Part shown: one piece after another, positions 1-64,000 of the stretch
Layout: each line of letters opens with the position of its first letter
How positions within the stretch are numbered: the first letter of the stretch is position 1
Assembly (NCBI RefSeq): GCF_014640255.1
Contig: NZ_BMGP01000005.1
Coordinates: 108,880-172,879 of the forward strand
Direction of reading: 5' to 3'
Length of the DNA stretch: 64,000 bases
DNA from: Subtercola lobariae
Lineage (GTDB): Bacteria > Actinomycetota > Actinomycetes > Actinomycetales > Microbacteriaceae
Notes under the pieces: model-generated
Databases searched by the model: none
What the model was told of the DNA's origin: nothing
What the model saw: only the letters and a program-made list of their open reading frames with translations
Position numbers and translations under genes: made by a program

Positions 1-233
1 AACGACACCACTTGCTCGCGCAGGTCGATCAGCGGCCGAAGCCGGTCGATGAACGGAACCAGCAGGTTCAGCCCGGGCATGAGCGTCTTGTGGTACTTGC
101 CGAGCCGCTCGACGACGCCCGCGTTTGCTTGCGGAATGATTCGAATCGCCTTCGCCAACGTCACGATGACGAAAATGACGATGATGAGCACTACGACGAG
201 TGCCACGATTTGCCCCACAACGGTTGCGGTCAC
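1..233 (-). CDS. SPFH/Band 7 (stomatin/QmcA-like) membrane protein, 3' part outside the window
   Basis: Only the N-terminal 77 codons are present; the gene runs off the left edge. It starts with GTG at 231-233, overlapping the NfeD stop as GTGA. The protein opens with a short cytoplasmic stretch, a hydrophobic anchor (VALVVVLIIVIFVIVTLA), then the typical SPFH entry with IIPQ, a VVERLGKY motif and a LVPFIDR stretch. Family members form membrane-associated oligomers that scaffold membrane domains. The upstream NfeD gene is its usual partner, so the two probably form a translationally coupled operon. Sure about the family; the precise role is unknown. Confidence 0.85.
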   Translation of the reverse strand, partial: MTATVVGQIVALVVVLIIVIFVIVTLAKAIRIIPQANAGVVERLGKYHKTLMPGLNLLVPFIDRLRPLIDLREQVVS

Positions 234-706
234 AGTTCACGCCTTTCAGTGGGAGTCTCGACGAGCGCGGTCGCGCCGTCGATTGCTTTGACGACGACGG
301 TTTCGCCCGGCATCAGGCTCTGCAGGGTGGATGAGGGAAAGACCCGGGCCGTCCAAGTGTCACCATTGCTCAGCCGCACCGTGCCCGAAATGGTGGTGAC
401 CGGATCTAGCACGCGGCCCTCGAGCCCGAGCAGCGCTTCGACGTTGCTCTTCGCCGGATCGCCCCCGCGCCGGAGCCGCCGAAGTAATGGCGGCCGCAGG
501 GTGAAGATCAGCAGCAACGCGATGACGCCGGCGATAGGAATCTGCAGCAAGAACGGCGCACCGGCGAAATGAGCGACGAGACCGCCCACACTGCCGATGG
601 CGAGCATCAGAAAAATCAGGTCGAGAGTGAGCGTTTCGACCACCAGAAAAACGAGGATCAGCGCAAGCCAGATCACCCACGCGTACGATGCCAGAAAGTC
701 GGCCAT
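230..706 (-). CDS. NfeD-like membrane protein
   Basis: This 158-residue protein begins MADFLASYAWV, with an AAGGAG ribosome site seven bases before the ATG. Residues about 10-75 hold two or three hydrophobic segments. The C-terminal part, from roughly 95 on, looks like the small OB-fold NfeD domain (LGLEGRVLDPVTT, then NGDTWTARV and GETVVVKAIDG). It is the short NfeD form without the N-terminal ClpP-like protease domain. It overlaps the SPFH gene by GTGA, the classic NfeD-stomatin operon, and is thought to help assemble or regulate the SPFH complex. Confidence 0.85.
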   Translation of the reverse strand: MADFLASYAWVIWLALILVFLVVETLTLDLIFLMLAIGSVGGLVAHFAGAPFLLQIPIAGVIALLLIFTLRPPLLRRLRRGGDPAKSNVEALLGLEGRVLDPVTTISGTVRLSNGDTWTARVFPSSTLQSLMPGETVVVKAIDGATALVETPTERREL

Positions 707-913
707 CAGGTGCTCCTTCGCTGGTATTACCTCTAATGAAACTATCAGCAACGACCGACGCTCTGCCAAAGTCACAGCGTCTCGGTAGCAATCTAATGAG
801 TATATATCAGTTAAGAACGAGCGAGAGCGCGCCGGGGTGCTCGCACCCTTGATAGGGTCAGTGCCGTACCTGTGCGGCCCAACGCACTCACCAGATTCTT
901 GAAGGAGCACGAC

Positions 914-1678
914 GTGTCTAACCCACTCACCCCCGGTTCACTCACGGGCAAGCGTGTGCTGGTCACCGGCTCGTCGCGAGGCGTCGGCGCAGACACGGTT
1001 TCGTATTTCGCCGAAGCGGGCGCGAGCGTCGTCATCAACTTTCGCAACAAAGAGGCACGGGCCGTGAAGCTCGCCGACAAGCTGCGGGCCGAGGGCGCGA
1101 CGGCCATCACTGCAGGCGCCGACCTGACCGACGCCGGGTCTGTCGCGGTGCTGTTCGAGACCATTCGCCGTGAGCTCGGCGGGCTCGACATTCTCGTGCT
1201 CAACGCCTCGGGCGGTATGGAGAGCGGCATGGCCGCCGACTACGCGCTCACCTTGAACCGTGACGCGCAGGTCGACCTGCTCACCGAAGCCCTGCCGCTC
1301 TTGCAGCCCGGCTCACGCGTGGTGTTCGTCACCAGCCACCAGGCGCACTTCATTCGCACCACCGAGACGATGCCCGAGTACGAGCCCGTCGCCCTCAGCA
1401 AACGGGCCGGCGAAGACGCCCTGCGCGAACTGATTCCGAAGCTCGACGAAGCGGGCATCTCGTTCGTGGTCGTTTCGGGCGATATGATCGAGGGCACCAT
1501 CACCGCGACTCTGCTCGAGCGAGCCAACCCGGGCGCCATCAGTGCTCGCAAAGAATCGGCCGGCCGGCTGTACAACGTGGCAGAGTTCGCTGCGGAGGTC
1601 GCCCTCGCCGCGGTCGACCCGATTCCCGCCGATCACACCCGCTATGTGGGCGACATCAGCGACTTCGCCCATGCCTGA
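914..1678 (+). CDS. SDR-family oxidoreductase with non-canonical active site
   Basis: The 254-residue protein starts at GTG 914 behind GAAGGAG. It has the Rossmann glycine motif TGSSRGVG near residue 20 and an NASGG stretch equivalent to the SDR NNAG motif, so it should bind NAD(P). Where classical SDRs carry YxxxK it reads EPVALSKRAGE: the Lys is present but the Tyr position is Val, and the nearest Tyr lies seven residues before the Lys. It may be an atypical reductase or a non-catalytic nucleotide-binding protein. Its stop overlaps the downstream Nudix start by 8 bp, so the two are probably co-translated. Substrate unknown. Confidence 0.8.
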   Translation: MSNPLTPGSLTGKRVLVTGSSRGVGADTVSYFAEAGASVVINFRNKEARAVKLADKLRAEGATAITAGADLTDAGSVAVLFETIRRELGGLDILVLNASGGMESGMAADYALTLNRDAQVDLLTEALPLLQPGSRVVFVTSHQAHFIRTTETMPEYEPVALSKRAGEDALRELIPKLDEAGISFVVVSGDMIEGTITATLLERANPGAISARKESAGRLYNVAEFAAEVALAAVDPIPADHTRYVGDISDFAHA

Positions 1679-2159
1679 TTCGCAGCCCTCCGCGCCAGAG
1701 GGCAGCGGCTTCGACTTCATCAAGTCGCGAGTGCTGCTGTTCGATAAGACCGACGCCGTGCTGCTCTTCTTCACCAAGGCACAAGTCGACACCAATCCAA
1801 CGCGCTGGGTGACGCCGGGCGGTCACGTCGAGCGAGGTGAGACGCACCTCCAGGGCGCCGCGCGTGAGCTGTTCGAAGAGACTGGGCTCGAGGTTGCTCC
1901 GGATGCGCTCGGTTCCCCGGTATGGTCACGAGAATTCAGCGACGAACGCGAGCCCGGCGTCTTCAAGACGAACTACGAAGAGTGGTTCGTCTATCGCACG
2001 ACCCGGTTCACGCCCTCAAGCGCGGGATGGACGGAGTCGGAGCTCGTCGATATGGAGGCGAGCAAGTGGTGGACCGTGGGCGAACTCGAGCAGACCGATG
2101 AACTGTTCGAGCCCGCAGAGCTGATTTCGGTCATCCGGAACCAGCTCGACCAGAGCTGA
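1671..2159 (+). CDS. Nudix hydrolase
   Basis: A 162-residue protein whose ATG (1671) lies inside the end of the SDR gene. It contains a complete Nudix box, GGHVERGETHLQGAAREL followed by FEETGLE, matching Gx5Ex7REUxEExGU, so it should hydrolyse a nucleoside diphosphate linked to another moiety with a divalent metal. The flanking WVTPGG and the acidic C-terminal half (WWTVGELEQTDE) are typical of small housekeeping Nudix enzymes; the sequence does not tell the substrate. It forms an operon with the upstream SDR and converges on the HdeD-like gene. Confidence 0.88.
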   Translation: MPDSQPSAPEGSGFDFIKSRVLLFDKTDAVLLFFTKAQVDTNPTRWVTPGGHVERGETHLQGAARELFEETGLEVAPDALGSPVWSREFSDEREPGVFKTNYEEWFVYRTTRFTPSSAGWTESELVDMEASKWWTVGELEQTDELFEPAELISVIRNQLDQS

Positions 2160-2195
2160 GCGCCATAGCTCGGCCCTGGTCGAATGTGCTTGAGG

Positions 2196-2774
2196 TCAGG
2201 CCTTTTTCGGGGTGCGCAGCGATGCTGCCGAGACGGCCTGAACGATGCCGAGCACTATCAGAGTCCAGGCAGCGAACACCGTTAGAACGGCGAGTGACCA
2301 CAGCGGTACGAAGATGCAGATGATGCCCGCGATGATGGCGAGAATGCCGAACACGATGGGAAACCACTTGGTTTTCGCGCCGGAGACCTGGGTGAGCGTG
2401 ACGATGCCTTCGACGATCCACGAGATGCCGATGAGCAGCGCGAGCAAAACGAGCGTGGCGCCCGGGTCTTTGAGCGCGAAGACGCCTGCGATCAGTAGAA
2501 GTACGCCGAGCACGATGCTCGTGACCCGCCAGCCGGTGCTGAGATCGCGATCGACGATGCCGACGACGACGCGAACCAGGCCCACGATGAAGAAGTAGAG
2601 GCCGAAGAAGAAGGCGACCACCGCGAGGGTCGACTGGGGCCAGGCGAGAATGACGATGCCGATGATGATCGACAGCGCAGCGCCGATCCACAGGGCGATT
2701 CTGAACCAGCGAATGGTCGATGCAGTGACGTCTTCGGCCTCATATGAATACGTCGGTGTGGTGTTGCTTGACAC
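2196..2774 (-). CDS. HdeD family (DUF308) membrane protein
   Basis: The 192-residue protein has six hydrophobic segments in three pairs, each with the DUF308 pattern (for example LSIIIGIVILAWPQSTLAV, then LLLIAGVFALKDPGATLVL, then IIAGIICIFVPLWSLAVL). The N-terminus is short and cytoplasmic and the C-terminus ends in a basic RTPKKA tail. HdeD in E. coli is linked to acid resistance; actinobacterial members are mostly uncharacterised. It is a single gene converging on the Nudix gene. Confidence 0.85.
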   Translation of the reverse strand: MSSNTTPTYSYEAEDVTASTIRWFRIALWIGAALSIIIGIVILAWPQSTLAVVAFFFGLYFFIVGLVRVVVGIVDRDLSTGWRVTSIVLGVLLLIAGVFALKDPGATLVLLALLIGISWIVEGIVTLTQVSGAKTKWFPIVFGILAIIAGIICIFVPLWSLAVLTVFAAWTLIVLGIVQAVSAASLRTPKKA

Positions 2775-2879
2775 GGGTTCCCCTCAGCGTTCTGACAGTT
2801 TGGTATGCAAGACAAACATAGCGCCAGCGAATGCTTCGATGAAGCCCGAACACAGGGTGAGTCGAGGTGTGTCAGAAGC

Positions 2880-3380
2880 TCAGTCTGTGCCGATGTCTTC
2901 GTTCCAGAGCCGCGGGTTGAGCTCGACGAATTCGCCCATCATGGCGATGAGGGCTTCGTTGTTGACGACGGTGATGTCGACGCCGTTCTCTGCCAGCCAC
3001 TCTTGGCCACCCCGAAAGGTGAGGTCGTCGCCCACGATGACGCGGCTGATGCCGAACTGACGCACCAGGCCAGAGCAGTACCAGCAGGGCGAAAGCGTGG
3101 TCACCATGACGGTGCCGCGGTAACTCTGCTGGCGGCCGGCGTTGCGAAACGCGTTCGTCTCGGCGTGCATCGATGCGTCGTGGTCTTGCACGCGACGGTT
3201 GTGTCCGCTGCCCAGAAGGCGGCCGTCAGCCGAGAACAACGCCGCGCCGATGGGAATGCCGCCCTCTGCCGCGCCGAGAAGGGCTTCGGCGGTCGCGACG
3301 GCAAGCTTCTGGGCATCCGTTTCGTAGAATTCGGCGGGGGAGTCGGGCGTATCGCCGGGCGTGCTGCTTACGGCGCTCAT
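2880..3380 (-). CDS. cytosine/nucleoside deaminase (CDA superfamily)
   Basis: The 166-residue protein carries the zinc-dependent deaminase signature: MHAETNAFRN (His ligand, catalytic Glu) near residue 71, and SPCWYC (two Cys ligands) about 30 residues later. Spacing and size fit the yeast FCY1-like cytosine deaminase group better than tRNA adenosine deaminases. Its ATG overlaps the stop of the upstream NCS1 permease gene as ATGA. Permease plus deaminase indicates uptake and deamination of cytosine or a related base to feed pyrimidine salvage. The exact base is inferred from context. Confidence 0.85.
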   Translation of the reverse strand: MSAVSSTPGDTPDSPAEFYETDAQKLAVATAEALLGAAEGGIPIGAALFSADGRLLGSGHNRRVQDHDASMHAETNAFRNAGRQQSYRGTVMVTTLSPCWYCSGLVRQFGISRVIVGDDLTFRGGQEWLAENGVDITVVNNEALIAMMGEFVELNPRLWNEDIGTD

Positions 3381-4816
3381 GCGACGTCGTCTGCCGCGTC
3401 GACAGCGATGATCGCGGGGTCGTTCTGGCCGTGCGGTGCGCCGAGGGCGGGCTTGATGGCGCGAAAGAGCACGAAGTACAACACAGCGGCGAGTACGAAC
3501 CCGACCACGGCGGTGAGGTCACCCACCGCGGGGTTGGCGGCGGGAATCACTCCGACGAAGAAGGTCTGGTTCGAGAACAGCCACACCGACACGACGAGGC
3601 TGATCACGAAGGCGATGACGCCGGCCGCATTGCGATAGGGCGGTTTGTCGGTGACCATCGCACCGATTTGAGTGCCGCGGCGCAGCACGCGGTCGGTGAG
3701 CACCACGCCGAGCCACGGCGAGATCCAGTAGGCGATGACGAGCAAGAAGTTCTCGTACTTCTCGCCGGCATCGGCCAGTGCGCTCCAGGCGATGAAGAAG
3801 CCGATGATGCCGAAGCCCAGCGCAACGAGCGCGCGCCGCAATGCGAACGGAATCTTGATGCCGGCCGCCAGAAACGACATGGCACCCGAATAGATGTTGA
3901 GCGCGTTCGCGGCGATGGCGCCCACGGCGATGGCCACGAGGGTGAGGTCACGAATGACCTGCGGCATGCTCGATGTGAACGAGTCGGTGGGGTTCGACAT
4001 GTCGAAACCGGCGATGGTGGCGGCCGCCGCGCCAGCAGCCATCAGCACCACGCACGAAACGAAGTTACCGAGGCCGGCCGCCCAGGCGATGGTCACCGTC
4101 TTCGTGGCACGCGGCAGGTACCGGCTGTAGTCGGAGGCGTAGGGGTTCCAGCCGGCCGCATAACCGAACGCGGCCCCGGCGGCGAGCGTGAAGCCGCCGA
4201 AGCTGAACCCCGCCGGACCGGCGCCGACGCTGAGATCGGCGTGTAAGAAAATGGTGATGGTGGCAATGATGAAGATGGCGCCGAGAACGTAGCTGGCGTA
4301 GCGTTCGAACACCTGCACGAGGTCGTGCCCGATGAACGCCACACCGACCTCGATGACCACGATGATCAGAAGCGCCAGCACAGTGGGCATTCCGGTGAGC
4401 GTGGCCAAGGCGAAGGCACCGCTGACCGAGTTCACGGCGAACCAGCCGAGACCGGCCATCACCGTGTTCAGCGCGGCCGGCACGATGTTGCCACGGTAGC
4501 CGAAGGCGGTGCGGCCGAGCACCATTTGGGCGAGACCCTCGCGCGGGCCCCAGGTCGAGAGAATGCCCTGGGTGAGAGCCCCGGCGGCACTGCCCAGCAC
4601 AATGGCGGCAATCGCCTGCCAGAAGCCGAGACCGAACACCACCACGGCGATGACGCCCACGAAGATGGTGGCGAATTCGAGGTTCGGTGACGTCCAGGTG
4701 GAGAACAGCTGCCACGGCGAGCCGTGCCGCCGGGCATCCGGAATCGCTTCGATACCACCGGGCTCGATGCGGGTTGGCGCTGACGTCTGGGGTTCAAGCA
4801 GGGTTGCGTCACTCAT
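3377..4816 (-). CDS. NCS1 family nucleobase permease (cytosine permease-like)
   Basis: A 479-residue membrane protein with about twelve hydrophobic segments, starting MSDATLL. Typical NCS1 features are seen: a soluble N-terminus with a PWQLFSTWTSPNLEFA stretch, LGRTAFGYRGNIVPA, and a GWNPYASDYSRYLP motif that contributes to substrate binding. It should act as a proton or sodium symporter for cytosine, purines, allantoin or similar. Directly coupled (ATGA) to a downstream deaminase, which favours cytosine. A pyrimidine salvage operon is the most economical reading. Confidence 0.9.
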   Translation of the reverse strand: MSDATLLEPQTSAPTRIEPGGIEAIPDARRHGSPWQLFSTWTSPNLEFATIFVGVIAVVVFGLGFWQAIAAIVLGSAAGALTQGILSTWGPREGLAQMVLGRTAFGYRGNIVPAALNTVMAGLGWFAVNSVSGAFALATLTGMPTVLALLIIVVIEVGVAFIGHDLVQVFERYASYVLGAIFIIATITIFLHADLSVGAGPAGFSFGGFTLAAGAAFGYAAGWNPYASDYSRYLPRATKTVTIAWAAGLGNFVSCVVLMAAGAAAATIAGFDMSNPTDSFTSSMPQVIRDLTLVAIAVGAIAANALNIYSGAMSFLAAGIKIPFALRRALVALGFGIIGFFIAWSALADAGEKYENFLLVIAYWISPWLGVVLTDRVLRRGTQIGAMVTDKPPYRNAAGVIAFVISLVVSVWLFSNQTFFVGVIPAANPAVGDLTAVVGFVLAAVLYFVLFRAIKPALGAPHGQNDPAIIAVDAADDVA

Positions 4817-4844
4817 GATGGGAACTTTACGCCGAACTGCTTTC

Positions 4845-6029
4845 TCACGCCTCTTGGCGGGTGATGAAGTCGTGCATTCCGGGCACGGTGAAGGCCACCG
4901 AACCGCGCTGCGGCATATAGATGAGGCCACTGCGAATAAGGTCGCGGCGGTTTACCGAGATGTCGGTGGTCGACTTCTTACCCAGGCGCACTACGAGCTC
5001 GCTCATGGCGGAGGGATCGCCGGCGTCAAGGGCCATGGCGGCCATGAAGGCTTGCTGGGTGGGGGAGGAGCGCTCCCATCGTGATTGGTAGAGCCCACGA
5101 TCGACCTCGGCACGGGCCGATTCGACGCCGATTTCGACATCGTCGAGCGAGATCAGGTTCGTCGCCCTGGCCGCCCAGATGTAGCTGCCGTAGGCCTGAA
5201 TGAAGTAGGGATAACCGCCGGTCGCATCGACGGCTTCGTTCAGGGCGCCTTCGCTCCACTCGGCACCGTTCGATTGCACGGGTACAACCAGGGCCGTTGT
5301 GGTTGCGGTCTCGTCGAGCAGACCGATGCGGCGGTAGTCGTAGAGGCGTTCGGCGTAACTGGTGGCATCGGCCAAGACGGCCGGAAGCGAGGGCAGGCCG
5401 GCGCCCACGAAGAGCACGGGCACGGGGGAGATGCTTTGGCCGAGGTTGTGCAGGGCCATGTTGAGAGAGGCGAGGTCTGGCGCGGTGGCTTCTTGCAGTT
5501 CATCCACCGCCAGTAAAAGAACGGTGTTCTCTTCGCGGGCGGCGAGGCCGATTCGCTCGAGCAGTTCTTGAAGGTCGGTGGCGAGATCGCCGCTGTCGGC
5601 GACGCCGAGCTGAGGTTCTACCGTGACGCCGAACGAATAGGCACCGGTCGGGTCTACCCGCAATTGAAAGGAGCGCAGGGCACGCGCCGAGGCGTGCCAG
5701 ATCTTTTTGGCCTTGTCAGAGGTCGACAGCACGCGTCGCAGGGCAAGGTGCAGTTCTTTCGCGAGGGAGTTGGCTAGGGGAGCGGATGCCGAGGCTTCGA
5801 CCTTGACGAACATGAGCTTGAGTTCGGTGGCTTCGCGGCCGAGCTGGTTGAGCAGCACGGTCTTGCCCACGCCGCGGAGGCCGGTCAGAATCCACGGACG
5901 ATCGCCCTCGCCGGTCTCGCGGGCCTGAAAGAGCATCTGCCGAAACTCGGCGACGAGCTGAGCGCGCCCCGCCAACTCAGGCGGTATGCGGCCGGCACCG
6001 GGCTTGAACGGGTTGAGCAGGTACTCCAT
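4845..6029 (-). CDS. AAA/ORC-like ATP-binding protein
   Basis: The 394-residue protein begins MEYLLNPFKPGAGRIPPELAGR; an upstream in-frame ATG would add six residues. It shows a Walker A (LTGLRGVGKT) near residue 50 and a Walker B (VLLLAVDELQEA) near residue 160. GGYPYFIQAYGSYIWAA near residue 265 is a sensor-2/lid feature of STAND/ORC-like ATPases. The C-terminal 90 residues look like a winged helix (TDISVNRRDLIRSGLIYMPQ). Such proteins occur singly in actinobacteria and their job is unknown. It diverges from a PIN toxin-antitoxin pair and shares a 102-bp intergenic region with it. Confidence 0.75.
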   Translation of the reverse strand: MEYLLNPFKPGAGRIPPELAGRAQLVAEFRQMLFQARETGEGDRPWILTGLRGVGKTVLLNQLGREATELKLMFVKVEASASAPLANSLAKELHLALRRVLSTSDKAKKIWHASARALRSFQLRVDPTGAYSFGVTVEPQLGVADSGDLATDLQELLERIGLAAREENTVLLLAVDELQEATAPDLASLNMALHNLGQSISPVPVLFVGAGLPSLPAVLADATSYAERLYDYRRIGLLDETATTTALVVPVQSNGAEWSEGALNEAVDATGGYPYFIQAYGSYIWAARATNLISLDDVEIGVESARAEVDRGLYQSRWERSSPTQQAFMAAMALDAGDPSAMSELVVRLGKKSTTDISVNRRDLIRSGLIYMPQRGSVAFTVPGMHDFITRQEA

Positions 6030-6073
6030 GACTACAACTTTATACACCCGACTAAACTAATTCTATATTCGAT

Positions 6074-6087
6074 TGAATAATCATTCA
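6074..6087. promoter_or_regulatory. candidate operator of the FitAB/VapBC-type module
   Basis: TGAAT-AATC-ATTCA is a perfect 5-bp inverted repeat in the AT-rich gap between the ATPase gene and the antitoxin gene. RHH antitoxins of this type usually bind palindromes upstream of their own operon. Position fits, but the arms are short and the surroundings are AT-rich, so chance is possible. Confidence 0.3.
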
Positions 6088-6131
6088 TTGCTATCTGCAT
6101 GCACTTTGCTAGCATGGTGGCGGAGGTCATC

Positions 6132-6380
6132 ATGGCGACAGTCACCATACGCAGCTTGGAGCCAGCCACTATCGAAACCTTGAAGGCTATTGCGGCCGAC
6201 CACGGCCGATCGATGGAGGCCGAAATTCGCGCCATCCTCACGGAAACAACACGTCGAGCCTCAAGTCAGACGAAACGCAGGCTCGGCGACGAAATACATG
6301 CACGCTTCAAGAACATCGACACCACCGATTTGGCGTTCGAGCGCAACCCTGAACTCGCGCGAGATATATTTGAGCAATGA
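6132..6380 (+). CDS. FitA/VapB-like ribbon-helix-helix antitoxin
   Basis: An 82-residue protein starting MATVTIRSLE behind GGAGG (6121-6125). The N-terminus TVTIRSLEPATIETLKAIAADHGRSMEAEIRAIL is a FitA-type RHH DNA-binding domain: a beta strand, then two helices with the typical GRSMEAEIR. The C-terminal 35 residues (LGDEIHARFKNIDTTDLAFERNPE) would wrap the toxin. It overlaps the PIN toxin gene as ATGA. The antitoxin should neutralise the toxin and repress the operon. Confidence 0.88.
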   Translation: MATVTIRSLEPATIETLKAIAADHGRSMEAEIRAILTETTRRASSQTKRRLGDEIHARFKNIDTTDLAFERNPELARDIFEQ

Positions 6381-6793
6381 TCATTATCGACACCAACGTG
6401 GTGTCAGAGCTCATCAAAGACGAACCTCACTCGGGTGTGCTCGCTTGGGTCAACGACCAGAACGCCTCTGACGTCTACATCACCGCGATCACGTCAGCCG
6501 AGTTGTTGTTCGGCATCGCTCGGCTTCCTTCCGGGCGCCGGAAAGACGCGCTGACAGCTGCCATCGCCGACATTCTCGACTCTTTCGGAGAGAACATTCT
6601 GCCCTTCGACGCCGGCGCCGCAGTCGCTTTCGCGGAGCTATCGGCACGCAGAATGCTTTTCGGCAGAGCGATGCCGGTGCTCGACGCTCAAATTGCGGCC
6701 ACGGCCATCTCAGTAGGCGCCGAACAGTTCGCCACTCGCAACACTCGTGACTTCGAAAACACCGGTGTTTCGCTTCTCAACCCCTGGCTATAG
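6377..6793 (+). CDS. PIN-domain toxin (FitB/VapC-like ribonuclease)
   Basis: The 138-residue protein has the PIN acidic residues: the first Asp in MIIIDTNVVSELIK, a Glu in TSAELLFGIARLP, and the Asp of MPVLDAQIAATA. RNTRDFENTGV near the end is the fourth conserved acidic site. These coordinate Mg/Mn for endoribonuclease activity. Length and the DAQIAATA motif match FitB. Encoded directly after, and overlapping, its RHH antitoxin. Confidence 0.9.
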   Translation: MIIIDTNVVSELIKDEPHSGVLAWVNDQNASDVYITAITSAELLFGIARLPSGRRKDALTAAIADILDSFGENILPFDAGAAVAFAELSARRMLFGRAMPVLDAQIAATAISVGAEQFATRNTRDFENTGVSLLNPWL

Positions 6794-6802
6794 CCATATG
6801 AG

Positions 6803-7285
6803 CTACCAGGGAACGCTGGAGCTGGTGGTGTGGGAGAGAGTGTCGATGTCGTCTGCTGTGTAGACGTGACGGGGGGGAGTTTGGAAGGTCGAGTAGGGCG
6901 TGGCACGAATGACCACGCGATTCTCTTCGCGGCACATGGCCTCGATGGCCGGGAGTTTGGAATCGGGCATCCGCTCGCCCGCCATCAGGTCGGTGATGCG
7001 CCGCATCACGTCGACGGTCTGGTCGAAATCGGTCTCGATGACGGCGTTGGCGTAGACCTGCAGGTAGCCGAGCGGCCATTTCTCGTCGAGAACGCAGAGA
7101 CTGATTTTCGGGTTGCGCGCAATGGCGAGGGCTTTGCTGCGGCCCGCCATCGTCGAAATCAGTAGGTCGTCGCCGTCTCGAACGTAGTAGACGACAGACA
7201 TCGAGGGCCCGTCGTTCTTGCGGCTGTAGCCGAGAATGCATGTTCGGTGATCGAAGACGTATTGACGTCGCTCAGACTGGTTCAT
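6803..7285 (-). CDS. PPOX-class (split-barrel flavin/F420) protein
   Basis: A 160-residue protein starting MNQSERRQYVFDHRTCILGY. The pattern GPSMSVVYYVRDGDDLLISTMAGRSKALAIARNPKISLCVLDE is the classic pyridoxamine-5'-phosphate-oxidase-like split barrel, with the Lys-Ala-x-Ala-x-Arg-Asn-Pro motif that contacts the cofactor phosphate. Actinobacterial members often use F420 or FMN. YLQVYANAVIETDF fits the second half of the barrel. The C-terminus (TPYSTFQTPPRHVYT) is not diagnostic. Monocistronic; substrate unknown. Confidence 0.82.
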   Translation of the reverse strand: MNQSERRQYVFDHRTCILGYSRKNDGPSMSVVYYVRDGDDLLISTMAGRSKALAIARNPKISLCVLDEKWPLGYLQVYANAVIETDFDQTVDVMRRITDLMAGERMPDSKLPAIEAMCREENRVVIRATPYSTFQTPPRHVYTADDIDTLSHTTSSSVPW

Positions 7286-7397
7286 ATCTGCACCTAATTT
7301 TCGAAAAATGGCATCATTGACGCAGATCAGACTAATGCAGCAGGATGCTCGGCACACGCATCCCGGTCGACATCGCCGCGCCGGTTACACTCTCGGT

Positions 7398-8120
7398 ATG
7401 AGCCAGATCGTCACGTTCGACGTATTCAGCGCTCTGACGAATTCGCGCGTCGGCGGGTCGAAATTCTTGCACACCGTCGTCGAGGCCAACGGCTGGCCCG
7501 TCTCTGGAGAACAGGTCTACGACCGATGGGATGCTCTCAACAAGGAGCGTCATCGTACGGTCGACCCGTGGATTCCCTTCGCCGACATCAGCGTTCTCGC
7601 GCTTCAGAGCGCTCTGTCAGAGCTCGGGCTTCCTCTCAAGAACGCACCGGAGATCTCGCGATCGCTGCTCGAGAGCATGGCCGAATGGCCGCTGTGGGCC
7701 GATGTCACGGCCGAATCACTCACCGAGCTCGGGCCGTCGTACGGTCTCGGGCTGCTGTCGAACATCGACAATGCGCTACTCGCCGAAACGGCGGCGATGC
7801 GCCTCGGCGTTTTCGATCCCGAGCACGTTGTCACCTCACAGCGGGCGCGGGCGTACAAGCCGACGGCGGCGCTCTATCGACGGGCTGGCGAGCTACTGGG
7901 GCCGTTCATCCACGTCGCCTCGTCTGCGCGAGACGTGAAGGGTGCGCTCGGCGCCGGGATCGCGTGCGTGCGGCTGGCCCGGCCGGGGCACGTACTTGAC
8001 CCGACCGGGCCGACACCCGAGCTCACCGCGACCTCTGTTGACGAGTTGCCACCGCTGCTGGCGAGGGCAGCCGAGCGGCGCCCGTCAACCGAACAGCGCC
8101 CGTCAACCGAACAGAACTGA
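7398..8120 (+). CDS. HAD-superfamily hydrolase (2-haloacid-dehalogenase-like)
   Basis: A 240-residue protein starting MSQIVTFDVFSALTNS; Asp8 in FDVF is the expected nucleophile. LLSNIDNALLAE holds the motif II Ser/Asn, RAYKPTAALYRRAGE the motif III Lys, and HVASSARDVKGALGAG the motif IV region, with the DVxGA stretch typical of haloacid dehalogenase type II. The second Asp usual in phosphatases (DxD) is absent, which favours the dehalogenase-like branch. The last residues RPSTEQRPSTEQN come from an 18-bp tandem duplication. It converges on a decayed substrate-binding protein gene. Confidence 0.8.
   Translation: MSQIVTFDVFSALTNSRVGGSKFLHTVVEANGWPVSGEQVYDRWDALNKERHRTVDPWIPFADISVLALQSALSELGLPLKNAPEISRSLLESMAEWPLWADVTAESLTELGPSYGLGLLSNIDNALLAETAAMRLGVFDPEHVVTSQRARAYKPTAALYRRAGELLGPFIHVASSARDVKGALGAGIACVRLARPGHVLDPTGPTPELTATSVDELPPLLARAAERRPSTEQRPSTEQN
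8078..8113. repeat. 18-bp tandem duplication at the end of the HAD gene
   Basis: The 18-bp unit GCGCCCGTCAACCGAACA occurs twice with no gap. It is in frame and adds a second RPSTEQ to the protein's C-terminus. It looks like a recent slippage duplication. Confidence 0.85.
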
Positions 8121-8128
8121 CGCGCGAG

Positions 8129-9540
8129 CTAGTTGCTGACGTACACTCCCGTCCAGTCGATGAACCCGTCGACAGCCGGCAGGTTCGACACGCCGGCCCC
8201 CAGCGCCAGGGAGTGGAGTAGGTGTACAGCGAGATGTTGCTGGCCGTCTCGTAGCCGATCTTCGCTGCAGCTTGCAGGTTCGTCTCGTAGTCGGGCGCAT
8301 CCAGTGGCGTCGACCGGGCTTTCGAAAGCGCGGCGGTCAGCTCGGGCGACACATTCGGCGAGCTCAGGTTGAGAACGCCGAGGCTGTCGTACTGGTCAGA
8401 GATCGCCGAAACGGGGGAGTCACGGCCGACCCAGCCGAACAGCGAAGCGCCGAACGTCTTGCCGTAGTAGCCCTTCGCCCAGGTAGCGGTGTCGAGACCG
8501 TTCAGGTTGACCGTGATGCCGACCGCCGCGAGCTGTGCTTTCAGAACTTCGCCGGCCTTATCGAAATTGCCGGTGAGGTACTGCACATCGAACGAGATCT
8601 GGCCGGGCGTGATGCCCGCGTCGGCCAACGTCTTCTTGGCTTCGTCGACGTTGTAGGTGTTCTCGGTGGTCAGCGCCTGCACGAAGTCGGGGTGGCCTTG
8701 AGGAAACGGCTGGTAGTTCGACTGGCCCTTACCGAGCGCCAGCTGTGAGACATACTGGTCGGGGTTGGTCGCCAAACGAATCGCCTTCACCACCGCCGGG
8801 TTGTCGAACGGCGCCTGGTTCGTGTTCACACTCAAGAAGGTCGAGCCCCACGACTTCGTGTCGAGCACGTTCAGGCCCGCCTGAGTCGCCGAGTCGATGA
8901 GGTCAGGCGTGAGCGTTGCGAAATTATCGACCCCAGACTGCAGCGCCGACACCAGCGTGGTGGGGCTGACTCCGAAGTTGATTCGAATGGTATCGAGGTG
9001 GATGTTCGCGGCATTCCAGTAGCCATCCCACTTCTTCAGCGTGACATGGTCACCCGGAATCAGCTCTTCGACGATGAACGGGCCGGCCCCCACCGGTGCG
9101 CCGGCGTTCAATGCCGTCGGGTCTTTCTGCACGGCAGTCGGGCTGGCAAGCTGGCCGGTCTTCTCGGCGAGTAGGTAGGGGATTTGGTAGTCGGTCTGTT
9201 TCAGATCGAGACGTACGGTCGCATCATCCACTACAACCGCGTCGTTCACATCGGCATAGACAGCTTTCAGCGCCGAGTTCTTCTGCGAGAAGATGCGATC
9301 GATATTGAACTTCACTGCCTCGGCGTTCACCGGGGTGCCGTCTTGAAAAGTGAGGCCGGCCTTCAGGTGAATGGTCACGGCGTCACCGGCGTCGTTGTAG
9401 TCGAAGCCGGTGGCCAGGTCGGGCACGATGTTGTGATCGGAGTCGAGCGTGAACAGAGACGCGTAAACGGGTGTCGTCAGATACGTGCCCGAGGTGCCGC
9501 CGTGTTGCTGTGGTGTGGATGCTCGGCTCTTGCTGAGCGG
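8129..9540 (-). pseudogene. decayed ABC transporter family 5 substrate-binding protein
   Basis: The body reads as a peptide/nickel-type (SBP_bac_5) binding protein: VPDLATGFDYNDAGD, VTIHLKAGLTFQDGTPVNA, FNIDRIFSQKN, GAGPFIVEELIPGDHVTLKK. The 5' end is missing. Upstream of GTSGTYLTTPVYASLFTL the frame meets a stop at 9541-9543, and no signal peptide or lipobox is present, so perhaps 60-70 codons are lost. Near the 3' end a C5 run (8197-8201) shifts the frame: the expected ending AGVSNLPAVDGFIDWTG then VYVSN and a stop at 8129 is in another frame, while the uninterrupted frame runs into nonsense. No permease or ATPase genes adjoin it. A toxin-antitoxin pair begins 108 bp beyond the broken 5' end. 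Confidence 0.8.
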
Positions 9541-9622
9541 TCACAGGCTGACACCACGTTGCGGCATCTGGGCTTTGCTACGAAAAGTGAAACTTACTAC
9601 GTTTTGTTCCTCCGAATTCGCT

Positions 9623-9641
9623 GTGCTACAGAGTGCTACAG
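9623..9641 (+). promoter_or_regulatory. tandem GTGCTACAG repeat before the Phd-type antitoxin
   Basis: GTGCTACAG occurs twice with a 10-bp period (9623-9631 and 9633-9641), ending 7 bp before the antitoxin ATG. The right copy contains TACAGT, which could be a -10 box. No ribosome site fits the start codon at 9649, so a leaderless transcript with an antitoxin-bound operator is possible. Weak evidence. Confidence 0.3.
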
Positions 9642-9648
9642 TTAGGGC

Positions 9649-9915
9649 ATGGAGACGGTAACGCATCGTGAAATGCGAAATCAAAGTGGCGACATCCTGC
9701 GGAGGGTCGAAGCAGGGGAGTCAGTGCAGGTGAGCAATAATGGGCGGCTGGCGGCCCTCATCATTCCGATCGGTGGCGATTCGCTTGATGGCCTCGTCGC
9801 ACGCGGAGAAGCTCGAGCCGCTCGTTCGAGCACGAATACTCTTGCCAAGATCCGTCGCGTCACATCGCCAGTTTCCACGGAAGCGATTCTGAGTGACCTT
9901 CGGGGGCGCTGGTGA
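9649..9915 (+). CDS. Phd/YefM-family antitoxin
   Basis: The 88-residue protein reads METVTHREMRNQSGDILRRV then EAGESVQVSNNGRLAALIIP: the prevent-host-death fold, with the REMRNxxGDILRRV helix and the GExVxVxxNGRxxAxLxP strand. The tail (TEAILSDLRGRW) would bind the toxin. It overlaps the toxin gene as GTGA. Expected to neutralise the PIN toxin and autorepress. Confidence 0.9.
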   Translation: METVTHREMRNQSGDILRRVEAGESVQVSNNGRLAALIIPIGGDSLDGLVARGEARAARSSTNTLAKIRRVTSPVSTEAILSDLRGRW

Positions 9916-10298
9916 CTGTTGCGTATCTAGACACCTCAGCCGCCATGAAATTACTCGTGGAAGAGAAGGAATCCGCAGCGCTGGTTGTGGCGCTGACTGA
10001 CTCGTCACGAAGACTGGCTGCGTCATGGTTACTGCACACCGAGTTACATTGCGCCGCCGGGCGCAATCCTTCGATCATCCAGTCGACCGCGATCGCCATC
10101 GTGCTCGACGCGGTCACTCTCATCGACGTGATGCGTGGTGACCTACTCGCGGCCGGAACCCATGCGCCGCTGCGATCGAACGATGCCATACACCTCACCA
10201 CGGCGCTTCGCATTGGAGCCGACGAGATCGTCACCTACGACGCTGAACTGGCTCGGGCAGCTGAGTCGGCTGGCATGCGGGTTGTCGCGCCGCACTGA
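9912..10298 (+). CDS. PIN-domain toxin (VapC-like ribonuclease)
   Basis: A 128-residue PIN protein with GTG start overlapping the antitoxin stop. VAYLDTSAAMKLLVEEKES holds the first catalytic Asp, SWLLHTELHCAA the Glu, LRSNDAIHLTTALRIGAD the third acidic residue and VTYDAELARAAESAGM the last. It should be a Mg-dependent endoribonuclease. It is not closely similar to the other PIN toxin of this window (different antitoxin class), so the two modules are independent acquisitions. Confidence 0.9.
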   Translation: MTVAYLDTSAAMKLLVEEKESAALVVALTDSSRRLAASWLLHTELHCAAGRNPSIIQSTAIAIVLDAVTLIDVMRGDLLAAGTHAPLRSNDAIHLTTALRIGADEIVTYDAELARAAESAGMRVVAPH

Positions 10299-10551
10299 GC
10301 ACGTCGAACGCGCTGGAATACGCAACCTCGTCTACTCGAGCAGAATCTGAGTATTCAATTGCGCTGATAATGCACATTATGTCAAGTAGTTGTTGTTCGA
10401 TAGCAGAACCCACGCTGCGACGAAGCCCGTTCTCAAATAAACGAAGTTTCTGCTCGACAGTTTCAAGTAACCGTCCTCGCATCAGGGCTTCTGATGTTGC
10501 GTAGGCGCCCACAGCGTTGGTATTCGTTGCGACATCTTGAGAGATCCGCAC
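10231..10551 (-). CDS. hypothetical protein, possibly a gene remnant
   Basis: An open frame of 106 codons with a GTG start. Its middle (SEALMRGRLLETVEQKLRLFENGLRRSVGSAIEQQLLDIMCIISAIEYSD) has a plausible helical composition. The frame stays open upstream to about 10609 without a better start, so the 5' end may be lost. Its last 68 bp are antisense to the PIN toxin gene. GC content is lower than in the neighbours. No family recognised. Confidence 0.25.
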   Translation of the reverse strand: MRISQDVATNTNAVGAYATSEALMRGRLLETVEQKLRLFENGLRRSVGSAIEQQLLDIMCIISAIEYSDSARVDEVAYSSAFDVLSAARQPACQPTQLPEPVQRRR

Positions 10552-10836
10552 CGGAACCGGGGGCCCGCCCGTGACAGACTCCGACAGGTTCCCGCGGCAG
10601 CGAGTTCACATCTTGCCTCCTTCGTGACGCACAGACTGGGTAGGAGGTTCGCAAGCTGCAATCGCAGCTCCGTGCGTTTCGCAACGACGCGGCCCGAAGG
10701 CCGGATCTATCGAAAGTGCGACCAAACAGCCGCCCGCATCCACGGCACCCGGCGCGTCTGCTACATCCACCGGCTATGAGCCGCGCGGAGAACGCGCCTC
10801 CCGTCAGTCGAACCGGCAGAAGGCTGTCGGCGAACC
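10552..10836. other. intergenic stretch without recognisable gene
   Basis: With the uncertain frame before it, about 540 bases from the PIN toxin to the SDR gene hold no gene I recognise. Short frames on both strands lack ribosome sites and family motifs. It looks like decayed sequence. Confidence 0.5.
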
Positions 10837-11628
10837 TCAGGTGATGGCCGTCAAAACGCCGCCGTCGGCACGCACCGCTGCGCCGTTCGTCGCGGAGGAG
10901 AGCGGGCTGGCCAGGTAGAGCACGAGATTCGCGATCTCGCCGGGTTCGATGAACCGTTGCACGAGAGAGGTTCGATTCGCCGAGACGAGCGCGGCCCTCA
11001 GCTCGGCCGACGGCACACCCTGAGCTTGCGCGATCTGATCGACGACCCGAGCAACCCCATCCGAATAGGTCGGCCCACCGAGAACAGTATTAACAGTCAC
11101 CTCGGTGCCGCGGGTGAGCTTCGCCAAGCCGTTGCTCACAGCCAGCATCGCCGACTTCGTCATGCCGTAGTGCACCATATCGGCCGGAACATTCACGCCA
11201 GACTCGCTGCCGATGAAGATGATCCGGCCCCAGTTTCTGGCCAGCATTCCGCTCAACGCGTGCCTCGAGAGGCGCACGCCACTCATGACGTTGACATCGA
11301 AATAACGATGCCAGTCATCGTCCGAAATGTCGTCGAAAGGCGAGACGCCGAACAGCCCTACGTTGTTCACTAGTATGTCGAGTTCGCCTAAAAACTCGAC
11401 GAGGCGTGCCACCTCGTCGGGGCGTTCGAAGTCTGCCGCGACCCCCGAAACTGTCGCGGTGGGATGCTCCATCCTCAGCTTTTGCAGAGCCGCCGCGACG
11501 GTGGCCTCGTGCCTACCGTTGATGATGACCTCCACACCTTCGCCGAGCAAGCCCGTCGCGATGGCGTACCCGATTCCTTGTGTCGAACCGCTTACAAAGG
11601 CTCGTTTACCCATCAATCCCAGATTCAT
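10837..11628 (-). CDS. SDR-family oxidoreductase (FabG-like)
   Basis: 263 residues, classical SDR: GSTQGIGYAIATGLL cofactor motif at about 14, ILVNNVGLFG at about 86, catalytic Ser in IFIGSESGVN, and YGMTK (Tyr and Lys of YxxxK) near 154. The C-terminus SSATNGAAVRADGG matches the FabG-type SxxTGxxxxVDGG. Neither cofactor preference nor substrate can be told. It diverges from a MarR regulator with an operator-like palindrome in between. Confidence 0.88.
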   Translation of the reverse strand: MNLGLMGKRAFVSGSTQGIGYAIATGLLGEGVEVIINGRHEATVAAALQKLRMEHPTATVSGVAADFERPDEVARLVEFLGELDILVNNVGLFGVSPFDDISDDDWHRYFDVNVMSGVRLSRHALSGMLARNWGRIIFIGSESGVNVPADMVHYGMTKSAMLAVSNGLAKLTRGTEVTVNTVLGGPTYSDGVARVVDQIAQAQGVPSAELRAALVSANRTSLVQRFIEPGEIANLVLYLASPLSSATNGAAVRADGGVLTAIT

Positions 11629-11671
11629 GCCTCTCCTTTTATTTGCTTGGTAAAGTTAAAAGCTATCATGA

Positions 11672-11689
11672 TGACTTGCCCAGTCAAGT
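11672..11689. promoter_or_regulatory. candidate MarR operator between the SDR and MarR genes
   Basis: The stretch ACTTG-N6-CAAGT (11674-11689) overlaps TGACT-N5-AGTCA (11672-11686), two nested perfect inverted repeats. It lies 22 bp before the MarR start and 44 bp before the SDR start. The site fits autoregulation and control of the SDR by the MarR protein. Confidence 0.5.
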
Positions 11690-11710
11690 AAATTTCGGTA
11701 TTCTGGAAGA

Positions 11711-12238
11711 ATGTCAGAGAACGCCAATTCCATCGCGCTCAGCGGCGACGCCCTCGAGACCTGGGCCACGCTCGCAACCGTGCTGGAATGGCTGCCTTCG
11801 GCTCTCGACGCCCAACTTCTCCACGATTCCGATATCACGCACTTTGAGTACGGAGTTCTGTATGCATTGGCCTATGCTCCCAAGCACACATTGCGAATGA
11901 GCGTGCTCGCCAGCTACGCGAACAGCTCTCTCTCCAGGCTGTCTCGAGCCGCACTGAGACTGCACACACGCGGGTGGATGCTTCGGCGGCCCGATCCCGA
12001 CGACGGACGCTCTACGCTGGCGACTCTCACCGCAGCTGGCCTGGAGAAATTCGAACAGGCCTCCCCCGGCCACATCCAGACGGTGAATCGGCTCGTGCTC
12101 GACACGTTGACGCCGGCGCAGAGCAAGCAACTCCGCGAGATCAGCCGGCGAATCCTGCGAGCTATCCGAGACGAAGAAGGATGGCAGTCCCTGCCCGGCG
12201 GGGCGGCCGATGCGGCCGGTCAGCCTGCAGCAGACTGA
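11711..12238 (+). CDS. MarR-family transcriptional regulator
   Basis: A 175-residue protein with the winged-helix pattern: LLHDSDITHFEYGVLYALAYAPKHTLRMSVLASYANSSLSRLSRAALRLHTRGWMLRRPDPDDGRSTLATLTAAGLEKFEQA. The DPDDGRS wing with Asp and Arg is diagnostic of MarR. N- and C-terminal helices supply the dimer interface. It sits back to back with an SDR gene and probably represses it in response to a small aromatic or lipophilic ligand. Confidence 0.88.
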   Translation: MSENANSIALSGDALETWATLATVLEWLPSALDAQLLHDSDITHFEYGVLYALAYAPKHTLRMSVLASYANSSLSRLSRAALRLHTRGWMLRRPDPDDGRSTLATLTAAGLEKFEQASPGHIQTVNRLVLDTLTPAQSKQLREISRRILRAIRDEEGWQSLPGGAADAAGQPAAD

Positions 12239-12573
12239 CCTCGCTCGAAACAATCAGGCGCGCTGGGGGTGGTGTCCGCCCCAGCACCTTCGAAAAAGGG
12301 TCTGAGGCGAACACCTGACTCTCCCCTTATCGAGCGCCCAAAGCAGGCAACGGAAAATCATGATTCAGCTTGCGCGCTCAACGGTGGCAATCGTCCGTCG
12401 CAACGCCGGCGCAACCTTCACCGACCACGTGGTAAATCGGCGAACTCGCTCATCTTCTGGTTAACTGACCTATTATCACTAATGATCGGAAATCGCCGTC
12501 GTCGCAATCGGAGGAATCCATCAGACCGCCAAGCATTGACATTCTTCTCTTCGGAGGCGCTGACCGGTCGACC
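12239..12573. other. intergenic stretch between the MarR and WD40-like genes
   Basis: About 335 bases. It starts with a hairpin (GCTGGGG, 10-base loop, CCCCAGC at 12262-12285) that may end MarR transcription, though no U-tract follows. From 12469 on, the frame of the WD40-like gene is open without ATG, GTG or TTG. Otherwise I see nothing. Confidence 0.5.
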
Positions 12574-13449
12574 GTGATGGCGATCGACTTCCAACTGGGC
12601 TCCTACTTCACCGCCTCGATAGACGTACTAGACAACCGAAGGAACGGGCCACACTCCGACCCCCAAGCCATCACGTGCGCAACCGCACAAACGCCCGGCA
12701 ACCGCTTTGCCTACGCCGCCGAACACGGCCACATCACCATCGTCGACCCGTCGACAACCGAGACGTTTTTCGAGAGCAGCCCTGGCTTCCAAGCAACGTC
12801 GATGACGTGCTCGGCCGACGGCGTCTACTTGGATATCAGCTTCAACCCCATCGCTGAATCGGAATCGGGCGGCGAAGAACACGGGCGCAGATATAGGTGG
12901 AGCGACGGTTCACTGGTCGGTGAACGGAACTCGTTCTCGGGCCCACTGGCTGCTTCGAAATCGTCAGACTCAATCGCCGTATCCATGTGGGGCGATCTCC
13001 AGTCCGACGTCGCGATCGGCACCTGGCGAGATCGGAGCTTCCAAATACAAGTCGGTCCGAAAGACGTGCTGCCCGACCTTGCTCACATCGAATGGAGCCT
13101 CCGTGGCGACTTCATTGTGCTGGCTGGAGGCAACGACTGGTATTGGCTCGATATCCGCGATTCCCAGACACTCGAACCTGTGACGCAGATAATCGAAGTC
13201 GGCGAATATCAGGCCGAATACTCAACTCTCCCGCCAAGCGCTTCGTTCAGCGCCGACGGCAAGACCCTCCTGAACGCCGGAGTAGACGGAAGCGTCCAAT
13301 ATCGGCGGCCTGACACCGGCGAAATATTGGATTCCACACAAGCACGTCCGGCGATGATCACCGCGTTCGCGGCACATCCCACCGAATCAGCCACCCTCGT
13401 CGCTTACGCAGACGGCGTTGTACTACTGGCAGATCAACAAGCTAAATAA
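12574..13449 (+). CDS. WD40/beta-propeller-like protein, possibly 5' truncated
   Basis: A 291-residue protein with propeller-blade features: FAYAAEHGHITIVDPSTTE, then ISFNPIAE, then SFSADGKTLLNAGVDGSVQYR ending in an RPDTGEILDS strand, and AHPTESATLVAYADG. GTG 12574 and ATG 12577 are the only starts, without a good ribosome site. The frame continues upstream as SIRPPSIDILLFGGADRST with protein-like composition but no start codon until a stop at 12466-12468. A GGAGGAA sequence sits before an in-frame ATC at 12520. This suggests a lost N-terminal part or an unusual start. No signal peptide. Not linked to neighbours; function unknown. Confidence 0.55.
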   Translation: MMAIDFQLGSYFTASIDVLDNRRNGPHSDPQAITCATAQTPGNRFAYAAEHGHITIVDPSTTETFFESSPGFQATSMTCSADGVYLDISFNPIAESESGGEEHGRRYRWSDGSLVGERNSFSGPLAASKSSDSIAVSMWGDLQSDVAIGTWRDRSFQIQVGPKDVLPDLAHIEWSLRGDFIVLAGGNDWYWLDIRDSQTLEPVTQIIEVGEYQAEYSTLPPSASFSADGKTLLNAGVDGSVQYRRPDTGEILDSTQARPAMITAFAAHPTESATLVAYADGVVLLADQQAK

Positions 13450-13596
13450 ACCCCCAGCGGAGACCCCGCGAGTGATCCCCCGAGGTGGAGGTCTTTTGAT
13501 CACACGACCATTGGCCGGTCACGAGTTCGCCTGAGCACATTCGATGCCCCGAGCAGAGGTTGGCGGCATCGGCAACGAGATGAACACGCCCGCTCC

Positions 13597-13636
13597 CCCA
13601 CCACTGCGCCCGCGAACCCGGGCGATCAGTGGTGGG
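13597..13636. repeat. strong hairpin between the WD40-like and cupin genes
   Basis: CCCACCACTG-CGCCCG, a 6-base loop, then CGGGCG-AT-CAGTGGTGGG: 16 paired bases with a 2-base bulge. It lies in the 212-bp gap between the end of the WD40-like gene and the end of the cupin gene. No T-run follows on either strand, so it is not a textbook intrinsic terminator but could act as one or protect 3' ends. Confidence 0.6.
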
Positions 13637-13661
13637 AGGACTCAAGCAGAGTTTGGCATGG

Positions 13662-14186
13662 TCACTCGGCAGGCAGGGCTGGAGGCGGACCCACGATCTC
13701 GATGCCATACTTGGCGGCGATGGTGGTGAGTTCTTCTCGAGTCGTCGGGGGGATGCCCGGCGGCGGCGTTTGCGGCTGAGTGGGGTCATCGATGGTGACG
13801 GTGGTGCCGACCTCGGCCGTGAAGGTGTCGAAGCCGCCTGGTGTGTGAACGGTCAAGAAGTGCGCTTTCGCACTCTCGACGACGAAACCGTGCGAGGTGC
13901 CTTTCGGGAGATACAGAGTCGACCCGGCCGCAGCCTTATAGATCTCTCCGTCGACGACGGCATGAATGGAGCCGTCGAGCACGATGAAGGTCTCGTCGTC
14001 GAACGTGTGACGATGCATCGGGGCGTTGTACCCTCGATCGCCTCTGTGCTCGATTACGGCAAGGGTGTTGCCTGTAGCCGAACTGTTCAAGGGCACCGTG
14101 GCGAGAGAACCCATGAACCAGATGCCTTCCACTCCTCTAGTGGTGGAGAGTTTCGTGCGGGGCGATGCTGTTTCGGTGAAATTCAT
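13662..14186 (-). CDS. cupin-domain protein
   Basis: The 174-residue protein has both cupin motifs: APMHRHTFDDETFIVLDGSIHAVVDG (motif 1, with two His and a Glu as metal ligands) and LPKGTSHGFVVES then AKAHFLTVHTPGG (motif 2 with the third His). It is a quercetinase- or polyketide-cyclase-like single-domain cupin; the reaction is unknown. It starts inside the stop of the condensation-like gene (ATGA) and has AGGAAA in front. Last gene of a three-gene cluster. Confidence 0.85.
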   Translation of the reverse strand: MNFTETASPRTKLSTTRGVEGIWFMGSLATVPLNSSATGNTLAVIEHRGDRGYNAPMHRHTFDDETFIVLDGSIHAVVDGEIYKAAAGSTLYLPKGTSHGFVVESAKAHFLTVHTPGGFDTFTAEVGTTVTIDDPTQPQTPPPGIPPTTREELTTIAAKYGIEIVGPPPALPAE

Positions 14187-15595
14187 GATATTTCCTCATC
14201 GGTTTTCTCGTGTGGGCGCAGTGCTTTGGTCGGTGTCTGTGTCACGGCATTGATTGCGGCCTCGACCTCTGCGCGCAGCTTCTGCAAAAAGTGAGGCATG
14301 GGGTCGCGCGTCGTCATGGTGGTGCGCAGGCGCCCGTTGAACGACGACAGCGCGAGTATCTGCTCCCCCGCTATCTGCGTCGCCATGGTCGGGCCGAACA
14401 GGTCGGTAATGCCGACCTCGGGCCGTCGGCCGAGCGTGTCGAGTGGTGCGCCGACCTCTGACCCGAGCGACGCGTGACCCTCGTAGGTGCCGAGGTCGCC
14501 GAGGTTCGAAACCATCACGTCGTAGTTCGCAAATGACACCATGGCGCCGATCGCGTCGTCGACTCGACTGACCGAGCTTGACGCCGCGCTCATGCCGCTA
14601 GACATTCCGGCGAGCTGCTCGAGTGTGTGCGCCGACGCGATGTGCTGCCGAATCTCGCGGGCGAGAGCCCAGACGTCATGACTCTTTTCGGCCGTGAACC
14701 CCATGCGAGTGGAGAGAAAGTACAGAGCGAGCGAGTCATCGGCTCCGGATGGTCGGCGAATGTCCATCGGGTTCATGAGGGCAAGGGATCCCCGGTTCGT
14801 CTCGGCGAACATCACGCGCACAGCGGCCGCAGTCAGAAGTGCGTGCAGCGTTGTCGACTGCGCGCGGGTGCAGGCAAGAACGCGACTCGTGAGCTCTGCC
14901 GGCCAGACCAGGCTGCTGATGTCAGGTGGGGTCGAATCGAAATCGCGAACAGAACCGAGCCGGCTCAGCACGGGGCTCTCGTCGTTTTCGAGCAAGCGGG
15001 CCTGTACAGGCGATTCATTTGTCTGGGCGGGTGCCTCACTCGGTGTGATCGGGCGGGCCTCGAAGGCCTCAGCCAGTAGTGTCTCCTGGGCCGCGGGCAT
15101 AGGGCGGGCAACCAGCTCGACCCCGTTCAGGGCTCGCACGAGATCGCGCAGCGTTGCTGCCGCAGACATACCGTCGGCGATTTGGTGGGCGAACGTCATG
15201 ACGATCGTGCTGGAGTGTGCGTGCGCGACGACAGTGCACCGAGCCAGAGGTGCGGTCGTGACATCCAGAGCCCGTGCCTGGTCTGCAATTGCGACCTTCT
15301 CCCACGGGGTGCCGGAGGGAGCGACGACGAGGTCGATCGGGTTCGCACTGCGGTAGAAGCTTGCGGTAGTACCCGAGCGAGAGACGCCGACAGCGAGCAA
15401 AGGCTGAGCAGCCTGGAGCTTCAGCAGTGCGGCCCGCACGTCGTCGGGGTTGACGACGCTGTCGAGCTCGGCAATGACGCTGAACTGAACAGGCAAGCGC
15501 TGGGTATAGAGGTCGAAGAGGTTCTCGAAACTGCCCAATGGGCGAATCACGTCATTCTTGTCGACGGTGGTTGAAACGGATTGAAGTATGGTCAT
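14183..15595 (-). CDS. condensation-domain/PapA-like acyltransferase
   Basis: A 470-residue protein starting MTILQSVSTTVDK. HQIADGMSAAATL near residue 160 is the HxxxDG catalytic motif of condensation and CoA-dependent acyltransferase (PapA, wax-ester synthase) folds. The second half has the FANYDVMVSNLGDLG and LSSFNGRLRTTMTT strands found in PapA5-like enzymes. It would transfer an acyl group to an alcohol or amine. An alternative ATG at 15712 has a better ribosome site (AGGAG), but the 39 extra codons have low G/C at third positions, so I chose 15595. It is coupled to the cupin gene and lies below a terminator that follows the tautomerase gene. Confidence 0.75.
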   Translation of the reverse strand: MTILQSVSTTVDKNDVIRPLGSFENLFDLYTQRLPVQFSVIAELDSVVNPDDVRAALLKLQAAQPLLAVGVSRSGTTASFYRSANPIDLVVAPSGTPWEKVAIADQARALDVTTAPLARCTVVAHAHSSTIVMTFAHQIADGMSAAATLRDLVRALNGVELVARPMPAAQETLLAEAFEARPITPSEAPAQTNESPVQARLLENDESPVLSRLGSVRDFDSTPPDISSLVWPAELTSRVLACTRAQSTTLHALLTAAAVRVMFAETNRGSLALMNPMDIRRPSGADDSLALYFLSTRMGFTAEKSHDVWALAREIRQHIASAHTLEQLAGMSSGMSAASSSVSRVDDAIGAMVSFANYDVMVSNLGDLGTYEGHASLGSEVGAPLDTLGRRPEVGITDLFGPTMATQIAGEQILALSSFNGRLRTTMTTRDPMPHFLQKLRAEVEAAINAVTQTPTKALRPHEKTDEEIS

Positions 15596-15724
15596 GAATC
15601 CACCCTGCGTCGGCCGAACAGAAACATCTGCTGATCGTCCGTTCACCGGACAGCCCCAACGGTGATGTGGACGAAGCTGCCCGAGTTCGTTTTCTCGTGT
15701 TGTCTTAGCCATGCTCTAACTCCT

Positions 15725-15762
15725 AAAAAAGAAGGGGCGGAGTGGTCGACTCCGCACCCCTC
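15725..15762 (-). terminator. intrinsic terminator after the tautomerase gene
   Basis: On the minus strand: GGGG-T-GCGGAGT, loop CGACC, ACTCCGCCCC, then TTCTTTTTT. It begins right at the tautomerase stop and lies upstream of the acyltransferase and cupin genes. It should cut most read-through and give the small first gene a higher transcript level. Confidence 0.82.
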
Positions 15763-15767
15763 GCTTC

Positions 15768-16070
15768 TTACTTCTCGATGAAAGGGGCCGCGGCGGCGAG
15801 CTCTGGGCGGGTCACCGGGTGCCCGTCGATCGATTCGTAGACGCTCTTGGAACGACCGAGAGTATCCATCAGGCTGAGCGGGCCGCGGAACGGTTCTCCC
15901 CCGATGTGCCAGCCATCGGTGTGCAATTCCTCGATCAGAACCCACACCACCTCCCGAAAGGCTTCTGAGCCTTCGAACTTGACCATCACATCGGTCAGCG
16001 CGGCTGCCATTGCGTGCTTCTCCGACTCGGTGAAGACGCCGTCGACGAGTTTGACGTTAACGAAAGGCAT
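15768..16070 (-). CDS. 4-oxalocrotonate-tautomerase-like protein
   Basis: A 100-residue protein starting MPFVNVKLVDGVFTESEKHAMAAALTDVMVKFEG. Removal of Met exposes Pro1, the catalytic base of the tautomerase superfamily. The beta-alpha-beta unit and REVVWVLIEEL strand fit; the 30-residue C-terminal extension makes it longer than canonical 62-residue 4-OT. Strong ribosome site AGGAGAAAAAA. It should catalyse a keto-enol type proton transfer, substrate unknown. First gene of the tautomerase-acyltransferase-cupin cluster, divergent from the large LuxR-type regulator. Confidence 0.85.
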   Translation of the reverse strand: MPFVNVKLVDGVFTESEKHAMAAALTDVMVKFEGSEAFREVVWVLIEELHTDGWHIGGEPFRGPLSLMDTLGRSKSVYESIDGHPVTRPELAAAAPFIEK

Positions 16071-16105
16071 TTTTTTCTCCTAGGTGCTCGTGAGCTTGTG
16101 CCGGC

Positions 16106-16135
16106 GTGTTCACCGGTTGATGAAACCGTAAACAC
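16106..16135. promoter_or_regulatory. imperfect palindrome in the tautomerase/LuxR divergent region
   Basis: GTGTT at 16106-16110 pairs with AACAC at 16131-16135, and CGGTT at 16114-16118 pairs with AACCG at 16124-16128. It lies 36 bp upstream of the tautomerase start and 157 bp upstream of the LuxR-type start. It may be a regulator site; arms are interrupted. Confidence 0.3.
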
Positions 16136-16291
16136 CCACTGCGGTCGATGACTCGAGCGATACCTTTGCGGCATCAGTTTCTTCACGATCGGAATAGGGC
16201 GTTAGAGCAAGCTTCTGCTCCGCGTTGTCAAGCGACGTTGGCTAGACGTTCGCGTAGAATTCAACGAAGTTGGCAAGTGAGGCAGGCGCTG

Positions 16292-19027
16292 ATGCGATTA
16301 GTAGGCCGAGAGCGTGAGCTGGCAACCGTCGCCGATCTCATCAGCGGCCTCTCGGTGATGGATCGGGCACTTCTCATTCGCGGCGAAGCGGGAGTCGGAA
16401 AAACTGCCCTGATTCTCGCGGCCATCGAAATGGCTCGCCCGGAGTCTGCCTTGATCTTTCGGGCGACGGGAGTTCAAGCAGAAGCCGAGATGCCGTTTTC
16501 GAGCCTGCACCAACTCGTCAGGCCCCTGTTCCGTGCGATCACGCAAGATTCGACCACCGTTGAACCATCCTTCATGCAAGTGGTCGAAGCAGCACCCACG
16601 GCAGGACGGTTCGACGTCGCAAATACGGTGATCGATGCGATCGAACGCGCGGCACTTCGCGCACCGGTGCTCGTGATCATCGACGATTTGCAGTGGATCG
16701 ACGAGGCGAGCGCCCACGTGCTCGCTTTCGTTGCTCGCCGTTTGACAGACCGAAACGTCAGTCTCATTGCTGCAATCCGGTCTGGTTACGCCTCCCCCTG
16801 GGATCAAGCGGGGCTCCCCCAGCTCGCTGTCGAGCCACTGAGCACCGCTGAAGCAGCCGAATTACTCACACTGAGTTCGGAGCCTCTCGATGTCGCTTTG
16901 CGAAATCGACTCCTCATCGAGGCCGGCGGAAATCCACTTGCACTGATCGAACTGCCGAAGGGCCTGACGAGAGATCAACGTGTCAAAGGTCTTCTCGATC
17001 ATGATGAGTTGCCGATTCCCCAGAGATTGGAGGAGGCGTACATCAGCCGACTCGACTCACTCGGGTCGAATTCGAGACAGCTTCTGCTGCTCTGCGCATT
17101 CGACCGCACGGGCACGGTCGAAGCGGTCAAAACCGCCGCTGGGGGCACCTGGTGGTTTCCCGACCTGGTGAGCGCCCACAATCTGGATCTGATCACCATC
17201 AGCGGCCCGCAGATCGAATTCAGACACCCTCTCGTGCGATCTGCAGTGATCCACGCCTCTGGCGAAACGGAGAGTCGCGCTGCACACCAGGCCATCGCCG
17301 CCACCTTGCCTTTCGGTTCAGAACTCTGGGCGTGGCAGATGGTCGGCGCCAGCGACGCCCCAGACGACGACGTGGCTGACGCACTCGAAAGCTCCGCCCG
17401 CAGATCACTGGCGAACGGGGGGCTTCTCGTAGCGCTTCAAGCACTTCAGCAGTCAGCGCGTTCGAGCCGCGACACTCACGACCGATGGCGACGAACCGCT
17501 TACGGTGCCTACATCGCCTGCGTCGGCGGCCAGATGGAGCTCGCTCGCAAGCTGCTGCAGCAGCTGAAAGCCGACGGTTTTGCCGATCTTTGGTCTGGGC
17601 CAAGTGAAGTCAGCGAGGCTCGCGCCTACGCGGTGGCCGCCACCGCATATTACGAGATCGCCCGAGAGGGAGATCTCTCCTCTTCCTACCGGCTGCTCAT
17701 TGCGACGTTAGACGGCGCCACAAACAGCACCGCCGAGTGGATGAGTGAGATTTTCGACCTCACCCTTCTCGTCTGCCTTCGAAGCCGGCGCAAGGATTAC
17801 TGGAGCGATCTGAATACCGTCTTGGCGGCGATGAGCCCGCCAGCACCTCAACGAGTTCTGATCACCCGCGACGCGCTGGGAGATCCAGCACGAGATGCTC
17901 ACGGCGTAGCCGAACGAATTGCCTCGCTCAGACGCGAATTGTCGAACGATGAGCCGTGGCGCCTCATGTGGATGGCCGCCTGCGCCGTGTACATCGACGA
18001 TTTGCCGTCGTGGAGGTCTGAACTCCGCCGCGTGGTGGAGGAGCAAGAGGTGGGTGGTTCACTCGCGAGCTACATGACAGCGCTGGTGCTCTCTGCCATC
18101 GACGGGCTCGGCTCCGGCCAATGGGTAGAGGCGAGGCAGTGGGCCGAGCGCGGGCTGACGGCTTCTTCTCAATTAGGGTTCTTTGCCAACCTCGTGTCAT
18201 ACCGGGCGATACTCGGGGTACTGCACGCGATGCAGGGTGATTATCAGAAGGCGCAGGAGTACATCCGCGCTGCCCAAGACTGGGCCTTGCCTCGTCGTAT
18301 CGGCCACACCGAGGCCTGGACCTACTTCGGCGAGGCGCACGTCGAACTGGCGCAACAGAACTATGCAGGCGCATATGAATCGCTGGCCCGCATCAGCGCC
18401 CCCGGATCGTTCGAGCCGTATCAGCCGATGGCACTCATGGTGTTTATGGATACTGTCGCGGCGGCGTGGAAATCTGGCAATGAGACGATCGCGCGGCAGC
18501 ACCTCGCGGCTGGTAAAGCGGCACGAATAGATCTCATCTCACCTCGACTCGCGTTTCACTTGGCGGCGTGTGAGGCCCTTTTGGCGGGCGATCTCGGCAG
18601 GCCGCTCTACGAAGCCGCGCTGACTCGACCGGGCGTTGGCCAATGGCCCTTTGACGAAGGCCGCGTTCGGATGTCGTTCGGTGAATGGCTGCAGTCGCAC
18701 GGGCAACACGAAGCGGGTCGTGCGCAACTTATGTCTGCCCGAACCATTTTCTCCCGCCTCGGCGCAGAACCCTGGCGTCAGCGCGCTGAGAATGCGCTGT
18801 CGGCAGTCACCGCGGGCTCACCCGCATCCACATCCGACGCCCTCAGCTCCTTGACAGCACAGGAGCGACGGATTGCGATGCTCGCCGCCGAAGGCAGAAC
18901 GAACAAAGAAATCGCCGACCTCCTTTACCTCTCGCCGAGAACCGTGTCTTCGCACCTCTACAAGATCTTTCCGAAGCTTGGTGTCACCTCTCGCTCTGCG
19001 CTGCACGTCGCGCTCACTGAGCCGTGA
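16292..19027 (+). CDS. large ATP-binding LuxR-family (LAL) transcriptional regulator
   Basis: A 911-residue protein starting MRLVGRERELATVADLISGL. Walker A is RGEAGVGKTALI near residue 30, Walker B is PVLVIIDDLQWIDEASAHVLA near 125, followed by an AAA/STAND module and a long helical TPR-like region (about 380-820). The last 60 residues are a LuxR-type HTH: LTAQERRIAMLAAEGRTNKE then IADLLYLSPRTVSSHLYKIF. Such LAL proteins are usually ATP-dependent activators responding to a small inducer. It diverges from the tautomerase cluster, its most likely target. Confidence 0.92.
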   Translation: MRLVGRERELATVADLISGLSVMDRALLIRGEAGVGKTALILAAIEMARPESALIFRATGVQAEAEMPFSSLHQLVRPLFRAITQDSTTVEPSFMQVVEAAPTAGRFDVANTVIDAIERAALRAPVLVIIDDLQWIDEASAHVLAFVARRLTDRNVSLIAAIRSGYASPWDQAGLPQLAVEPLSTAEAAELLTLSSEPLDVALRNRLLIEAGGNPLALIELPKGLTRDQRVKGLLDHDELPIPQRLEEAYISRLDSLGSNSRQLLLLCAFDRTGTVEAVKTAAGGTWWFPDLVSAHNLDLITISGPQIEFRHPLVRSAVIHASGETESRAAHQAIAATLPFGSELWAWQMVGASDAPDDDVADALESSARRSLANGGLLVALQALQQSARSSRDTHDRWRRTAYGAYIACVGGQMELARKLLQQLKADGFADLWSGPSEVSEARAYAVAATAYYEIAREGDLSSSYRLLIATLDGATNSTAEWMSEIFDLTLLVCLRSRRKDYWSDLNTVLAAMSPPAPQRVLITRDALGDPARDAHGVAERIASLRRELSNDEPWRLMWMAACAVYIDDLPSWRSELRRVVEEQEVGGSLASYMTALVLSAIDGLGSGQWVEARQWAERGLTASSQLGFFANLVSYRAILGVLHAMQGDYQKAQEYIRAAQDWALPRRIGHTEAWTYFGEAHVELAQQNYAGAYESLARISAPGSFEPYQPMALMVFMDTVAAAWKSGNETIARQHLAAGKAARIDLISPRLAFHLAACEALLAGDLGRPLYEAALTRPGVGQWPFDEGRVRMSFGEWLQSHGQHEAGRAQLMSARTIFSRLGAEPWRQRAENALSAVTAGSPASTSDALSSLTAQERRIAMLAAEGRTNKEIADLLYLSPRTVSSHLYKIFPKLGVTSRSALHVALTEP

Positions 19028-19139
19028 GTGACCAGCGACTCACGGCGATCTCAGTAGTTTGACTGTCGCCCGCCCAGTCACTCGGTGCATAGAGTCGCAT
19101 TACTGCACCGGCGGTGGTGCGACTGAGACGGAGGCTGTG

Positions 19140-19733
19140 ATGGATGCGCGAAGGCAGATCGTGGAGACCTACACGCGGCTTGCCGCGAACGCGACCGCAC
19201 AGCCGACGCTGCACGACGTAGCCGAGGCCGCCGGAGTCACCCTCGAGTCGATTCGGGCGGAGTTTCAGAGCCCCGACGAGGTTGTTCTGCTCGGACTCGA
19301 AGAGATGCTCTGGATGATTCGCGGCTCGAACATGCCGAGACGGCTAGACGAAGGCATTCGACCGACGAGCGCCGCACGGGCGATCTGCGACGACATTCTC
19401 GGGCAAGTGGATTCCAACCGCACAATCGCCCTCGTCGCAGTGCGATTTCACCGGCTCATCACGATGGATGCGATCGGGTCAGCCATCCACCATCGCTGCG
19501 CAGCGTACTTCGCCGCGGCTCCAGACTTTCGCAAAATGGATCAGGCGTTTCTGGGCACGGCTAACGTCTATGTCGCGCAGGGCCTCGCAGGAGTTGTCGT
19601 CTCGTGGGTAGCTGGAGAAATCTCCCCCGATCAGAGCGAAGTTGCCGCGCATATGGCGGAGTTGCTCCCGTCGTGGCTTTCTGACCCGCGAACGATTGCC
19701 GATGCGCGTCGATCAGGAGAAGAAGGCAGTTAG
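19140..19733 (+). CDS. TetR-family-like regulator
   Basis: 197 residues starting MDARRQIVETYTRLAANATA (GTG 19137 also possible), with GGAGG in front. The N-terminal 60 residues fit a TetR HTH (QPTLHDVAEAAGVTLESIRAEFQSPDEVVLLGLEEM), though the recognition helix region is divergent (TLESIRAEF instead of xxxxLYxHF). The rest is a helical ligand-binding domain. It lies between the LuxR-type and LysR-type regulators, two bases before the latter, so TetR and LysR are probably co-transcribed. Confidence 0.72.
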   Translation: MDARRQIVETYTRLAANATAQPTLHDVAEAAGVTLESIRAEFQSPDEVVLLGLEEMLWMIRGSNMPRRLDEGIRPTSAARAICDDILGQVDSNRTIALVAVRFHRLITMDAIGSAIHHRCAAYFAAAPDFRKMDQAFLGTANVYVAQGLAGVVVSWVAGEISPDQSEVAAHMAELLPSWLSDPRTIADARRSGEEGS

Positions 19734-19735
19734 CC

Positions 19736-20659
19736 ATGGACGTCGATCTCAGAAAGCTCCGTTATTTTCTGGCCGTCGCTGAGACAAGCAATTTTCGACA
19801 TGCCGCTGAACTGCTTCACATCAGCCAACCGGCCCTGACCCGTCAGATCAGATCGTTCGAGGCCGAAATCTCGGCCCAACTTTTCGTGCGTTCGTCAGGC
19901 GGAACGCGCTTGACTGCCGCTGGCCGCGAGCTGCGCGAACAGGCCGACGCTCTCTTGACCGCGTCTGAGGCTGTGCTTCAACGAGTCGGGCGCGCCACTC
20001 TTCCCGGATCGCGACTCATCGTGGGGTTTGCTGCAGGCGTGATGATTCATCCGCTCATCAACGAATTCATGCAGCTCAACCCCGACTGCGAGGTAGATCT
20101 TCGTGCGACCTTGCCCGTCAATCAATCCCGGTTTTTGGTGAACGGATCGATCGACGTTTGTCTGGGCCGACTTCCGATCAGTGGGAGCGGCATCACGGTC
20201 GCCCCCGTGTACACGGAGCCGCGCATCCTGGCCGTCGGCCGCTTGCATCGGCTCGCCACCGTCACTTCGGTTGGAGTCGCGCAACTGACGGGGGAACGTA
20301 TCATTCAACCGCCTGAACAATTCCCCGCGTGGTGGCCCGCCGCCTTCGCTGACGAAGAAACCTCTCAAACGACGGCCCGATGGGGTGAAGCGAGAACGGT
20401 CGAAGACCGGCTCGAGAACGTGGCCGCCGGCAACGGCCTCGTGATCTTGCCGTCGGCTGCAGCGCGCATCTATCCCCACCCAGGAGTCGTCTACAAAAGA
20501 CTGAATGGAGTGCCGCCAGCGACGATCGCACTCGCACACCAAACCTCGCGAGAGTCGGCACTGCTCCGAAAATTCATCGATCTCGCTCAGCTTCGACTGG
20601 GCAACAGGGCCGCTTCGGGCTTGATCAACGGGAAGCGCGCAGATGAATACGTTGCCTGA
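19736..20659 (+). CDS. LysR-family transcriptional regulator
   Basis: A 307-residue protein with the canonical N-terminal HTH: MDVDLRKLRYFLAVAETSNF then RHAAELLHISQPALTRQIRS and LFVRSSGGTRLTAAG. The C-terminal periplasmic-binding-like effector domain spans about 90-300. Two bases after the TetR-like gene, with AGGAG upstream. Most LysR proteins act on a divergent neighbour, but here the neighbours upstream are other regulators on the same strand, so its target may be distant or the tautomerase cluster. Confidence 0.9.
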   Translation: MDVDLRKLRYFLAVAETSNFRHAAELLHISQPALTRQIRSFEAEISAQLFVRSSGGTRLTAAGRELREQADALLTASEAVLQRVGRATLPGSRLIVGFAAGVMIHPLINEFMQLNPDCEVDLRATLPVNQSRFLVNGSIDVCLGRLPISGSGITVAPVYTEPRILAVGRLHRLATVTSVGVAQLTGERIIQPPEQFPAWWPAAFADEETSQTTARWGEARTVEDRLENVAAGNGLVILPSAAARIYPHPGVVYKRLNGVPPATIALAHQTSRESALLRKFIDLAQLRLGNRAASGLINGKRADEYVA

Positions 20660-20687
20660 CAAGTCGATTCTGAGGCGCACGCGATGT

Positions 20688-21131
20688 TCATGCTTCTCCA
20701 TCAGAGCTGCGCCGCGCCTGGTAGCGACGAGCCTTCATTCGGTTGCCACACGACGCCATCGAGCACCACCGCGCAGTGTTCGGCTTGCTGTGATCTATCA
20801 AGAACTTGTTGCACTCCGGGTTCTCGCAAGCGCGCAAGCGCCCAGGGAGCTCGCTTTGAACTCGCGACCATTCGAGCACGATCTCAGCCTGTCGCAGCCG
20901 TTCCGCCGGGCCCGCGAGAGTCCATTCGACTCCGTTGTGGCCGATGGACGGGATTTCACTGACCCCGCGCAGGTGCGGCGTCAGTGTCGACGCATCCGCT
21001 TGCCCGCGGATAACTCGATGTAGTTCGTCTCGCAGGCGACCAAGCTCCGGGTCATTCAGAGTTTCGACAACGACGCCGTTTACAACAGGCGCGCTGTTCA
21101 GTAGCGCCAGAAAGTCGTTTTCGCTCATCAT
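20688..21131 (-). CDS. CGNR zinc-finger (ABATE) putative regulator
   Basis: The 147-residue protein ends in CENPECNKFLIDHSKPNTARWCSMASCGNRMKARRYQAR, the CGNR zinc finger: two Cys, then C-x4-CGNR and a basic tail. It is thought to bind DNA. The N-terminal part is a shortened ABATE stress-domain-like helical region; full family members are often 180-200 residues, so this is a short form. Convergent with the LysR gene. ATG at 21131 or 21128. Confidence 0.85.
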   Translation of the reverse strand: MMSENDFLALLNSAPVVNGVVVETLNDPELGRLRDELHRVIRGQADASTLTPHLRGVSEIPSIGHNGVEWTLAGPAERLRQAEIVLEWSRVQSELPGRLRACENPECNKFLIDHSKPNTARWCSMASCGNRMKARRYQARRSSDGEA

Positions 21132-21228
21132 CTAACCAATGTACATCATTTGACAGGTTACCCATTAGCTCGCACGCTGTGATCTAACCGACAAAAGCAC
21201 TTATTAGGAGTTAGCATGTCTCATCAGG

Positions 21229-21318
21229 TTCATCACCGATTCTCCACCGTGGCAGGAGCAGGTCGCCACACACATTCTGAGCTTTCTCGAACAGCACACC
21301 GCAGTAGCGGCGGCCTGA
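21229..21318 (+). pseudogene. 3' remnant of an alpha/beta hydrolase gene
   Basis: One frame reads FITDSPPWQEQVATHILSFL then EQHTAVAAA and a stop, which looks like the last helix of an alpha/beta hydrolase (just after the catalytic His). Nothing hydrolase-like precedes it. In a different frame, a 41-residue ORF (21216-21341) with AGGAG before ATG ends in an ATGA overlap with the TehA-like gene and might couple its translation. Confidence 0.4.
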
Positions 21319-21337
21319 GCGCCGGACCGACAGAATC

Positions 21338-22348
21338 ATGAACATCACGTCGAAAAGCGTCAGCCGCATACCGCTGAACACCCTGGCCATTCCGCTCGGC
21401 GCGGCCGGTCTCGCCGAGCTCTGGAGTGGTGCCACCGAGGCCCTCAGCTTGCCGACCTTCATCGGTGAGATCTTCTGGGTCGCCGCCGCCATTGTCTGGC
21501 TCTGGATGATCGCCGCGCACATTCTCCGTGGGTCACGCAGCTCAGCCTCGCTGCACTCGCAGCTCGTGCATCCGGTTCAAGGCCCCATCGCCGCCCTCGT
21601 TTCGATCGTGGGAATGTTGCTCGGCGCGAACCTGTACGGGTACTGGGCGGTGGGCGGGAGCATCCTCGCAGCGATTTCGATTCTCACCACCACCCTCTAC
21701 GCGGGCTGGCTGCTCGCGTCATGGATGTCGGGGCAACTGAAGTTGGAATCGGTGCACGGCGGCTACTTTCTGCCGACGGTCGCTGGCGGCTACGTCGCCT
21801 CGTACGCAGCGGCGACCATCGGCGCGCCCGAAGTCGCTGTCGGCGCCTTCGTCGTCGCATCCTTCTTCTGGGTGGTGTTCTTCGCCGTGCTGTTCGCACG
21901 GCTGGCATTCCGACCCGGGCTGCCCGACGCGCTGGTGCCGACGCTTGCCATCATGATGGCACCGCCGGCGGTCGCCGCTGCCGCGTGGTTCGAAATCAAC
22001 GGCGGCGTGGCCGATCTCATGGAGCAGGCTCTGGCCGCTCTTGCCGTCGTCATGGTTTTGATCCAGCTCGCACTGCTGCCACGCTACCTTCGCCTGAAAT
22101 TCTCTCTCGGCTTCTGGTCGTTCACCTTCCCCACGGCGAACGTGGTCACCTTCGCGGTGGCGTGGCTGAGCATCGACCGGCCCGCCGGCTGGCAAGTCAT
22201 CATCGTCGTCTTGCTCGTGGGCGTCACGGTGCTCATTGTTGCCATAGCCCGGCGCTCGATCTTGTTGTGGTCAGCAGGCCGCACGAAGGCGCAGAACCCG
22301 GCCGAGACTCAACTCAACCAGGCCGACAACGCCGTCACCGCGGGGTGA
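21338..22348 (+). CDS. TDT-family transporter (TehA/SLAC1-like)
   Basis: A 336-residue membrane protein with about ten hydrophobic segments. PLNTLAIPLGAAGLAELW at the start, LVHPVQGPIAALVSIVG and SLGFWSFTFPTANVVTFAV match the repeated motifs of the tellurite-resistance/dicarboxylate transporter (TehA) family, which form anion channels or sulfite/malate exporters. The native ribosome site is poor; translation may be coupled to the small upstream ORF. Substrate not determinable. Confidence 0.82.
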   Translation: MNITSKSVSRIPLNTLAIPLGAAGLAELWSGATEALSLPTFIGEIFWVAAAIVWLWMIAAHILRGSRSSASLHSQLVHPVQGPIAALVSIVGMLLGANLYGYWAVGGSILAAISILTTTLYAGWLLASWMSGQLKLESVHGGYFLPTVAGGYVASYAAATIGAPEVAVGAFVVASFFWVVFFAVLFARLAFRPGLPDALVPTLAIMMAPPAVAAAAWFEINGGVADLMEQALAALAVVMVLIQLALLPRYLRLKFSLGFWSFTFPTANVVTFAVAWLSIDRPAGWQVIIVVLLVGVTVLIVAIARRSILLWSAGRTKAQNPAETQLNQADNAVTAG

Positions 22349-22419
22349 TCGACGATTACTGAAGGAGCTCGAGAATGAGTGTCTCGTTTATCACGAGAGC
22401 CTCTCGCGCGGGGCCGGTG

Positions 22420-23091
22420 CTACTGCGAGAGAGCGTCAGCGCGCAAGTGTTCGCGGATGCGCGCGGCGACCTGCTGTGTAACGCTCGAGTAGCGAATCGC
22501 CGGGTCTTCGGGCAGGGTCGAAAGTTGCAGCGCCGCCGCGCTGCCGTCGGGCAGCGGAATCGCCACCGCGAAGCACGAAAGGCCAGAGACCACATCGCCG
22601 TCGTCTACTGCGGCCCGGCGCGCGGCGTTGACCCGTTCGGGCGCTGCGGAGGGCTCGATCACCAGGCTGCCGGCGGCATGCACCGGAAGCAACCGCCCGG
22701 CGAAGATGTCGACGGGTAGCGTGTCTCTGCCGGGGATGCTCTCGATAACGGTCGCTGATGACTCTGCCGAGGCGATGAGAGAAACCGTCGCGCCGGTCTG
22801 CTCCCTCAGCGCCTGAAGCATCCGGCCGGTGTCGCGCCGCAGACCGGTGGCGGGCTCGACTCGAGCCCCCATGGTGAGCATGGCGCGCCCCAGCACAAAA
22901 CGGTCTCCAACGAGTTCGACCGCACCGATGGCTCTCAGCTGATCAAGCAGACGATAAACGCTCGACCGGGGAACACCACTGAGCAGGGCCAGATCTCGCA
23001 GCTGATGAGGAGGTTGTGTGTCAGGCAGGTGCTCGAGCAAAGCGAACGCTCCCTCGAGAACCCCCCTGCTTGAAGTGCCGTCGGTCATCAT
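22420..23091 (-). CDS. IclR-family transcriptional regulator
   Basis: 223 residues. The N-terminal wHTH reads GVLEGAFALLEHLPDTQPPHQLRDLALLSGVPRSSVYRLLDQLRAIGAVELVGDRFVLG, followed by an IclR effector domain (LREQTGATVSLIASAESSA and a CFAVAIPLPDG stretch with a conserved Cys). It starts at one of two adjacent ATG codons (23091 or 23088). It diverges from an aldehyde dehydrogenase gene, and IclR members usually control such adjacent catabolic genes. Confidence 0.88.
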   Translation of the reverse strand: MMTDGTSSRGVLEGAFALLEHLPDTQPPHQLRDLALLSGVPRSSVYRLLDQLRAIGAVELVGDRFVLGRAMLTMGARVEPATGLRRDTGRMLQALREQTGATVSLIASAESSATVIESIPGRDTLPVDIFAGRLLPVHAAGSLVIEPSAAPERVNAARRAAVDDGDVVSGLSCFAVAIPLPDGSAAALQLSTLPEDPAIRYSSVTQQVAARIREHLRADALSQ

Positions 23092-23252
23092 GTCTCTTTC
23101 TGCGTCTGTCTGCCCACCGGACAGAATCGCCCGCTCCCCCGCCTGCGCGTTGCAATCTAACAGAGCTGGCCCTCGTGGGCCGTCTCGCATTCGCTCTGCT
23201 ACATGCTGAGCAATCGAGTGCCTCCCTCTATTCCTACCTGAAAGTTGCCCGC

Positions 23253-24707
23253 ATGCCGCACACCGCCGTCGACCACCGTTCGCTCTTCATCGGAGGCGAG
23301 TGGGTCGCTCCCCACTCAACCACGCGAATCTCCGTGCGCTCCGCCAACACCGGTGAGATCATCGGCGGAGTGCCGAGCGCCGACCAGTCAGATATATACC
23401 GCGCAGTCGCCGCAGCCCGCCGTGCATTCGACGACCCGACCGGATGGTCGACCTGGGCCCCCTCCGAGCGAACCGCTGTACTGGCGCGGTTCGCCGAAGC
23501 CCTCGACCGTCGAGCCGACCTGATGGCCGAAACCATCAGCGTGCAGAACGGCATGCCCATCTTCCTGTCGAAGCTCACCGATTCCCGCTTCGCTTCCCAG
23601 CTTCTTTCGTACTACGCCGCTCTGGCTGAGTCGGGCGACGACGAAGAGATGCGGGCCAGTTCGTCTGGGGGTCGCACTCTCGTCAGAAAGGTGGCAGTGG
23701 GGGTCGTTGCCGCGATCGTGCCGTGGAACTTTCCCAACATCATGGCCGCGCTGAAGTATGCTCCGGCTTTCGCTGCCGGATGCACGGTAGTCATCAAGCC
23801 CTCCCCCGAGACCGTGCTCGATGCCATTCTGGTCGCTGAGGCCGCAGCAGAGGCCGGCTTCCCGCCCGGCGTCATCAATATCGTCTCCGGGGGCGCCCAG
23901 ACGGGCATCGATCTGGTCGAGCATCCCGATGTCGACAAGGTTTCGTTCACCGGCTCGACCGCCACGGGCCGCGCCATCGGCGAGATCAGCGGCCGACTGC
24001 TGCGACCCGTCACCCTGGAGCTCGGTGGTAAGTCTGCCGCGATCATCCTCGACGATGCCAATCTCGATATGGCCGCGATCGGTGCCCAATTCGTGCCGGC
24101 CTTGTTCGCGAACAACGGTCAGACCTGTTTTCTGACCAGCAGGGTGCTTGCCCCCCGCAGTCGCTATGACGAGGTCGTCGATGTCGTCACCCGCGTCGCC
24201 CGGTCGCTTCGGGTAGGCGACTCACTCGACCCTCAAACCCAGATCGGCCCGCTCGTCAGCGAACGCCAGCGCAACCGTGTCGAAGCATTGATCACGGGGG
24301 CGATCGCAGATGGGGCGCGTCTCACCGCAGGCGGAGGTCGCCCCGCCGGGCAGGAAGCTGGCTGGTTCGTCGAACCCACTGTTCTCGCAGACGTCGACAA
24401 TGCGTCGGAGATCGCCCAAGAAGAGATCTTCGGCCCGGTCGTCACCATCACCCCGTACGACGATGACGACCACGCCGTTCGCCTCGCAAACGACTCCCAC
24501 TACGGGCTCGCCGGGTCGATTTGGACCACCCACCACAGCCGCGGCATCGCCATCGCCAAGCGACTCGTGACCGGCACCGTGGGCATCAACGGGTACGAAG
24601 CAGACGTGTTCTCGCCCACAACCATGATCAAAGCGAGCGGCATCGGCGTGAAATTCGGGCCCGAAGCCCTGGCCTCGTACCAGCGCTATCAGTCCGTCTA
24701 TCTGTGA
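23253..24707 (+). CDS. aldehyde dehydrogenase
   Basis: A 484-residue NAD(P)-dependent aldehyde dehydrogenase starting MPHTAVDHRSLFIGGEWVAP. Landmarks: VPWNFP near 163, FTGSTATGR near 235, catalytic Glu in LELGGKSAA near 258, catalytic Cys in ANNGQTCF near 292, and EEIFGPV near 390. Full length for the family. It is first in a group with a dehalogenase-like hydrolase and a small membrane protein, and is divergent from an IclR regulator. This suggests catabolism of an aldehyde made from a halogenated or ester compound, which is inference. Confidence 0.93.
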   Translation: MPHTAVDHRSLFIGGEWVAPHSTTRISVRSANTGEIIGGVPSADQSDIYRAVAAARRAFDDPTGWSTWAPSERTAVLARFAEALDRRADLMAETISVQNGMPIFLSKLTDSRFASQLLSYYAALAESGDDEEMRASSSGGRTLVRKVAVGVVAAIVPWNFPNIMAALKYAPAFAAGCTVVIKPSPETVLDAILVAEAAAEAGFPPGVINIVSGGAQTGIDLVEHPDVDKVSFTGSTATGRAIGEISGRLLRPVTLELGGKSAAIILDDANLDMAAIGAQFVPALFANNGQTCFLTSRVLAPRSRYDEVVDVVTRVARSLRVGDSLDPQTQIGPLVSERQRNRVEALITGAIADGARLTAGGGRPAGQEAGWFVEPTVLADVDNASEIAQEEIFGPVVTITPYDDDDHAVRLANDSHYGLAGSIWTTHHSRGIAIAKRLVTGTVGINGYEADVFSPTTMIKASGIGVKFGPEALASYQRYQSVYL

Positions 24708-24760
24708 TTCAGACGCGCGTTCCGTCAAGCGACCCCCCAGCGAACTTCTGAAAGGCTTCC

Positions 24761-25654
24761 ATGAAAACCACCCGTGACACCCCCCGGTCAGCGCGACAGA
24801 TCATCAACGCTCACGAGCAGTCAGGACGAATGTTTGACGCGGGCGGCGTTCGCAGCTTCGTTTTGGAGAGCGGAAGTGGTGAGGCCGTGGTGTGCCTCCA
24901 CGGCGTTCCGTCGAGTTCGTTTCTCTACCGCAAACTGCTTCCCGAACTCGCGCGCGAGGGTCTGAAGGGCATCGCTTTCGACTTTCCTGGTCTGGGATTG
25001 GCTGAGCGCCCCGACAACTTCGACTATTCCTGGACAGGGCTCGCAGACTGGACGGGTGAGGCGATCGATGCCCTCGGCATAGACCGATGCCACCTCGTCG
25101 TGCATGACATCGGTGGTCCGATTGGAATCGAATGGGCATCCCGCAACCCCGACCGGGTTCTCTCGCTGACAATTCTCAACGCACCAGTGCGAGTGGCCGA
25201 CTTTCGGCGGCCATGGCCCATGCATCCGTTCTCCATTGCCCGAATAGGAGAATTGTGGCTCGCGCTCATGCGTCGACCTTTCTGGGTTCCCCTCTTTCGG
25301 CTCGTGGGGCTGCAACACCAGAATGCAATGACGAATGCGGAGATCAACGCCTACATCGACGTGTTGAAGCGTAATGACGGGGGCAAAGCCTTTCTGAAGA
25401 TCATGCGCGGATTCGAGCTGACCGAGCAGAAGCAAGACCTGCTCCTCAGAGCCCTTCGGAGACTCGCGGCACCTATCCAGATCATCTGGGGCCAGAACGA
25501 CACGATGCTCGGCCGCGACCGCATGCAGCAAGCTGTCGACGCCGTCGGTGCCACTCAGGCCGAACTTCTGCCGGGAAAGCACTTTCTGCAAGAAGACAAT
25601 GCACACGCCTTGGCCGCGAAAATCGCACTTCTTGCTCGGTCACAACGAAACTGA
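24761..25654 (+). CDS. alpha/beta hydrolase, haloalkane-dehalogenase-like
   Basis: A 297-residue protein with the oxyanion stretch CLHGVPSSSFLYRKL, nucleophile elbow LVVHDIGGPIG (Asp nucleophile, as in haloalkane dehalogenases and epoxide hydrolases), acid in IIWGQNDTMLG and His in PGKHFLQED. The Asp nucleophile argues against a plain esterase. The usual halide-binding Trp next to the nucleophile is Ile here, so dehalogenation is uncertain. Downstream of the aldehyde dehydrogenase, and overlapping the next gene by one base (TGATG). Confidence 0.85.
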   Translation: MKTTRDTPRSARQIINAHEQSGRMFDAGGVRSFVLESGSGEAVVCLHGVPSSSFLYRKLLPELAREGLKGIAFDFPGLGLAERPDNFDYSWTGLADWTGEAIDALGIDRCHLVVHDIGGPIGIEWASRNPDRVLSLTILNAPVRVADFRRPWPMHPFSIARIGELWLALMRRPFWVPLFRLVGLQHQNAMTNAEINAYIDVLKRNDGGKAFLKIMRGFELTEQKQDLLLRALRRLAAPIQIIWGQNDTMLGRDRMQQAVDAVGATQAELLPGKHFLQEDNAHALAAKIALLARSQRN

Positions 25655-25941
25655 TGGGCGAGGGCAACCCGCCAGCGGCGGAGAAAGTCGACGACATGCT
25701 TCAACGAAGTCCATCTGCTCCATCGGTGCACGTTCGTGCGATCATCACCTGGGTCGCAATCTTCCCGATGGCGGCTATCGGCATGACGATACTGACGATC
25801 TTCGCGCCGACGTGGCCGCCCGTGCTGAAAGCTCTGGTGCTCACGGCCTTCGTCGTGCCGACCGCGGTCTACCTCGCCGTGCCGCGGCTCCTGCGGATCC
25901 ACAGCAAGATGCGGCGTGCACCAACAGCACAGCGACACTAG
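25654..25941 (+). CDS. small two-helix membrane protein
   Basis: 95 residues. Two hydrophobic segments (AIITWVAIFPMAAIGMTILT and VLKALVLTAFVVPTAVYLAV) are followed by a basic tail (PRLLRIHSKMRRA). Translationally coupled to the hydrolase gene. Similar two-helix domains accompany antibiotic-biosynthesis-monooxygenase proteins, but no such domain is present here. Function unknown. Confidence 0.6.
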   Translation: MGEGNPPAAEKVDDMLQRSPSAPSVHVRAIITWVAIFPMAAIGMTILTIFAPTWPPVLKALVLTAFVVPTAVYLAVPRLLRIHSKMRRAPTAQRH

Positions 25942-26265
25942 AGCCGCGCCTACGAAAAAACTCGAGAAACGCTTCCGCGACCTCATCGGGTCGTTCTTCG
26001 GAGAGGTAGTTTCCGCAGCCGTCAGATACGAACGATTGACCAGCCCCGCTGCCGTGGCGGCCGCACGCGCCGCCGCTCAAGCCTCAGGCGTCGCCACATG
26101 GGAGCGCACGCCCTCGGCACCGCCGGTCAGCCGGGGCCAGGGCTTCTCACCAACGGGATGCTCGGGTCGATCATCCGCTCGCTCCAAACCGACATCGCGG
26201 GTTTGGGCCGACCCACGACGCCCTAACTCGAACGCGTCTCCAGCGTCGAGGTGCACAATGGGTGG
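25942..26265. other. 324 bases without a convincing gene
   Basis: A frame from 25916 begins plausibly (KKLEKRFRDLIGSFFGEVVS) but degenerates after about 60 codons. Another frame (26098-26226) reads like a C-terminal tail ending SIIRSLQTDIAGLGRPTTP. Together they may be decayed remains of one gene. No ribosome sites support either. Confidence 0.4.
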
Positions 26266-27003
26266 ATGGCAATTTCTGATCTCCACGACGCCGTGATCAT
26301 CGTCACCGGCGCATCCTCAGGAATGGGCGAGGCGACGGCACGGGCTCTTCATGCGGCCGGCGCACACCCGGTTCTCGCGGCACGACGCGGGGAACGAATC
26401 GAACAGCTGTCGAAAGAACTCGGCTCCGCGCTGGCTGTTGTCACTGATGTGACCCAGGCAGACGACAGATCGAAACTGATCGAAGCTACGCTCGAGCGGT
26501 TCGGGAGAATCGACGGGCTCGTCAACAACGCGGGCGTCAGCTTGCCAGGCGACGTCGCCGACGCAGACATCGACGAATTTCGGCGCGTGCTTGAACTCAA
26601 CGTTCTTGCTCCGGTTGCCGTTCTCCAATCGGTGCTGCCGAGCATGCGCGCTGCGGGAGGCGGAACGATCGTCAACGTCAGTTCTGGCACGACCCGAAGG
26701 GTCGCAGTGGGGCTGTCGCCATACGCTTCAACCAAGGCGGCACTCAACACGCTCAGTCTCGCCGCCCGCGCCGAATTGGCCGACGACGCGATTGATGTCT
26801 CTCTCGTTGTGCCGTTCATCACCGCAACCGAGTTCGGTGATGGCGTTTTCTCGAACCCCGATGCAGACTTCGGTGGGCGGAAACCACACAGCGCTGAGTA
26901 CGTGGGCGCTGTGATTGTTCGTCTCCTCCAGACCGGCGAAGAGCGCATCGACCTCATGCCTGGGCCCGAGGATTGGTCACTCGCCGCCCTCCCCGGTAGT
27001 TAG
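26266..27003 (+). CDS. SDR-family oxidoreductase
   Basis: 245 residues from ATG 26266 (a GTG five codons earlier is possible). Classical SDR: VTGASSGMGEATARAL, LVNNAGVSLPG, Ser in VNVSSGTTRR, and YASTKAALN with the Tyr/Lys pair. The C-terminus lacks the FabG VDGG and ends EDWSLAALPGS. Single gene, weak ribosome site. Substrate unknown. Confidence 0.86.
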   Translation: MAISDLHDAVIIVTGASSGMGEATARALHAAGAHPVLAARRGERIEQLSKELGSALAVVTDVTQADDRSKLIEATLERFGRIDGLVNNAGVSLPGDVADADIDEFRRVLELNVLAPVAVLQSVLPSMRAAGGGTIVNVSSGTTRRVAVGLSPYASTKAALNTLSLAARAELADDAIDVSLVVPFITATEFGDGVFSNPDADFGGRKPHSAEYVGAVIVRLLQTGEERIDLMPGPEDWSLAALPGS

Positions 27004-27107
27004 GTCGGAGCTCAGCGCACAAGCACGCTATATGCGGCCATAGCGACTCTCCTCCGACGAAACTCCCGCACTCGCCCGGCGTCAGTCAGTGGCCGCTGCC
27101 TGCGACG

Positions 27108-27563
27108 TCAGAGCAGCGCTACTGCTGTTGCCACGAGGATGAACGCCGCCACAATGAGCGCCACGCGAGCGTAGTGGAGTCGATCCCAGCGACGAAGCTG
27201 CTCACGCCAGTCGGCGGGATGATCATCCGGAGTCCACATCGTTGAACGGTTATTGATGGGCACGAGCAGCGTGACAGACAGAATGACGCTGACGACGAGG
27301 AGAACTGCCGCCGCCAGGGCCGCCGATGACGCGGGCGTTCCCCACGTCGTGACGGCAAGCGCGACCGTGAGAATCAGCGAGCCGAGGTACCAGAACGGCA
27401 TCACGCGACCCATCGTGCGAGAACCTTTCGCTCGCGGCTCAGACAGCGCCGCCTCCCCCGGCATGGCCAGGATGATCGGATTCATGATGAGCGCCACGGC
27501 GAACTCGACCCCGACCATCAGGCCGACGACGGTTGTGGTGACGATAGCGAGTACGGATTCCAT
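27108..27563 (-). CDS. DUF1772 (anthrone-oxygenase-like) membrane protein
   Basis: 151 residues with four hydrophobic segments, starting MESVLAIVTTTVVGLMVGVE behind GGAG. The pattern LLVPINNRSTMW and the RWDRLHYARVAL stretch are typical of DUF1772, a family named partly after fungal anthrone oxygenases; bacterial roles are unknown. It is divergent from a TetR regulator with repeated operator-like boxes between them. Confidence 0.82.
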   Translation of the reverse strand: MESVLAIVTTTVVGLMVGVEFAVALIMNPIILAMPGEAALSEPRAKGSRTMGRVMPFWYLGSLILTVALAVTTWGTPASSAALAAAVLLVVSVILSVTLLVPINNRSTMWTPDDHPADWREQLRRWDRLHYARVALIVAAFILVATAVALL

Positions 27564-27580
27564 GATGACACTCCTCAATA

Positions 27581-27613
27581 TCTAGCACTGCTAATAATTC
27601 TAGTGCTGCTAAT
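27581..27613. promoter_or_regulatory. tandem operator-like boxes for the TetR regulator
   Basis: TCTAGCACTGCTAAT (27581-27595) and TCTAGTGCTGCTAAT (27599-27613) are 15-bp direct repeats, 13 of 15 identical, set 18 bp apart. The first contains the perfect inverted repeat TAGCA-C-TGCTA. They lie between the DUF1772 start and the TetR start, so cooperative binding by the TetR protein is likely. Confidence 0.55.
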
Positions 27614-27651
27614 GTAAGTGATGTACGACATCACCCGCAAGAGGAGCGTGC

Positions 27652-28236
27652 ATGACCGATTCATCGCTGCGTCAACAGCGCACCGAAGCGCGACGCCTGC
27701 AGATTCTCGAAGCTGCGCGGGTGCAGGCAGACGCCGAGGGCTGGGCCGCCGTCACGACGAGGCACCTCGCCGACGCCATCGGCTACTCGCAGCCGGTGCT
27801 TTACGGGCACTTTGCGGGCGGAAAGGCAGAGATCATGCTTGCGGTCGCGCTCGCCGGCTTCGACGAGCTCGCGCAACTGTGCCGCGATGCGCTCGGTCGC
27901 AAGCAGGGGCGGGCGGCTGCCGAGGCAGTTGCTACGGCGTACCTGACCTTCGGCACGCAGCATCCTGCAGTCTACGAAGCGATGTTTCAGCAACCGATCG
28001 CCGCGCGCTTCGCGTCAGAGCACACCGAACCCGAACTTCGCGCGGGGTTCGATGTGCTCGCCGAGTCGATCGGTGACCGCGACGCAGGCACCTCCACGGA
28101 GGTGTTCTGGGGCGCCCTGCACGGCCTCTGCCTGCTCGAGCGCTCGGCACGGGTTCTCGTGGAACAGCGGCCCCTGCGCGTCGCCGAACTCGCGTCGCGC
28201 TTCGTGGTCGAGGGGGCCGATCGCGCAGAAAAGTAA
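27652..28236 (+). CDS. TetR-family transcriptional regulator
   Basis: 194 residues. HTH: RRLQILEAARVQADAEGWAA then VTTRHLADAIGYSQPVLYGHFAGGKAEIML, with the YxHF-type recognition helix end. The C-terminal domain (residues 80-190) has the TetR_C_13-like pattern AYLTFGTQHPAVYEAMFQQP. Back to back with the DUF1772 gene; probably its repressor. Confidence 0.9.
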   Translation: MTDSSLRQQRTEARRLQILEAARVQADAEGWAAVTTRHLADAIGYSQPVLYGHFAGGKAEIMLAVALAGFDELAQLCRDALGRKQGRAAAEAVATAYLTFGTQHPAVYEAMFQQPIAARFASEHTEPELRAGFDVLAESIGDRDAGTSTEVFWGALHGLCLLERSARVLVEQRPLRVAELASRFVVEGADRAEK

Positions 28237-28279
28237 CTCCGGGCGCGCGGCTACGTCGGTTGCGCCGCGAAGCACGCGC

Positions 28280-29260
28280 TTAGCTCGTTCGCGACATAGC
28301 AGTCGCGACGTCGGCTTCGACGAGAGCCTCGTTGATGTGCGTCGCCGTATCCATTCCCGCACCGAGCGCCGTCGAGTACTTCAGTGACGGGTTCGCTGCG
28401 TTGCCCGCGACCCAGACGCCGGAGATGGATGTTGCGCCGATGGAGTCAACGCGGGGAAATATGCCTGCCGCGGTATGCATCATGTCTGCGTGAAGAGAAT
28501 CGAGAATGCGGTTGTCGGGAATCGGGCGAGGCGACGTGAACACGATGTGGTGAGCCCAGACTCGCCCTCCGACGAGGAATTCGACCCCGGCGCTCTGTTC
28601 GACGCCGACGCTGAGTTCGACCCCGGCGCCCACGCGATCGCCGACATCGGCACGCCGAATCTCGGTGACCGCGCCGTCGACGACACGGATGCCGCGCCGT
28701 TCGAGACGCGCGGCATCTTCCGCAGTCGGTGTCACTGAGTCGTTCGTGAAGAGGGTGACATGATCAGACCATTGCCGCAGCAGATGGGCCTGAGAAATGC
28801 TCTTCGGCCCGGTGCCGAGAATCGCGATAGACGAGCCGCGAGCCTCCCAGCCGTCGCAATACGGGCAAATGACGACCCGATCTCCCCACAGCTCGCGAAC
28901 GCCAGGCACCTCGGACATCTCGTCACGAACGCCAGACGCGACGAGAATCTGCCGAGACCGCACCTCCTGGCCATCGTCGGTGGTCACGACGAAGAGACCG
29001 GCGGAGTCGGCAACGGCGTTCGCCGCTCGTCCCGGCCGAATAGTGCCACCGAAGCGCTCGACCTCCGCCCGAGCCGTGCCGGTGAGCACCGCGGGGCTCG
29101 CTCCGTCGAGGCCGAGAATGCCATGCGAGTGATCGGCCTGGGCATTGCGAGTGGGCCCGCCGTCGAAGACCACCACAGACCGCAACGCCCGAGCCAACGT
29201 CAGACCCGCCGCGAGCCCGGCCGCCCCCGCCCCAGAAACGACAACATCGAATTGCTCCAT
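28280..29260 (-). CDS. FAD/NAD(P)-dependent oxidoreductase, thioredoxin-reductase-like
   Basis: A 326-residue protein starting MEQFDVVVSGAGAAGLAAGL (GxGxxG for FAD). CPYCDGWEARGSSIAILGTG contains a CxxC and the second GxGxxx NAD(P) motif, and GISGVWVAGNA is the FAD-binding ATG motif. The CPYC arrangement matches a subgroup of thioredoxin-reductase-like enzymes found singly in actinobacteria. A repetitive GVELSVGVEQSAGVEFLVGG stretch near residue 240 is an unusual low-complexity insertion. Divergent from a DHFR-like gene. Confidence 0.87.
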   Translation of the reverse strand: MEQFDVVVSGAGAAGLAAGLTLARALRSVVVFDGGPTRNAQADHSHGILGLDGASPAVLTGTARAEVERFGGTIRPGRAANAVADSAGLFVVTTDDGQEVRSRQILVASGVRDEMSEVPGVRELWGDRVVICPYCDGWEARGSSIAILGTGPKSISQAHLLRQWSDHVTLFTNDSVTPTAEDAARLERRGIRVVDGAVTEIRRADVGDRVGAGVELSVGVEQSAGVEFLVGGRVWAHHIVFTSPRPIPDNRILDSLHADMMHTAAGIFPRVDSIGATSISGVWVAGNAANPSLKYSTALGAGMDTATHINEALVEADVATAMSRTS

Positions 29261-29350
29261 CACTTCATTCTGCTGGATGTTTTCGTCACCTAAGATTCTG
29301 GTACCGCTCTCGTGAGGGCGCGAACACGTCGTCAAGGCAGGTGGTCTTCG

Positions 29351-29938
29351 GTGAGAAAGCTCGTTCTCAAAATGTCGTTCTCGCTCGACGGCTTCGTTGC
29401 CGGCGCTCGGGCCGAGTCGAATTGGATGCTCCGCGCAGGCACCCCGGATTCCGCCGCCTGGGTGCTCGACACCATCGCAGGTGCCGGCACGCACATCATG
29501 GGCAGAGCACTCTTCGAGAGTTGGATCGGCATCTGGCCCACCGCGCCGGGCCCGATGGCTGAGCCGCTGAACAGCATTCCGAAGGTCGTGTTCACTCGGC
29601 AGCAGGGGTTCGACCCGGCGACGGCCGCCCCGTCAGACACCCCCGCGGCCCCGACCTGGGCCGACGCACGGGTTGCGCGCGGCGACCTGACCGCCGAAAT
29701 CGAGTCGCTGAAGAACGAGCCGGGCGACTACATCTTGGCTCACGGCGGAGTGCGCTTCGCCCGCAGTCTCGTGCGGGCGGGCCTCGTCGACGAGTACCGA
29801 TTCGTCGTGCTGCCCGTGGCGCTGGGCTCAGGCGAAGGCATCTTCGCCGACCTCACCGACGAACTCGACCTCACCTTTGCGAGCTCGACCGCCTTCGCCG
29901 GCGGCGTCTTAGCCAACGTCTACCGCCCAAAAGGCTAG
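29351..29938 (+). CDS. dihydrofolate-reductase/RibD-C-like protein
   Basis: 195 residues from GTG 29351 (VRKLVLKMSFSLDGFVAGAR). The start is the DHFR-like KMSxSLDGFxAG motif; HIMGRALFESW and VVFTRQQGF follow; YILAHGGVRFARSLVRAGLVDEYRFVVLPVALGSGEGIF is the diagnostic second half of the RibD C-terminal family. It should be an NADPH-dependent reductase, but actinobacterial paralogues are uncharacterised. Divergent from the flavoprotein. Confidence 0.88.
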   Translation: MRKLVLKMSFSLDGFVAGARAESNWMLRAGTPDSAAWVLDTIAGAGTHIMGRALFESWIGIWPTAPGPMAEPLNSIPKVVFTRQQGFDPATAAPSDTPAAPTWADARVARGDLTAEIESLKNEPGDYILAHGGVRFARSLVRAGLVDEYRFVVLPVALGSGEGIFADLTDELDLTFASSTAFAGGVLANVYRPKG

Positions 29939-30069
29939 GGCGTCTCACGCGGCCGACGATTCCGGGCGCACCGCCCCGTGCCTCGAACCTCTCGTGAGTC
30001 TCACTCGCTTGACGCTGAGCGGTGAGCGATTCGAGGAGCTGAGCTACGAAGGCTTTCGGCTACGGGCGA

Positions 30070-30110
30070 AGTGGATGCCCGGGCGAGCGCCGCCCGTCCG
30101 AGCATCCACT
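30070..30110. terminator. hairpin between convergent DHFR-like and DUF805 genes
   Basis: AGTGGATGC (30070-30078) pairs with GCATCCACT (30102-30110), and GGGCG pairs with CGCCC inside. It lies between two convergent genes and may end both transcripts. No clear T-tract follows. Confidence 0.45.
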
Positions 30111-30116
30111 CGCGGC

Positions 30117-30593
30117 TCAGTTGACGGGGCGGTCGAACCGCGCACCCGCCGGGTTCGGCGAGGTGAGCACGAAGACGAGCAGCACGATCCAGCCGACGAT
30201 CGGAATGAGAATGATGAACACCCACCAGAACGAGTGGTTCGCGTCGTGCAGGCGGCGCGAGAGCAGCGCCAGGCTCGGGATGATCGTGGCCAGGCTCCAC
30301 AGGCCCGCAATGATGCTCACCACAATCGCACCACCGGTCATGGTGTGGCCGTTCATTCCGTAGCCGCCGGTCGATGACGACAGAATGTTGAAGACAGCAC
30401 TGATGACGATGGAGACCAGCGCCCACCACCAGTACTCGGCACGGCCGGCGCGGCCCGAGAAGGTGGCGTATTTGGTGAAGAAGCGGGTCACGGCAACGCC
30501 GAATGGTGCGTCGTAGTACGGAGCCCAGAGCGGCGGCGGCCCGCTTGGAACGGAAGAGGCCTGCTGCGGCGGAAGAGGCGGTGGCGGCGGCAT
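30117..30593 (-). CDS. DUF805 membrane protein
   Basis: 158 residues. A Pro-rich N-terminal tail (MPPPPPLPPQQ) precedes FFTKYATFSGRAGRAEYWWWALV, the DUF805 signature, four hydrophobic segments and SRRLHDANHSFWWVFIILIP. The ending NPAGARFDRPVN is usual for the family. Function unknown. Single gene convergent with the DHFR-like gene. Confidence 0.85.
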   Translation of the reverse strand: MPPPPPLPPQQASSVPSGPPPLWAPYYDAPFGVAVTRFFTKYATFSGRAGRAEYWWWALVSIVISAVFNILSSSTGGYGMNGHTMTGGAIVVSIIAGLWSLATIIPSLALLSRRLHDANHSFWWVFIILIPIVGWIVLLVFVLTSPNPAGARFDRPVN

Positions 30594-30724
30594 GGTCACG
30601 ATGGTTTCCCCAGTTTCTGTGAATCTGCAAGCAGATCGAATATCAGTTGCGACCCCATACTGGCATCTCGGTGCACTTCTGCGCCTCACTTTCCGATGCC
30701 ATGCCGGTCAGGCGTTGCGGGTGT

Positions 30725-30739
30725 GCTGCTCACGGCAGA
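30725..30739. promoter_or_regulatory. PopR-box-like palindrome upstream of the clpP pair
   Basis: GCTGCT-CAC-GGCAGA, 56 bp before the first clpP start. It matches the site TCTGCT-CAC-AGCAGA upstream of the XRE regulator at 13 of 15 positions. As I recall, the Streptomyces PopR site is TCTGCC-N3-GGCAGA; this copy keeps the right half exactly. The likely binder is the XRE protein encoded 1.3 kb downstream. Confidence 0.6.
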
Positions 30740-30795
30740 GCGGCTGACAGCAGCGTGGCGGTCTGATTAGTCGCTTGTACGAGCAGAGTCGAGAC

Positions 30796-31410
30796 ATGGC
30801 AAACGACAACCGGCCCCCCATGTTCACCGACACAATGCGGCAGCAGCTTCTGCTGAAACGAGTACTTGTTCTCGACGGAGCGCTCGACGACGACAACGGC
30901 ATGATGCTCGCGGCTCAGCTGCTCGGTCTGGCCGCCGAAGACTCGGCCACCGATATTGCGCTCTGGATTCACTCCCCCGGCGGCTCCGTGGCCTCGATGC
31001 TTGCGATTCGCGATGTGATGCGGCTTGTGCCGTGCGATGTATCGACGCTTGCTGTGGGGCTCGCGTGCAGCGCCGGCCAGTTTCTGCTGTCGTCAGGCGC
31101 ACCGGGCAAACGCGCTGCGCTGCCTCACGCGCGCATCCTGATGCACCAGGGCTCGGCGGGCATCGGTGGTTCGGCCGTCGAAGTGGAGGTTCAGGCGGCC
31201 GACTTGCGGCACATGCGCGAGACGGTGCTCGGCATCATCGCGAACGACACCGGGCAGCCGATCGACACGATCTTCGAAGATTCGCTGCATGACCGTTGGT
31301 TCACCGCCGCCGAGGCGAAAGACTACGGCTTCATCGACCACATCGCTGAGTCGTTCGAGCAGGTTCTGCCCGCCCGGCGTCAGCCGATCGGAATCGGGGC
31401 CCAGGCATGA
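30796..31410 (+). CDS. ClpP-family protease subunit (ClpP3-like)
   Basis: 204 residues from ATG 30796. The fold follows ClpP: IALWIHSPGGSVASMLAIRD (oxyanion loop), LAVGLACSAGQFLLSSG with the catalytic Ser, ARILMHQGSAG with the His, and the Asp region DSLHDRWFTAAEAKDYGFID. So the triad looks complete. It overlaps the second clpP-like gene by ATGA. With the convergent PopR-like regulator it resembles the accessory clpP3-clpP4 operon of Streptomyces rather than housekeeping clpP1P2, and no clpX is adjacent. Confidence 0.88.
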   Translation: MANDNRPPMFTDTMRQQLLLKRVLVLDGALDDDNGMMLAAQLLGLAAEDSATDIALWIHSPGGSVASMLAIRDVMRLVPCDVSTLAVGLACSAGQFLLSSGAPGKRAALPHARILMHQGSAGIGGSAVEVEVQAADLRHMRETVLGIIANDTGQPIDTIFEDSLHDRWFTAAEAKDYGFIDHIAESFEQVLPARRQPIGIGAQA

Positions 31411-32000
31411 GCAGCTACACGATTCCGAATGTCATCGCCCAGCATGCGCGCGGCGAACGGATCATGGATGTCTACTCCCACCTTTTGAGCGAGCGAATCG
31501 TCTATCTCGGCACGGGCATCGACTCCGGCGTCGCCAACGCTCTCATCGCGCAACTGCTGCATCTCGAGGCAGATGGAACCGGTCAGGAAATCAACATGTA
31601 CATCAACTGCGAAGGGGGCGATCTTTCGGCGATGCTCGCCATCTACGACACCATGCAGTTCATCAGCTCGCCCATTGCGACGACGTGCGTGGGCGAAGCC
31701 GTCGGGGCCGGCGCCGCGCTGTTGGCGGCCGGTGAACCTGGTCGGCGCGCAGCTCTGCGGCACGCACGCGTGGTGTTGCATCAACCCGCAGGGCAGGGCC
31801 GCGGAACCATTCCCGACCTGATTCTGCAGGCTGACGAGCTGGTGCGCATCAGGGCTGACCTCGAGGAGGTGCTCGCCGAGCACTCGGGCCAGAGCGTCGA
31901 AACCCTACGCCGAGACACCGACCGGGCCCGCATCTTCACGGCCGAGGCGGCGCTCGGGTACGGCCTCATCGACGAGATCAGGATGCGCCCGCGGCTCTGA
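31407..32000 (+). CDS. ClpP-like subunit lacking the catalytic serine (ClpP4/ClpR-like)
   Basis: 197 residues. It aligns along the whole ClpP fold: NMYINCEGGDLSAMLAIYDT then MQFISSPIATTCVGEAVGAG, then ARVVLHQPAGQG (His kept) and LRRDTDRARIFTAEAALGYG (Asp kept). Where E. coli ClpP reads GQAASMG this reads GEAVGAG, so the nucleophile Ser is Gly; the oxyanion loop is CEGG instead of SPGG. It should be an inactive subunit, like ClpR, probably in mixed rings with the upstream ClpP. Translationally coupled to it (ATGA). Confidence 0.88.
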   Translation: MSSYTIPNVIAQHARGERIMDVYSHLLSERIVYLGTGIDSGVANALIAQLLHLEADGTGQEINMYINCEGGDLSAMLAIYDTMQFISSPIATTCVGEAVGAGAALLAAGEPGRRAALRHARVVLHQPAGQGRGTIPDLILQADELVRIRADLEEVLAEHSGQSVETLRRDTDRARIFTAEAALGYGLIDEIRMRPRL

Positions 32001-32015
32001 CGGCGTGGCGAGCCT

Positions 32016-32411
32016 TTACGCGGCGAAGGCCAGAACCAAGGTGCTGCCGCTGTCGCTCAGTTGGGTCGAGGCTCGGCCGCCCGTGCCGTCGCGGCGCGAA
32101 AGCTCATGGCTCGACTCGAGTGAACGCGCGCCACGCAGCTCATTTGTGAGCAGCACCGTGAGGTCGAGAAGCGTCACTCCGAGCGCACCCGCAATGGCGG
32201 CGATCATCTCGCTCGAGGGCTCTTTGAGCCCGCGCTCGATTTCGGAGAGGTACTGCGCCGAGATACCCGCCCGTGCCGCTGTCTCTGCAAGCTTCTCGCC
32301 GTTGGCCAGGCGAAGCACCCGCAACTGATGCCCGAGCAGCTGTCGCCACAACGGTTCCAGCGCTGCAGGCGTGCGAAATCGAATGGGCATTGGCGCTTCG
32401 CTCCCGGTCAT
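32016..32411 (-). CDS. XRE-family regulator, PopR/ClgR-like
   Basis: 131 residues from ATG 32411 (a second ATG is at 32390). HTH: LGHQLRVLRLANGEKLAETA then ARAGISAQYLSEIERGLKEP and SSEMIAAIAGALGVTLLDL; the YLSEIERGxKEPSSE motif is typical of the ClgR/PopR group that controls clp genes. It ends LVLAFAA. As I recall, PopR and ClgR are themselves Clp substrates through C-terminal Ala residues, so this tail may be a degron. It converges on the two clpP genes and carries the same palindrome in its own promoter. Confidence 0.82.
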   Translation of the reverse strand: MTGSEAPMPIRFRTPAALEPLWRQLLGHQLRVLRLANGEKLAETAARAGISAQYLSEIERGLKEPSSEMIAAIAGALGVTLLDLTVLLTNELRGARSLESSHELSRRDGTGGRASTQLSDSGSTLVLAFAA

Positions 32412-32452
32412 GCCGCCAGTCAAACAGACCGTCGCTTTCGCCGCACCACAAT

Positions 32453-32467
32453 TCTGCTCACAGCAGA
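32453..32467. promoter_or_regulatory. PopR-box-like palindrome upstream of the XRE regulator
   Basis: TCTGCT-CAC-AGCAGA, a perfect 6-bp inverted repeat with a 3-bp centre, 41 bp before the XRE start and 9 bp past the gcvP stop. Nearly the same site precedes the clpP pair. Suggests autoregulation and shared control. Confidence 0.6.
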
Positions 32468-32476
32468 TCGCACGTT

Positions 32477-35431
32477 TCACACCGCAAGCTTCTGCAAGAG
32501 GGCGGGCACGGTGTGCACCGTAGGCAGCAGCAGCGGCCGCGGGTCGCGACGAACGTCGAAGGCCTCGGGTGGCGGGCAGGCGCACGCCAGGTTGCGGTCG
32601 CCGTAGGCCTCGTGAATGCGGCGCACGGGCGACCAGAACTTGTCGGACTCGAGCGAAGAGACAGGGTAGGCGGCGGTTTCGCGGCTGTAGGGGTGATCCC
32701 ACATGGTCGCGGTGACGCAGGCAGCCGTGTGTGGCGCGTTCACGATGGGGTTGTCGGCTGCGGGCCAGATGCCGAGAGCTACTTCGTCGGCCTCGGCCTT
32801 GATCAGGGTCATCGCGGTGATGAAGCGCTGCAGTTCATCCATATCTTCGCTCTCGGTGGGCTCGATCATCAGCGTGCCGACCACCGGAAAATTCACCGTC
32901 GGCGCGTGAAATCCGTAGTCGATGAGCCGCTTGGCGACGTCGATCGAGGTGATGCCCGTCTCCTTATACAACGGCCGCAGGTCGAGAATACATTCGTGCG
33001 CAATGAGCCCCTGGTTGCCGGTGTACAGCACGGGGTAGACACCCGCCAGCTCGCGAGCCACGTAGTTCGCAGCCAGAACCGCGGCGCCCGTCGCCCGCCT
33101 GAGCCCGTCGACTCCCATCAGCCGAATGTAGGCCCAGCTGACCGGCAGGATGCTCGCCGCGCCGAATGGAGCAGCCGAAACCGCACCCCCTGAGTGAACG
33201 TAGTGGCTGCCCTCGGGCCCGGCGTGTTGCACCTCGGGAGCAAACGGATGCCCGGGTAAGAACGGCGCGAGATGCGCCTTCGCGGCGACCGGCCCCACCC
33301 CTTGCCCGCCGCCCCCGTGCGGTATAGCGAAGGTCTTGTGCAGATTCAGGTGCGAAACGTCGCCGCCGATGTCGCCGAACCTGGTGAAGCCGAGAGCCGC
33401 ATTGAGGTTCGCGCCGTCGATGTAGACCTGCGCACCGGCCTCATGAGCGAGGTCACACAGGTCGGTGACGTGGTCTTCGAAGACGCCATGAGTCGACGGG
33501 TACGTGATCATCAACGCAGCCATGGTGCTCGCGTGTTCGGCGATTTTGGCCGCAGCATCTGCCAGGTCGACGTTGCCCAGTTCGTCGCAATCGATGACGA
33601 TCACCCGCATTCCGGCAAGCACCGCAGACGCCGCATTCGTGCCGTGCGCACTCGACGGAATCAGGCACACGTCTCGACCCGAGTCCCCACGCGACAGGTG
33701 ATACCCGCGAATAGCGAGAAGCCCGGCGAGCTCGCCCTGGCTGCCGGCGTTCGGCTGCAGCGAAACGGAATCGTACCCGGTCAGTTCGGCGAGCCACACC
33801 TCGAGTTGCTCGGTGAGTCGCAGGTACCCTTGCACGTCTTCGGCCGGCGCGAACGGGTGTATGCCCGCAAAGCCCGCCAGACTCGCCGCCTCCATCGACA
33901 CCGCGCTGCTGAGTTTCATGGTGCACGAGCCGAGCGCGATCATTCCGTTGTCGAGCGCGTAGTCTTTCGCCCCGAGCCTGCGAATGTAGCGCAGCAGACT
34001 GGTTTCGGTGTGGTGGTCATGGAACACCGGGTGCTGAAGAAACGTACTGGTGCGCTGCAGTTCGCTCGGGATGCTCGGCCCCAGCCGGGGCGCACCCTCC
34101 CCCACCCGTGACACGGCCGCGAGTGCACTCATCACCAGCGCGATATCGGCGCCCGTGGTCGTCTCGTCAACCGAGAACCCGAGCATATTCTCGTCGACGA
34201 CCCGTGCCAAATACCCCCGGTCGTGCAGTTGTCGGGCGAGCTGCTCGGCGCGCCCCAAAACGCTGACCTGAATCGTGTCGAAGAACTCATCGTGCACGAG
34301 TTGCAGCCCGCCGCTCCTCAACGTTGCCGCGAGCACCCGGGCCATGCGATTCACCCTCGCCGCAATCTCGGTGAGTGCGTCTGGGCCGTGATAGACGGCG
34401 TACATCGAGGCCATTACGGCCGGCAGCACAGCCGAAGTGCAGATGTTCGACGTGGCCTTCTCCCGGCGAATGTGTTGCTCACGGGTCTGCAACGCGAGCC
34501 GGTAGGCGATCGCTCCGTCTGCGTCGCGGCTTACCCCCACGAGCCGGCCAGGCAACTGGCGTTCGAGCCCTTCGCGAACGGCAAGATACCCGGCGTGCGG
34601 GCCGCCGTAGCCCATCGGCAGCCCGAACCGCTGGGCCGAGCCCACCGCGACATCGGCGCCGAGTTCGCCGGGAGGCGTGAGCAGAGTCATCGCCAGCAGG
34701 TCGGCTGCGATCGCGACTCGGGTGCCCCGTCGATGTGCCTCTGCGATGAGGGGCGCTGGGTCGAAGATGCGGCCCGATGCGCCCGGGTACTGCACGAGCA
34801 TCCCGAACGCCTCGGGTAAGGCGGCTGGCGCGAGACGGCCGAGGTCGAGTGTCACGAGCGTGATTCCCACGGCTTCGGCACGGGCCGTGACGACGGCCGT
34901 CGTCTGCGCAAAGAGGTCGGCATCGATGATGAACGTGTCAGATTCGCTCGAACTCGCCCGGCGCAACAGCAGCATGGCCTCTGCCGCCGCAGTGCTCTCG
35001 TCGAGCATCGAGGCGTTCGCAATGTCAAGGCCGGTGAGGTCGGCCACCATCGTTTGAAAGTTCAGCAGGGCCTCGAGCCTGCCCTGTGAAATCTCGGGCT
35101 GGTACGGGGTGTACGCCGTGTACCAGTGCGGGTTCTCGAAAATGGTGCGGCGAATCACGGCCGGCGTAATGGTGTCGTAGTAGCCCAGACCGATCATCGA
35201 ACGATTGACGACGTTCTGGCCTGCGACGAGGCGAAGTTCGGCCGCGACCTGCGCCTCCCCAACCGGCTCGGGTATCGTCGACGACCGGATGCTCCGCCGA
35301 GCCATCACCGAGAACGGAATCGCCGTCGTGACCAGCTCGTTCACACTGCCGTAGCCGAGGCGATCGAGCATGTCGTGCTGCGCTGCCTCGGGTGTTCCCA
35401 CGTGCCGCTCGACGAATCGTTGGTGGTTCAC
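32477..35431 (-). CDS. gcvP: glycine dehydrogenase (aminomethyl-transferring), glycine cleavage P protein
   Basis: 984 residues, the usual length of the single-chain P protein. N-terminal half: RHVGTPEAAQHDMLDRLGY, then NPHWYTAYTPYQPEISQGRL and MLDESTAAAEAM. C-terminal half: LGSCTMKLSSAVSMEAAS, PNAGSQGELAGLLAIRGYH and the PLP lysine in HLNLHKTFAIPHGGGGQGVG. It decarboxylates glycine and passes the aminomethyl group to lipoylated H protein. gcvT and gcvH are not in the window, so they are encoded elsewhere. GTG start behind GGGGGAAG. I see no glycine riboswitch in the 200-bp leader. Confidence 0.96.
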   Translation of the reverse strand: MNHQRFVERHVGTPEAAQHDMLDRLGYGSVNELVTTAIPFSVMARRSIRSSTIPEPVGEAQVAAELRLVAGQNVVNRSMIGLGYYDTITPAVIRRTIFENPHWYTAYTPYQPEISQGRLEALLNFQTMVADLTGLDIANASMLDESTAAAEAMLLLRRASSSESDTFIIDADLFAQTTAVVTARAEAVGITLVTLDLGRLAPAALPEAFGMLVQYPGASGRIFDPAPLIAEAHRRGTRVAIAADLLAMTLLTPPGELGADVAVGSAQRFGLPMGYGGPHAGYLAVREGLERQLPGRLVGVSRDADGAIAYRLALQTREQHIRREKATSNICTSAVLPAVMASMYAVYHGPDALTEIAARVNRMARVLAATLRSGGLQLVHDEFFDTIQVSVLGRAEQLARQLHDRGYLARVVDENMLGFSVDETTTGADIALVMSALAAVSRVGEGAPRLGPSIPSELQRTSTFLQHPVFHDHHTETSLLRYIRRLGAKDYALDNGMIALGSCTMKLSSAVSMEAASLAGFAGIHPFAPAEDVQGYLRLTEQLEVWLAELTGYDSVSLQPNAGSQGELAGLLAIRGYHLSRGDSGRDVCLIPSSAHGTNAASAVLAGMRVIVIDCDELGNVDLADAAAKIAEHASTMAALMITYPSTHGVFEDHVTDLCDLAHEAGAQVYIDGANLNAALGFTRFGDIGGDVSHLNLHKTFAIPHGGGGQGVGPVAAKAHLAPFLPGHPFAPEVQHAGPEGSHYVHSGGAVSAAPFGAASILPVSWAYIRLMGVDGLRRATGAAVLAANYVARELAGVYPVLYTGNQGLIAHECILDLRPLYKETGITSIDVAKRLIDYGFHAPTVNFPVVGTLMIEPTESEDMDELQRFITAMTLIKAEADEVALGIWPAADNPIVNAPHTAACVTATMWDHPYSRETAAYPVSSLESDKFWSPVRRIHEAYGDRNLACACPPPEAFDVRRDPRPLLLPTVHTVPALLQKLAV

Positions 35432-35495
35432 GGGCGCTTCCCCCTTCGTTCGGGCGAGCTGGCGTTCGTCCGTTCATCCCTCGAACATTTGTAGA

Positions 35496-35510
35496 GAATG
35501 TCTCACATTC
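35496..35510. promoter_or_regulatory. inverted repeat upstream of gcvP
   Basis: GAATGT-CTC-ACATTC, a perfect 6-bp inverted repeat 65 bp before the gcvP GTG. Adjacent sequence contains a further CGAACATT half-like element. It could be an operator; the binder is not known. Confidence 0.35.
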
Positions 35511-35632
35511 GAGATTTACTCAGATGATACGCCCGCAGATTGAAAAGTCACCCCTCCCAGAACGGGGCACATTCCGGCGCGCCGATTCGAGACCCGCGGC
35601 ACCGAGAGCCGGGGCCTGGCAGCGATTACCGA

Positions 35633-36085
35633 TTACGTGTCACCCGAGGTGAGCGAGGTGACGAAGCCGCTCAAGATGCGCCGCGCCTCTAGCCGTGAGG
35701 CGTCGTCGAGAGCCCCGAGCATCCGCTCTTCAACTGCTCTGACGGCAGCGGATGCACTCGCCAACCGTGACCGCCCGAGTGCGGTGAGCTGTGTCGGTAG
35801 CGCCTTGCCCACCGGCGCCTTGTCGGGCCGAGTCACGAACCCGTCGCGCTCGAGCGCCAGAAGCAGCACGTTCATCGACTGCCGCGACACGAACGTGCCT
35901 CTGGCCAGGTCTGAGTTCGAAAGCCCCGGGCGCTGAGCCAGCAACTCGAGGCACGAATAGTGCGTCACGGTCATGCCGAGCGGGCGGAGTACGGCCTCCA
36001 TCGAGGCACGAAGGGCGCTCGAGGCTTCTTTCAGCAGATACCCGAGCGATGTTCCGAGTTCGACTCCGCGAGGCTCTTGACTCAT
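35633..36085 (-). CDS. MarR-family transcriptional regulator
   Basis: 150 residues: LKEASSALRASMEAVLRPLG then MTVTHYSCLELLAQRPGLSN and SDLARGTFVSRQSMNVLLLALERDGFVTRP, a winged helix with the usual dimerising end helices. The wing reads RPDKAPVGKALPTQLT, less acidic than canonical DPxDRR. Divergent from a VOC-family gene. Two copies of TGTCA-N6-TGACA lie between them, one on its own start codon, so autorepression and control of the VOC gene are likely. Confidence 0.88.
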   Translation of the reverse strand: MSQEPRGVELGTSLGYLLKEASSALRASMEAVLRPLGMTVTHYSCLELLAQRPGLSNSDLARGTFVSRQSMNVLLLALERDGFVTRPDKAPVGKALPTQLTALGRSRLASASAAVRAVEERMLGALDDASRLEARRILSGFVTSLTSGDT

Positions 36086-36100
36086 GTCAACATTCTGACA
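36085..36100. promoter_or_regulatory. MarR operator copy 1 (TGTCA-N6-TGACA)
   Basis: TGTCA-ACATTC-TGACA. It begins on the first base of the MarR start codon. The same arms recur 32 bp away, about three helical turns, on the same DNA face. Confidence 0.6.
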
Positions 36101-36116
36101 TAGGTTAGAGAGGTCA

Positions 36117-36132
36117 TGTCAAGTAACTGACA
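36117..36132. promoter_or_regulatory. MarR operator copy 2 (TGTCA-N6-TGACA)
   Basis: TGTCA-AGTAAC-TGACA, just before the ribosome site (AAAGGAG) of the VOC gene. Binding here would block the VOC transcript start. Confidence 0.6.
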
Positions 36133-36147
36133 CAAAGGAGCTTCACC

Positions 36148-36516
36148 ATGGCTGTCACCGGCCCCGACTTCATTTCTCTGCAAGCGCGCGACCTCGAAGG
36201 TTCTGCCGCGTTCTATCAGCAGTACCTCGGCCTTGTTCGCTCGCAGTCCGGGCCGCCGCACGCGGTGGTCTTCGAAACTAAGCCCGTCGCGTTCGCGCTG
36301 CGCGATCTCGTACCCGGCGTCGACCTCGATGCGGTTTCGCAGCCGGGCATCGGTGCGGCGATCTGGATGCACGCCGACGACACTCAGGCCATTCACGACG
36401 CACTCGTGGCTGACGGCCACCGCATCGTTTCGGCGCCGATCGATGGGCCCTTCGGTCGAACCTTTACGTTCGCTGACCCCGATGGCTACCAGATCACTCT
36501 GCACGATCGGGCCTGA
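36148..36516 (+). CDS. VOC-family (glyoxalase/dioxygenase fold) protein
   Basis: 122 residues: FISLQARDLEGSAAFYQQYLGL then VVFETKPVAFALRDL and, in the second half, AAIWMHADDTQAIHDALVADGH and RTFTFADPDGYQITLHD. This is a single VOC module pair; the usual first metal His near the start is replaced by Ser/Leu (ISLQ), so the metal site may be incomplete. Good ribosome site AAAGGAG. Probably a detoxification or binding protein under the divergent MarR. Confidence 0.85.
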   Translation: MAVTGPDFISLQARDLEGSAAFYQQYLGLVRSQSGPPHAVVFETKPVAFALRDLVPGVDLDAVSQPGIGAAIWMHADDTQAIHDALVADGHRIVSAPIDGPFGRTFTFADPDGYQITLHDRA

Positions 36517-36525
36517 GCCGGGCAT

Positions 36526-36552
36526 CCACCTCGCGGCTTCGCCGTGAGGTGG
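36526..36552. terminator. hairpin between the convergent VOC and peroxiredoxin genes
   Basis: CCACCTC-G-CGG, loop CTTCG, CCG-T-GAGGTGG: ten base pairs plus a G-U pair closed by a UUCG-like loop. It is placed exactly between the two convergent stops and may serve both strands. Confidence 0.6.
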
Positions 36553-36560
36553 CCCTCCGA

Positions 36561-37028
36561 CTACTTCGAAACGGGCTTCAGCTCGGCCAGGGCGGCCGTC
36601 ATTTCGCCGCTGTTGAAGCTCGTAGTGGGGATCGTCGAAGCGTGCGTATAGCGAACGATGCCGTCGGTGTCGACGAGCACTGTGCCCGATTGCTGCATCG
36701 CGCCGAAGACCTTCTTCAGCAGACCGACCGACTGGTGCGGGGTGCCCTCTTCGCCGACGACGACCGTATAGGGAATGTTCTTTTTGGCCTTCCACGCGGC
36801 GGCCTCGGTCACGCCCTCGGGAACGGCGACGATGATCGAGACGTTGGCGTCGTCGAATTGAGCCTGATTGCGAACGAAGCTCTGTGCGTGGGCGTTGCAC
36901 TGGGCGCACGACAAGGCGCGCATGAAGTAGATGAGCACGTTGTCGACACCCGCGTGGTCGGCGAGCGAGACGGGGTGGCCTTCGGTGTCTTCAAGCTTGA
37001 GGTCGAGGGTAGAGCCGACGTCGATCAT
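36561..37028 (-). CDS. peroxiredoxin-like (AhpC/TSA) protein
   Basis: 155 residues from MIDVGSTLDLKLEDTEGHPV behind GGAGG. Thioredoxin fold with NVLIYFMRALSCAQCNAHAQSFV: a CxxC where peroxiredoxins have the peroxidatic Cys, then VVGEEGTPHQSVGLLKKVFG and GTVLVDTDGIVRY. It likely reduces peroxides or disulfides in the cytoplasm; the CAQC pair makes it closer to the PRX-like2 or thiol-disulfide group. Divergent from a MarR regulator with a strong palindrome in between, suggesting thiol- or oxidant-responsive control. Confidence 0.82.
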   Translation of the reverse strand: MIDVGSTLDLKLEDTEGHPVSLADHAGVDNVLIYFMRALSCAQCNAHAQSFVRNQAQFDDANVSIIVAVPEGVTEAAAWKAKKNIPYTVVVGEEGTPHQSVGLLKKVFGAMQQSGTVLVDTDGIVRYTHASTIPTTSFNSGEMTAALAELKPVSK

Positions 37029-37088
37029 GTTTCCTCCGTTTCGCGCGACCATGGTCGACGCTCGGTGCGCTCACTGCAGATTAGTCAA

Positions 37089-37109
37089 GTAGCTTGTTAG
37101 ACAAGCTAC
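37089..37109. promoter_or_regulatory. MarR operator between peroxiredoxin and MarR genes
   Basis: GTAGCTTG-N5-CAAGCTAC, a perfect 8-bp inverted repeat, 61 bp before the peroxiredoxin start and 33 bp before the MarR start. The most convincing single operator in the window. Confidence 0.65.
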
Positions 37110-37141
37110 CTTACTTTCTGTGCGTCGACTAGCCTTCGAGC

Positions 37142-37576
37142 ATGACAGAATCTGCGAACCTGCCCATCGGCATGATCGCTCAGCAGCTGCAACGAGGGTT
37201 CGAGGCCGAATGCTTCTCGCGGCTGGCGGCGGCGGGCTTCACCGGCCTGCGCATGCGTCATTCGGTGCTTCTGAACGCACTGGGGCCGCAAGGGGCCCGC
37301 ATCACCCAGCTGGCGAACGAGCTGAACATGACGAAGCAGGCGATGGGCGAACTCATCGACGAACTCGAGTCGAACGGGTACCTCGAACGCACCAGCGACC
37401 CCAACGATCGCCGTGCGCGCATCATCTACTACACCGAGCAAGGCCGTCGGGCGCTCGCTACCGCGATGGAGATCATGCCAGCGATCGAACGCGAGTACGC
37501 CGAAATGGTGGGTGCGAGCCGCTACGCCGAGGCGAAGCTGGTGATGGCGACGCTGGTCGACGCGTCGGAGGCGTAA
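37142..37576 (+). CDS. MarR-family transcriptional regulator
   Basis: 144 residues: IAQQLQRGFEAECFSRLAAA then LGPQGARITQLANELNMTKQ and AMGELIDELESNGYLERTSD then PNDRRARIIYYTEQG, with the canonical D-x-N-D-R-R wing. No Cys in the HTH, one Cys near residue 23 that might sense oxidants as in OhrR (which also has a reactive N-terminal Cys). It diverges from the peroxiredoxin gene, its probable target. Confidence 0.9.
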   Translation: MTESANLPIGMIAQQLQRGFEAECFSRLAAAGFTGLRMRHSVLLNALGPQGARITQLANELNMTKQAMGELIDELESNGYLERTSDPNDRRARIIYYTEQGRRALATAMEIMPAIEREYAEMVGASRYAEAKLVMATLVDASEA

Positions 37577-37632
37577 GGCGCGCGCTCAGCGGCGAGCGCA
37601 GACGCTCTCGGGCTTCACGGGCGGCCGAGGCG

Positions 37633-37989
37633 TCAGCGGCGCCCGAGGCGACGTTCTCCCCCGGAACCCGTTTCGTAGGCGAGTTCGTAATAGGCGAAGA
37701 CGGCCGGCTCGTGCGCAGCATCGAGTTCGCCGTCGGTGGCGATCGAGGGCGCTTCTTTGACGAGCTTCTTGTCGTACTGAACCTTGAGATGCTTCGGCGA
37801 GACCAGTGCTCCGGCCAGGGGCGCGAACACGAGCTTCTGGCCGCTCAGGATGCCCACCCGCACGGTTCCGAACGTGGGAACATCGCTCGACGTGTCGAAG
37901 TACACGCTCTCGAGGGTGCCGATCTTGTCGTCATTCTTGTCGACCACGGCCAAACCGATCCAGTCACGCAAGTTCTCTGCCTCGAACAT
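37633..37989 (-). CDS. PRC-barrel domain protein
   Basis: 118 residues: MFEAENLRDWIGLAVVDKND then DKIGTLESVYFDTSSDVPTF and GTVRVGILSGQKLVFAPLAG then ALVSPKHLKVQYDKKLVKEA. This is a PRC barrel as in RimM and photosynthetic reaction-centre H, with a short charged tail. Such single-domain actinobacterial proteins are of unknown, possibly RNA- or membrane-linked, function. Divergent from proline dehydrogenase. Confidence 0.85.
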   Translation of the reverse strand: MFEAENLRDWIGLAVVDKNDDKIGTLESVYFDTSSDVPTFGTVRVGILSGQKLVFAPLAGALVSPKHLKVQYDKKLVKEAPSIATDGELDAAHEPAVFAYYELAYETGSGGERRLGRR

Positions 37990-38084
37990 CCAGCACCCTC
38001 ATCTCTGCCGGCTGAGCCGGCGTCTGACATCAACGCTAGTCGTTCAACCGTCGGCCGCCCGCAGCGCGGGGTACACTCGGCTGC

Positions 38085-39047
38085 GTGATTTCTGATGACG
38101 ACGCGCGACGGGCGTCGACCACGCTTAAGCGCTGGGCCCTCGACGAAGAGCTGAAAGAGGGTGCGCTGGCCTCCCCGATGTTCCGCGCGCTGGCGGCCAG
38201 GGTCGCGCGGCGATACATTTCTGGCGACTCGGCTGACGACGCCATCGAGGCCGCCCGAGCTGTCGTTACCCGCGGCCACAACGTCAGCATCGAGTTCGTG
38301 GGCGAGAGCGTGCGCGATGCCTCCGCGGCTGAGGCCGCGACGAAAGCGTTCGTCGAGGTCGCGACGGCCATCGCCGACACCGGGCTGCCGAGCACGGTGT
38401 CGTTCGATCTGACACACATCGGCGCACTCATTGACGTCGAACTCGCCGAAGCGAACGCCCGGCGAATCGCCGACGCGCTGCCGGTCGACGCTCTGCCGGC
38501 CGGCGGAACGACACTCATGGTTTCGGCCGAGGGATCTGACCGCACTGACATGGTGCTCGACCTTTACGAGCGTCTGGCTGCCGACGTGCCCGGCATCGGC
38601 ATCACGCTGCAGGCGTCGTTACACCGAACTCCTGGCGATCTCGATCGCGTGCTGAGGCTGCCGGGAACGATTCGGCTCGTCAAGGGCGCGTTTCTCGAAT
38701 CGGCATCGACGGCGCATGCGCGCGGAAGCGCCGAGCTGACCGCCGCCTATCTCCAGTTGGCGCGAACAGCATTAGCCGCCGGTCACGCGCTGAATCTCGC
38801 CTCCCACGACCCCGATCTGGTGCAAGCCCTGATCGCCGAGCACGGCGACGACCTGCGGCGAGACTCGGTGCAGTTCGAGATGCGCAGCGGCCTCGGCACC
38901 ACGCTGCTCGATGGCCTGAACGCCGAGGGCTACAACACCCGCGAGTACGTGCTCTTCGGCACGGAATGGTGGCTGTACGTGCTCAATCGAATCGCCGAGC
39001 ATCCGGAGCGCCTGATTCTCGCGTTGGCCGACCTCGGCGAGCAGTAG
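38085..39047 (+). CDS. proline dehydrogenase family protein
   Basis: 320 residues, GTG start. The TIM-barrel proline dehydrogenase pattern is seen: SIEFVGESVRDASAAEAATK, VSFDLTHIGALID, IGITLQASLHRTPGDL, IRLVKGAFLES, LNLASHDPDLVQAL and the C-terminal EYVLFGTEWWLYVLNRIAEHP. It should oxidise proline to pyrroline-5-carboxylate with FAD. The family RRxxERP motif is NRIAEHP here, so one carboxylate-binding Arg is altered, which leaves substrate specificity open. No P5C dehydrogenase gene adjoins. Confidence 0.82.
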   Translation: MISDDDARRASTTLKRWALDEELKEGALASPMFRALAARVARRYISGDSADDAIEAARAVVTRGHNVSIEFVGESVRDASAAEAATKAFVEVATAIADTGLPSTVSFDLTHIGALIDVELAEANARRIADALPVDALPAGGTTLMVSAEGSDRTDMVLDLYERLAADVPGIGITLQASLHRTPGDLDRVLRLPGTIRLVKGAFLESASTAHARGSAELTAAYLQLARTALAAGHALNLASHDPDLVQALIAEHGDDLRRDSVQFEMRSGLGTTLLDGLNAEGYNTREYVLFGTEWWLYVLNRIAEHPERLILALADLGEQ

Positions 39048-39127
39048 GCGGGCGCGCGCGTTCGGACGGAGCGCACAAGCTCTGTAGGCGTAGCGGAACG
39101 ACGCGTCGCCTTGTTAGGGTGCCGAAG

Positions 39128-40231
39128 ATGCCGCATCGTTTGACGTCTGTGGTCGAGCGCGCCTCGACGGTAGAACTGCTGTTCGACCTGGTCTTCGTAT
39201 TCACCATCACTCAGGTGACCGAGGTCGTAGTCGAGCGCGCCGATTGGGCCGGCATCGCCCAGGCTGCGCTGACGATGGCCGTGATTTGGTGGATGTACGA
39301 CGCTTACGTCTGGCTCGGCAATCAGACCGAGACGAGCAACGTCGCCCCACGGCTCGGCTTCATCGGCGCAATGACCGCGTTTCTGCTGCTTGCGGTGGCG
39401 ATTCCCGATGCGTTCGGTGACTCTGGGCTGTTGTTCGGGTTCGCCTACCTGGCCGTGGTGATCATTCACTTCGCGCTCTTCGCCCTGCTTGGCGAGGCAG
39501 GGTCGGCTCGGTCGATTCTGCGGGTGATTCCGGCGAACCTCGGTGGGGCGGCTCTACTGATTGTGGCCGGATTCGTCACCGGGCCCCTCGACTGGGTGCT
39601 GTTCGCGGCAGCACTCGCCGTCATGATCTCGACCTCGTTCACGGGCGCGCCGACGGGGTTCGACCTGAGCGCGTCGCACTTCATCGAGCGCCATGGGCTT
39701 CTGATGATCATCGCGTTCGGCGAAACGATTGTGACGGTCGGGGTGGGGGCCGCTCACCACCCCATCGACGCCTCACTGATTGTCGGCGTGGTGCTCTGCG
39801 TTGCAGTGGTTGCCGCCATGTGGTGGTGTTACTTCGCCGGCGACGATGAACGCGCCGACAAGAACTTCACCTCCACCGCCAAGCGTCGCCGAGGGCTGCT
39901 CGCGCTCTCGGCATTCGGGCTCGATCACTACGCCATGATCTTCGGCGTGGTGCTGTTCTCGGCCGGGGTCGGGCTGTCGTTCGCCAACGTGTTCGCCGTG
40001 GCGCCGACGGAGGCCGCCTGGCTACTCGCAGCGGGCGTGGCCCTCTACCTGCTGGCAGCGGCGCGATACCGTCAAGAACTCACGCTCGGCCCCGCCGCTG
40101 CGCGCTATCTGGGCGCCGTCGTCGTGCTCGCATTCGCACTCGTGGGGGTCGTGCTGCCCGTCTGGTGGGAGCTGCTCGGCATTCTCGCCGCGCTCACCGC
40201 GGTCATCGTCATCGACTCACGGCGCCGGTGA
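39128..40231 (+). CDS. low temperature requirement protein A (LtrA) family membrane protein
   Basis: 367 residues, about ten hydrophobic segments, starting MPHRLTSVVERASTVELLFDLVFVFTITQV; the VELLFDLVFVFTIxQ motif defines LtrA. SASHFIERHGLLMIIAFGET is the second hallmark. LtrA was first linked to low-temperature growth in Listeria; its transport or other role is not known. Its last 23 bp overlap the isochorismatase-like gene on the other strand. Confidence 0.88.
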   Translation: MPHRLTSVVERASTVELLFDLVFVFTITQVTEVVVERADWAGIAQAALTMAVIWWMYDAYVWLGNQTETSNVAPRLGFIGAMTAFLLLAVAIPDAFGDSGLLFGFAYLAVVIIHFALFALLGEAGSARSILRVIPANLGGAALLIVAGFVTGPLDWVLFAAALAVMISTSFTGAPTGFDLSASHFIERHGLLMIIAFGETIVTVGVGAAHHPIDASLIVGVVLCVAVVAAMWWCYFAGDDERADKNFTSTAKRRRGLLALSAFGLDHYAMIFGVVLFSAGVGLSFANVFAVAPTEAAWLLAAGVALYLLAAARYRQELTLGPAAARYLGAVVVLAFALVGVVLPVWWELLGILAALTAVIVIDSRRR

Positions 40232-40775
40232 AGTCGACATCTGCGGCCGCGACGACGGCGGCCACGCGGTCGGGCGCGCTTTGGAAGCTCCAGTACAGGT
40301 TGGTGTGAGCGATGACGTCGGGCGTGGGAGGCGCGCCCCACTCGCTCTTGTCGCCGGCCGTGTGCGCGTCGCCGACGAGGGTGACGTCGTAACCGCGCGT
40401 GAATGCTCCGTGAATGGTCGAGCGGATGCACGCGTCGGTCTCCGCCCCGGCAACCACGAGGTGGCCCACGCCCGCCGCGCCCAAGACCTGCTCGAGCGTG
40501 GTCGCCTCGAACGAGTCACCGTAGTGCTTGGCGACGAGCGGTTCTGATTCGAGGCGAGAGAGTTCGTCAACGTACATCCACTCGCCGCTGCCCTCGACGA
40601 GCCCGTCGTCAGAGTGTTGCACCCAGATGACAGGGGTGCCTTCTGCGCGGGCTCGTTCGACGAGCGAGTGGATGTTCGCCACGACCGAATCGCGTTCGTA
40701 CGCCCCCTCGATCACCCCATTCTGCACATCGATGACGACGAGTGCGGTGTTGGGGCGGTCGGGGAGGGTACTCAT
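40209..40775 (-). CDS. isochorismatase-like cysteine hydrolase
   Basis: 188 residues. The Asp-Lys-Cys triad is seen: TALVVIDVQNGVIEGAYERD (Asp), EPLVAKHYGDSFEATTL (Lys) and VVAGAETDACIRSTIHGAFT (Cys). This fits nicotinamidase/isochorismatase-like amidases; the particular substrate is not visible. Convergent 3' overlap with ltrA, and 45 bp downstream of the CocE-like gene on the same strand, so the two hydrolases may be co-transcribed. Confidence 0.9.
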   Translation of the reverse strand: MSTLPDRPNTALVVIDVQNGVIEGAYERDSVVANIHSLVERARAEGTPVIWVQHSDDGLVEGSGEWMYVDELSRLESEPLVAKHYGDSFEATTLEQVLGAAGVGHLVVAGAETDACIRSTIHGAFTRGYDVTLVGDAHTAGDKSEWGAPPTPDVIAHTNLYWSFQSAPDRVAAVVAAADVDFTGAVSR

Positions 40776-40820
40776 GAGCGACTCTTTCTCTCGTGCTGCG
40801 TGGTGCTGCTTCTTCTGCTT

Positions 40821-42560
40821 CTACTTCGCCTGTACCGGCAGCTGCAGGTAGGAGGCGTGCTCGCCACCGGTGTGAATGATGTGCTGCCCGACGTTCGCGC
40901 CGACGTACTCGCGAATAGCGGGCATGAGCGTTCCCAGCAGATTACTCGAGCTGATGATGAAACGCAGCTGTTCGCCGGGGCGAACGACAAGACCCACGGG
41001 CATGAGTTCGACGTCGATCTCGACGATCTCGCCGGGGCTGAGCTTCTCGACTCGATCGAACGAGTGGGCCGGAATGTCGTCGGTGCTGAGCGTCTCGTCG
41101 AGGTGACGCGCTGAAACACGCAGCCTGCCGTCGAATCCCTTGTACTTCAAAATGGTGGCGCCGTGATCGGTGAGGTCGTGGGCCATGGCGCTGCGGTTGG
41201 GCACGGTGAAGGCTTGCAGCGGGGTTCCGTTGACGTCGAGCTTCTGTACGAGCACGAACAGATCCATGTCGTCGGAGCCCTGCGCCTCAACCCAGAGGTG
41301 AGCCTTCGGGTAGCCGACCAGCGTGGTCTCTTCGTCGAAGCTCGCGAGAAACGAAACGGCGTTCGGGTTGAAGGCGACCGCGTAGGCCGCAGGAACCTCA
41401 TCGGCGGGCGCTTCGGTGCTCAGCGTGCGGGTGCGGCCGTTCAGATAGAACGTGGTCGACGTGACGTCTGCCGGCGGAAACTCTTCGGCTGCAATGTTGA
41501 CCTGGTCGCCGCCGTTCAGGTCGAGCACCGCGTAGCGGACGCGCGGCGTCTGCTGCCAGCCGTTGTCTTCGCCCTTCAGGTAGTGGTCGAAGAACCGCTG
41601 CAGGTCTGCCCGGTTGGCCTCGTCGTAGTAGTCGGGCCACTCTTGGCCGTTGTGCACGCGCAGCCACTTCTCGTCTGAGGCGATGCGGCGCCAGGCGCGG
41701 AAGGTGCCCGCGGTGTGCAGCGTGTTCGAGTAGCTCGCAACGATGTAGGCCGGCACGGTGATCTTCTCGAACGCAGGGATCTTGTTCTCCCACAGCTCGG
41801 TCATCAGTGGGTACTTCTCGACCTCGGCGAGAATGTCTTCTTTCTGGTTCTTGCCGAAGAAGCTGCCGTCTTGCAGCTGCTGGGCGAACCCGGTGTCGGG
41901 CATTCCGCCGCGCAACACGAGGTCGCGGTAGACGTCGCTCACGCCCTCCCACGGGTTGATCGCCACGAGGTGGGGCGGCTGCTCGGCGGCGGTGAACCAC
42001 TGCGAAACGGCGAGGTACGAGGTTCCGCTCATGCCGACCTTGCCGTCGCACCACGGCTGCTCGGCGAGCCACTCGATGATGTCGTAGCAGTCGCGGCCGT
42101 CTTGGCGATCCCAGAGCACGCTGTCGCCGTCGGAATCGACGACGCCTCTGATGTCGGGGTTGCAGATGGCGTACCCGTGACCCACCCAGTAGGCGGGGTC
42201 GGGTGCTTCGAATTTCTCCAGACCCGAAACGACGGAGTTCGACAGGCCGACGAGCCCGAAGACGCCCATCACGCTGCCTGACGTGCCTTGACCCTTGCCG
42301 TACGGGCTATAGGCCACAATTACAGGTACTTTCTCAGAACCGACCGGGCGAAACACGTCGGCGTAGACGGTCACACCGTCTCGGAGCTCGATGGCCACGT
42401 CTTTTTCGAAGACGATATCGACCGGCAGCGGCAGAAATGGCGGGGCGATCTGAAAGCCCGCTTCGAGCGTTCGGGTGCCCGGCTCGAAGGGGGTCAAAAT
42501 GCCCGTTCGCCCTGCAGGCAGTGGGCTTGAGGGTGTGAAAATCTTCTGATCATCGCTCAT
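40821..42560 (-). CDS. CocE/NonD-family (X-Pro dipeptidyl-peptidase-like) hydrolase
   Basis: 579 residues. N-terminal region with VAIELRDGVTVYADVFRPVG; nucleophile in GKVGMSGTSYLAVSQW (GxSY); then a C-terminal jelly-roll domain (LVGYPKAHLWVEAQGSDDMD, DLFVLVQKLD and RLRVSARHLDETLS). Family enzymes are serine hydrolases cleaving esters or acyl-proline-type bonds. Good ribosome site GAGGAG. An isolated palindrome (ATCAAC-N4-GTTGAT) sits 85 bp upstream, but no regulator gene is adjacent. Confidence 0.9.
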   Translation of the reverse strand: MSDDQKIFTPSSPLPAGRTGILTPFEPGTRTLEAGFQIAPPFLPLPVDIVFEKDVAIELRDGVTVYADVFRPVGSEKVPVIVAYSPYGKGQGTSGSVMGVFGLVGLSNSVVSGLEKFEAPDPAYWVGHGYAICNPDIRGVVDSDGDSVLWDRQDGRDCYDIIEWLAEQPWCDGKVGMSGTSYLAVSQWFTAAEQPPHLVAINPWEGVSDVYRDLVLRGGMPDTGFAQQLQDGSFFGKNQKEDILAEVEKYPLMTELWENKIPAFEKITVPAYIVASYSNTLHTAGTFRAWRRIASDEKWLRVHNGQEWPDYYDEANRADLQRFFDHYLKGEDNGWQQTPRVRYAVLDLNGGDQVNIAAEEFPPADVTSTTFYLNGRTRTLSTEAPADEVPAAYAVAFNPNAVSFLASFDEETTLVGYPKAHLWVEAQGSDDMDLFVLVQKLDVNGTPLQAFTVPNRSAMAHDLTDHGATILKYKGFDGRLRVSARHLDETLSTDDIPAHSFDRVEKLSPGEIVEIDVELMPVGLVVRPGEQLRFIISSSNLLGTLMPAIREYVGANVGQHIIHTGGEHASYLQLPVQAK

Positions 42561-42644
42561 GGTGAGCTCCTCTGTGAGAGTGTTTCGTTCGACCTCCCGG
42601 CCGAATTTTTCGTTGTCTCAAGGGTACGTCTGTCGACTCATTAA

Positions 42645-42660
42645 ATCAACAGTCGTTGAT
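42645..42660. promoter_or_regulatory. orphan TetR-type palindrome upstream of the CocE-like gene
   Basis: ATCAAC-AGTC-GTTGAT, a perfect 6-bp inverted repeat, typical in shape for a TetR-family operator. The divergent neighbour is not a regulator but a truncated glycosyltransferase gene. Confidence 0.5.
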
Positions 42661-42807
42661 ATAAATGTTCTGTAATCTGGCTGCGTTCAGCGAGCCGTGA
42701 TCTGGCAAATGAAAGGATAAATCAGCGAACCCCCGAGCGCTTCTGCGCAACCCCGGCGAGACTCGTTTCGTGTTTCACCACATGTCGAGTTTCGAGCGCG
42801 AGATGCC

Positions 42808-43788
42808 GTGGTGGCGACCTCGATGCTCGGTGGCATGCAGACCGAAGGCGACGCCGTCGAGGGCAGCGAGGGTGTCGATGGCGAGCGGATGCTCGTGTTC
42901 GGCAACCCCGCACCCGACGAGTTCTACGTCGACCAGCCCGAACGTCGCGGCAGTCTGAGGCGCATTCTGGTCGTCTCGAACCATGTGCCGCCCGAGTTGC
43001 TCGAAGCGCTCGATCTTCTGCAGCGCGGTGATGAGCAGATCGAGGTGGAGTATCTCGGTGCGGTGAGCGGCCGCGAGACGGTTCAGAAGATCGCTGAGCC
43101 GAGTGACTTCGATGGGTTCGATGCCGTTGTCACCATCGGAAAGACCGTTCAATACGCGTTGGTGCGTGGTGTGCCCGTGTTCTGTTACGACCGGTTCGGC
43201 GGCCCCGGCTGGCTGAGTGCAGAGAATTTTGCTGAGGCTCGGGCCGCGAATTTCTCGGGCCGAGGGTTCGGGTCGTTGACGAGTGCAGAAATCGTCGAGG
43301 CTCTGACGCGTGGATTCGCCGGCGCTGCAGAGTGTGCCCTTGCGCTTCATGCCCGCTACGCGCGGGAGTTTCTGCTGTCGGAGGCGCTTGATCGGCTGGG
43401 CAGGTCTGGCCAGGGCATCCACTCGGCCCGGGCGATCAGTGACGACCAACTCGCCGCCTATCTCGTGAATCAGAAGGTGATGAACGGGCTCGTCAACACG
43501 GTGGAGGCCCGCACGCAGACCAACGCGTTTCTCGAAGGTCAGGTGCGGGTCGAGACGGCGCGAGTGCAATCGCTGACCGAGCAGAACGAAGTCGCCGCCA
43601 GCCAGCTCGATGCTTCGGCTTCACAGAACGCCGAACTCGAGCAGCAGCTCGCCGAAACGACCGCAGAACTCGCTTCGCGGGCGGCTGAGAACGAGCAGCT
43701 CGCGGCTCGTTTGCCTCGTGCGCGCCTCGGTCGATTGGCGCGCAGGCTCTGGCCCTGGCGGCGGCACCGACCTACGCTTGAGAGCATC
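42808..43788 (+). pseudogene. 5'-truncated glycosyltransferase fragment with coiled coil, running in frame into the next gene
   Basis: The frame carries the C-terminal half of a glycosyltransferase: MLVFGNPAPDEFYVDQPERR then ILVVSNHVPPELLEALDLLQ and VVTIGKTVQYALVRGVPVFC then YDRFGGPGWLSAENF. A helical coiled-coil tail rich in Gln, Glu and Ala follows (residues about 240-320, for example SQNAELEQQLAETTAELASR). The N-terminal acceptor domain is missing and no ribosome site precedes GTG 42808. There is no stop before the downstream oxidoreductase ATG at 43789, so the frame is continuous through it. A stop lies upstream at 42718-42720. Confidence 0.6.
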
Positions 43789-44199
43789 ATGAGCAACTTC
43801 AACGACCAGATCATCGCCGAGTTTCGAGCGAACAACGGAACCGTCACGACCGCCGGATTCGGCTCGAGCTTGGTGCTTCTGCATTCGCTCGGCGTGAAGT
43901 CGGGCATCGAACGGGTCACGCCCGTGATGTCGATCGCCCGGCCCGACGGAACCTGGCTGATCGCAGCCTCGAAAGCAGGGGCACCCGAGAACCCCGCCTG
44001 GTATGCGAACCTGAAGGCAAAGCCCGAGACGAGTATCGAAACCGGCTCCGACACGGTGCCTGTGGTGGCCGAAGAACTCACTGACCCCGAGTACGACGCG
44101 GGCTGGGCCGAGTTCACGTCTCGTGCGCCCGGTTTCGCCGACTACCAGGTCAAGGCGGGCAGCCGCCGCATTCCCGTCATCAAGCTCTCACCCCGCTGA
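43789..44199 (+). CDS. deazaflavin (F420)-dependent nitroreductase-like protein
   Basis: 136 residues, MSNFNDQIIAEFRANNGTVT then GVKSGIERVTPVMSIARPDG and SKAGAPENPAWYANLKAKPE. This is the DDN family split barrel: the KSG-xx-R-xTP motif and the ASKAGAPxNPxWYxNL motif bind F420. Family enzymes reduce quinones or nitro compounds with F420H2. It shares an open frame with the glycosyltransferase fragment upstream; its own start is supported by family length (about 135-150) and a -10-like sequence ahead. Confidence 0.85.
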   Translation: MSNFNDQIIAEFRANNGTVTTAGFGSSLVLLHSLGVKSGIERVTPVMSIARPDGTWLIAASKAGAPENPAWYANLKAKPETSIETGSDTVPVVAEELTDPEYDAGWAEFTSRAPGFADYQVKAGSRRIPVIKLSPR

Positions 44200-44255
44200 T
44201 CCGCCAGCACTCTCGGCGCGCTTGCGCCCCAGGAGCCGGTGGCGACCGTCGGCAA

Positions 44256-45053
44256 TCAGGAGGTGGGGAGGAGGGCGTCGAAGAGGGCTAGCACGACGTC
44301 GGCCGAGCGGTCTGCCGCGTCGTCTACATGGGTCAGAAAGTCGTCGGTGGGCGGCCCGCAGAGGTCTGAGATGCCGCGCACCGAGAGAAACGGGCGGCCG
44401 TGCACGTGACAGGTTTGGGCGAGCGAAACCGATTCCATGTCTGTGGCTAGCGCCGCCGGAAATTCGCGGATGATCTGCGCCGCGCGCGCTTCGGTGACGA
44501 ATGAGTAGCTCGACACGACGAGTCCGACGCGCACCGCCGAGGCTGTGGGGGCTGCGGTGGCGACCTCGGTATAAGTGAGCGCGGTCGAAGCTGAGGCCGC
44601 CCCTGTCGAGGCGAGTGCGGTCGACGCTGAAGCCGCCTCGATGTGCGCGGCCGCGGCTCGGTAGAGGGCGGGCATCTTCGGCACCTGACCGAGTTCGTAG
44701 CCGAAGACTCGAGCATCAGCATCCACGTTGATGTATTCGCTGCCGACCACCACATCGCCCACGTGCACGGCGGGCGCTACTCCCCCGGCGGTGCCCGCGC
44801 TGATCACGATAGGCCCGACGGCGCCCGTGGCACCGGCGTCGGGCTCGGTCGCCAGAATGGCCGACGTCGCAGCGCCGGCAGCGTTCACCAAGCCGATTCC
44901 ACTGCGCACGAGCAGCACCGGATGCCCGGCGAGCGTCACCCGCCGATACACCGCATGCCCCACCTGCCACGGCTCACTGACTGCCGAGGCGCGCGCCAGA
45001 AACGGGGCTGCCTCGTCATCCATCGCCACGATGATGACCGCGTCGACGTTCAT
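44256..45053 (-). CDS. 5'-methylthioadenosine/S-adenosylhomocysteine-nucleosidase-like protein
   Basis: 265 residues from MNVDAVIIVAMDDEAAPFLA. PNP/UDP phosphorylase fold: VRSGIGLVNAAGAATSAI, VISAGTAGGVAP, VVVGSEYINVDADARVFGYE, active-site Glu in ATDMESVSLAQ and Asp in SVRGISDLCG. It should cleave the N-glycosidic bond of MTA or SAH. An Ala/Ser/Thr-rich insert of roughly 35 residues between AAAHIEA and VRVGLVVSS is unusual and is built from a repeated DNA unit. Confidence 0.85.
   Translation of the reverse strand: MNVDAVIIVAMDDEAAPFLARASAVSEPWQVGHAVYRRVTLAGHPVLLVRSGIGLVNAAGAATSAILATEPDAGATGAVGPIVISAGTAGGVAPAVHVGDVVVGSEYINVDADARVFGYELGQVPKMPALYRAAAAHIEAASASTALASTGAASASTALTYTEVATAAPTASAVRVGLVVSSYSFVTEARAAQIIREFPAALATDMESVSLAQTCHVHGRPFLSVRGISDLCGPPTDDFLTHVDDAADRSADVVLALFDALLPTS
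44581..44637. repeat. imperfect direct repeat inside the nucleosidase gene
   Basis: A 21-bp unit beginning GCGGTCGAAGCTGAGGCCGC (44581-44601) recurs with two changes at 44617-44637, 36 bp apart and therefore in frame. It encodes the repeated ASASTA part of the Ala/Ser/Thr insert. Confidence 0.8.
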
Positions 45054-45131
45054 ACCTCTCACTCTACGAGACCCACCCCGCGCAGACCGCCCCGAGGCAC
45101 CGGACACGGCATACGGGCAGCGACGAGTGCC

Positions 45132-46451
45132 TTAGAAGTCGGCGAGGTTCGCGCGCAGACCGCCGCCGCCGAAGGAGTCACGGAGGATGCCACGAGAGCG
45201 CAGCACGGGAACCGTTTCGTCGAGCATCCGGTGCACGGTGACGGGGTGCAGGTCGCCGTTGATGATGAATCCGTCGTTGCCTGCGCCCTCGCCCAGTTCT
45301 TCGACGAAATCGGCGAACTGGTGCGCCGTGCCCACGAAACCACTGCCGTCTGAGAGCCGCCCCTTCCGCGCCTTTCGGGTGGCGATCTGCCTCAGCGTGT
45401 CGCGGTCGCGGTCACCGCCCAACCCTACGAGGTTGTTGATGGTGCCCTGCGACACGTGCTGCCCGAACACGTCTGGCCCGATGGGCTTGTCGAGGTCGAG
45501 CACCGTGAGGTTCGTCTCGAGGTCGCTCGACTGCGCGGCCAGCACCTCGTAGAGCACGTCGTCGGTCGGATGCTCGGAAGCAGCCACCACCCGCGAAACC
45601 TCTTCTTCGCTCCCCACGATCTCGGGTTTGATCACAAAAAGTACAGCGATGTCGCTGGGGTCTCGGCCCTGCTCAATGGCCGCCGCATGGATCTTGGCGC
45701 GGTACGCCGTCACGCTCGGCACCGTCAACGGAGCAAGTGCCAGCTGTACCTCCGAATGCCGCCCGGCGAACGCCAGCCCGCGCCCCGATCCACCCGGCGA
45801 TACGATCACGGGGTCGCCCGCATCGAACGGAATCGCATTCAGCGGCCCCTCGAGCTGAAAGTACTCACCCCGGTGCCGCACCGGCCGAAGCAGGCCGCCA
45901 TCGGCAAAGCGGCCCGTCGACACCTCGTTCACGTACGCGCCGTCATCCCAGCTGTGCCACAGCTCGCGAATGACGCCGAGCCACTCTTCGGCACGATCGT
46001 AGGCGCCATCGTGCGAGAGCTCGGGCAGACCGAAGTGGCGGGCGCTTTTCACATCGGTCACCACGTTGACTCCGAAGCGGCTGTCGCTGAGGTGCTGCAG
46101 CGTGGCGAACTGGCGGGCGGCGAGGTAGGGCGGGTACGCCCCCGCGTTCACCGTCGGAGCGATTCCGATGTGCGAGGTAACGTCAAACAGATACGGTGCG
46201 AGCATGAGCGGGTCGTGCTTCGGGCCGCCGTAGGCCGCATTCACTCGCAGGTCGAGCGTCTCAGGCGAGCCGAGCGAGAGCGCGTCTTCGATGATGAGCA
46301 GGTCGAATCCGGCCTGCTCGAGTTCGCGAATCGACTGCTGGTAGATCTGCGGCTTCTGCCAGGCGTAGTTCCACCGGTAATCGGCTCGGCCCCAGCCTTG
46401 CGGGCCGAAGCCGCGGCCGAAGAACCATCCGAAGTGTTGCGGTTGTGACAT
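45132..46451 (-). CDS. LLM-class flavin monooxygenase (NtaA/SnaA/DszA group)
   Basis: 439 residues, starting MSQPQHFGWFFGRGFGPQGW. Features of FMNH2-dependent two-component monooxygenases: YQQSIRELEQAGFDLLIIED, then TSHIGIAPTVNAGAYPPYLA and ARQFATLQHLSDSRFGVNVV, then IVSPGGSGRGLAFA. Members oxidise sulfonates, DMS, dibenzothiophene sulfone or EDTA-like chelates. It diverges from the O-acetylhomoserine sulfhydrylase gene, so scavenging organosulfur for methionine synthesis is a sensible guess. The required flavin reductase is not in the window. Confidence 0.9.
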   Translation of the reverse strand: MSQPQHFGWFFGRGFGPQGWGRADYRWNYAWQKPQIYQQSIRELEQAGFDLLIIEDALSLGSPETLDLRVNAAYGGPKHDPLMLAPYLFDVTSHIGIAPTVNAGAYPPYLAARQFATLQHLSDSRFGVNVVTDVKSARHFGLPELSHDGAYDRAEEWLGVIRELWHSWDDGAYVNEVSTGRFADGGLLRPVRHRGEYFQLEGPLNAIPFDAGDPVIVSPGGSGRGLAFAGRHSEVQLALAPLTVPSVTAYRAKIHAAAIEQGRDPSDIAVLFVIKPEIVGSEEEVSRVVAASEHPTDDVLYEVLAAQSSDLETNLTVLDLDKPIGPDVFGQHVSQGTINNLVGLGGDRDRDTLRQIATRKARKGRLSDGSGFVGTAHQFADFVEELGEGAGNDGFIINGDLHPVTVHRMLDETVPVLRSRGILRDSFGGGGLRANLADF

Positions 46452-46582
46452 GCCTCTAGTCTCTTCTACTCTTCGCGGCCCGACCGAACTCTGCTTTCGG
46501 ATTGTTTCGTTGTATGAATAGCCGATTGGATGCCCGGCCGCCGTATCCGTACCGTAAGCACTACGAAGGAGACAGACGCACC

Positions 46583-48046
46583 ATGACTACCACCACACAG
46601 GCTTACGGCGAAGACAATTTCGGTTTCACCACCGAACAGGTTCATGCCGGTGAGGTCGTCGACGGCGATGTCGGTGCACGCATCACCCCCATCTACCTGA
46701 CCGCGGGGTTCGTTTTCGACTCGTTCGACCACGCTCAGCAGCGTTTCGCGGGCCATGACGGCGGCCTCGTCTATACGAGATACGCCAACCCCACGAACAC
46801 GGCCGTCGAGGCGAAGATCACCGCCCTCGAGCGCGGCGTCGATTCTCTACTCGTTGCGAGCGGACAAGCCGCCATCACTGTGGCGCTGCTGGGCATACTG
46901 CGCTCAGGCGACCATTTTCTGTCGACACCGAGCCTGTACGAGGGTTCGAAGACGCTTTTTCGCGAGAACTTCGAGCGCCTCGGCATCGAGGTGGAGTTCG
47001 TCGACGACCCGCACGACATCGCCGACTGGAAGCGCCGGGTACGCCCCAACACGCGCGCCGTCTACGGCGAAACGATTCCGAACCCGAAGAACGACCTCAT
47101 CGACATCGGCCTGATCGCCGAGTTCGCGCGTGAAGAAGGCCTGCCGTTCGTGATCGACAGCACCGCGTCGACCCCCTACCTGATCAGGCCCATCGAGCAC
47201 GGCGCCAACATCGTGGTGCACTCGGCCAGCAAGTTCTTGAGCGGCCATGGCGCTTCACTCGCCGGTGTGGTGGTCGACGGCGGCAACTTCGACTGGGCGC
47301 GCTACCCCGAAAAGTTTCCGCAGTTCAGCACGCCCATCGGCGGCCCGAGCAGCCCGACCCTGACCGAGAAGTTCGGCAACAAGGCGTACCTCGAGTACAC
47401 CCGCACCATCATCGCCGGCCGGCTCGGCCCTACCCTCTCACCACTGAACGCGTTTCTGCTGCAGCAGGGTCTCGAAACCCTCTCGCTGCGTGTCGATCGT
47501 CACTCACGCAACTCACTGGCCATCGCCACCTGGCTCGAGAGCCAGCCCGAGGTCACCTCGGTCGACTACCCCGGCCTCGCCTCGAACCCCTCGCACGCCA
47601 TCGCCACGAAATACTACCCCAGGGGCACCGGCTCGGTGTTCGGGTTTACTCTGGCCGGCGGGCAAGCCGATGCTCGAACCATCATCGACTCGCTCGAACT
47701 CTTCAGCCGCATGTCGCACATGGGCGATGTGCGCTCGCTTGTGCTGCACCCGGGCACCACCTCGCACGCGCACCTGAGCGCTGACGAACGATACCGCCTC
47801 GGAATCTACGACGGCCTCGTTCGCCTCTCGGTGGGCATCGAAGACGAAGCAGATCTGATCGCCGACCTCGAGCTGGCCTTTACGAAGCTGCGGGCATCCC
47901 GAGCAGGCGGAGCAGGCCACGTTGCCGCAACAGACCACGCTGCAGACGAGTTCTACTCGGTGCCTGAACCCGGCGCCGACGACGTGCTCGCCGTTTCGTC
48001 GACCGTTGCAGGCTCACCCGCTTTGACCGCGCGCTTCTCGGCGTAA
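46583..48046 (+). CDS. metY: O-acetylhomoserine aminocarboxypropyltransferase/sulfhydrylase
   Basis: 487 residues behind GAAGGAG. PLP enzyme of the Cys/Met metabolism family: FTTEQVHAGEVVDGDVGARI, TPIYLTAGFVFDSFDHAQQR, YTRYANPTNTAVEAK, LLVASGQAAITVALLG, and the PLP Lys in VVHSASKFLSGHG; then VRSLVLHPGTTSHAHLS. It joins O-acetylhomoserine with sulfide to give homocysteine. The core ends near residue 435; a 50-residue tail follows, and the last 94 bp are shared with the AI-2E-type gene on the opposite strand. The in-frame stretch upstream from 46514 (MNSRLDARPPYPYRKHYEGD) is open, but the ribosome site favours 46583. Confidence 0.92.
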   Translation: MTTTTQAYGEDNFGFTTEQVHAGEVVDGDVGARITPIYLTAGFVFDSFDHAQQRFAGHDGGLVYTRYANPTNTAVEAKITALERGVDSLLVASGQAAITVALLGILRSGDHFLSTPSLYEGSKTLFRENFERLGIEVEFVDDPHDIADWKRRVRPNTRAVYGETIPNPKNDLIDIGLIAEFAREEGLPFVIDSTASTPYLIRPIEHGANIVVHSASKFLSGHGASLAGVVVDGGNFDWARYPEKFPQFSTPIGGPSSPTLTEKFGNKAYLEYTRTIIAGRLGPTLSPLNAFLLQQGLETLSLRVDRHSRNSLAIATWLESQPEVTSVDYPGLASNPSHAIATKYYPRGTGSVFGFTLAGGQADARTIIDSLELFSRMSHMGDVRSLVLHPGTTSHAHLSADERYRLGIYDGLVRLSVGIEDEADLIADLELAFTKLRASRAGGAGHVAATDHAADEFYSVPEPGADDVLAVSSTVAGSPALTARFSA

Positions 48047-49212
48047 CGCTTTTTGCGCGCGGCCTTACTCGCCACGTCGTCTGCTTTCATGATCGCCCGT
48101 GTCTCAGCGGTAGGGCCGAGCGCCGGCCTCGACCAGCGTGCGGCCGGGTCTGAATCGACAAGTATCGTCTTGCCGAGCAGTGTGAGCGGTATCGCCAGAA
48201 TCGCGCCGATGGGCCCGATGATGACCGCCCAGAACAGCACCGAGAAGAACGTCAGCGTCTGACTGAGTGACACTGCGTTGCCGACGACGCGCGGCTGGAT
48301 GATCGACTGCACCACCGCGTTGATGATGCCGTACACCACGATGACCGCTATCACCATCGGCCACCCACCCACGAGGTAGCCGAACACGATGGGCGGAATC
48401 AGGGCGAAGAAATACCCCACGTTCGGAATGAAGCTGCACAAGAACACCAGAAGGCCCCACAGCAGCGCCGAGGGAACACCCATGATCCACAGGGCCAGAG
48501 CACTCAGAACACCCTGGGTGATTCCGAGGCCTGTGGTCACGACCATGTAGCGGCGCACGTTCGAGGCGTACTGCTGAATGGCGATGACGAAGTTCGGCTG
48601 CCGTTCAGAGAGCTGTTTGAGAATCGTGGGCACGTAGACGGCGTCGGCTGACATCAGAATCATGAACGTCAGCACGATGACCAGCGACGTGGTGATACTG
48701 AACACGCTGCCCAACACGCTCTGCGCAACGCTGATGATCGTGCTGGGGCTAAAGCTCGACGCGACCTGACTGATTTGCGCCGGATCCACCCCGATGCTCG
48801 AGAGCCATCCCGTGATATTCGACCCGAGCGCATCGAGCTGCGACGAGTACTGCGGCAACATCGAAGCGAATTGGGCGAACGCGATGATCAACGTGTAGGT
48901 GAACCCTGCCAGCAGCAAGAACACCACCAGAATCACCGAACCTGTTGCGATACCGTGCGGAACACCGCGCTTCTCGAGCACCCGGCGAACCGGGTGAGCG
49001 CAAATGGTCAAGATCAGAGTGAGCAGTGTGGGTGCCAGAATGCTGCGAATGCTGCTCAGCCCGATGGCGGTGACAACAGCAGCAGCCAGTCCTAGCAGAA
49101 TGATGGTTCCTCGCGGATACCGACCGTTGAAGACGGCGAGACCTCTTTCGGCCGCGCCTTTTCTCGCCGAACTGTCTGGCTGCGTGGCGTCAGAAACGCT
49201 TGAGTCAGTCAT
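47953..49212 (-). CDS. AI-2E-family transporter-like membrane protein
   Basis: 419 residues from MTDSSVSDATQPDSS. About eight hydrophobic segments; the hallmark second half reads TTGLGITQGVLSALALWIMG then VPSALLWGLLVFLCSFIPNV and QPRVVGNAVSLSQTLTFFSV with IIGPIGAILAIPLTLLGK. The family includes TqsA and Na+/H+ antiporter-like permeases. The basic/acidic tail (KKRYAEKRAVKAGEPATVDE) overlaps the metY 3' end in antisense by 94 bp. Confidence 0.9.
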   Translation of the reverse strand: MTDSSVSDATQPDSSARKGAAERGLAVFNGRYPRGTIILLGLAAAVVTAIGLSSIRSILAPTLLTLILTICAHPVRRVLEKRGVPHGIATGSVILVVFLLLAGFTYTLIIAFAQFASMLPQYSSQLDALGSNITGWLSSIGVDPAQISQVASSFSPSTIISVAQSVLGSVFSITTSLVIVLTFMILMSADAVYVPTILKQLSERQPNFVIAIQQYASNVRRYMVVTTGLGITQGVLSALALWIMGVPSALLWGLLVFLCSFIPNVGYFFALIPPIVFGYLVGGWPMVIAVIVVYGIINAVVQSIIQPRVVGNAVSLSQTLTFFSVLFWAVIIGPIGAILAIPLTLLGKTILVDSDPAARWSRPALGPTAETRAIMKADDVASKAARKKRYAEKRAVKAGEPATVDETASTSSAPGSGTE

Positions 49213-49325
49213 CGGGTACCCCTCCGATTGGTCGGTTCTCCTTTGTAGGAACGCGAGGAACCTCGAGATAGACATTACGCTTCACTGTACAAACGTTTAC
49301 ACCGTGACCGAGGGAGTCTCACCGA

Positions 49326-49994
49326 ATGCTGCAGGCACTGGGGCACATCTTGCCCATCGCTGTTGCGGTTGCGCTGAGTTCGGTGCCCATCACCGCGACG
49401 ATTCTGATTCTGCTTTCGCCCAAACGAAACCGCGCTGCCGTGCCGTTTCTGGTGGGCTGGGTCTTCGGAATCGCGCTTGTCGTCACGTTGTTCACTGTGT
49501 TCGCGCAGGCGTTGCCGTCTCCGAAACTGCGGGAGCCCGATGTGATTGCGGGTGTCGGCGAGATTATCGTGGGCGTGGCCATGCTCGTCTTCGCCTACAT
49601 CACCTGGCGACGCAACAGGGGCAAACCACCGTCGAAAACCGAACCGGCGTACCTCAGGGCTATTGCCTCGTTCGGCGCCTTGCCGGCGTTCGGCATCGCC
49701 CTAGCGCTCAATTTTAGGCCGAAGGGCATTCTGCTCGCGATCGCGGCGGGGCTCGCGCTGCACAGCGCAGATGTGACTCCGGCAGACATCGTCATTCTGG
49801 TCGTCATCTACACGGTGATCGGCGCGTCGACGGTCGCCCTGCCCATCATCGTAACGTTGGCCTCACCGGTGAAGATGCAGCCGCGCCTGGTCAGCGCGCG
49901 CGCCTGGATTTCGAGGAACAGCAAAATCGTCACCGTGCTCATCATGGTGATGATCGGCGTCTTCATCATCGGCACCGGGGTCAGCGACCTCTGA
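49326..49994 (+). CDS. GAP-family (Sap/LysE-like) membrane protein
   Basis: 222 residues, six hydrophobic segments. MLQALGHILPIAVAVALSSV then PITATILILLSPKRNRAAVP fit the GAP (GPL-addressing protein) family known from mycobacteria, where a member helps place glycopeptidolipids at the surface. FLVGWVFGIALVVTLF and ALNFRPKGILLAIAAG are further matches. Role here unknown; it is unlinked to lipid genes except the cardiolipin synthase 0.5 kb away. Confidence 0.85.
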   Translation: MLQALGHILPIAVAVALSSVPITATILILLSPKRNRAAVPFLVGWVFGIALVVTLFTVFAQALPSPKLREPDVIAGVGEIIVGVAMLVFAYITWRRNRGKPPSKTEPAYLRAIASFGALPAFGIALALNFRPKGILLAIAAGLALHSADVTPADIVILVVIYTVIGASTVALPIIVTLASPVKMQPRLVSARAWISRNSKIVTVLIMVMIGVFIIGTGVSDL

Positions 49995-50016
49995 TTCGTC
50001 TCCGGGCTTGCGTTGG

Positions 50017-50313
50017 TCAGATGCCCGGTAGATCGGTGAACTTCGTGAGCTTCGGCGGCCCCGTCACCAACGAGCCGAGCGGCGATGCTCCCTCGGGCGT
50101 TGCACGCCAGGCGCGGTAGGCCTGATCGGCTTCGATGCTCTGCCAGTGCTCCACCACAACGAGGTGGTGCGGGTCGGTCACATCGGTGATGACCTCGACG
50201 CCGAGGTTGCCCTCGAATGCACGCGTATGCGAGAGCGTGTCGTGGATGATCGCCGGAGCCGTGTCGAGAACTTCGGGCTTGAGAGTGATGTCGAGAAAAG
50301 CGGTGAGTGTCAT
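50017..50313 (-). CDS. antibiotic-biosynthesis-monooxygenase (ABM) domain protein
   Basis: 98 residues: MTLTAFLDITLKPEVLDTAP, then GNLGVEVITDVTDPHHLVVV and EHWQSIEADQAYRAWRATPE. This is the ferredoxin-like ABM fold with the usual WxSxxA motif. Members act as cofactor-free monooxygenases, haem-degrading enzymes or of unknown role. Convergent with the GAP-family gene, divergent from cardiolipin synthase. Confidence 0.85.
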   Translation of the reverse strand: MTLTAFLDITLKPEVLDTAPAIIHDTLSHTRAFEGNLGVEVITDVTDPHHLVVVEHWQSIEADQAYRAWRATPEGASPLGSLVTGPPKLTKFTDLPGI

Positions 50314-50544
50314 GTTTTCGAGTCTGACACACACCTCGGCGCTCGTGGCGAAAGCACTCTGGGCGAGCGGTAGCCGAGATAATGAGTGCATGACCATCGC
50401 GAGCACTCCGTCTTGGCCGGTCGTGACCAATGTCTCCCGATGCCCCTGCGCTGGCTCTATCTCGACGGCACCATTCATGCTCGCGGCGGATCGGGCCTTG
50501 GCGCCCGCGGCTTTTGCACCCGCGGCTTCTACAGGGGGAATTTC

Positions 50545-52017
50545 ATGACCGGCGACCAGATCACGCTCATCATCATCATTGCGGGCTTTTTGGTCGACCT
50601 CGGGGTGCGTATCGCCGCCATCATCATCGTGCCCCGCAATCGTCGGCCCGCGGCTGCCATGGCCTGGCTGCTCGCGATCTTTTTGATTCCGTACATCGGC
50701 GTCGCCGTCTTTCTGCTGATCGGCAGCTACAAGCTGCCGAAGAAGCGGCGCGACAAACAGGCCGCTATCAACAGCTTCATCATCGAGACCACCAAGGGCA
50801 TCGAGCTGGTCAGCGACGAAGAGCCGTGGCCGACCTGGCTCCGTTCGGTGGTGCGACTGAATCGGCAGCTGGGGGCGATGCCGCTCGTCGGTGGAAACAG
50901 GGCCACGCTGATCGGCGACTACGAGGCCGCGATCGCCGCCATGACCGAAGAGATCGGGCGGGCGAAGACGTTCGTGCACTGCGAGTTCTACATCATCGCT
51001 CTCGACCCGGTGACGACTGACTTCTTCGCTGCGCTCGAGGCTGCGGTGAAGCGGGGGGTCATCGTGCGGGTACTGCTTGACCATATTGCTTCGGTACGAA
51101 CATCCACTCACCGGCAGACGTTCAAGAAGCTCACCGAAATCGGTGTCAGCTGGCAATTCATGCTGCCCGTGCAACCGCTGAAGGGCAAATGGCAGCGGCC
51201 CGACCTGCGCAACCACCGCAAGTTGCTCGTGATCGACGGCACGGTGGGGTTCATGGGGTCGCAGAACCTCATCGACCGCAGTTACAACAAGAAGAGCAAC
51301 ATCAAACGCGGGCTGCAATGGCAAGACCTGATGACGCGGGTCGAAGGGCCGGTGGTGAGCGGTATCAACGCCATCTTCATCACCGATTGGTACAGCGAGA
51401 CGAACGAATTACTCGCCCGCGAGACGGTAGAGATCGGCGACGAGCTGGTCGACACGTCGCCGAACGCGCTCGACTGCCAGCTTGTGCCGAGTGGTCCGGG
51501 ATTCGAGGGCGAGAACAACTTGCGCCTGTTCTTGGCGCTGATGTATTACGCACAGAAGCGGGTTTCGATCACCTCGCCGTATTTCGTGCCCGACGATTCG
51601 ATGCTCTACGCCATCACCACGGCCGCCCAGCGCGGCATCGAGGTGGAGTTGTTCGTGTCAGAGATCGGCGATCAAGCCGGGGTTTACCATGCCCAGCGCT
51701 CGTACTACGAGGCGCTGCTGCGCGCCGGGGTGCGCATCTGGCTGTACCGCTCGCCGTACATTCTGCACGCCAAGCACTTCACCATCGACGACGATCTCGC
51801 AGTCATCGGCTCGAGCAATATGGACATTCGGTCGTTCAACCTCGACCTCGAGATTTCGCTGATGGTTCGCGGCGCGTCGTTCGTGCGAGACATGCGTGCT
51901 GTCGAAGACGGCTATCGCGCCCTCAGCCAAGAGCTGACGCTCGAAGAGTGGATGCTGCAACCTCTGCGCTCGACCATTCTCGACAACCTGGCGCGGCTCA
52001 CTTCGGCACTGCAGTAG
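50545..52017 (+). CDS. cls: cardiolipin synthase (phospholipase D family)
   Basis: 490 residues, two N-terminal transmembrane helices (ITLIIIIAGFLVDLGV and AMAWLLAIFLIPYIGVAVFL), then two PLD motifs: NHRKLLVIDGTVGFMGSQN near 226 and HAKHFTIDDDLAVIGSSNMD near 408. It condenses phosphatidylglycerol (or CDP-diacylglycerol) into cardiolipin at the membrane. Start chosen for the family-typical N-terminus and GGGGGAA site. A 52-codon frame (50390-50548) ends in an ATGA overlap with this start and could be a coupled leader; support is weak. Confidence 0.93.
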   Translation: MTGDQITLIIIIAGFLVDLGVRIAAIIIVPRNRRPAAAMAWLLAIFLIPYIGVAVFLLIGSYKLPKKRRDKQAAINSFIIETTKGIELVSDEEPWPTWLRSVVRLNRQLGAMPLVGGNRATLIGDYEAAIAAMTEEIGRAKTFVHCEFYIIALDPVTTDFFAALEAAVKRGVIVRVLLDHIASVRTSTHRQTFKKLTEIGVSWQFMLPVQPLKGKWQRPDLRNHRKLLVIDGTVGFMGSQNLIDRSYNKKSNIKRGLQWQDLMTRVEGPVVSGINAIFITDWYSETNELLARETVEIGDELVDTSPNALDCQLVPSGPGFEGENNLRLFLALMYYAQKRVSITSPYFVPDDSMLYAITTAAQRGIEVELFVSEIGDQAGVYHAQRSYYEALLRAGVRIWLYRSPYILHAKHFTIDDDLAVIGSSNMDIRSFNLDLEISLMVRGASFVRDMRAVEDGYRALSQELTLEEWMLQPLRSTILDNLARLTSALQ

Positions 52018-52028
52018 GCGAGCGCGGT

Positions 52029-52172
52029 GGGCGGCCCTGAACGGACCGCCCACCCTAAGCGCGGCGCATCTCGCGCGGCGGGCGGCCCTGAACGGACCGC
52101 CCACCCTAAGCGCGGCGCATCTCGCGCGGCGGGCGGCCCTGAACGGGCCGCTCGCTCCAAGCGCGGCGCGGC
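52029..52172. repeat. 51-bp tandem repeat array, 2.7 copies
   Basis: The unit starting GCGGCCCTGAACGGACCGCC occurs at 52031, 52082 and 52133. Copies one and two are identical over 51 bp; the third is diverged and stops against the hydrolase gene. Each unit contains a GGGCGG...CCGCCC hairpin. The array lies between the convergent cardiolipin synthase and hydrolase genes and may act as repeated terminators. Confidence 0.85.
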
Positions 52173-52179
52173 TCGTGCG

Positions 52180-53004
52180 TCAGGCCGAGGCGAGCGTCGA
52201 AGGGTCGGCGTTGATGGCGGCCGCGGCGACCCGCGCCATCGGCGGGCGGATCATGTGGTCACTCGCTTGCACCACGTGCACAGTGACACCGCGCATCTTC
52301 TCGATAATGGCGATGCTGCCGGGCGCGATGAACTCGTCGAACCGACCGTAAACGACATCGATCGGCGCCTCCACGTGAGCCAGATCGCTGATGATGGTCT
52401 GCACCACAATGCAGTGCTGCATCGACTTGACGAACGGCACCCAGTTCTCTTCGGTGATTTCAAGTACGTGCTGCACGGGCAGCATTCGTGAGACAACAGC
52501 GGCACGTGCGACGGTGAAGTCTTTGTTCTCGAGCAGGTAGTTATAAATCTTCAGGTAGCCCGACACTCGCTTGCGCAGTTTCGGGTCGCCGATCTCCATG
52601 GGATTGAGATAGATGGGCGGGCTGATCAGCACGAGATGGGTCACCAGCTTGGGGTGTGTCGACGCAAACCGGGAGGTGATCAGGCAGCCCAATGAGTGGC
52701 CGACCAGCACGAAGGGCTCGTGCAGATGCAGCGAGTGGATGGTCGCCGCCAAGGCGTCGACGTGCTCGTGCATCGTGTATTCGGCACCGGGCGGTTGAGG
52801 CGACTGGCCGAACCCGAGAACGTCAATGGCAATGATCCGGTGGTTTGCCTCGATCTGCGGAACCACGTAGTGGAACGCGGCCGACGACGACGCGATGCCG
52901 TGCACCAGGATGACCGGCGGGCCCGATCCCTCGTCGATGGCGACGTGCAGCAGCGGCGCCTTGGGCCTGTGCAAGGCTGCGAGCGCATCCGAGAGAATCG
53001 ACAT
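52180..53004 (-). CDS. alpha/beta hydrolase
   Basis: 274 residues. Oxyanion loop VILVHGIASSSAAFHYV, lid-preceding IDVLGFGQSPQPPGAEY, nucleophile LVGHSLGCLITSRFA, acid in VVYGRFDEFIAPGS and His in ASDHMIRPP. A serine hydrolase of unknown substrate. The distribution of motifs fits the MhpC/lysophospholipase-like group. Monocistronic, facing the repeat array. Confidence 0.9.
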   Translation of the reverse strand: MSILSDALAALHRPKAPLLHVAIDEGSGPPVILVHGIASSSAAFHYVVPQIEANHRIIAIDVLGFGQSPQPPGAEYTMHEHVDALAATIHSLHLHEPFVLVGHSLGCLITSRFASTHPKLVTHLVLISPPIYLNPMEIGDPKLRKRVSGYLKIYNYLLENKDFTVARAAVVSRMLPVQHVLEITEENWVPFVKSMQHCIVVQTIISDLAHVEAPIDVVYGRFDEFIAPGSIAIIEKMRGVTVHVVQASDHMIRPPMARVAAAAINADPSTLASA

Positions 53005-53069
53005 AACCCCACCCTTGCCGCTCGTTCCCGCGCGGTCAAGACCCGGCTAGGCCACGGCTGCGCAGCGGG

Positions 53070-55121
<2,052 letters not shown>

Positions 55122-55352
55122 TGCTCCATCATGACCGAATGGCCGGCACCAGTGTCGCCGCCAGGGTGGGGGTTGACGAACTGCCGCCGAGAGCCCGCTT
55201 GTGAAGGAGAAGAGGGGTGCTGCGACGAAGTTTCGCCCCGCGATGCGGCCGCCATGCCGCAATTCGCTCACGGGCGCAAGGGGTCGCCGTCGCGCGGCCT
55301 CTATCTGCGTTCGCGTTTTAGGGTGAACCGAGCAGATTGCAGAGGAGGCCAC

Positions 55353-56570
55353 GTGCAGCACACGACGCACTACGTCTCTTTCGAACCCGCACCACTTTTG
55401 TCGCAAGCGGCTTCGAGGCCGTTCGCCGACGGGGTGATGGATGCCCTGCGGCCGCTCCTCGAAAACCCTCGCCCAACGGTAGCCGACTCCCTCGCGGCGG
55501 CCCTGCGGCTGGGTGCTCTGGGCATCCGCCCCGGAATCGGCCAGACCCAGCAGCTCTGGCAGACCCTCGCCACCATCGCCGCACACGACCTCGGAGCGGC
55601 GCGTGCCGTCGAGCCGTACCTCGATGCGCTGTCGATTCTCGCCGAGGCCGCCGAGCACGACGCAGGTGGCAATAGCACGGCCGTCGCTGCGCCAACCGAC
55701 GACCGCACCTGGGGCGTGTTCGCCGCCGAGGCTCCAGGGGGTGAGCCACCGCTCGGCGCTCGACTGGTCACAACAGACCGCCACGGCAGCGGTGCGGTAC
55801 TTTCGGGAACCAAACCGTGGTGCTCGCTCGCCGACCGACTGAGCGCCGCGCTCGTGACGGCCACCCTGCCGAGCGGCGAACGGCAGCTCTTCGCGGTAGA
55901 TCTCACATACAGCGGCGTTCGCGTCGAACCCGGTGCATGGTTCGCGCGCGGCCTGGCTGAGATACCGAGCGGCCCCGTGCACTTCGACGCCGTACCCGCC
56001 ACTCCTGTGGGCGAGCCGCGCTGGTACTTCGAGCGGCCGGGATTCTCGTGGGGCGGCATCGGAGTAGCAGCGTGCTGGTACGGCGGCGCCGTGGGAGTCG
56101 CCCGCGCCGTTTTCGCGGCTGCAGCGCACCCCACAACGCCAACCCCCACGGCCACGCCCGCGCCCGCCGCCGACCCCAACGGGGCGCCGGCAACCACTCC
56201 CACCGCGGCCGCGCCCGTACCCGGCGCCCCGCCGAACCCGTTTCTGCTCATGCACCTCGGCGCCATCGACGCACTGCTCAGCGACAGCCGACGAGCGTTG
56301 CGAGAGGCTGCGGCGCTCGTCGACGCGGGAGCCGCCACCAGTGACGACGGTCGCCTGCTCGCCCTGCGGGTGCGGGCTACCGTCGCACGGGCATCCGAAG
56401 CCGTACTCGCACACGCCGCACACGCCCTCGGGCCGGCGCCTCTTGCCCAGAACGAGGCTCACGCGAAACGCGTCGCTGACTTCGAACTCTACCTTCGCCA
56501 ACATCACGCCGAGAAAGACGACGCTGAGCTCGGCGCACAGCTCGCGGCGCGAAGGGAGCAGCCGTGGTGA
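55353..56570 (+). CDS. acyl-CoA-dehydrogenase-like protein
   Basis: 405 residues from GTG 55353 behind GAGGAGG. The order of elements follows the ACAD fold: helical N-domain (ATIAAHDLGAARAVEPYLDA), mid-domain WGVFAAEAPG and LSGTKPWCSLADRLSAALVT, then C-terminal helical bundle (VAACWYGGAVGVARAVF; LRVRATVARASEAVLAHAAH). A long Ala/Pro/Thr linker (about residues 255-290) interrupts the C-terminal bundle. The catalytic Glu is not obvious, so it may bind FAD yet act on an unusual substrate. First gene of a tightly overlapped operon with a deacetylase-methyltransferase and a GT2. Confidence 0.78.
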   Translation: MQHTTHYVSFEPAPLLSQAASRPFADGVMDALRPLLENPRPTVADSLAAALRLGALGIRPGIGQTQQLWQTLATIAAHDLGAARAVEPYLDALSILAEAAEHDAGGNSTAVAAPTDDRTWGVFAAEAPGGEPPLGARLVTTDRHGSGAVLSGTKPWCSLADRLSAALVTATLPSGERQLFAVDLTYSGVRVEPGAWFARGLAEIPSGPVHFDAVPATPVGEPRWYFERPGFSWGGIGVAACWYGGAVGVARAVFAAAAHPTTPTPTATPAPAADPNGAPATTPTAAAPVPGAPPNPFLLMHLGAIDALLSDSRRALREAAALVDAGAATSDDGRLLALRVRATVARASEAVLAHAAHALGPAPLAQNEAHAKRVADFELYLRQHHAEKDDAELGAQLAARREQPW

Positions 56571-57952
56571 CCTTCGACGCGCGACAGCCGGGCACTACGC
56601 GTGCCGAATGGGCTGCCGACAACCGCTGGGCGCAGCTGCCTCAGTTGAGCCTCGAAGGCGTGAAACAGCTTGTCGTGCTCGCCGCCCACCCTGACGACGA
56701 GACGCTGGGAGCAGGCGGGTTGATCGCCGAGTGTTTCGCCCGCAGCATCCGCCTGACCGTTGTGATCGTCACCGCCGGTGACGCCTCGCACCCCCATTCG
56801 CAGACCGTCGAAGCAGCGACGATGGCGAACCGCCGTTCGGCCGAAGTGCGCGCCGCCCTCGACCTGCTCGCACCTGGTTCGCGACTCATCGAGCTGGGCT
56901 TCGGCGACGGGATGCTCGCCCAGCACGCCGACGACCTGCGAGCATCTCTGGCCGAGCTGCTCGTCGGCAAGGGCGCAGCTCCCCCTTTGCGTACCCTTCT
57001 CGTCGCTCCCTGGCGCGGCGATGGCCACCCTGACCACAGCACCCTCGGCGCCGTCGCCGCCGATCTCGCGGCCGAATTCGAACTCGATTTTCTCGAATAT
57101 CCCATCTGGTTGTGGCACTGGGGCTCCCCCACCCACCGAGACACACCGTGGAACGACTTCGTCAGCCTCCCGCTGAGCGAATGGGCGGCGCTGTCGAAAG
57201 ATCAGGCCATCTCCGCCTACTCCTCGCAAATCGGCGCGCTGAGCACGGCCCCAGGCGACGAGGCCGTGCTGCACCCCACTTTTCTCGCGAATTTCGACCG
57301 CGACGACGAAATCTTCGTGGCTCGACTCTCCTCGACTTCTCGCTCAACCCTGCGTGGCGACTACTTCGACCAGGCCTACGCCCGCACGGCTGACCCGTGG
57401 GGGTTCGAAAGCCGTTGGTACGAAGAGCGTAAGCGCGCCGTCACCGTCGCCTCGCTCCCCCATAAGCGCTACTCATCGGCTTTCGAGATCGGATGCTCGA
57501 TCGGGGTGCTCACGGCCGACCTCGCACCCCGCTGCGACGCCTTGCTCTCGGTAGACATCGCACCAGCGGCCGTCGAACTCGCCCGCGAACGGCTCAGCGA
57601 TCAACCTCAAGTCACCATCGAAGTGGCCGATGTGACACAACGGTTTCCGCCGGGCAGCTTCGATCTCATCGTGCTTTCAGAGGTCGCGTATTACCTCGAC
57701 CCGGCTGCTCTCGACCGGCTTCTCGAGCATGTCAGCGGCGCAATGACACCGACCGGCCACCTCATTGCGTGCCACTGGCGGCATGAAGTCGCCGACTATC
57801 CGCAAACCGGCGACGCCGTGCACGCGCATCTCGGGCGGCACGCCGATCGAGTGGGCTGGACTCGCCTCGTCGCGCATGTCGAGGCCGATTTCGTGCTCGA
57901 GGTGTATTCGCCCGACCCGCGATCGGTCGCGACTGAGGCGGGATTAGCGTGA
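56567..57952 (+). CDS. bifunctional PIG-L deacetylase / SAM-dependent methyltransferase
   Basis: 461 residues. GTG 56567 overlaps the previous stop as GTGA (GTG 56564 also possible). N-terminal half is a PIG-L/LmbE deacetylase: LVVLAAHPDDETLGAGG (zinc ligands His, Asp, Asp) and WRGDGHPDHSTLG (third His). The C-terminal half is a NodS-like methyltransferase: FEIGCSIGVLTADLAPRCDA (SAM site), then FDLIVLSEVAYYLDPAALDR. PIG-L enzymes remove N-acetyl from sugars or lipids. A fused deacetylase-methyltransferase next to GT2 and ACAD suggests modification of an acylated or acetylated glyco-compound. Confidence 0.88.
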   Translation: MTFDARQPGTTRAEWAADNRWAQLPQLSLEGVKQLVVLAAHPDDETLGAGGLIAECFARSIRLTVVIVTAGDASHPHSQTVEAATMANRRSAEVRAALDLLAPGSRLIELGFGDGMLAQHADDLRASLAELLVGKGAAPPLRTLLVAPWRGDGHPDHSTLGAVAADLAAEFELDFLEYPIWLWHWGSPTHRDTPWNDFVSLPLSEWAALSKDQAISAYSSQIGALSTAPGDEAVLHPTFLANFDRDDEIFVARLSSTSRSTLRGDYFDQAYARTADPWGFESRWYEERKRAVTVASLPHKRYSSAFEIGCSIGVLTADLAPRCDALLSVDIAPAAVELARERLSDQPQVTIEVADVTQRFPPGSFDLIVLSEVAYYLDPAALDRLLEHVSGAMTPTGHLIACHWRHEVADYPQTGDAVHAHLGRHADRVGWTRLVAHVEADFVLEVYSPDPRSVATEAGLA

Positions 57953-58728
57953 GACCCCCGCCCGTCGAGGCGATCGCCATAGTGGTTCCGGCCCGCGACG
58001 AAGAACCCTTGATCAGCGAATGTCTCGCCGCCCTCGCACGAGCACGTGATCAGCTCGCCGACGAGCTGCGCCTTTCGTCGGCGAAGCACCGTGAACACGG
58101 GGCGCTCGGGGCACCCCGGGCACCCCAGGCACCCCGGGTGATCACGATCGTGGTCGATGACGGCAGCGCAGACGGCACGGCTGCCTGCGCCGCCCGGTTC
58201 GCCGAGGTCGTCGTGGCCACGGCTCCCGGAGGCAACGTCGGGCGGGCTCGCGCCATCGGCATCGACCGCGCCCTGGCCGAGCTGCACAGTGACCCGGCCC
58301 GGGTGTGGATCGCCAATACCGACGCCGACTCCGCGGTACCTCAGCACTGGCTCACCGAGCAGCTGAGGCTGGCCGACGCGGGAGCCGACGCCGTGATCGG
58401 CACGGTACGCCCGGCGTTCGACGACCTCTCGGCTGAGCAGATCGACGCGTGGTATCTCGCCCATCCGGCCGCCCATACAGGTGCACTGATCTACGGCGCA
58501 AACCTAGGCGTGCGGGCCGACAGTTACCTCCGAGTGGGGGGATTCGCTCCACTGGCCGAACACGAAGACGTCGACCTCGTCGCACGGCTTCGCGAGACCG
58601 GCGCGCACCTCGTCGCGTCGAACGCACTCGAAGTCGTGACCTCTGGGCGCCGGTTCGGCCGCACCCCCGGCGGTTTTGCGGGTTACCTGCGCACCCAGCT
58701 GATGCCGACCGAAGGTGTCGTACGGTAG
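57949..58728 (+). CDS. family 2 glycosyltransferase
   Basis: 259 residues, GTG start inside the previous stop (GTGA). GT-A fold: AIVVPARDEEPLISECLAAL then VVDDGSADGTAACAARFAEV and ANTDADSAVPQHWL with the DxD metal site; C-terminal GANLGVRADSYLRVGGF and EHEDVDLVARLRETG. A Gly/Ala/Pro-rich segment (HGALGAPRAPQAPR) inserts before the DDGS motif. No membrane helices. Fourth-base overlaps through the operon argue that ACAD, deacetylase-methyltransferase and GT act on one product. Confidence 0.9.
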   Translation: MRPPPVEAIAIVVPARDEEPLISECLAALARARDQLADELRLSSAKHREHGALGAPRAPQAPRVITIVVDDGSADGTAACAARFAEVVVATAPGGNVGRARAIGIDRALAELHSDPARVWIANTDADSAVPQHWLTEQLRLADAGADAVIGTVRPAFDDLSAEQIDAWYLAHPAAHTGALIYGANLGVRADSYLRVGGFAPLAEHEDVDLVARLRETGAHLVASNALEVVTSGRRFGRTPGGFAGYLRTQLMPTEGVVR

Positions 58729-58731
58729 AGG

Positions 58732-60624
58732 GTGACTTCTGCGACGAGAAAGCATGCCAACGAAGCGGCTGCCCCCGAACATCCACCTGTGACCACCGAC
58801 AATGACACGGCGACGACGCCGATCAGACGGCGCGGGTACGTCGATCTCCGGTCATATGGGGCACTCGGCGACGGCCGCACGGTCGCACTCGTTGCGCTCG
58901 ACGGCAGCGTCGACTGGTTTCCGATTCCGAATCTCGACGCGACGCCGGTCTTCGCGCGATTGCTCGACGAGGCCGAGGGCGGCTCGATCGAGCTGACCCC
59001 CACGCAGCCGTTCACCGCCAAGCGCCGCTACATCGAGGGCACCAACGTTCTCGAGACCACCTTCACCACCGAGACCGGCGTTGCAACGGTGACGGATGCC
59101 CTGGTCACGGGCATCGCGGGCCGCATGCCCTGGGCCGAACTCGCTCGCCGGGTCGACGGCGTCTCTGGCACGGTTCGCTTTCGCTGGAAGGTCGCGCCCG
59201 GTACCTGTCTGGCAACCGCCTCGCCCTGGGTGCAGAAAACCACTCACGGTGCGGTCATTCGCGTCGATTCGGTCATGATCGCGGTGCGCGGCGTCGACCA
59301 CGGCCCCCGAGGCGGCGGCGACCGCGCCATGGTCGGCCGCTTCAGCACCACCGGCACCTCGCGGCACCTGCTGACCATCGTCGGCACCGCCAACGAACCA
59401 CTGCACCTGCCCGACCCCACTGTTGTCATCGACGGCGTCGACCGAACCATCGCCAACTGGCAGAACTGGTCGCGCGAGTTCTCGTACGACGGGCCGTGGG
59501 CCGACGCGGTCTCGCGTAGCGCGCTCGCCCTGAAACTGCTCATCTACAGCCCCACGGGCGCCATCGCGGCAGCCGCGACCACGTCACTGCCCGAGAACTT
59601 CTCCGGCGGCAAGAACTGGGATTACCGCTACGCCTGGATTCGCGACACGGCATACATGCTGCACGCGCTCATCCGTTTCGGCCTGCGCGAAGAAACCCAC
59701 GCCGCCGTCTCGTGGCTCCTCAAGACGATTCGACGACACGGCCCCGAACTTCACGTCTTCTACACGCTCGACGGCGAACTGCCGGGCTTGGTCGACGAGC
59801 ACGCGGTTCCCGGCTGGAAGGGCCGAGGCCCCGTCGTCACAGGCAACCCGGCCAGCACCCAGCTGCAACTCGGCGTTTTCGGCGACCTCTTCGACGTGAT
59901 CAGGCTCTACGTCTCGGCCGGCAACGTACTCGATGCAGACACGGGGCGGATGCTCGCGGGAGTCGCCGACCGCACCTGCGACGCCTGGCGCCAGCCAGAC
60001 GCCGGCATCTGGGAGCTCGGCGAACAGCGCCACTACACCTCGTCGAAGATGGGCTGCTGGCAGGCGCTCACCTGCGCCATCGAACTCTGCGAACTGGGTC
60101 AGATTCCCGGTGACCCGTCGCGCTGGCGCGCCGAACGCGGCCTCATCGAAGAGTGGGTGCGAGTGCACTGCTGGTCAGAGAAGAAGCAGAGCTATGTGGC
60201 CTATCCCGGCACCGACGAACTCGATGCCTCGGTGCTCTTGCACGGCCCCAGCGGCTTCGACCGCGGGGCGCGCATGTCATCGACGATCGACGCCATCATC
60301 GACGGGCTCACCGATGGCCCGCTCGTCTACCGGTATTCGGGTGTCGAGGCCGAAGAGGCGGCGTTCGTCGCGTGCTCGTTCTGGCTGGCATCCGCTCTGG
60401 TCTGCGTAGGGCGGCACGACGAATCGGTCGAGCTGATGAACGAACTGGTGGCGCTCTCGAACGATGTCGGGCTGTACTCCGAAATGATCGACCCGGCTGA
60501 CTCTTCGTTTCTCGGCAACCTGCCTCAGGGGCTCAGTCACCTCGCCCTGATCAACGCGGCCATCACCATCGAAGAACTCACCCGCAACCAGCCGAAGGCG
60601 TCGGGCAAGCGCACGCGCAGCTGA
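58732..60624 (+). CDS. glycoside hydrolase family 15 protein (glucoamylase/trehalase-like)
   Basis: 630 residues, GTG start 3 bp after the GT2 stop. About 45 disordered residues precede RRRGYVDLRSYGALGDGRTV and DGSVDWFPIPNLDATPVFAR, the GH15 N-terminal sandwich. The (alpha/alpha)6 barrel holds GKNWDYRYAWIRDTAYMLHA and DAGIWELGEQRHYTSSKMGC with the catalytic Glu, and MIDPADSSFLGNLPQGLSHL. Family activities are glucoamylase, trehalase and glucodextranase. The placement straight after GT2 might make it part of that operon. Alternatively, with glgX nearby, it serves glycogen or trehalose turnover. Confidence 0.9.
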   Translation: MTSATRKHANEAAAPEHPPVTTDNDTATTPIRRRGYVDLRSYGALGDGRTVALVALDGSVDWFPIPNLDATPVFARLLDEAEGGSIELTPTQPFTAKRRYIEGTNVLETTFTTETGVATVTDALVTGIAGRMPWAELARRVDGVSGTVRFRWKVAPGTCLATASPWVQKTTHGAVIRVDSVMIAVRGVDHGPRGGGDRAMVGRFSTTGTSRHLLTIVGTANEPLHLPDPTVVIDGVDRTIANWQNWSREFSYDGPWADAVSRSALALKLLIYSPTGAIAAAATTSLPENFSGGKNWDYRYAWIRDTAYMLHALIRFGLREETHAAVSWLLKTIRRHGPELHVFYTLDGELPGLVDEHAVPGWKGRGPVVTGNPASTQLQLGVFGDLFDVIRLYVSAGNVLDADTGRMLAGVADRTCDAWRQPDAGIWELGEQRHYTSSKMGCWQALTCAIELCELGQIPGDPSRWRAERGLIEEWVRVHCWSEKKQSYVAYPGTDELDASVLLHGPSGFDRGARMSSTIDAIIDGLTDGPLVYRYSGVEAEEAAFVACSFWLASALVCVGRHDESVELMNELVALSNDVGLYSEMIDPADSSFLGNLPQGLSHLALINAAITIEELTRNQPKASGKRTRS

Positions 60625-60711
60625 CCGGGCATCGAACCACCACTTCACGGCGCTTGTCAACCACCCAAGGCCACCCGCGCGCGGGCCTGACGCCGAGCGT
60701 AGCCTCGAGGC

Positions 60712-61512
60712 ATGGATCTCGGCATCGGCGGCAAAAAGGCACTCATCTCAGGCGCAGACTCGGGCATCGGCTGGCACACCGCACGTCTGTTGCTCGCCGA
60801 GGGTGTCACCGTGGTCATCACCGACCAAGACCAGAAGAGCCTCGAGGCCGCTGCCAAAAAGCTGAAGGCCGACGACGGCACGCTCTTCGCCTTCGCCGCC
60901 GATCTGACCAGTGTCGATTCCATCGCAGCTCTCGCCGAGAGCGTGACTGGCGCCGTGGGCGACATCGACATTCTGGTGCAATCGGCCGGCATCACCGGCG
61001 CGCAGGGTCTGTTTCACGAAATCACCGATGAGGGCTGGACCAACACCCTGCTCGTCGACCTGATGGGCCCGGTTCGCCTGGTCAAGGCGTTCTTGCCGGC
61101 CCTTCGAAAGGGCGGCTGGGGCCGTCTTGTGTTCGTCGCGTCTGAAGACGCGGTTCAGCCGTACGACGACGAGATTCCGTACTGCTCGGCGAAGGCCGGA
61201 ATTCTCGCTCTCGCCAAGGGGCTGTCTCGAAGTTATGCGCTCGAAGGGCTTCTCGTGAACTGTGTGTCTCCCGCGTTCATCCACACCCCCATGACCGACG
61301 CCATGATGAAAAAGCGGGCCGGCGAACTCGGCACCACCGTCGACAAGGCCATCGTCAGTTTTCTCGATGAGGAACGGCCGCACATGGAGCTCAAGCGCCG
61401 CGGCGAGCCCGACGAAGTGGCGAATGTCATCGCGTTCTTGTGCTCAGAGGCCGCCAGCTTCGTCAACGGCTCGAACTACCGGGTCGACTCCGGTTCGGTC
61501 GCGACCATCTGA
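60712..61512 (+). CDS. SDR-family oxidoreductase
   Basis: 266 residues: ALISGADSGIGWHTARLLLA cofactor motif, ILVQSAGITGAQ (NNAG equivalent), Ser in VFVASEDAVQ, YCSAKAGILALAKGL with Tyr/Lys, and FVNGSNYRVDSGSVATI at the end. A 3-oxoacyl-ACP-reductase-like SDR; substrate unknown. Followed after 45 bp by dps, possibly co-transcribed in stationary phase or stress. Confidence 0.88.
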   Translation: MDLGIGGKKALISGADSGIGWHTARLLLAEGVTVVITDQDQKSLEAAAKKLKADDGTLFAFAADLTSVDSIAALAESVTGAVGDIDILVQSAGITGAQGLFHEITDEGWTNTLLVDLMGPVRLVKAFLPALRKGGWGRLVFVASEDAVQPYDDEIPYCSAKAGILALAKGLSRSYALEGLLVNCVSPAFIHTPMTDAMMKKRAGELGTTVDKAIVSFLDEERPHMELKRRGEPDEVANVIAFLCSEAASFVNGSNYRVDSGSVATI

Positions 61513-61557
61513 CCCCGCCGCCTCTTTCGCTTCACAACCAACAGAAAGGCACCACCC

Positions 61558-62109
61558 ATGTCACCCTCAACCTCGACCATCGAACGCAACGTGAAGGTGG
61601 CCGCCGACGGCGGCGCGAAAGGCACCCGCCGTCAGGGCGCAGAGCGCGGTTTCACGGCGCCGAAAGAGCTGACGGATGCTCTGCAGCAGGTTCTCGTCGA
61701 CCTCATCGAATTGCACATTCAGGGCAAGCAGGCGCACTGGAACGTCGTCGGTAAGAACTTTCGCGACCTGCACCTGCAGCTCGATGAGATCATCGACTCT
61801 GCTCGCGAATTCAGCGATACCGTGGCCGAGCGCATGCGCGCCCTGCACGCGGTGCCCGACGGCCGCAGTGACACCGTCGCCGCGACCACCACTCTTCCCG
61901 AGTACCCGAACGGCGAGGTAGACACGGCCGAAACCGTCGACCTCGTCACCGTTCGCCTCGAGTCGGTCACCGCGACCATGCGTGACGTTCACGACACGGT
62001 CGACGACGCCGACCCGACCAGCGCCGACATCCTCCACGCCATCATCGAGCAACTCGAGCAGTACGCCTGGATGGTCTCGGCCGAAAACCGTAAAGCTACC
62101 GCCAAATAA
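61558..62109 (+). CDS. dps: Dps-family DNA-binding/ferritin-like protein
   Basis: 183 residues. Ferroxidase site between subunits: ELHIQGKQAHWNVVGKNFRD (His, His) and LHLQLDEIIDSAREF (Asp, Glu). A basic 30-residue N-terminal tail (VAADGGAKGTRRQGAERGF) could bind DNA. Family members form dodecamers storing iron and shielding DNA from peroxide. Good AGAAAGG site. Confidence 0.93.
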   Translation: MSPSTSTIERNVKVAADGGAKGTRRQGAERGFTAPKELTDALQQVLVDLIELHIQGKQAHWNVVGKNFRDLHLQLDEIIDSAREFSDTVAERMRALHAVPDGRSDTVAATTTLPEYPNGEVDTAETVDLVTVRLESVTATMRDVHDTVDDADPTSADILHAIIEQLEQYAWMVSAENRKATAK

Positions 62110-62154
62110 CCCTGTTCGGCCGTCTGAGCGCGACCTCTGCGCCGGAGCGCGAGC

Positions 62155-62200
62155 TTTTCGGACGAACGCGACGGCCTGGGCGGTCGCGTTCGTCCGAAAA
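62155..62200. repeat. 18-bp perfect inverted repeat between dps and dhaM
   Basis: TTTTCGGACGAACGCGAC, a 10-base loop, then its exact complement. It sits between convergent dps and dhaM. U-runs are on the 5' side and A-runs on the 3' side of both strands, so it resembles no ordinary intrinsic terminator, but the stem is strong enough to end or protect both transcripts. Confidence 0.75.
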
Positions 62201-62217
62201 AGTCGCTCAAACCGCCG

Positions 62218-62979
62218 TTAGGCCTCGCCGAAGCCCGACTCGATGAGGGTGGCGAGGGCGTCGAGGGCAGGCTTGCCCTCGGCGTCTGCCGTCGAGAGCG
62301 TTGCGGTGGTGCCGCGAACGAGCCCCAGCGACATGATGCCGAGCAGGCTCTTCGAGTCTTTGCCGTTGATCGAGATCTTCGACGTGAACGTGTTCGCCAG
62401 CTTCACGAATTCGGCGGCCGGGCGCGCGTGCAGGCCGTCTTTGTTCACGATGGTGACCGTACGCGAGAGCCCGGCACCTTCGGGCGCTGCGGGGGGTTGC
62501 CCCGGCGCGCTTGATGCCCCTGGTGCTGTCGCTGGTGTTGGTGATGCCGAACCCACGGGGTCTGGGCCGGGCACCTCACCCGAGTCGCCGCGCGCCGACT
62601 CGGCGGCCGCGACCACCGCGTCGAGCATGCCACCGATCTCGGCGGTCACCGAGGCCGCGACGGCACCCTCCACCAACGGAGCATCGACGATCACGACCCG
62701 CTCACGCACATCGTCGTCGAGAAAGTCGAGGGCCGTCTCGGCGGTCAGGATGGCCGAGCCCAGGTCAGCGAGAACAACCACGCCCACGCCTGAATCCACC
62801 TCGCCGATCGCGGCCGTGACCTTGTCGAAACTGGTGCCGATTCCGCCTTCGTCGGTACCTCCGGCCGCAGCCAGAGACGTGGCCGGAGCCATCTGCGCAG
62901 CCAACTCCACAAGACCCTCGGCGATCTTCGTGCTGTGCGAGACAAAAACCAGCCCCACCTTGCCCTCGGTACCGGGCAT
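62218..62979 (-). CDS. dhaM: PTS-dependent dihydroxyacetone kinase phosphoryl donor subunit DhaM
   Basis: 253 residues. N-terminal EIIA(Man)-like domain VGLVFVSHSTKIAEGLVELA with the phospho-His (SHS), and GVVVLADLGSAILTAETALD. An Ala/Pro/Gly linker follows, then an HPr domain: TVTIVNKDGLHARPAAEFVK with phospho-His, and KSLLGIMSLGLVRGTTATLS. Only EIIA and HPr are present; the EI-like domain of E. coli DhaM is absent, as often in actinobacteria. It passes phosphate from HPr/EI to the DhaL-bound ADP. Last gene of dhaKLM. Confidence 0.93.
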   Translation of the reverse strand: MPGTEGKVGLVFVSHSTKIAEGLVELAAQMAPATSLAAAGGTDEGGIGTSFDKVTAAIGEVDSGVGVVVLADLGSAILTAETALDFLDDDVRERVVIVDAPLVEGAVAASVTAEIGGMLDAVVAAAESARGDSGEVPGPDPVGSASPTPATAPGASSAPGQPPAAPEGAGLSRTVTIVNKDGLHARPAAEFVKLANTFTSKISINGKDSKSLLGIMSLGLVRGTTATLSTADAEGKPALDALATLIESGFGEA

Positions 62980-62980
62980 G

Positions 62981-63667
62981 CTATGAGGCCGAGCCGTCGT
63001 CAGCCGAACTGCCTTCGCCAGCCGAGCTGTCGTCGGCCGCTGCAGTGTCTGCCGCAGCCCGAATCAGCAGCGCCGACGACTGCGATCCCGGGTCGCGATG
63101 ACCGATCGCCCGCTCCCCCAAGTAACTCGCCCGGCCCTTGCGCGCCACAATGGGCTCGGTGGATTCAGCGCCCTTCTCGGCGGCGTCAGCCGCGGCTTGT
63201 AAGATCTCGACCTCGTTCTTTCCGTCGGCGAGGGCTGCCGCCGCGGCATCCACTGCCGGAGTCCAGGCGTCGATCATGGTCTTGTCGCCCACCTCGGCCT
63301 TGCCGCGCAGCACCACGCCGTCACGGGCTGCCGTGAGCAGGGCGACGATGGCCGCGCCGTTCAACTCGGGTTCTTTACCCACAGCGCCGGCGGCCTTCAG
63401 GTACGCCGTACCGAGCAGCGGGCCTGAGGCGCCGCCGACCGTAGAGATGAGTGTCGTCGCCACAAGTTTTAGAGCATCACCTGGAACCGAATCTGGCGGC
63501 AGGTCATCGAGCTTGCCGAGAACGGCCGTGAACCCTCTGTCAAGATTCTCGCCGTGGTCACCGTCGCCGATTTCGCGGTCGAGGGTGATCAGTTCGACAC
63601 GGTGCTCAGAGATGACGCGCGCGCTTTGCCTGATCCAGTCGGTTACCCAGGTGATGCCCAAACTCAT
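62981..63667 (-). CDS. dhaL: dihydroxyacetone kinase subunit DhaL
   Basis: 228 residues from MSLGITWVTDWIRQSARVIS. The ADP/Mg site is in DREIGDGDHGENLDRGF (three Asp), followed by TLISTVGGASGPLLGTAYLK, GDKTMIDAWTPAVDAAAAAL and KGRASYLGERAIGHRDPGSQ. The last 20 residues are an acidic tail (DDSSAGEGSSADDGSAS) beyond the normal domain end. DhaL holds the tightly bound nucleotide in PTS-type Dha kinase. One base before dhaM. Confidence 0.93.
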   Translation of the reverse strand: MSLGITWVTDWIRQSARVISEHRVELITLDREIGDGDHGENLDRGFTAVLGKLDDLPPDSVPGDALKLVATTLISTVGGASGPLLGTAYLKAAGAVGKEPELNGAAIVALLTAARDGVVLRGKAEVGDKTMIDAWTPAVDAAAAALADGKNEVEILQAAADAAEKGAESTEPIVARKGRASYLGERAIGHRDPGSQSSALLIRAAADTAAADDSSAGEGSSADDGSAS

Positions 63668-63674
63668 AGCTGTT

Positions 63675-64000
63675 CTACCTTCCCCACCGAAGTGCTGCGG
63701 TCTGCACAGGAGCATCCCACAGTTCGGTCAGTTCATCATCGAGCTTCAACACAGTGATCGAGGCGCCCTGCATCTCGAGCGAGGTGACGTAATTGCCCAC
63801 CAGGGTTCGTTTCACCGTGATGCCCTTTTCGGCGAGCACCTCTGCGGCGCGGCGGAAGACGATATACAACTCGACGAGTGGGGTGCCGCCCATGCCGTTG
63901 ACGAAGAGCAGTATCTCATCGCCTGAGGCGAAGGGCAGGTCTTCGAGAATCGGCTCGAGCATCCGGTCGACGATGGCATCGGCCGGCTCGAGCTTGATGC
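63675..64000 (-). CDS. dhaK: dihydroxyacetone kinase subunit DhaK, 5' part outside the window
   Basis: Only the C-terminal 107 codons are seen; the frame runs off the right edge. ILLFVNGMGGTPLVELYIVF and EKGITVKRTLVGNYVTSLEM then QGASITVLKLDDELTELWDA match the end of DhaK, which binds dihydroxyacetone covalently through a His that lies outside the window. It is 7 bp upstream of dhaL, in the order dhaK-dhaL-dhaM, giving dihydroxyacetone phosphate for glycolysis. Confidence 0.93.
   Translation of the reverse strand, partial: IKLEPADAIVDRMLEPILEDLPFASGDEILLFVNGMGGTPLVELYIVFRRAAEVLAEKGITVKRTLVGNYVTSLEMQGASITVLKLDDELTELWDAPVQTAALRWGR

Follow-up and report, generated by a model that had tools for sequence, protein, structure and literature searches.

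The locus described here lies in a 64,000-nt stretch of the 4.09-Mb genome of Subtercola lobariae (Microbacteriaceae), positions 108,880-172,879 of the forward strand of NZ_BMGP01000005.1 (contig C5), which we call the window. It contains two clpP genes, termed clpP-a and clpP-b, whose reading frames overlap, and a gene for an XRE-type regulator that runs convergently to the pair and ends 15 bp past the end of clpP-b (Table 1). The first-pass annotation of this DNA had described a clpP pair with a convergent XRE regulator. Both the gene content and the arrangement are confirmed, the former by Pfam, which matches both clpP products to ClpP and the regulator to HTH_3, and the latter by the gene limits, which place the XRE gene on the minus strand. 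The closest solved relatives of ClpP-a are the M. tuberculosis ClpP1 proteins and its N-terminus is of the ClpP1 type, whereas the N-terminus of ClpP-b is of the ClpP2 type. The genome encodes four ClpPs, namely the cassette pair on C5 and another pair on contig C7, where the housekeeping clpP1P2 genes adjoin clpX. Two long frames with Clp_N domains, ClpC/ClpB-like, are found on contigs C4 and C2. The regulator gene is adjoined by one of the two gcvP genes of the genome (32477-35431 in the window; the other is at C3:482250-483086), which belongs to the rarer type in the genus and has 81-83% matches in two genomes (G730 and G733). When the gcvP flank was considered as a possible empty site, no cassette was found within 1.5 kb of the closest gcvP in either of these genomes.

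Table 1. Features of the accessory clpP locus, with positions counted from the first letter of the window.
Feature	Position	Strand	Description
clpP operator	30725-30754		30-bp tandem of boxes 1 and 2, 15-bp period
PopR-type box 1	30725-30739		GCTGCT-CAC-GGCAGA (GCTGCTCACGGCAGA); direct reading; register of the first box of orthologous tandems
PopR-type box 2	30740-30754		GCGGCT-GAC-AGCAGC (GCGGCTGACAGCAGC); abuts box 1; 9/10 specified letters
Putative -10 hexamer of clpP-a	30784-30789	+	CAGAGT; ends 6 nt before the ATG; proposed from orthologs
clpP-a	30796-31410	+	ClpP1-type subunit, 204 aa; Pfam CLP_protease 1e-53
clpP-b	31407-32000	+	ClpP2-type subunit, 197 aa; Pfam CLP_protease 3.5e-61; aligned with solved ClpPs
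Codon of Gly100 of ClpP-b	31704-31706	+	GGG at the catalytic serine position; from reading and alignment with solved ClpPs
popR-like XRE regulator gene	32016-32411	-	131 aa; Pfam HTH_3 8.4e-12; C-terminus ...LVLAFAA
Putative -10-like hexamer of popR	32418-32423	-	TTGACT; ends 6 nt before the ATG; by analogy with orthologs
Single PopR-type box of popR	32453-32467		TCTGCT-CAC-AGCAGA (TCTGCTCACAGCAGA), plus strand reading

Orthologous loci were collected from 299 Microbacteriaceae genomes, for which the XRE protein and ClpP-b served as queries, and also from 396 genomes of the phylum, from named genomes and from 41 genomes belonging to a Streptomyces-like genus. From the named genomes the best 12 of 80 loci were used as orthologs and 7 others as an outgroup; from the Streptomyces-like genus 19 matches at 80-91% identity were used and the rest (50-57%) were taken as other ClpPs. 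The catalytic residues were compared in 77 loci: 43 from Microbacteriaceae, 12 named, 3 other and 19 Streptomyces-like. ClpP-b occurs in 42 of the 299 Microbacteriaceae genomes, including 2 of the 7 that were sampled from the genus of the window.

ClpP-b of the window carries a glycine in the place of the catalytic serine (GEAVGAGA) and retains the His and the Asp. The Ser-His-Asp triad of ClpP-a is intact in the window and in 77 of 77 loci, whereas ClpP-b lacks the Ser or the His in 76 of them, and the substitutions differ. The Ser is replaced in 56 loci (by Ala in 33, Gly in 22 and Trp in 1); it is present with the His lost in another 20 (19 to Gly, 1 to Ser); and a single locus (L174) has the full ClpP-b triad. 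The lost residue is the Ser here and the His in the Streptomyces-like loci. Four plasmid loci stand outside this count and are in line with it, their ClpP-a partner being intact in each case: the ClpP-b of Streptomyces fungicidicus has the Ser with the His changed to Gly, those of Tsukamurella tyrosinosolvens and Embleya have Ala at the Ser position, and that of Prescottella equi has Gly at the Ser and Glu at the Asp position. On a quick ClpP-b tree, in which the catalytic columns were kept and G026 and 12 of the 19 Streptomyces-like rows were left out, the least number of changes between the active and the dead state is two. Because one lineage keeps the Ser and the other keeps the His, at least two separate inactivations of ClpP-b are the simplest reading of these sequences.

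With a ClpP fold (Table 1) and a lost triad residue, ClpP-b has the sequence features of a ClpR-like subunit and is probably CATALYTICALLY dead. Its pairing with clpP-a in one operon suggests a mixed core of ClpP-a and ClpP-b. This backup core would probably be half dead, with one ring that cuts and one that does not cut and docks the ATPase. The role of an ATPase-docking ring is the most likely one for ClpP-b, because its N-terminus is of the ClpP2 type, because ATPases are described to dock only on ClpP2 in M. tuberculosis (PMC4416901), and because protease activity in Streptomyces is described to rest on the ClpP1 serine (PMC9765437). One could argue that the circuit is as proposed below and that the ClpP-b substitutions are harmless or a sign of decay, the core being then an ordinary or a dying protease: substitutions in a catalytic site are by themselves no proof of inactivity, and the L174 ortholog retains the full triad. 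However, the Ser has changed to Ala or Gly at 43 of 43 Microbacteriaceae places, and the frame, the fold match and the partner are kept in every counted locus except for the split frame of G026. Decay would not spare the rest of ClpP-b in this way, and we regard this explanation as unlikely. Of the 121 prokaryotic Clp proteases in a 2008 survey, 21 were listed as inactive homologs, and the text that was accessible did not tie them to PopR loci (PMC2605481). The portion of the literature that was searched held no statement on an inactive ClpP4, and a prior mention in the original PopR papers is possible.

The clpP operator was found to be a tandem. The first-pass annotation had presented one box upstream of the clpP pair and one upstream of the regulator gene, identical at 13 of 15 positions; this identity is correct, clpP box 1 and the popR box being mismatched at positions 1 and 10. 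The clpP site itself was only half seen, as box 1 holds and the picture of a single box does not: a second box, abutting the first, had been missed. The promoter comparison of orthologous clpP-clpP-xre loci, which had been set as a test that could refute the proposed circuit, found the tandem conserved: when scored against a relaxed consensus, 72 of 76 loci match it in 18 or more of the 20 letters (0.14% of shuffles). Under strict scoring, 39 of the 45 loci of another set have it (0.18% of shuffles), the 76-locus set being larger than this one and overlapping with it. The four loci under 18 letters are G111 and S192 (17 letters each) and L059 and L174 (15 each, a weak tandem); L226 was left out of the tandem counts as its upstream DNA is cut. 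The PopR motif given in the first-pass annotation, TCTGCC-N3-GGCAGA, agrees with a review, the accessible text of which gives a tandem site (PMC9775585). The operators of the Streptomyces-like loci, and among the named records that of plasmid p1 of Streptomyces fungicidicus, also follow the published PopR format. Upstream of clpP-a in three loci (L296, L297 and L039) there are apparently three abutting 15-bp boxes and not two.

The distance between this operator and the start codon is informative as to how the regulator may act. Forty promoters were stacked on the clpP-a start codon, five loci lacking the tandem there and one that was too short having been dropped. A [CT]ANNNT hexamer ends exactly 6 nt before the clpP-a ATG in 29 of these 40 loci, with other offsets having a mean of 0.38 loci each, and no Shine-Dalgarno-like stretch at the usual distance was seen by eye in the 20-nt leaders of the stacked promoters. 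Leaderless mRNAs are common in actinobacteria. The fixed hexamer together with the lack of a visible Shine-Dalgarno stretch suggests that clpP-a mRNAs are leaderless and start at the ATG. If they do, the boxes would occupy about -71 to -42, immediately in front of the -35 region, which is the position of an activator.

The popR promoter appears to repeat this layout with one box. Its box is separated from the popR ATG by 41 nt, a gap equal to that between box 2 and the clpP-a ATG. A full box is present upstream of popR in 37 of 39 Microbacteriaceae loci (1.7% of shuffles), and 31 of these 37 boxes are located 40-43 nt before an in-frame ATG, which matches the placement of clpP box 2. Many popR promoters of the family have a TANNNT-like hexamer close to the ATG; an automatic test for T[AT]NNNT at one fixed place found it in 9 of 33, a low number because the distance from the end of the hexamer to the ATG varies between 5 and 6 nt and the start calls are partly wrong. 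The geometry of the boxes suggests activation and, as the single popR box lies in the register of clpP box 2, self-activation of popR. Such self-regulation is not general, since elsewhere the full popR box was found in 5 of 11 named and 2 of 3 other loci and in 0 of 17 Streptomyces-like ones. The Streptomyces-like popR genes have several degenerate sites at a similar distance before a TANNCT hexamer. These sites, with 9 of 10 letters in 11 of 17 loci against 41% of shuffles, prove nothing by their number, and the case for an absence of self-regulation in Streptomyces is weakened by them.

The regulator could instead be a repressor on both promoters, with the cassette off until proteolysis removes it. 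XRE proteins are often repressors, and the popR box may be taken as a sign of autorepression. However, with a transcription start at the ATG, which the fixed hexamer suggests, the boxes would lie upstream of the core promoter, and the related PopR of Streptomyces is described as an activator (PMC9765437). Thus we find repression improbable. The likely mode of action of the regulator is activation held down by proteolysis, which refines the earlier picture of the circuit.

Which regulator this is was addressed by a quick tree of 93 columns with long branches. In it the window XRE protein, the other cassette-linked regulators and the Streptomyces-like PopR form one group (35 rows, SH-aLRT 95), and ClgR-like proteins, including a candidate from the same genome on contig C8, form a separate one (SH-aLRT 92). 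Therefore, the previous assignment to a PopR-like HTH subfamily is supported. The two C-terminal alanines are found in the window protein (...LAFAA) and in 67 of 71 cassette regulators. According to the accessible part of a review, it is very likely that ClpP1P2 substrates of this sort are marked for degradation mainly by two terminal alanines (PMC9775585), and in vitro degradation of PopR by ClpP1P2 together with ClpX or ClpC2 is reported (PMC9765437). None of 14 Microbacteriaceae ClgR-like proteins (L138 and L270-L282) ends in -AA, as against 8 of 8 Streptomyces-like ClgR proteins; thus the feedback on ClgR by proteolysis may differ in Microbacteriaceae.

That the window regulator would be the ClgR of this organism, or that ClgR would act on the boxes, might be argued from the best NCBIfam match of the protein, which is to ClgR (NF041677). 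This match scores 54.1 bits, under the cut-off of 170; the cut-off says little, because the Streptomyces-like ClgR candidates (121-124 bits) also miss it. However, the protein on contig C8 is a better candidate, at 99.1 bits, and groups with Streptomyces-like ClgR, whereas the window protein groups with PopR. Additionally, the motif reported for ClgR is a different one, GTTCGC-5N-GCG (PMC9775585). We therefore reject the identification of the regulator as ClgR and consider any ClgR-based reading of the boxes very unlikely. At 4 of the 43 Microbacteriaceae places there is no popR near the clpP pair. The unlinked XRE relatives in these genomes, four proteins, belong to neither the PopR nor the ClgR group; those in G118, G173 and G222 have only partial boxes, and that in G021 has a tandem.

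The box core itself, CTGCYN3RGCAG, occurs three times in the window against 0.38 expected, a number reached in 1 of 100 shuffles. Over the whole genome there are 42 perfect cores, compared with 82 for the reversed control pattern, and so no excess; the weight thus rests on position and conservation and not on abundance. The third core of the window (63328; box 63327-63341), identical to the clpP one on the opposite strand, was considered as a target and set aside: it lies in a dhaL-like reading frame, has no tandem partner and is probably a chance occurrence. The 39 cores outside the window all lie within open frames of at least 97 codons, a mechanical and weak test, as the popR box is itself under a spurious 306-codon frame, and no tandem neighbour with at least 8 of 10 letters was found for any of the 39. 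The nearest core to the housekeeping clpP1P2-clpX genes is more than 40 kb away. A geometry test applied to the 42 perfect cores, with a start codon 38-44 or 53-59 nt downstream and a hexamer, passes the clpP box, the popR box and one other (L150, C4:67812), which is a weak exception, being inside a 378-codon frame and having only a 79-codon frame downstream. The genome scan for further boxes that had been proposed thus finds strong promoter placement only at clpP and popR, and these two convincing sites, with the one weak exception, fit a self-contained circuit; the scan covers perfect cores, and targets with imperfect cores would be missed by it. The practically negligible explanation that the boxes are chance palindromes, which the lack of core excess and the third copy in a coding frame might favour, is rejected, as it is contradicted by the in-register conservation of the tandem (72/76) and of the popR box (37/39).

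Taken together, the conservation of the tandem, the grouping with PopR, the terminal alanines, the popR boxes, the fixed hexamer, the separate clpP1P2 and the loss in ClpP-b support a backup Clp circuit of the PopR-clpP3P4 type, and we consider its presence at this locus quite likely. The self-contained accessory Clp circuit suggested by the first-pass annotation is in this respect supported by the conserved tandem, the PopR grouping and the promoter-site scan. In S. lividans, PopR is reported to activate clpP3clpP4 and to be degraded by ClpP1P2 (PMC9765437). By our model, as long as ClpP1P2 and ClpX are working, the C-terminal -AA would mark PopR for degradation and the cassette would stay off. 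A block or an overload of ClpP1P2 would let PopR accumulate and bind to the tandem operator, where it would recruit RNA polymerase. This operator would lie immediately in front of the -35 region of the clpP promoter, which would be weak and is probably leaderless. PopR would also bind to the single box at its own promoter, which would amplify its own production. The product would be an alternative core of two subunits, in which ClpP-a cuts and the catalytically dead ClpP-b ring docks the Clp ATPase. Once ClpP activity is restored, PopR would be removed and the switch reset.

The cassette has also been seen in other lineages. In the quick ClpP-b tree the rows of Nocardia, Tsukamurella and Nonomuraea fall among those of Microbacteriaceae. 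Plasmid records with clpP-clpP-popR (L295-L298) come from Streptomyces fungicidicus, Tsukamurella tyrosinosolvens, Embleya sp. and Prescottella equi. The mixed tree and these four records suggest that the cassette has been transferred between lineages.

A circuit of this kind is already known from Streptomyces as PopR-clpP3P4, and here it is predicted outside that genus. The S. lividans system shares with the present locus a clpP pair whose XRE regulator belongs to the PopR group and has a terminal -AA, a tandem 15-bp operator and a second clpP pair elsewhere (PMC9765437, PMC9775585). Compared with the Streptomyces-like PopR loci, two differences were noticed beside that in the lost ClpP-b residue: the tandem is at about -70/-55 from the clpP-a ATG here and at about -127 to -184 there, and popR has a full box here, where those loci have the degenerate sites described above. 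The ClgR/clpP1-clpP2 system resembles the locus in having a related HTH regulator that activates a clpP operon, with a Streptomyces-like ClgR that ends in -AA. It differs in its separate tree group, in its motif (PMC9775585) and in the Microbacteriaceae ClgR-like proteins without -AA. The division of labour between two different subunits would be shared with the actinobacterial ClpP1P2 of M. tuberculosis and Streptomyces (PMC4416901, PMC9765437). However, both subunits of Streptomyces ClpP1P2 are described with a canonical triad (PMC9765437), unlike ClpP-b here.

Triad-lacking ClpP-b is found here within a PopR-gated cassette, in contrast to the ClpR-type paralogs of ClpP. The latter are non-catalytic, lack a full triad and occur beside an active partner in cyanobacteria and plastids, which are different lineages from that of the cassette.

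These observations lead us to a broader proposal, which we advance tentatively and with slightly more doubt than confidence. It could be that the PopR-gated core of actinobacteria is one-sided by design, consisting of a cutting ClpP1-type ring and a ClpP2-type ring that repeatedly lost its active site through different substitutions (of Ser by Ala, Gly or Trp, or of His by Gly or Ser) and retained ATPase docking alone. In Microbacteriaceae this core would be driven by a self-activating activator, making an all-or-none emergency switch that reads the failure of the main Clp system, and the cassette would move between lineages, also on plasmids.

The literature that was found on PopR describes Streptomyces, as far as its accessible text goes, and the present analysis would extend the circuit to a second family and several other actinobacterial genera. 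A testable promoter layout is provided, with two boxes at clpP, one at popR and a fixed distance to the start codon. The findings may also be relevant to antibiotics that target ClpP, as Streptomyces ClpP3P4 is reported to be insensitive to ADEP (PMC12607617). The repeated loss of one catalytic site bears on the question of why bacteria keep two different ClpP rings, and the cassettes of these organisms would offer natural cores where cutting and ATPase docking may already be separate.
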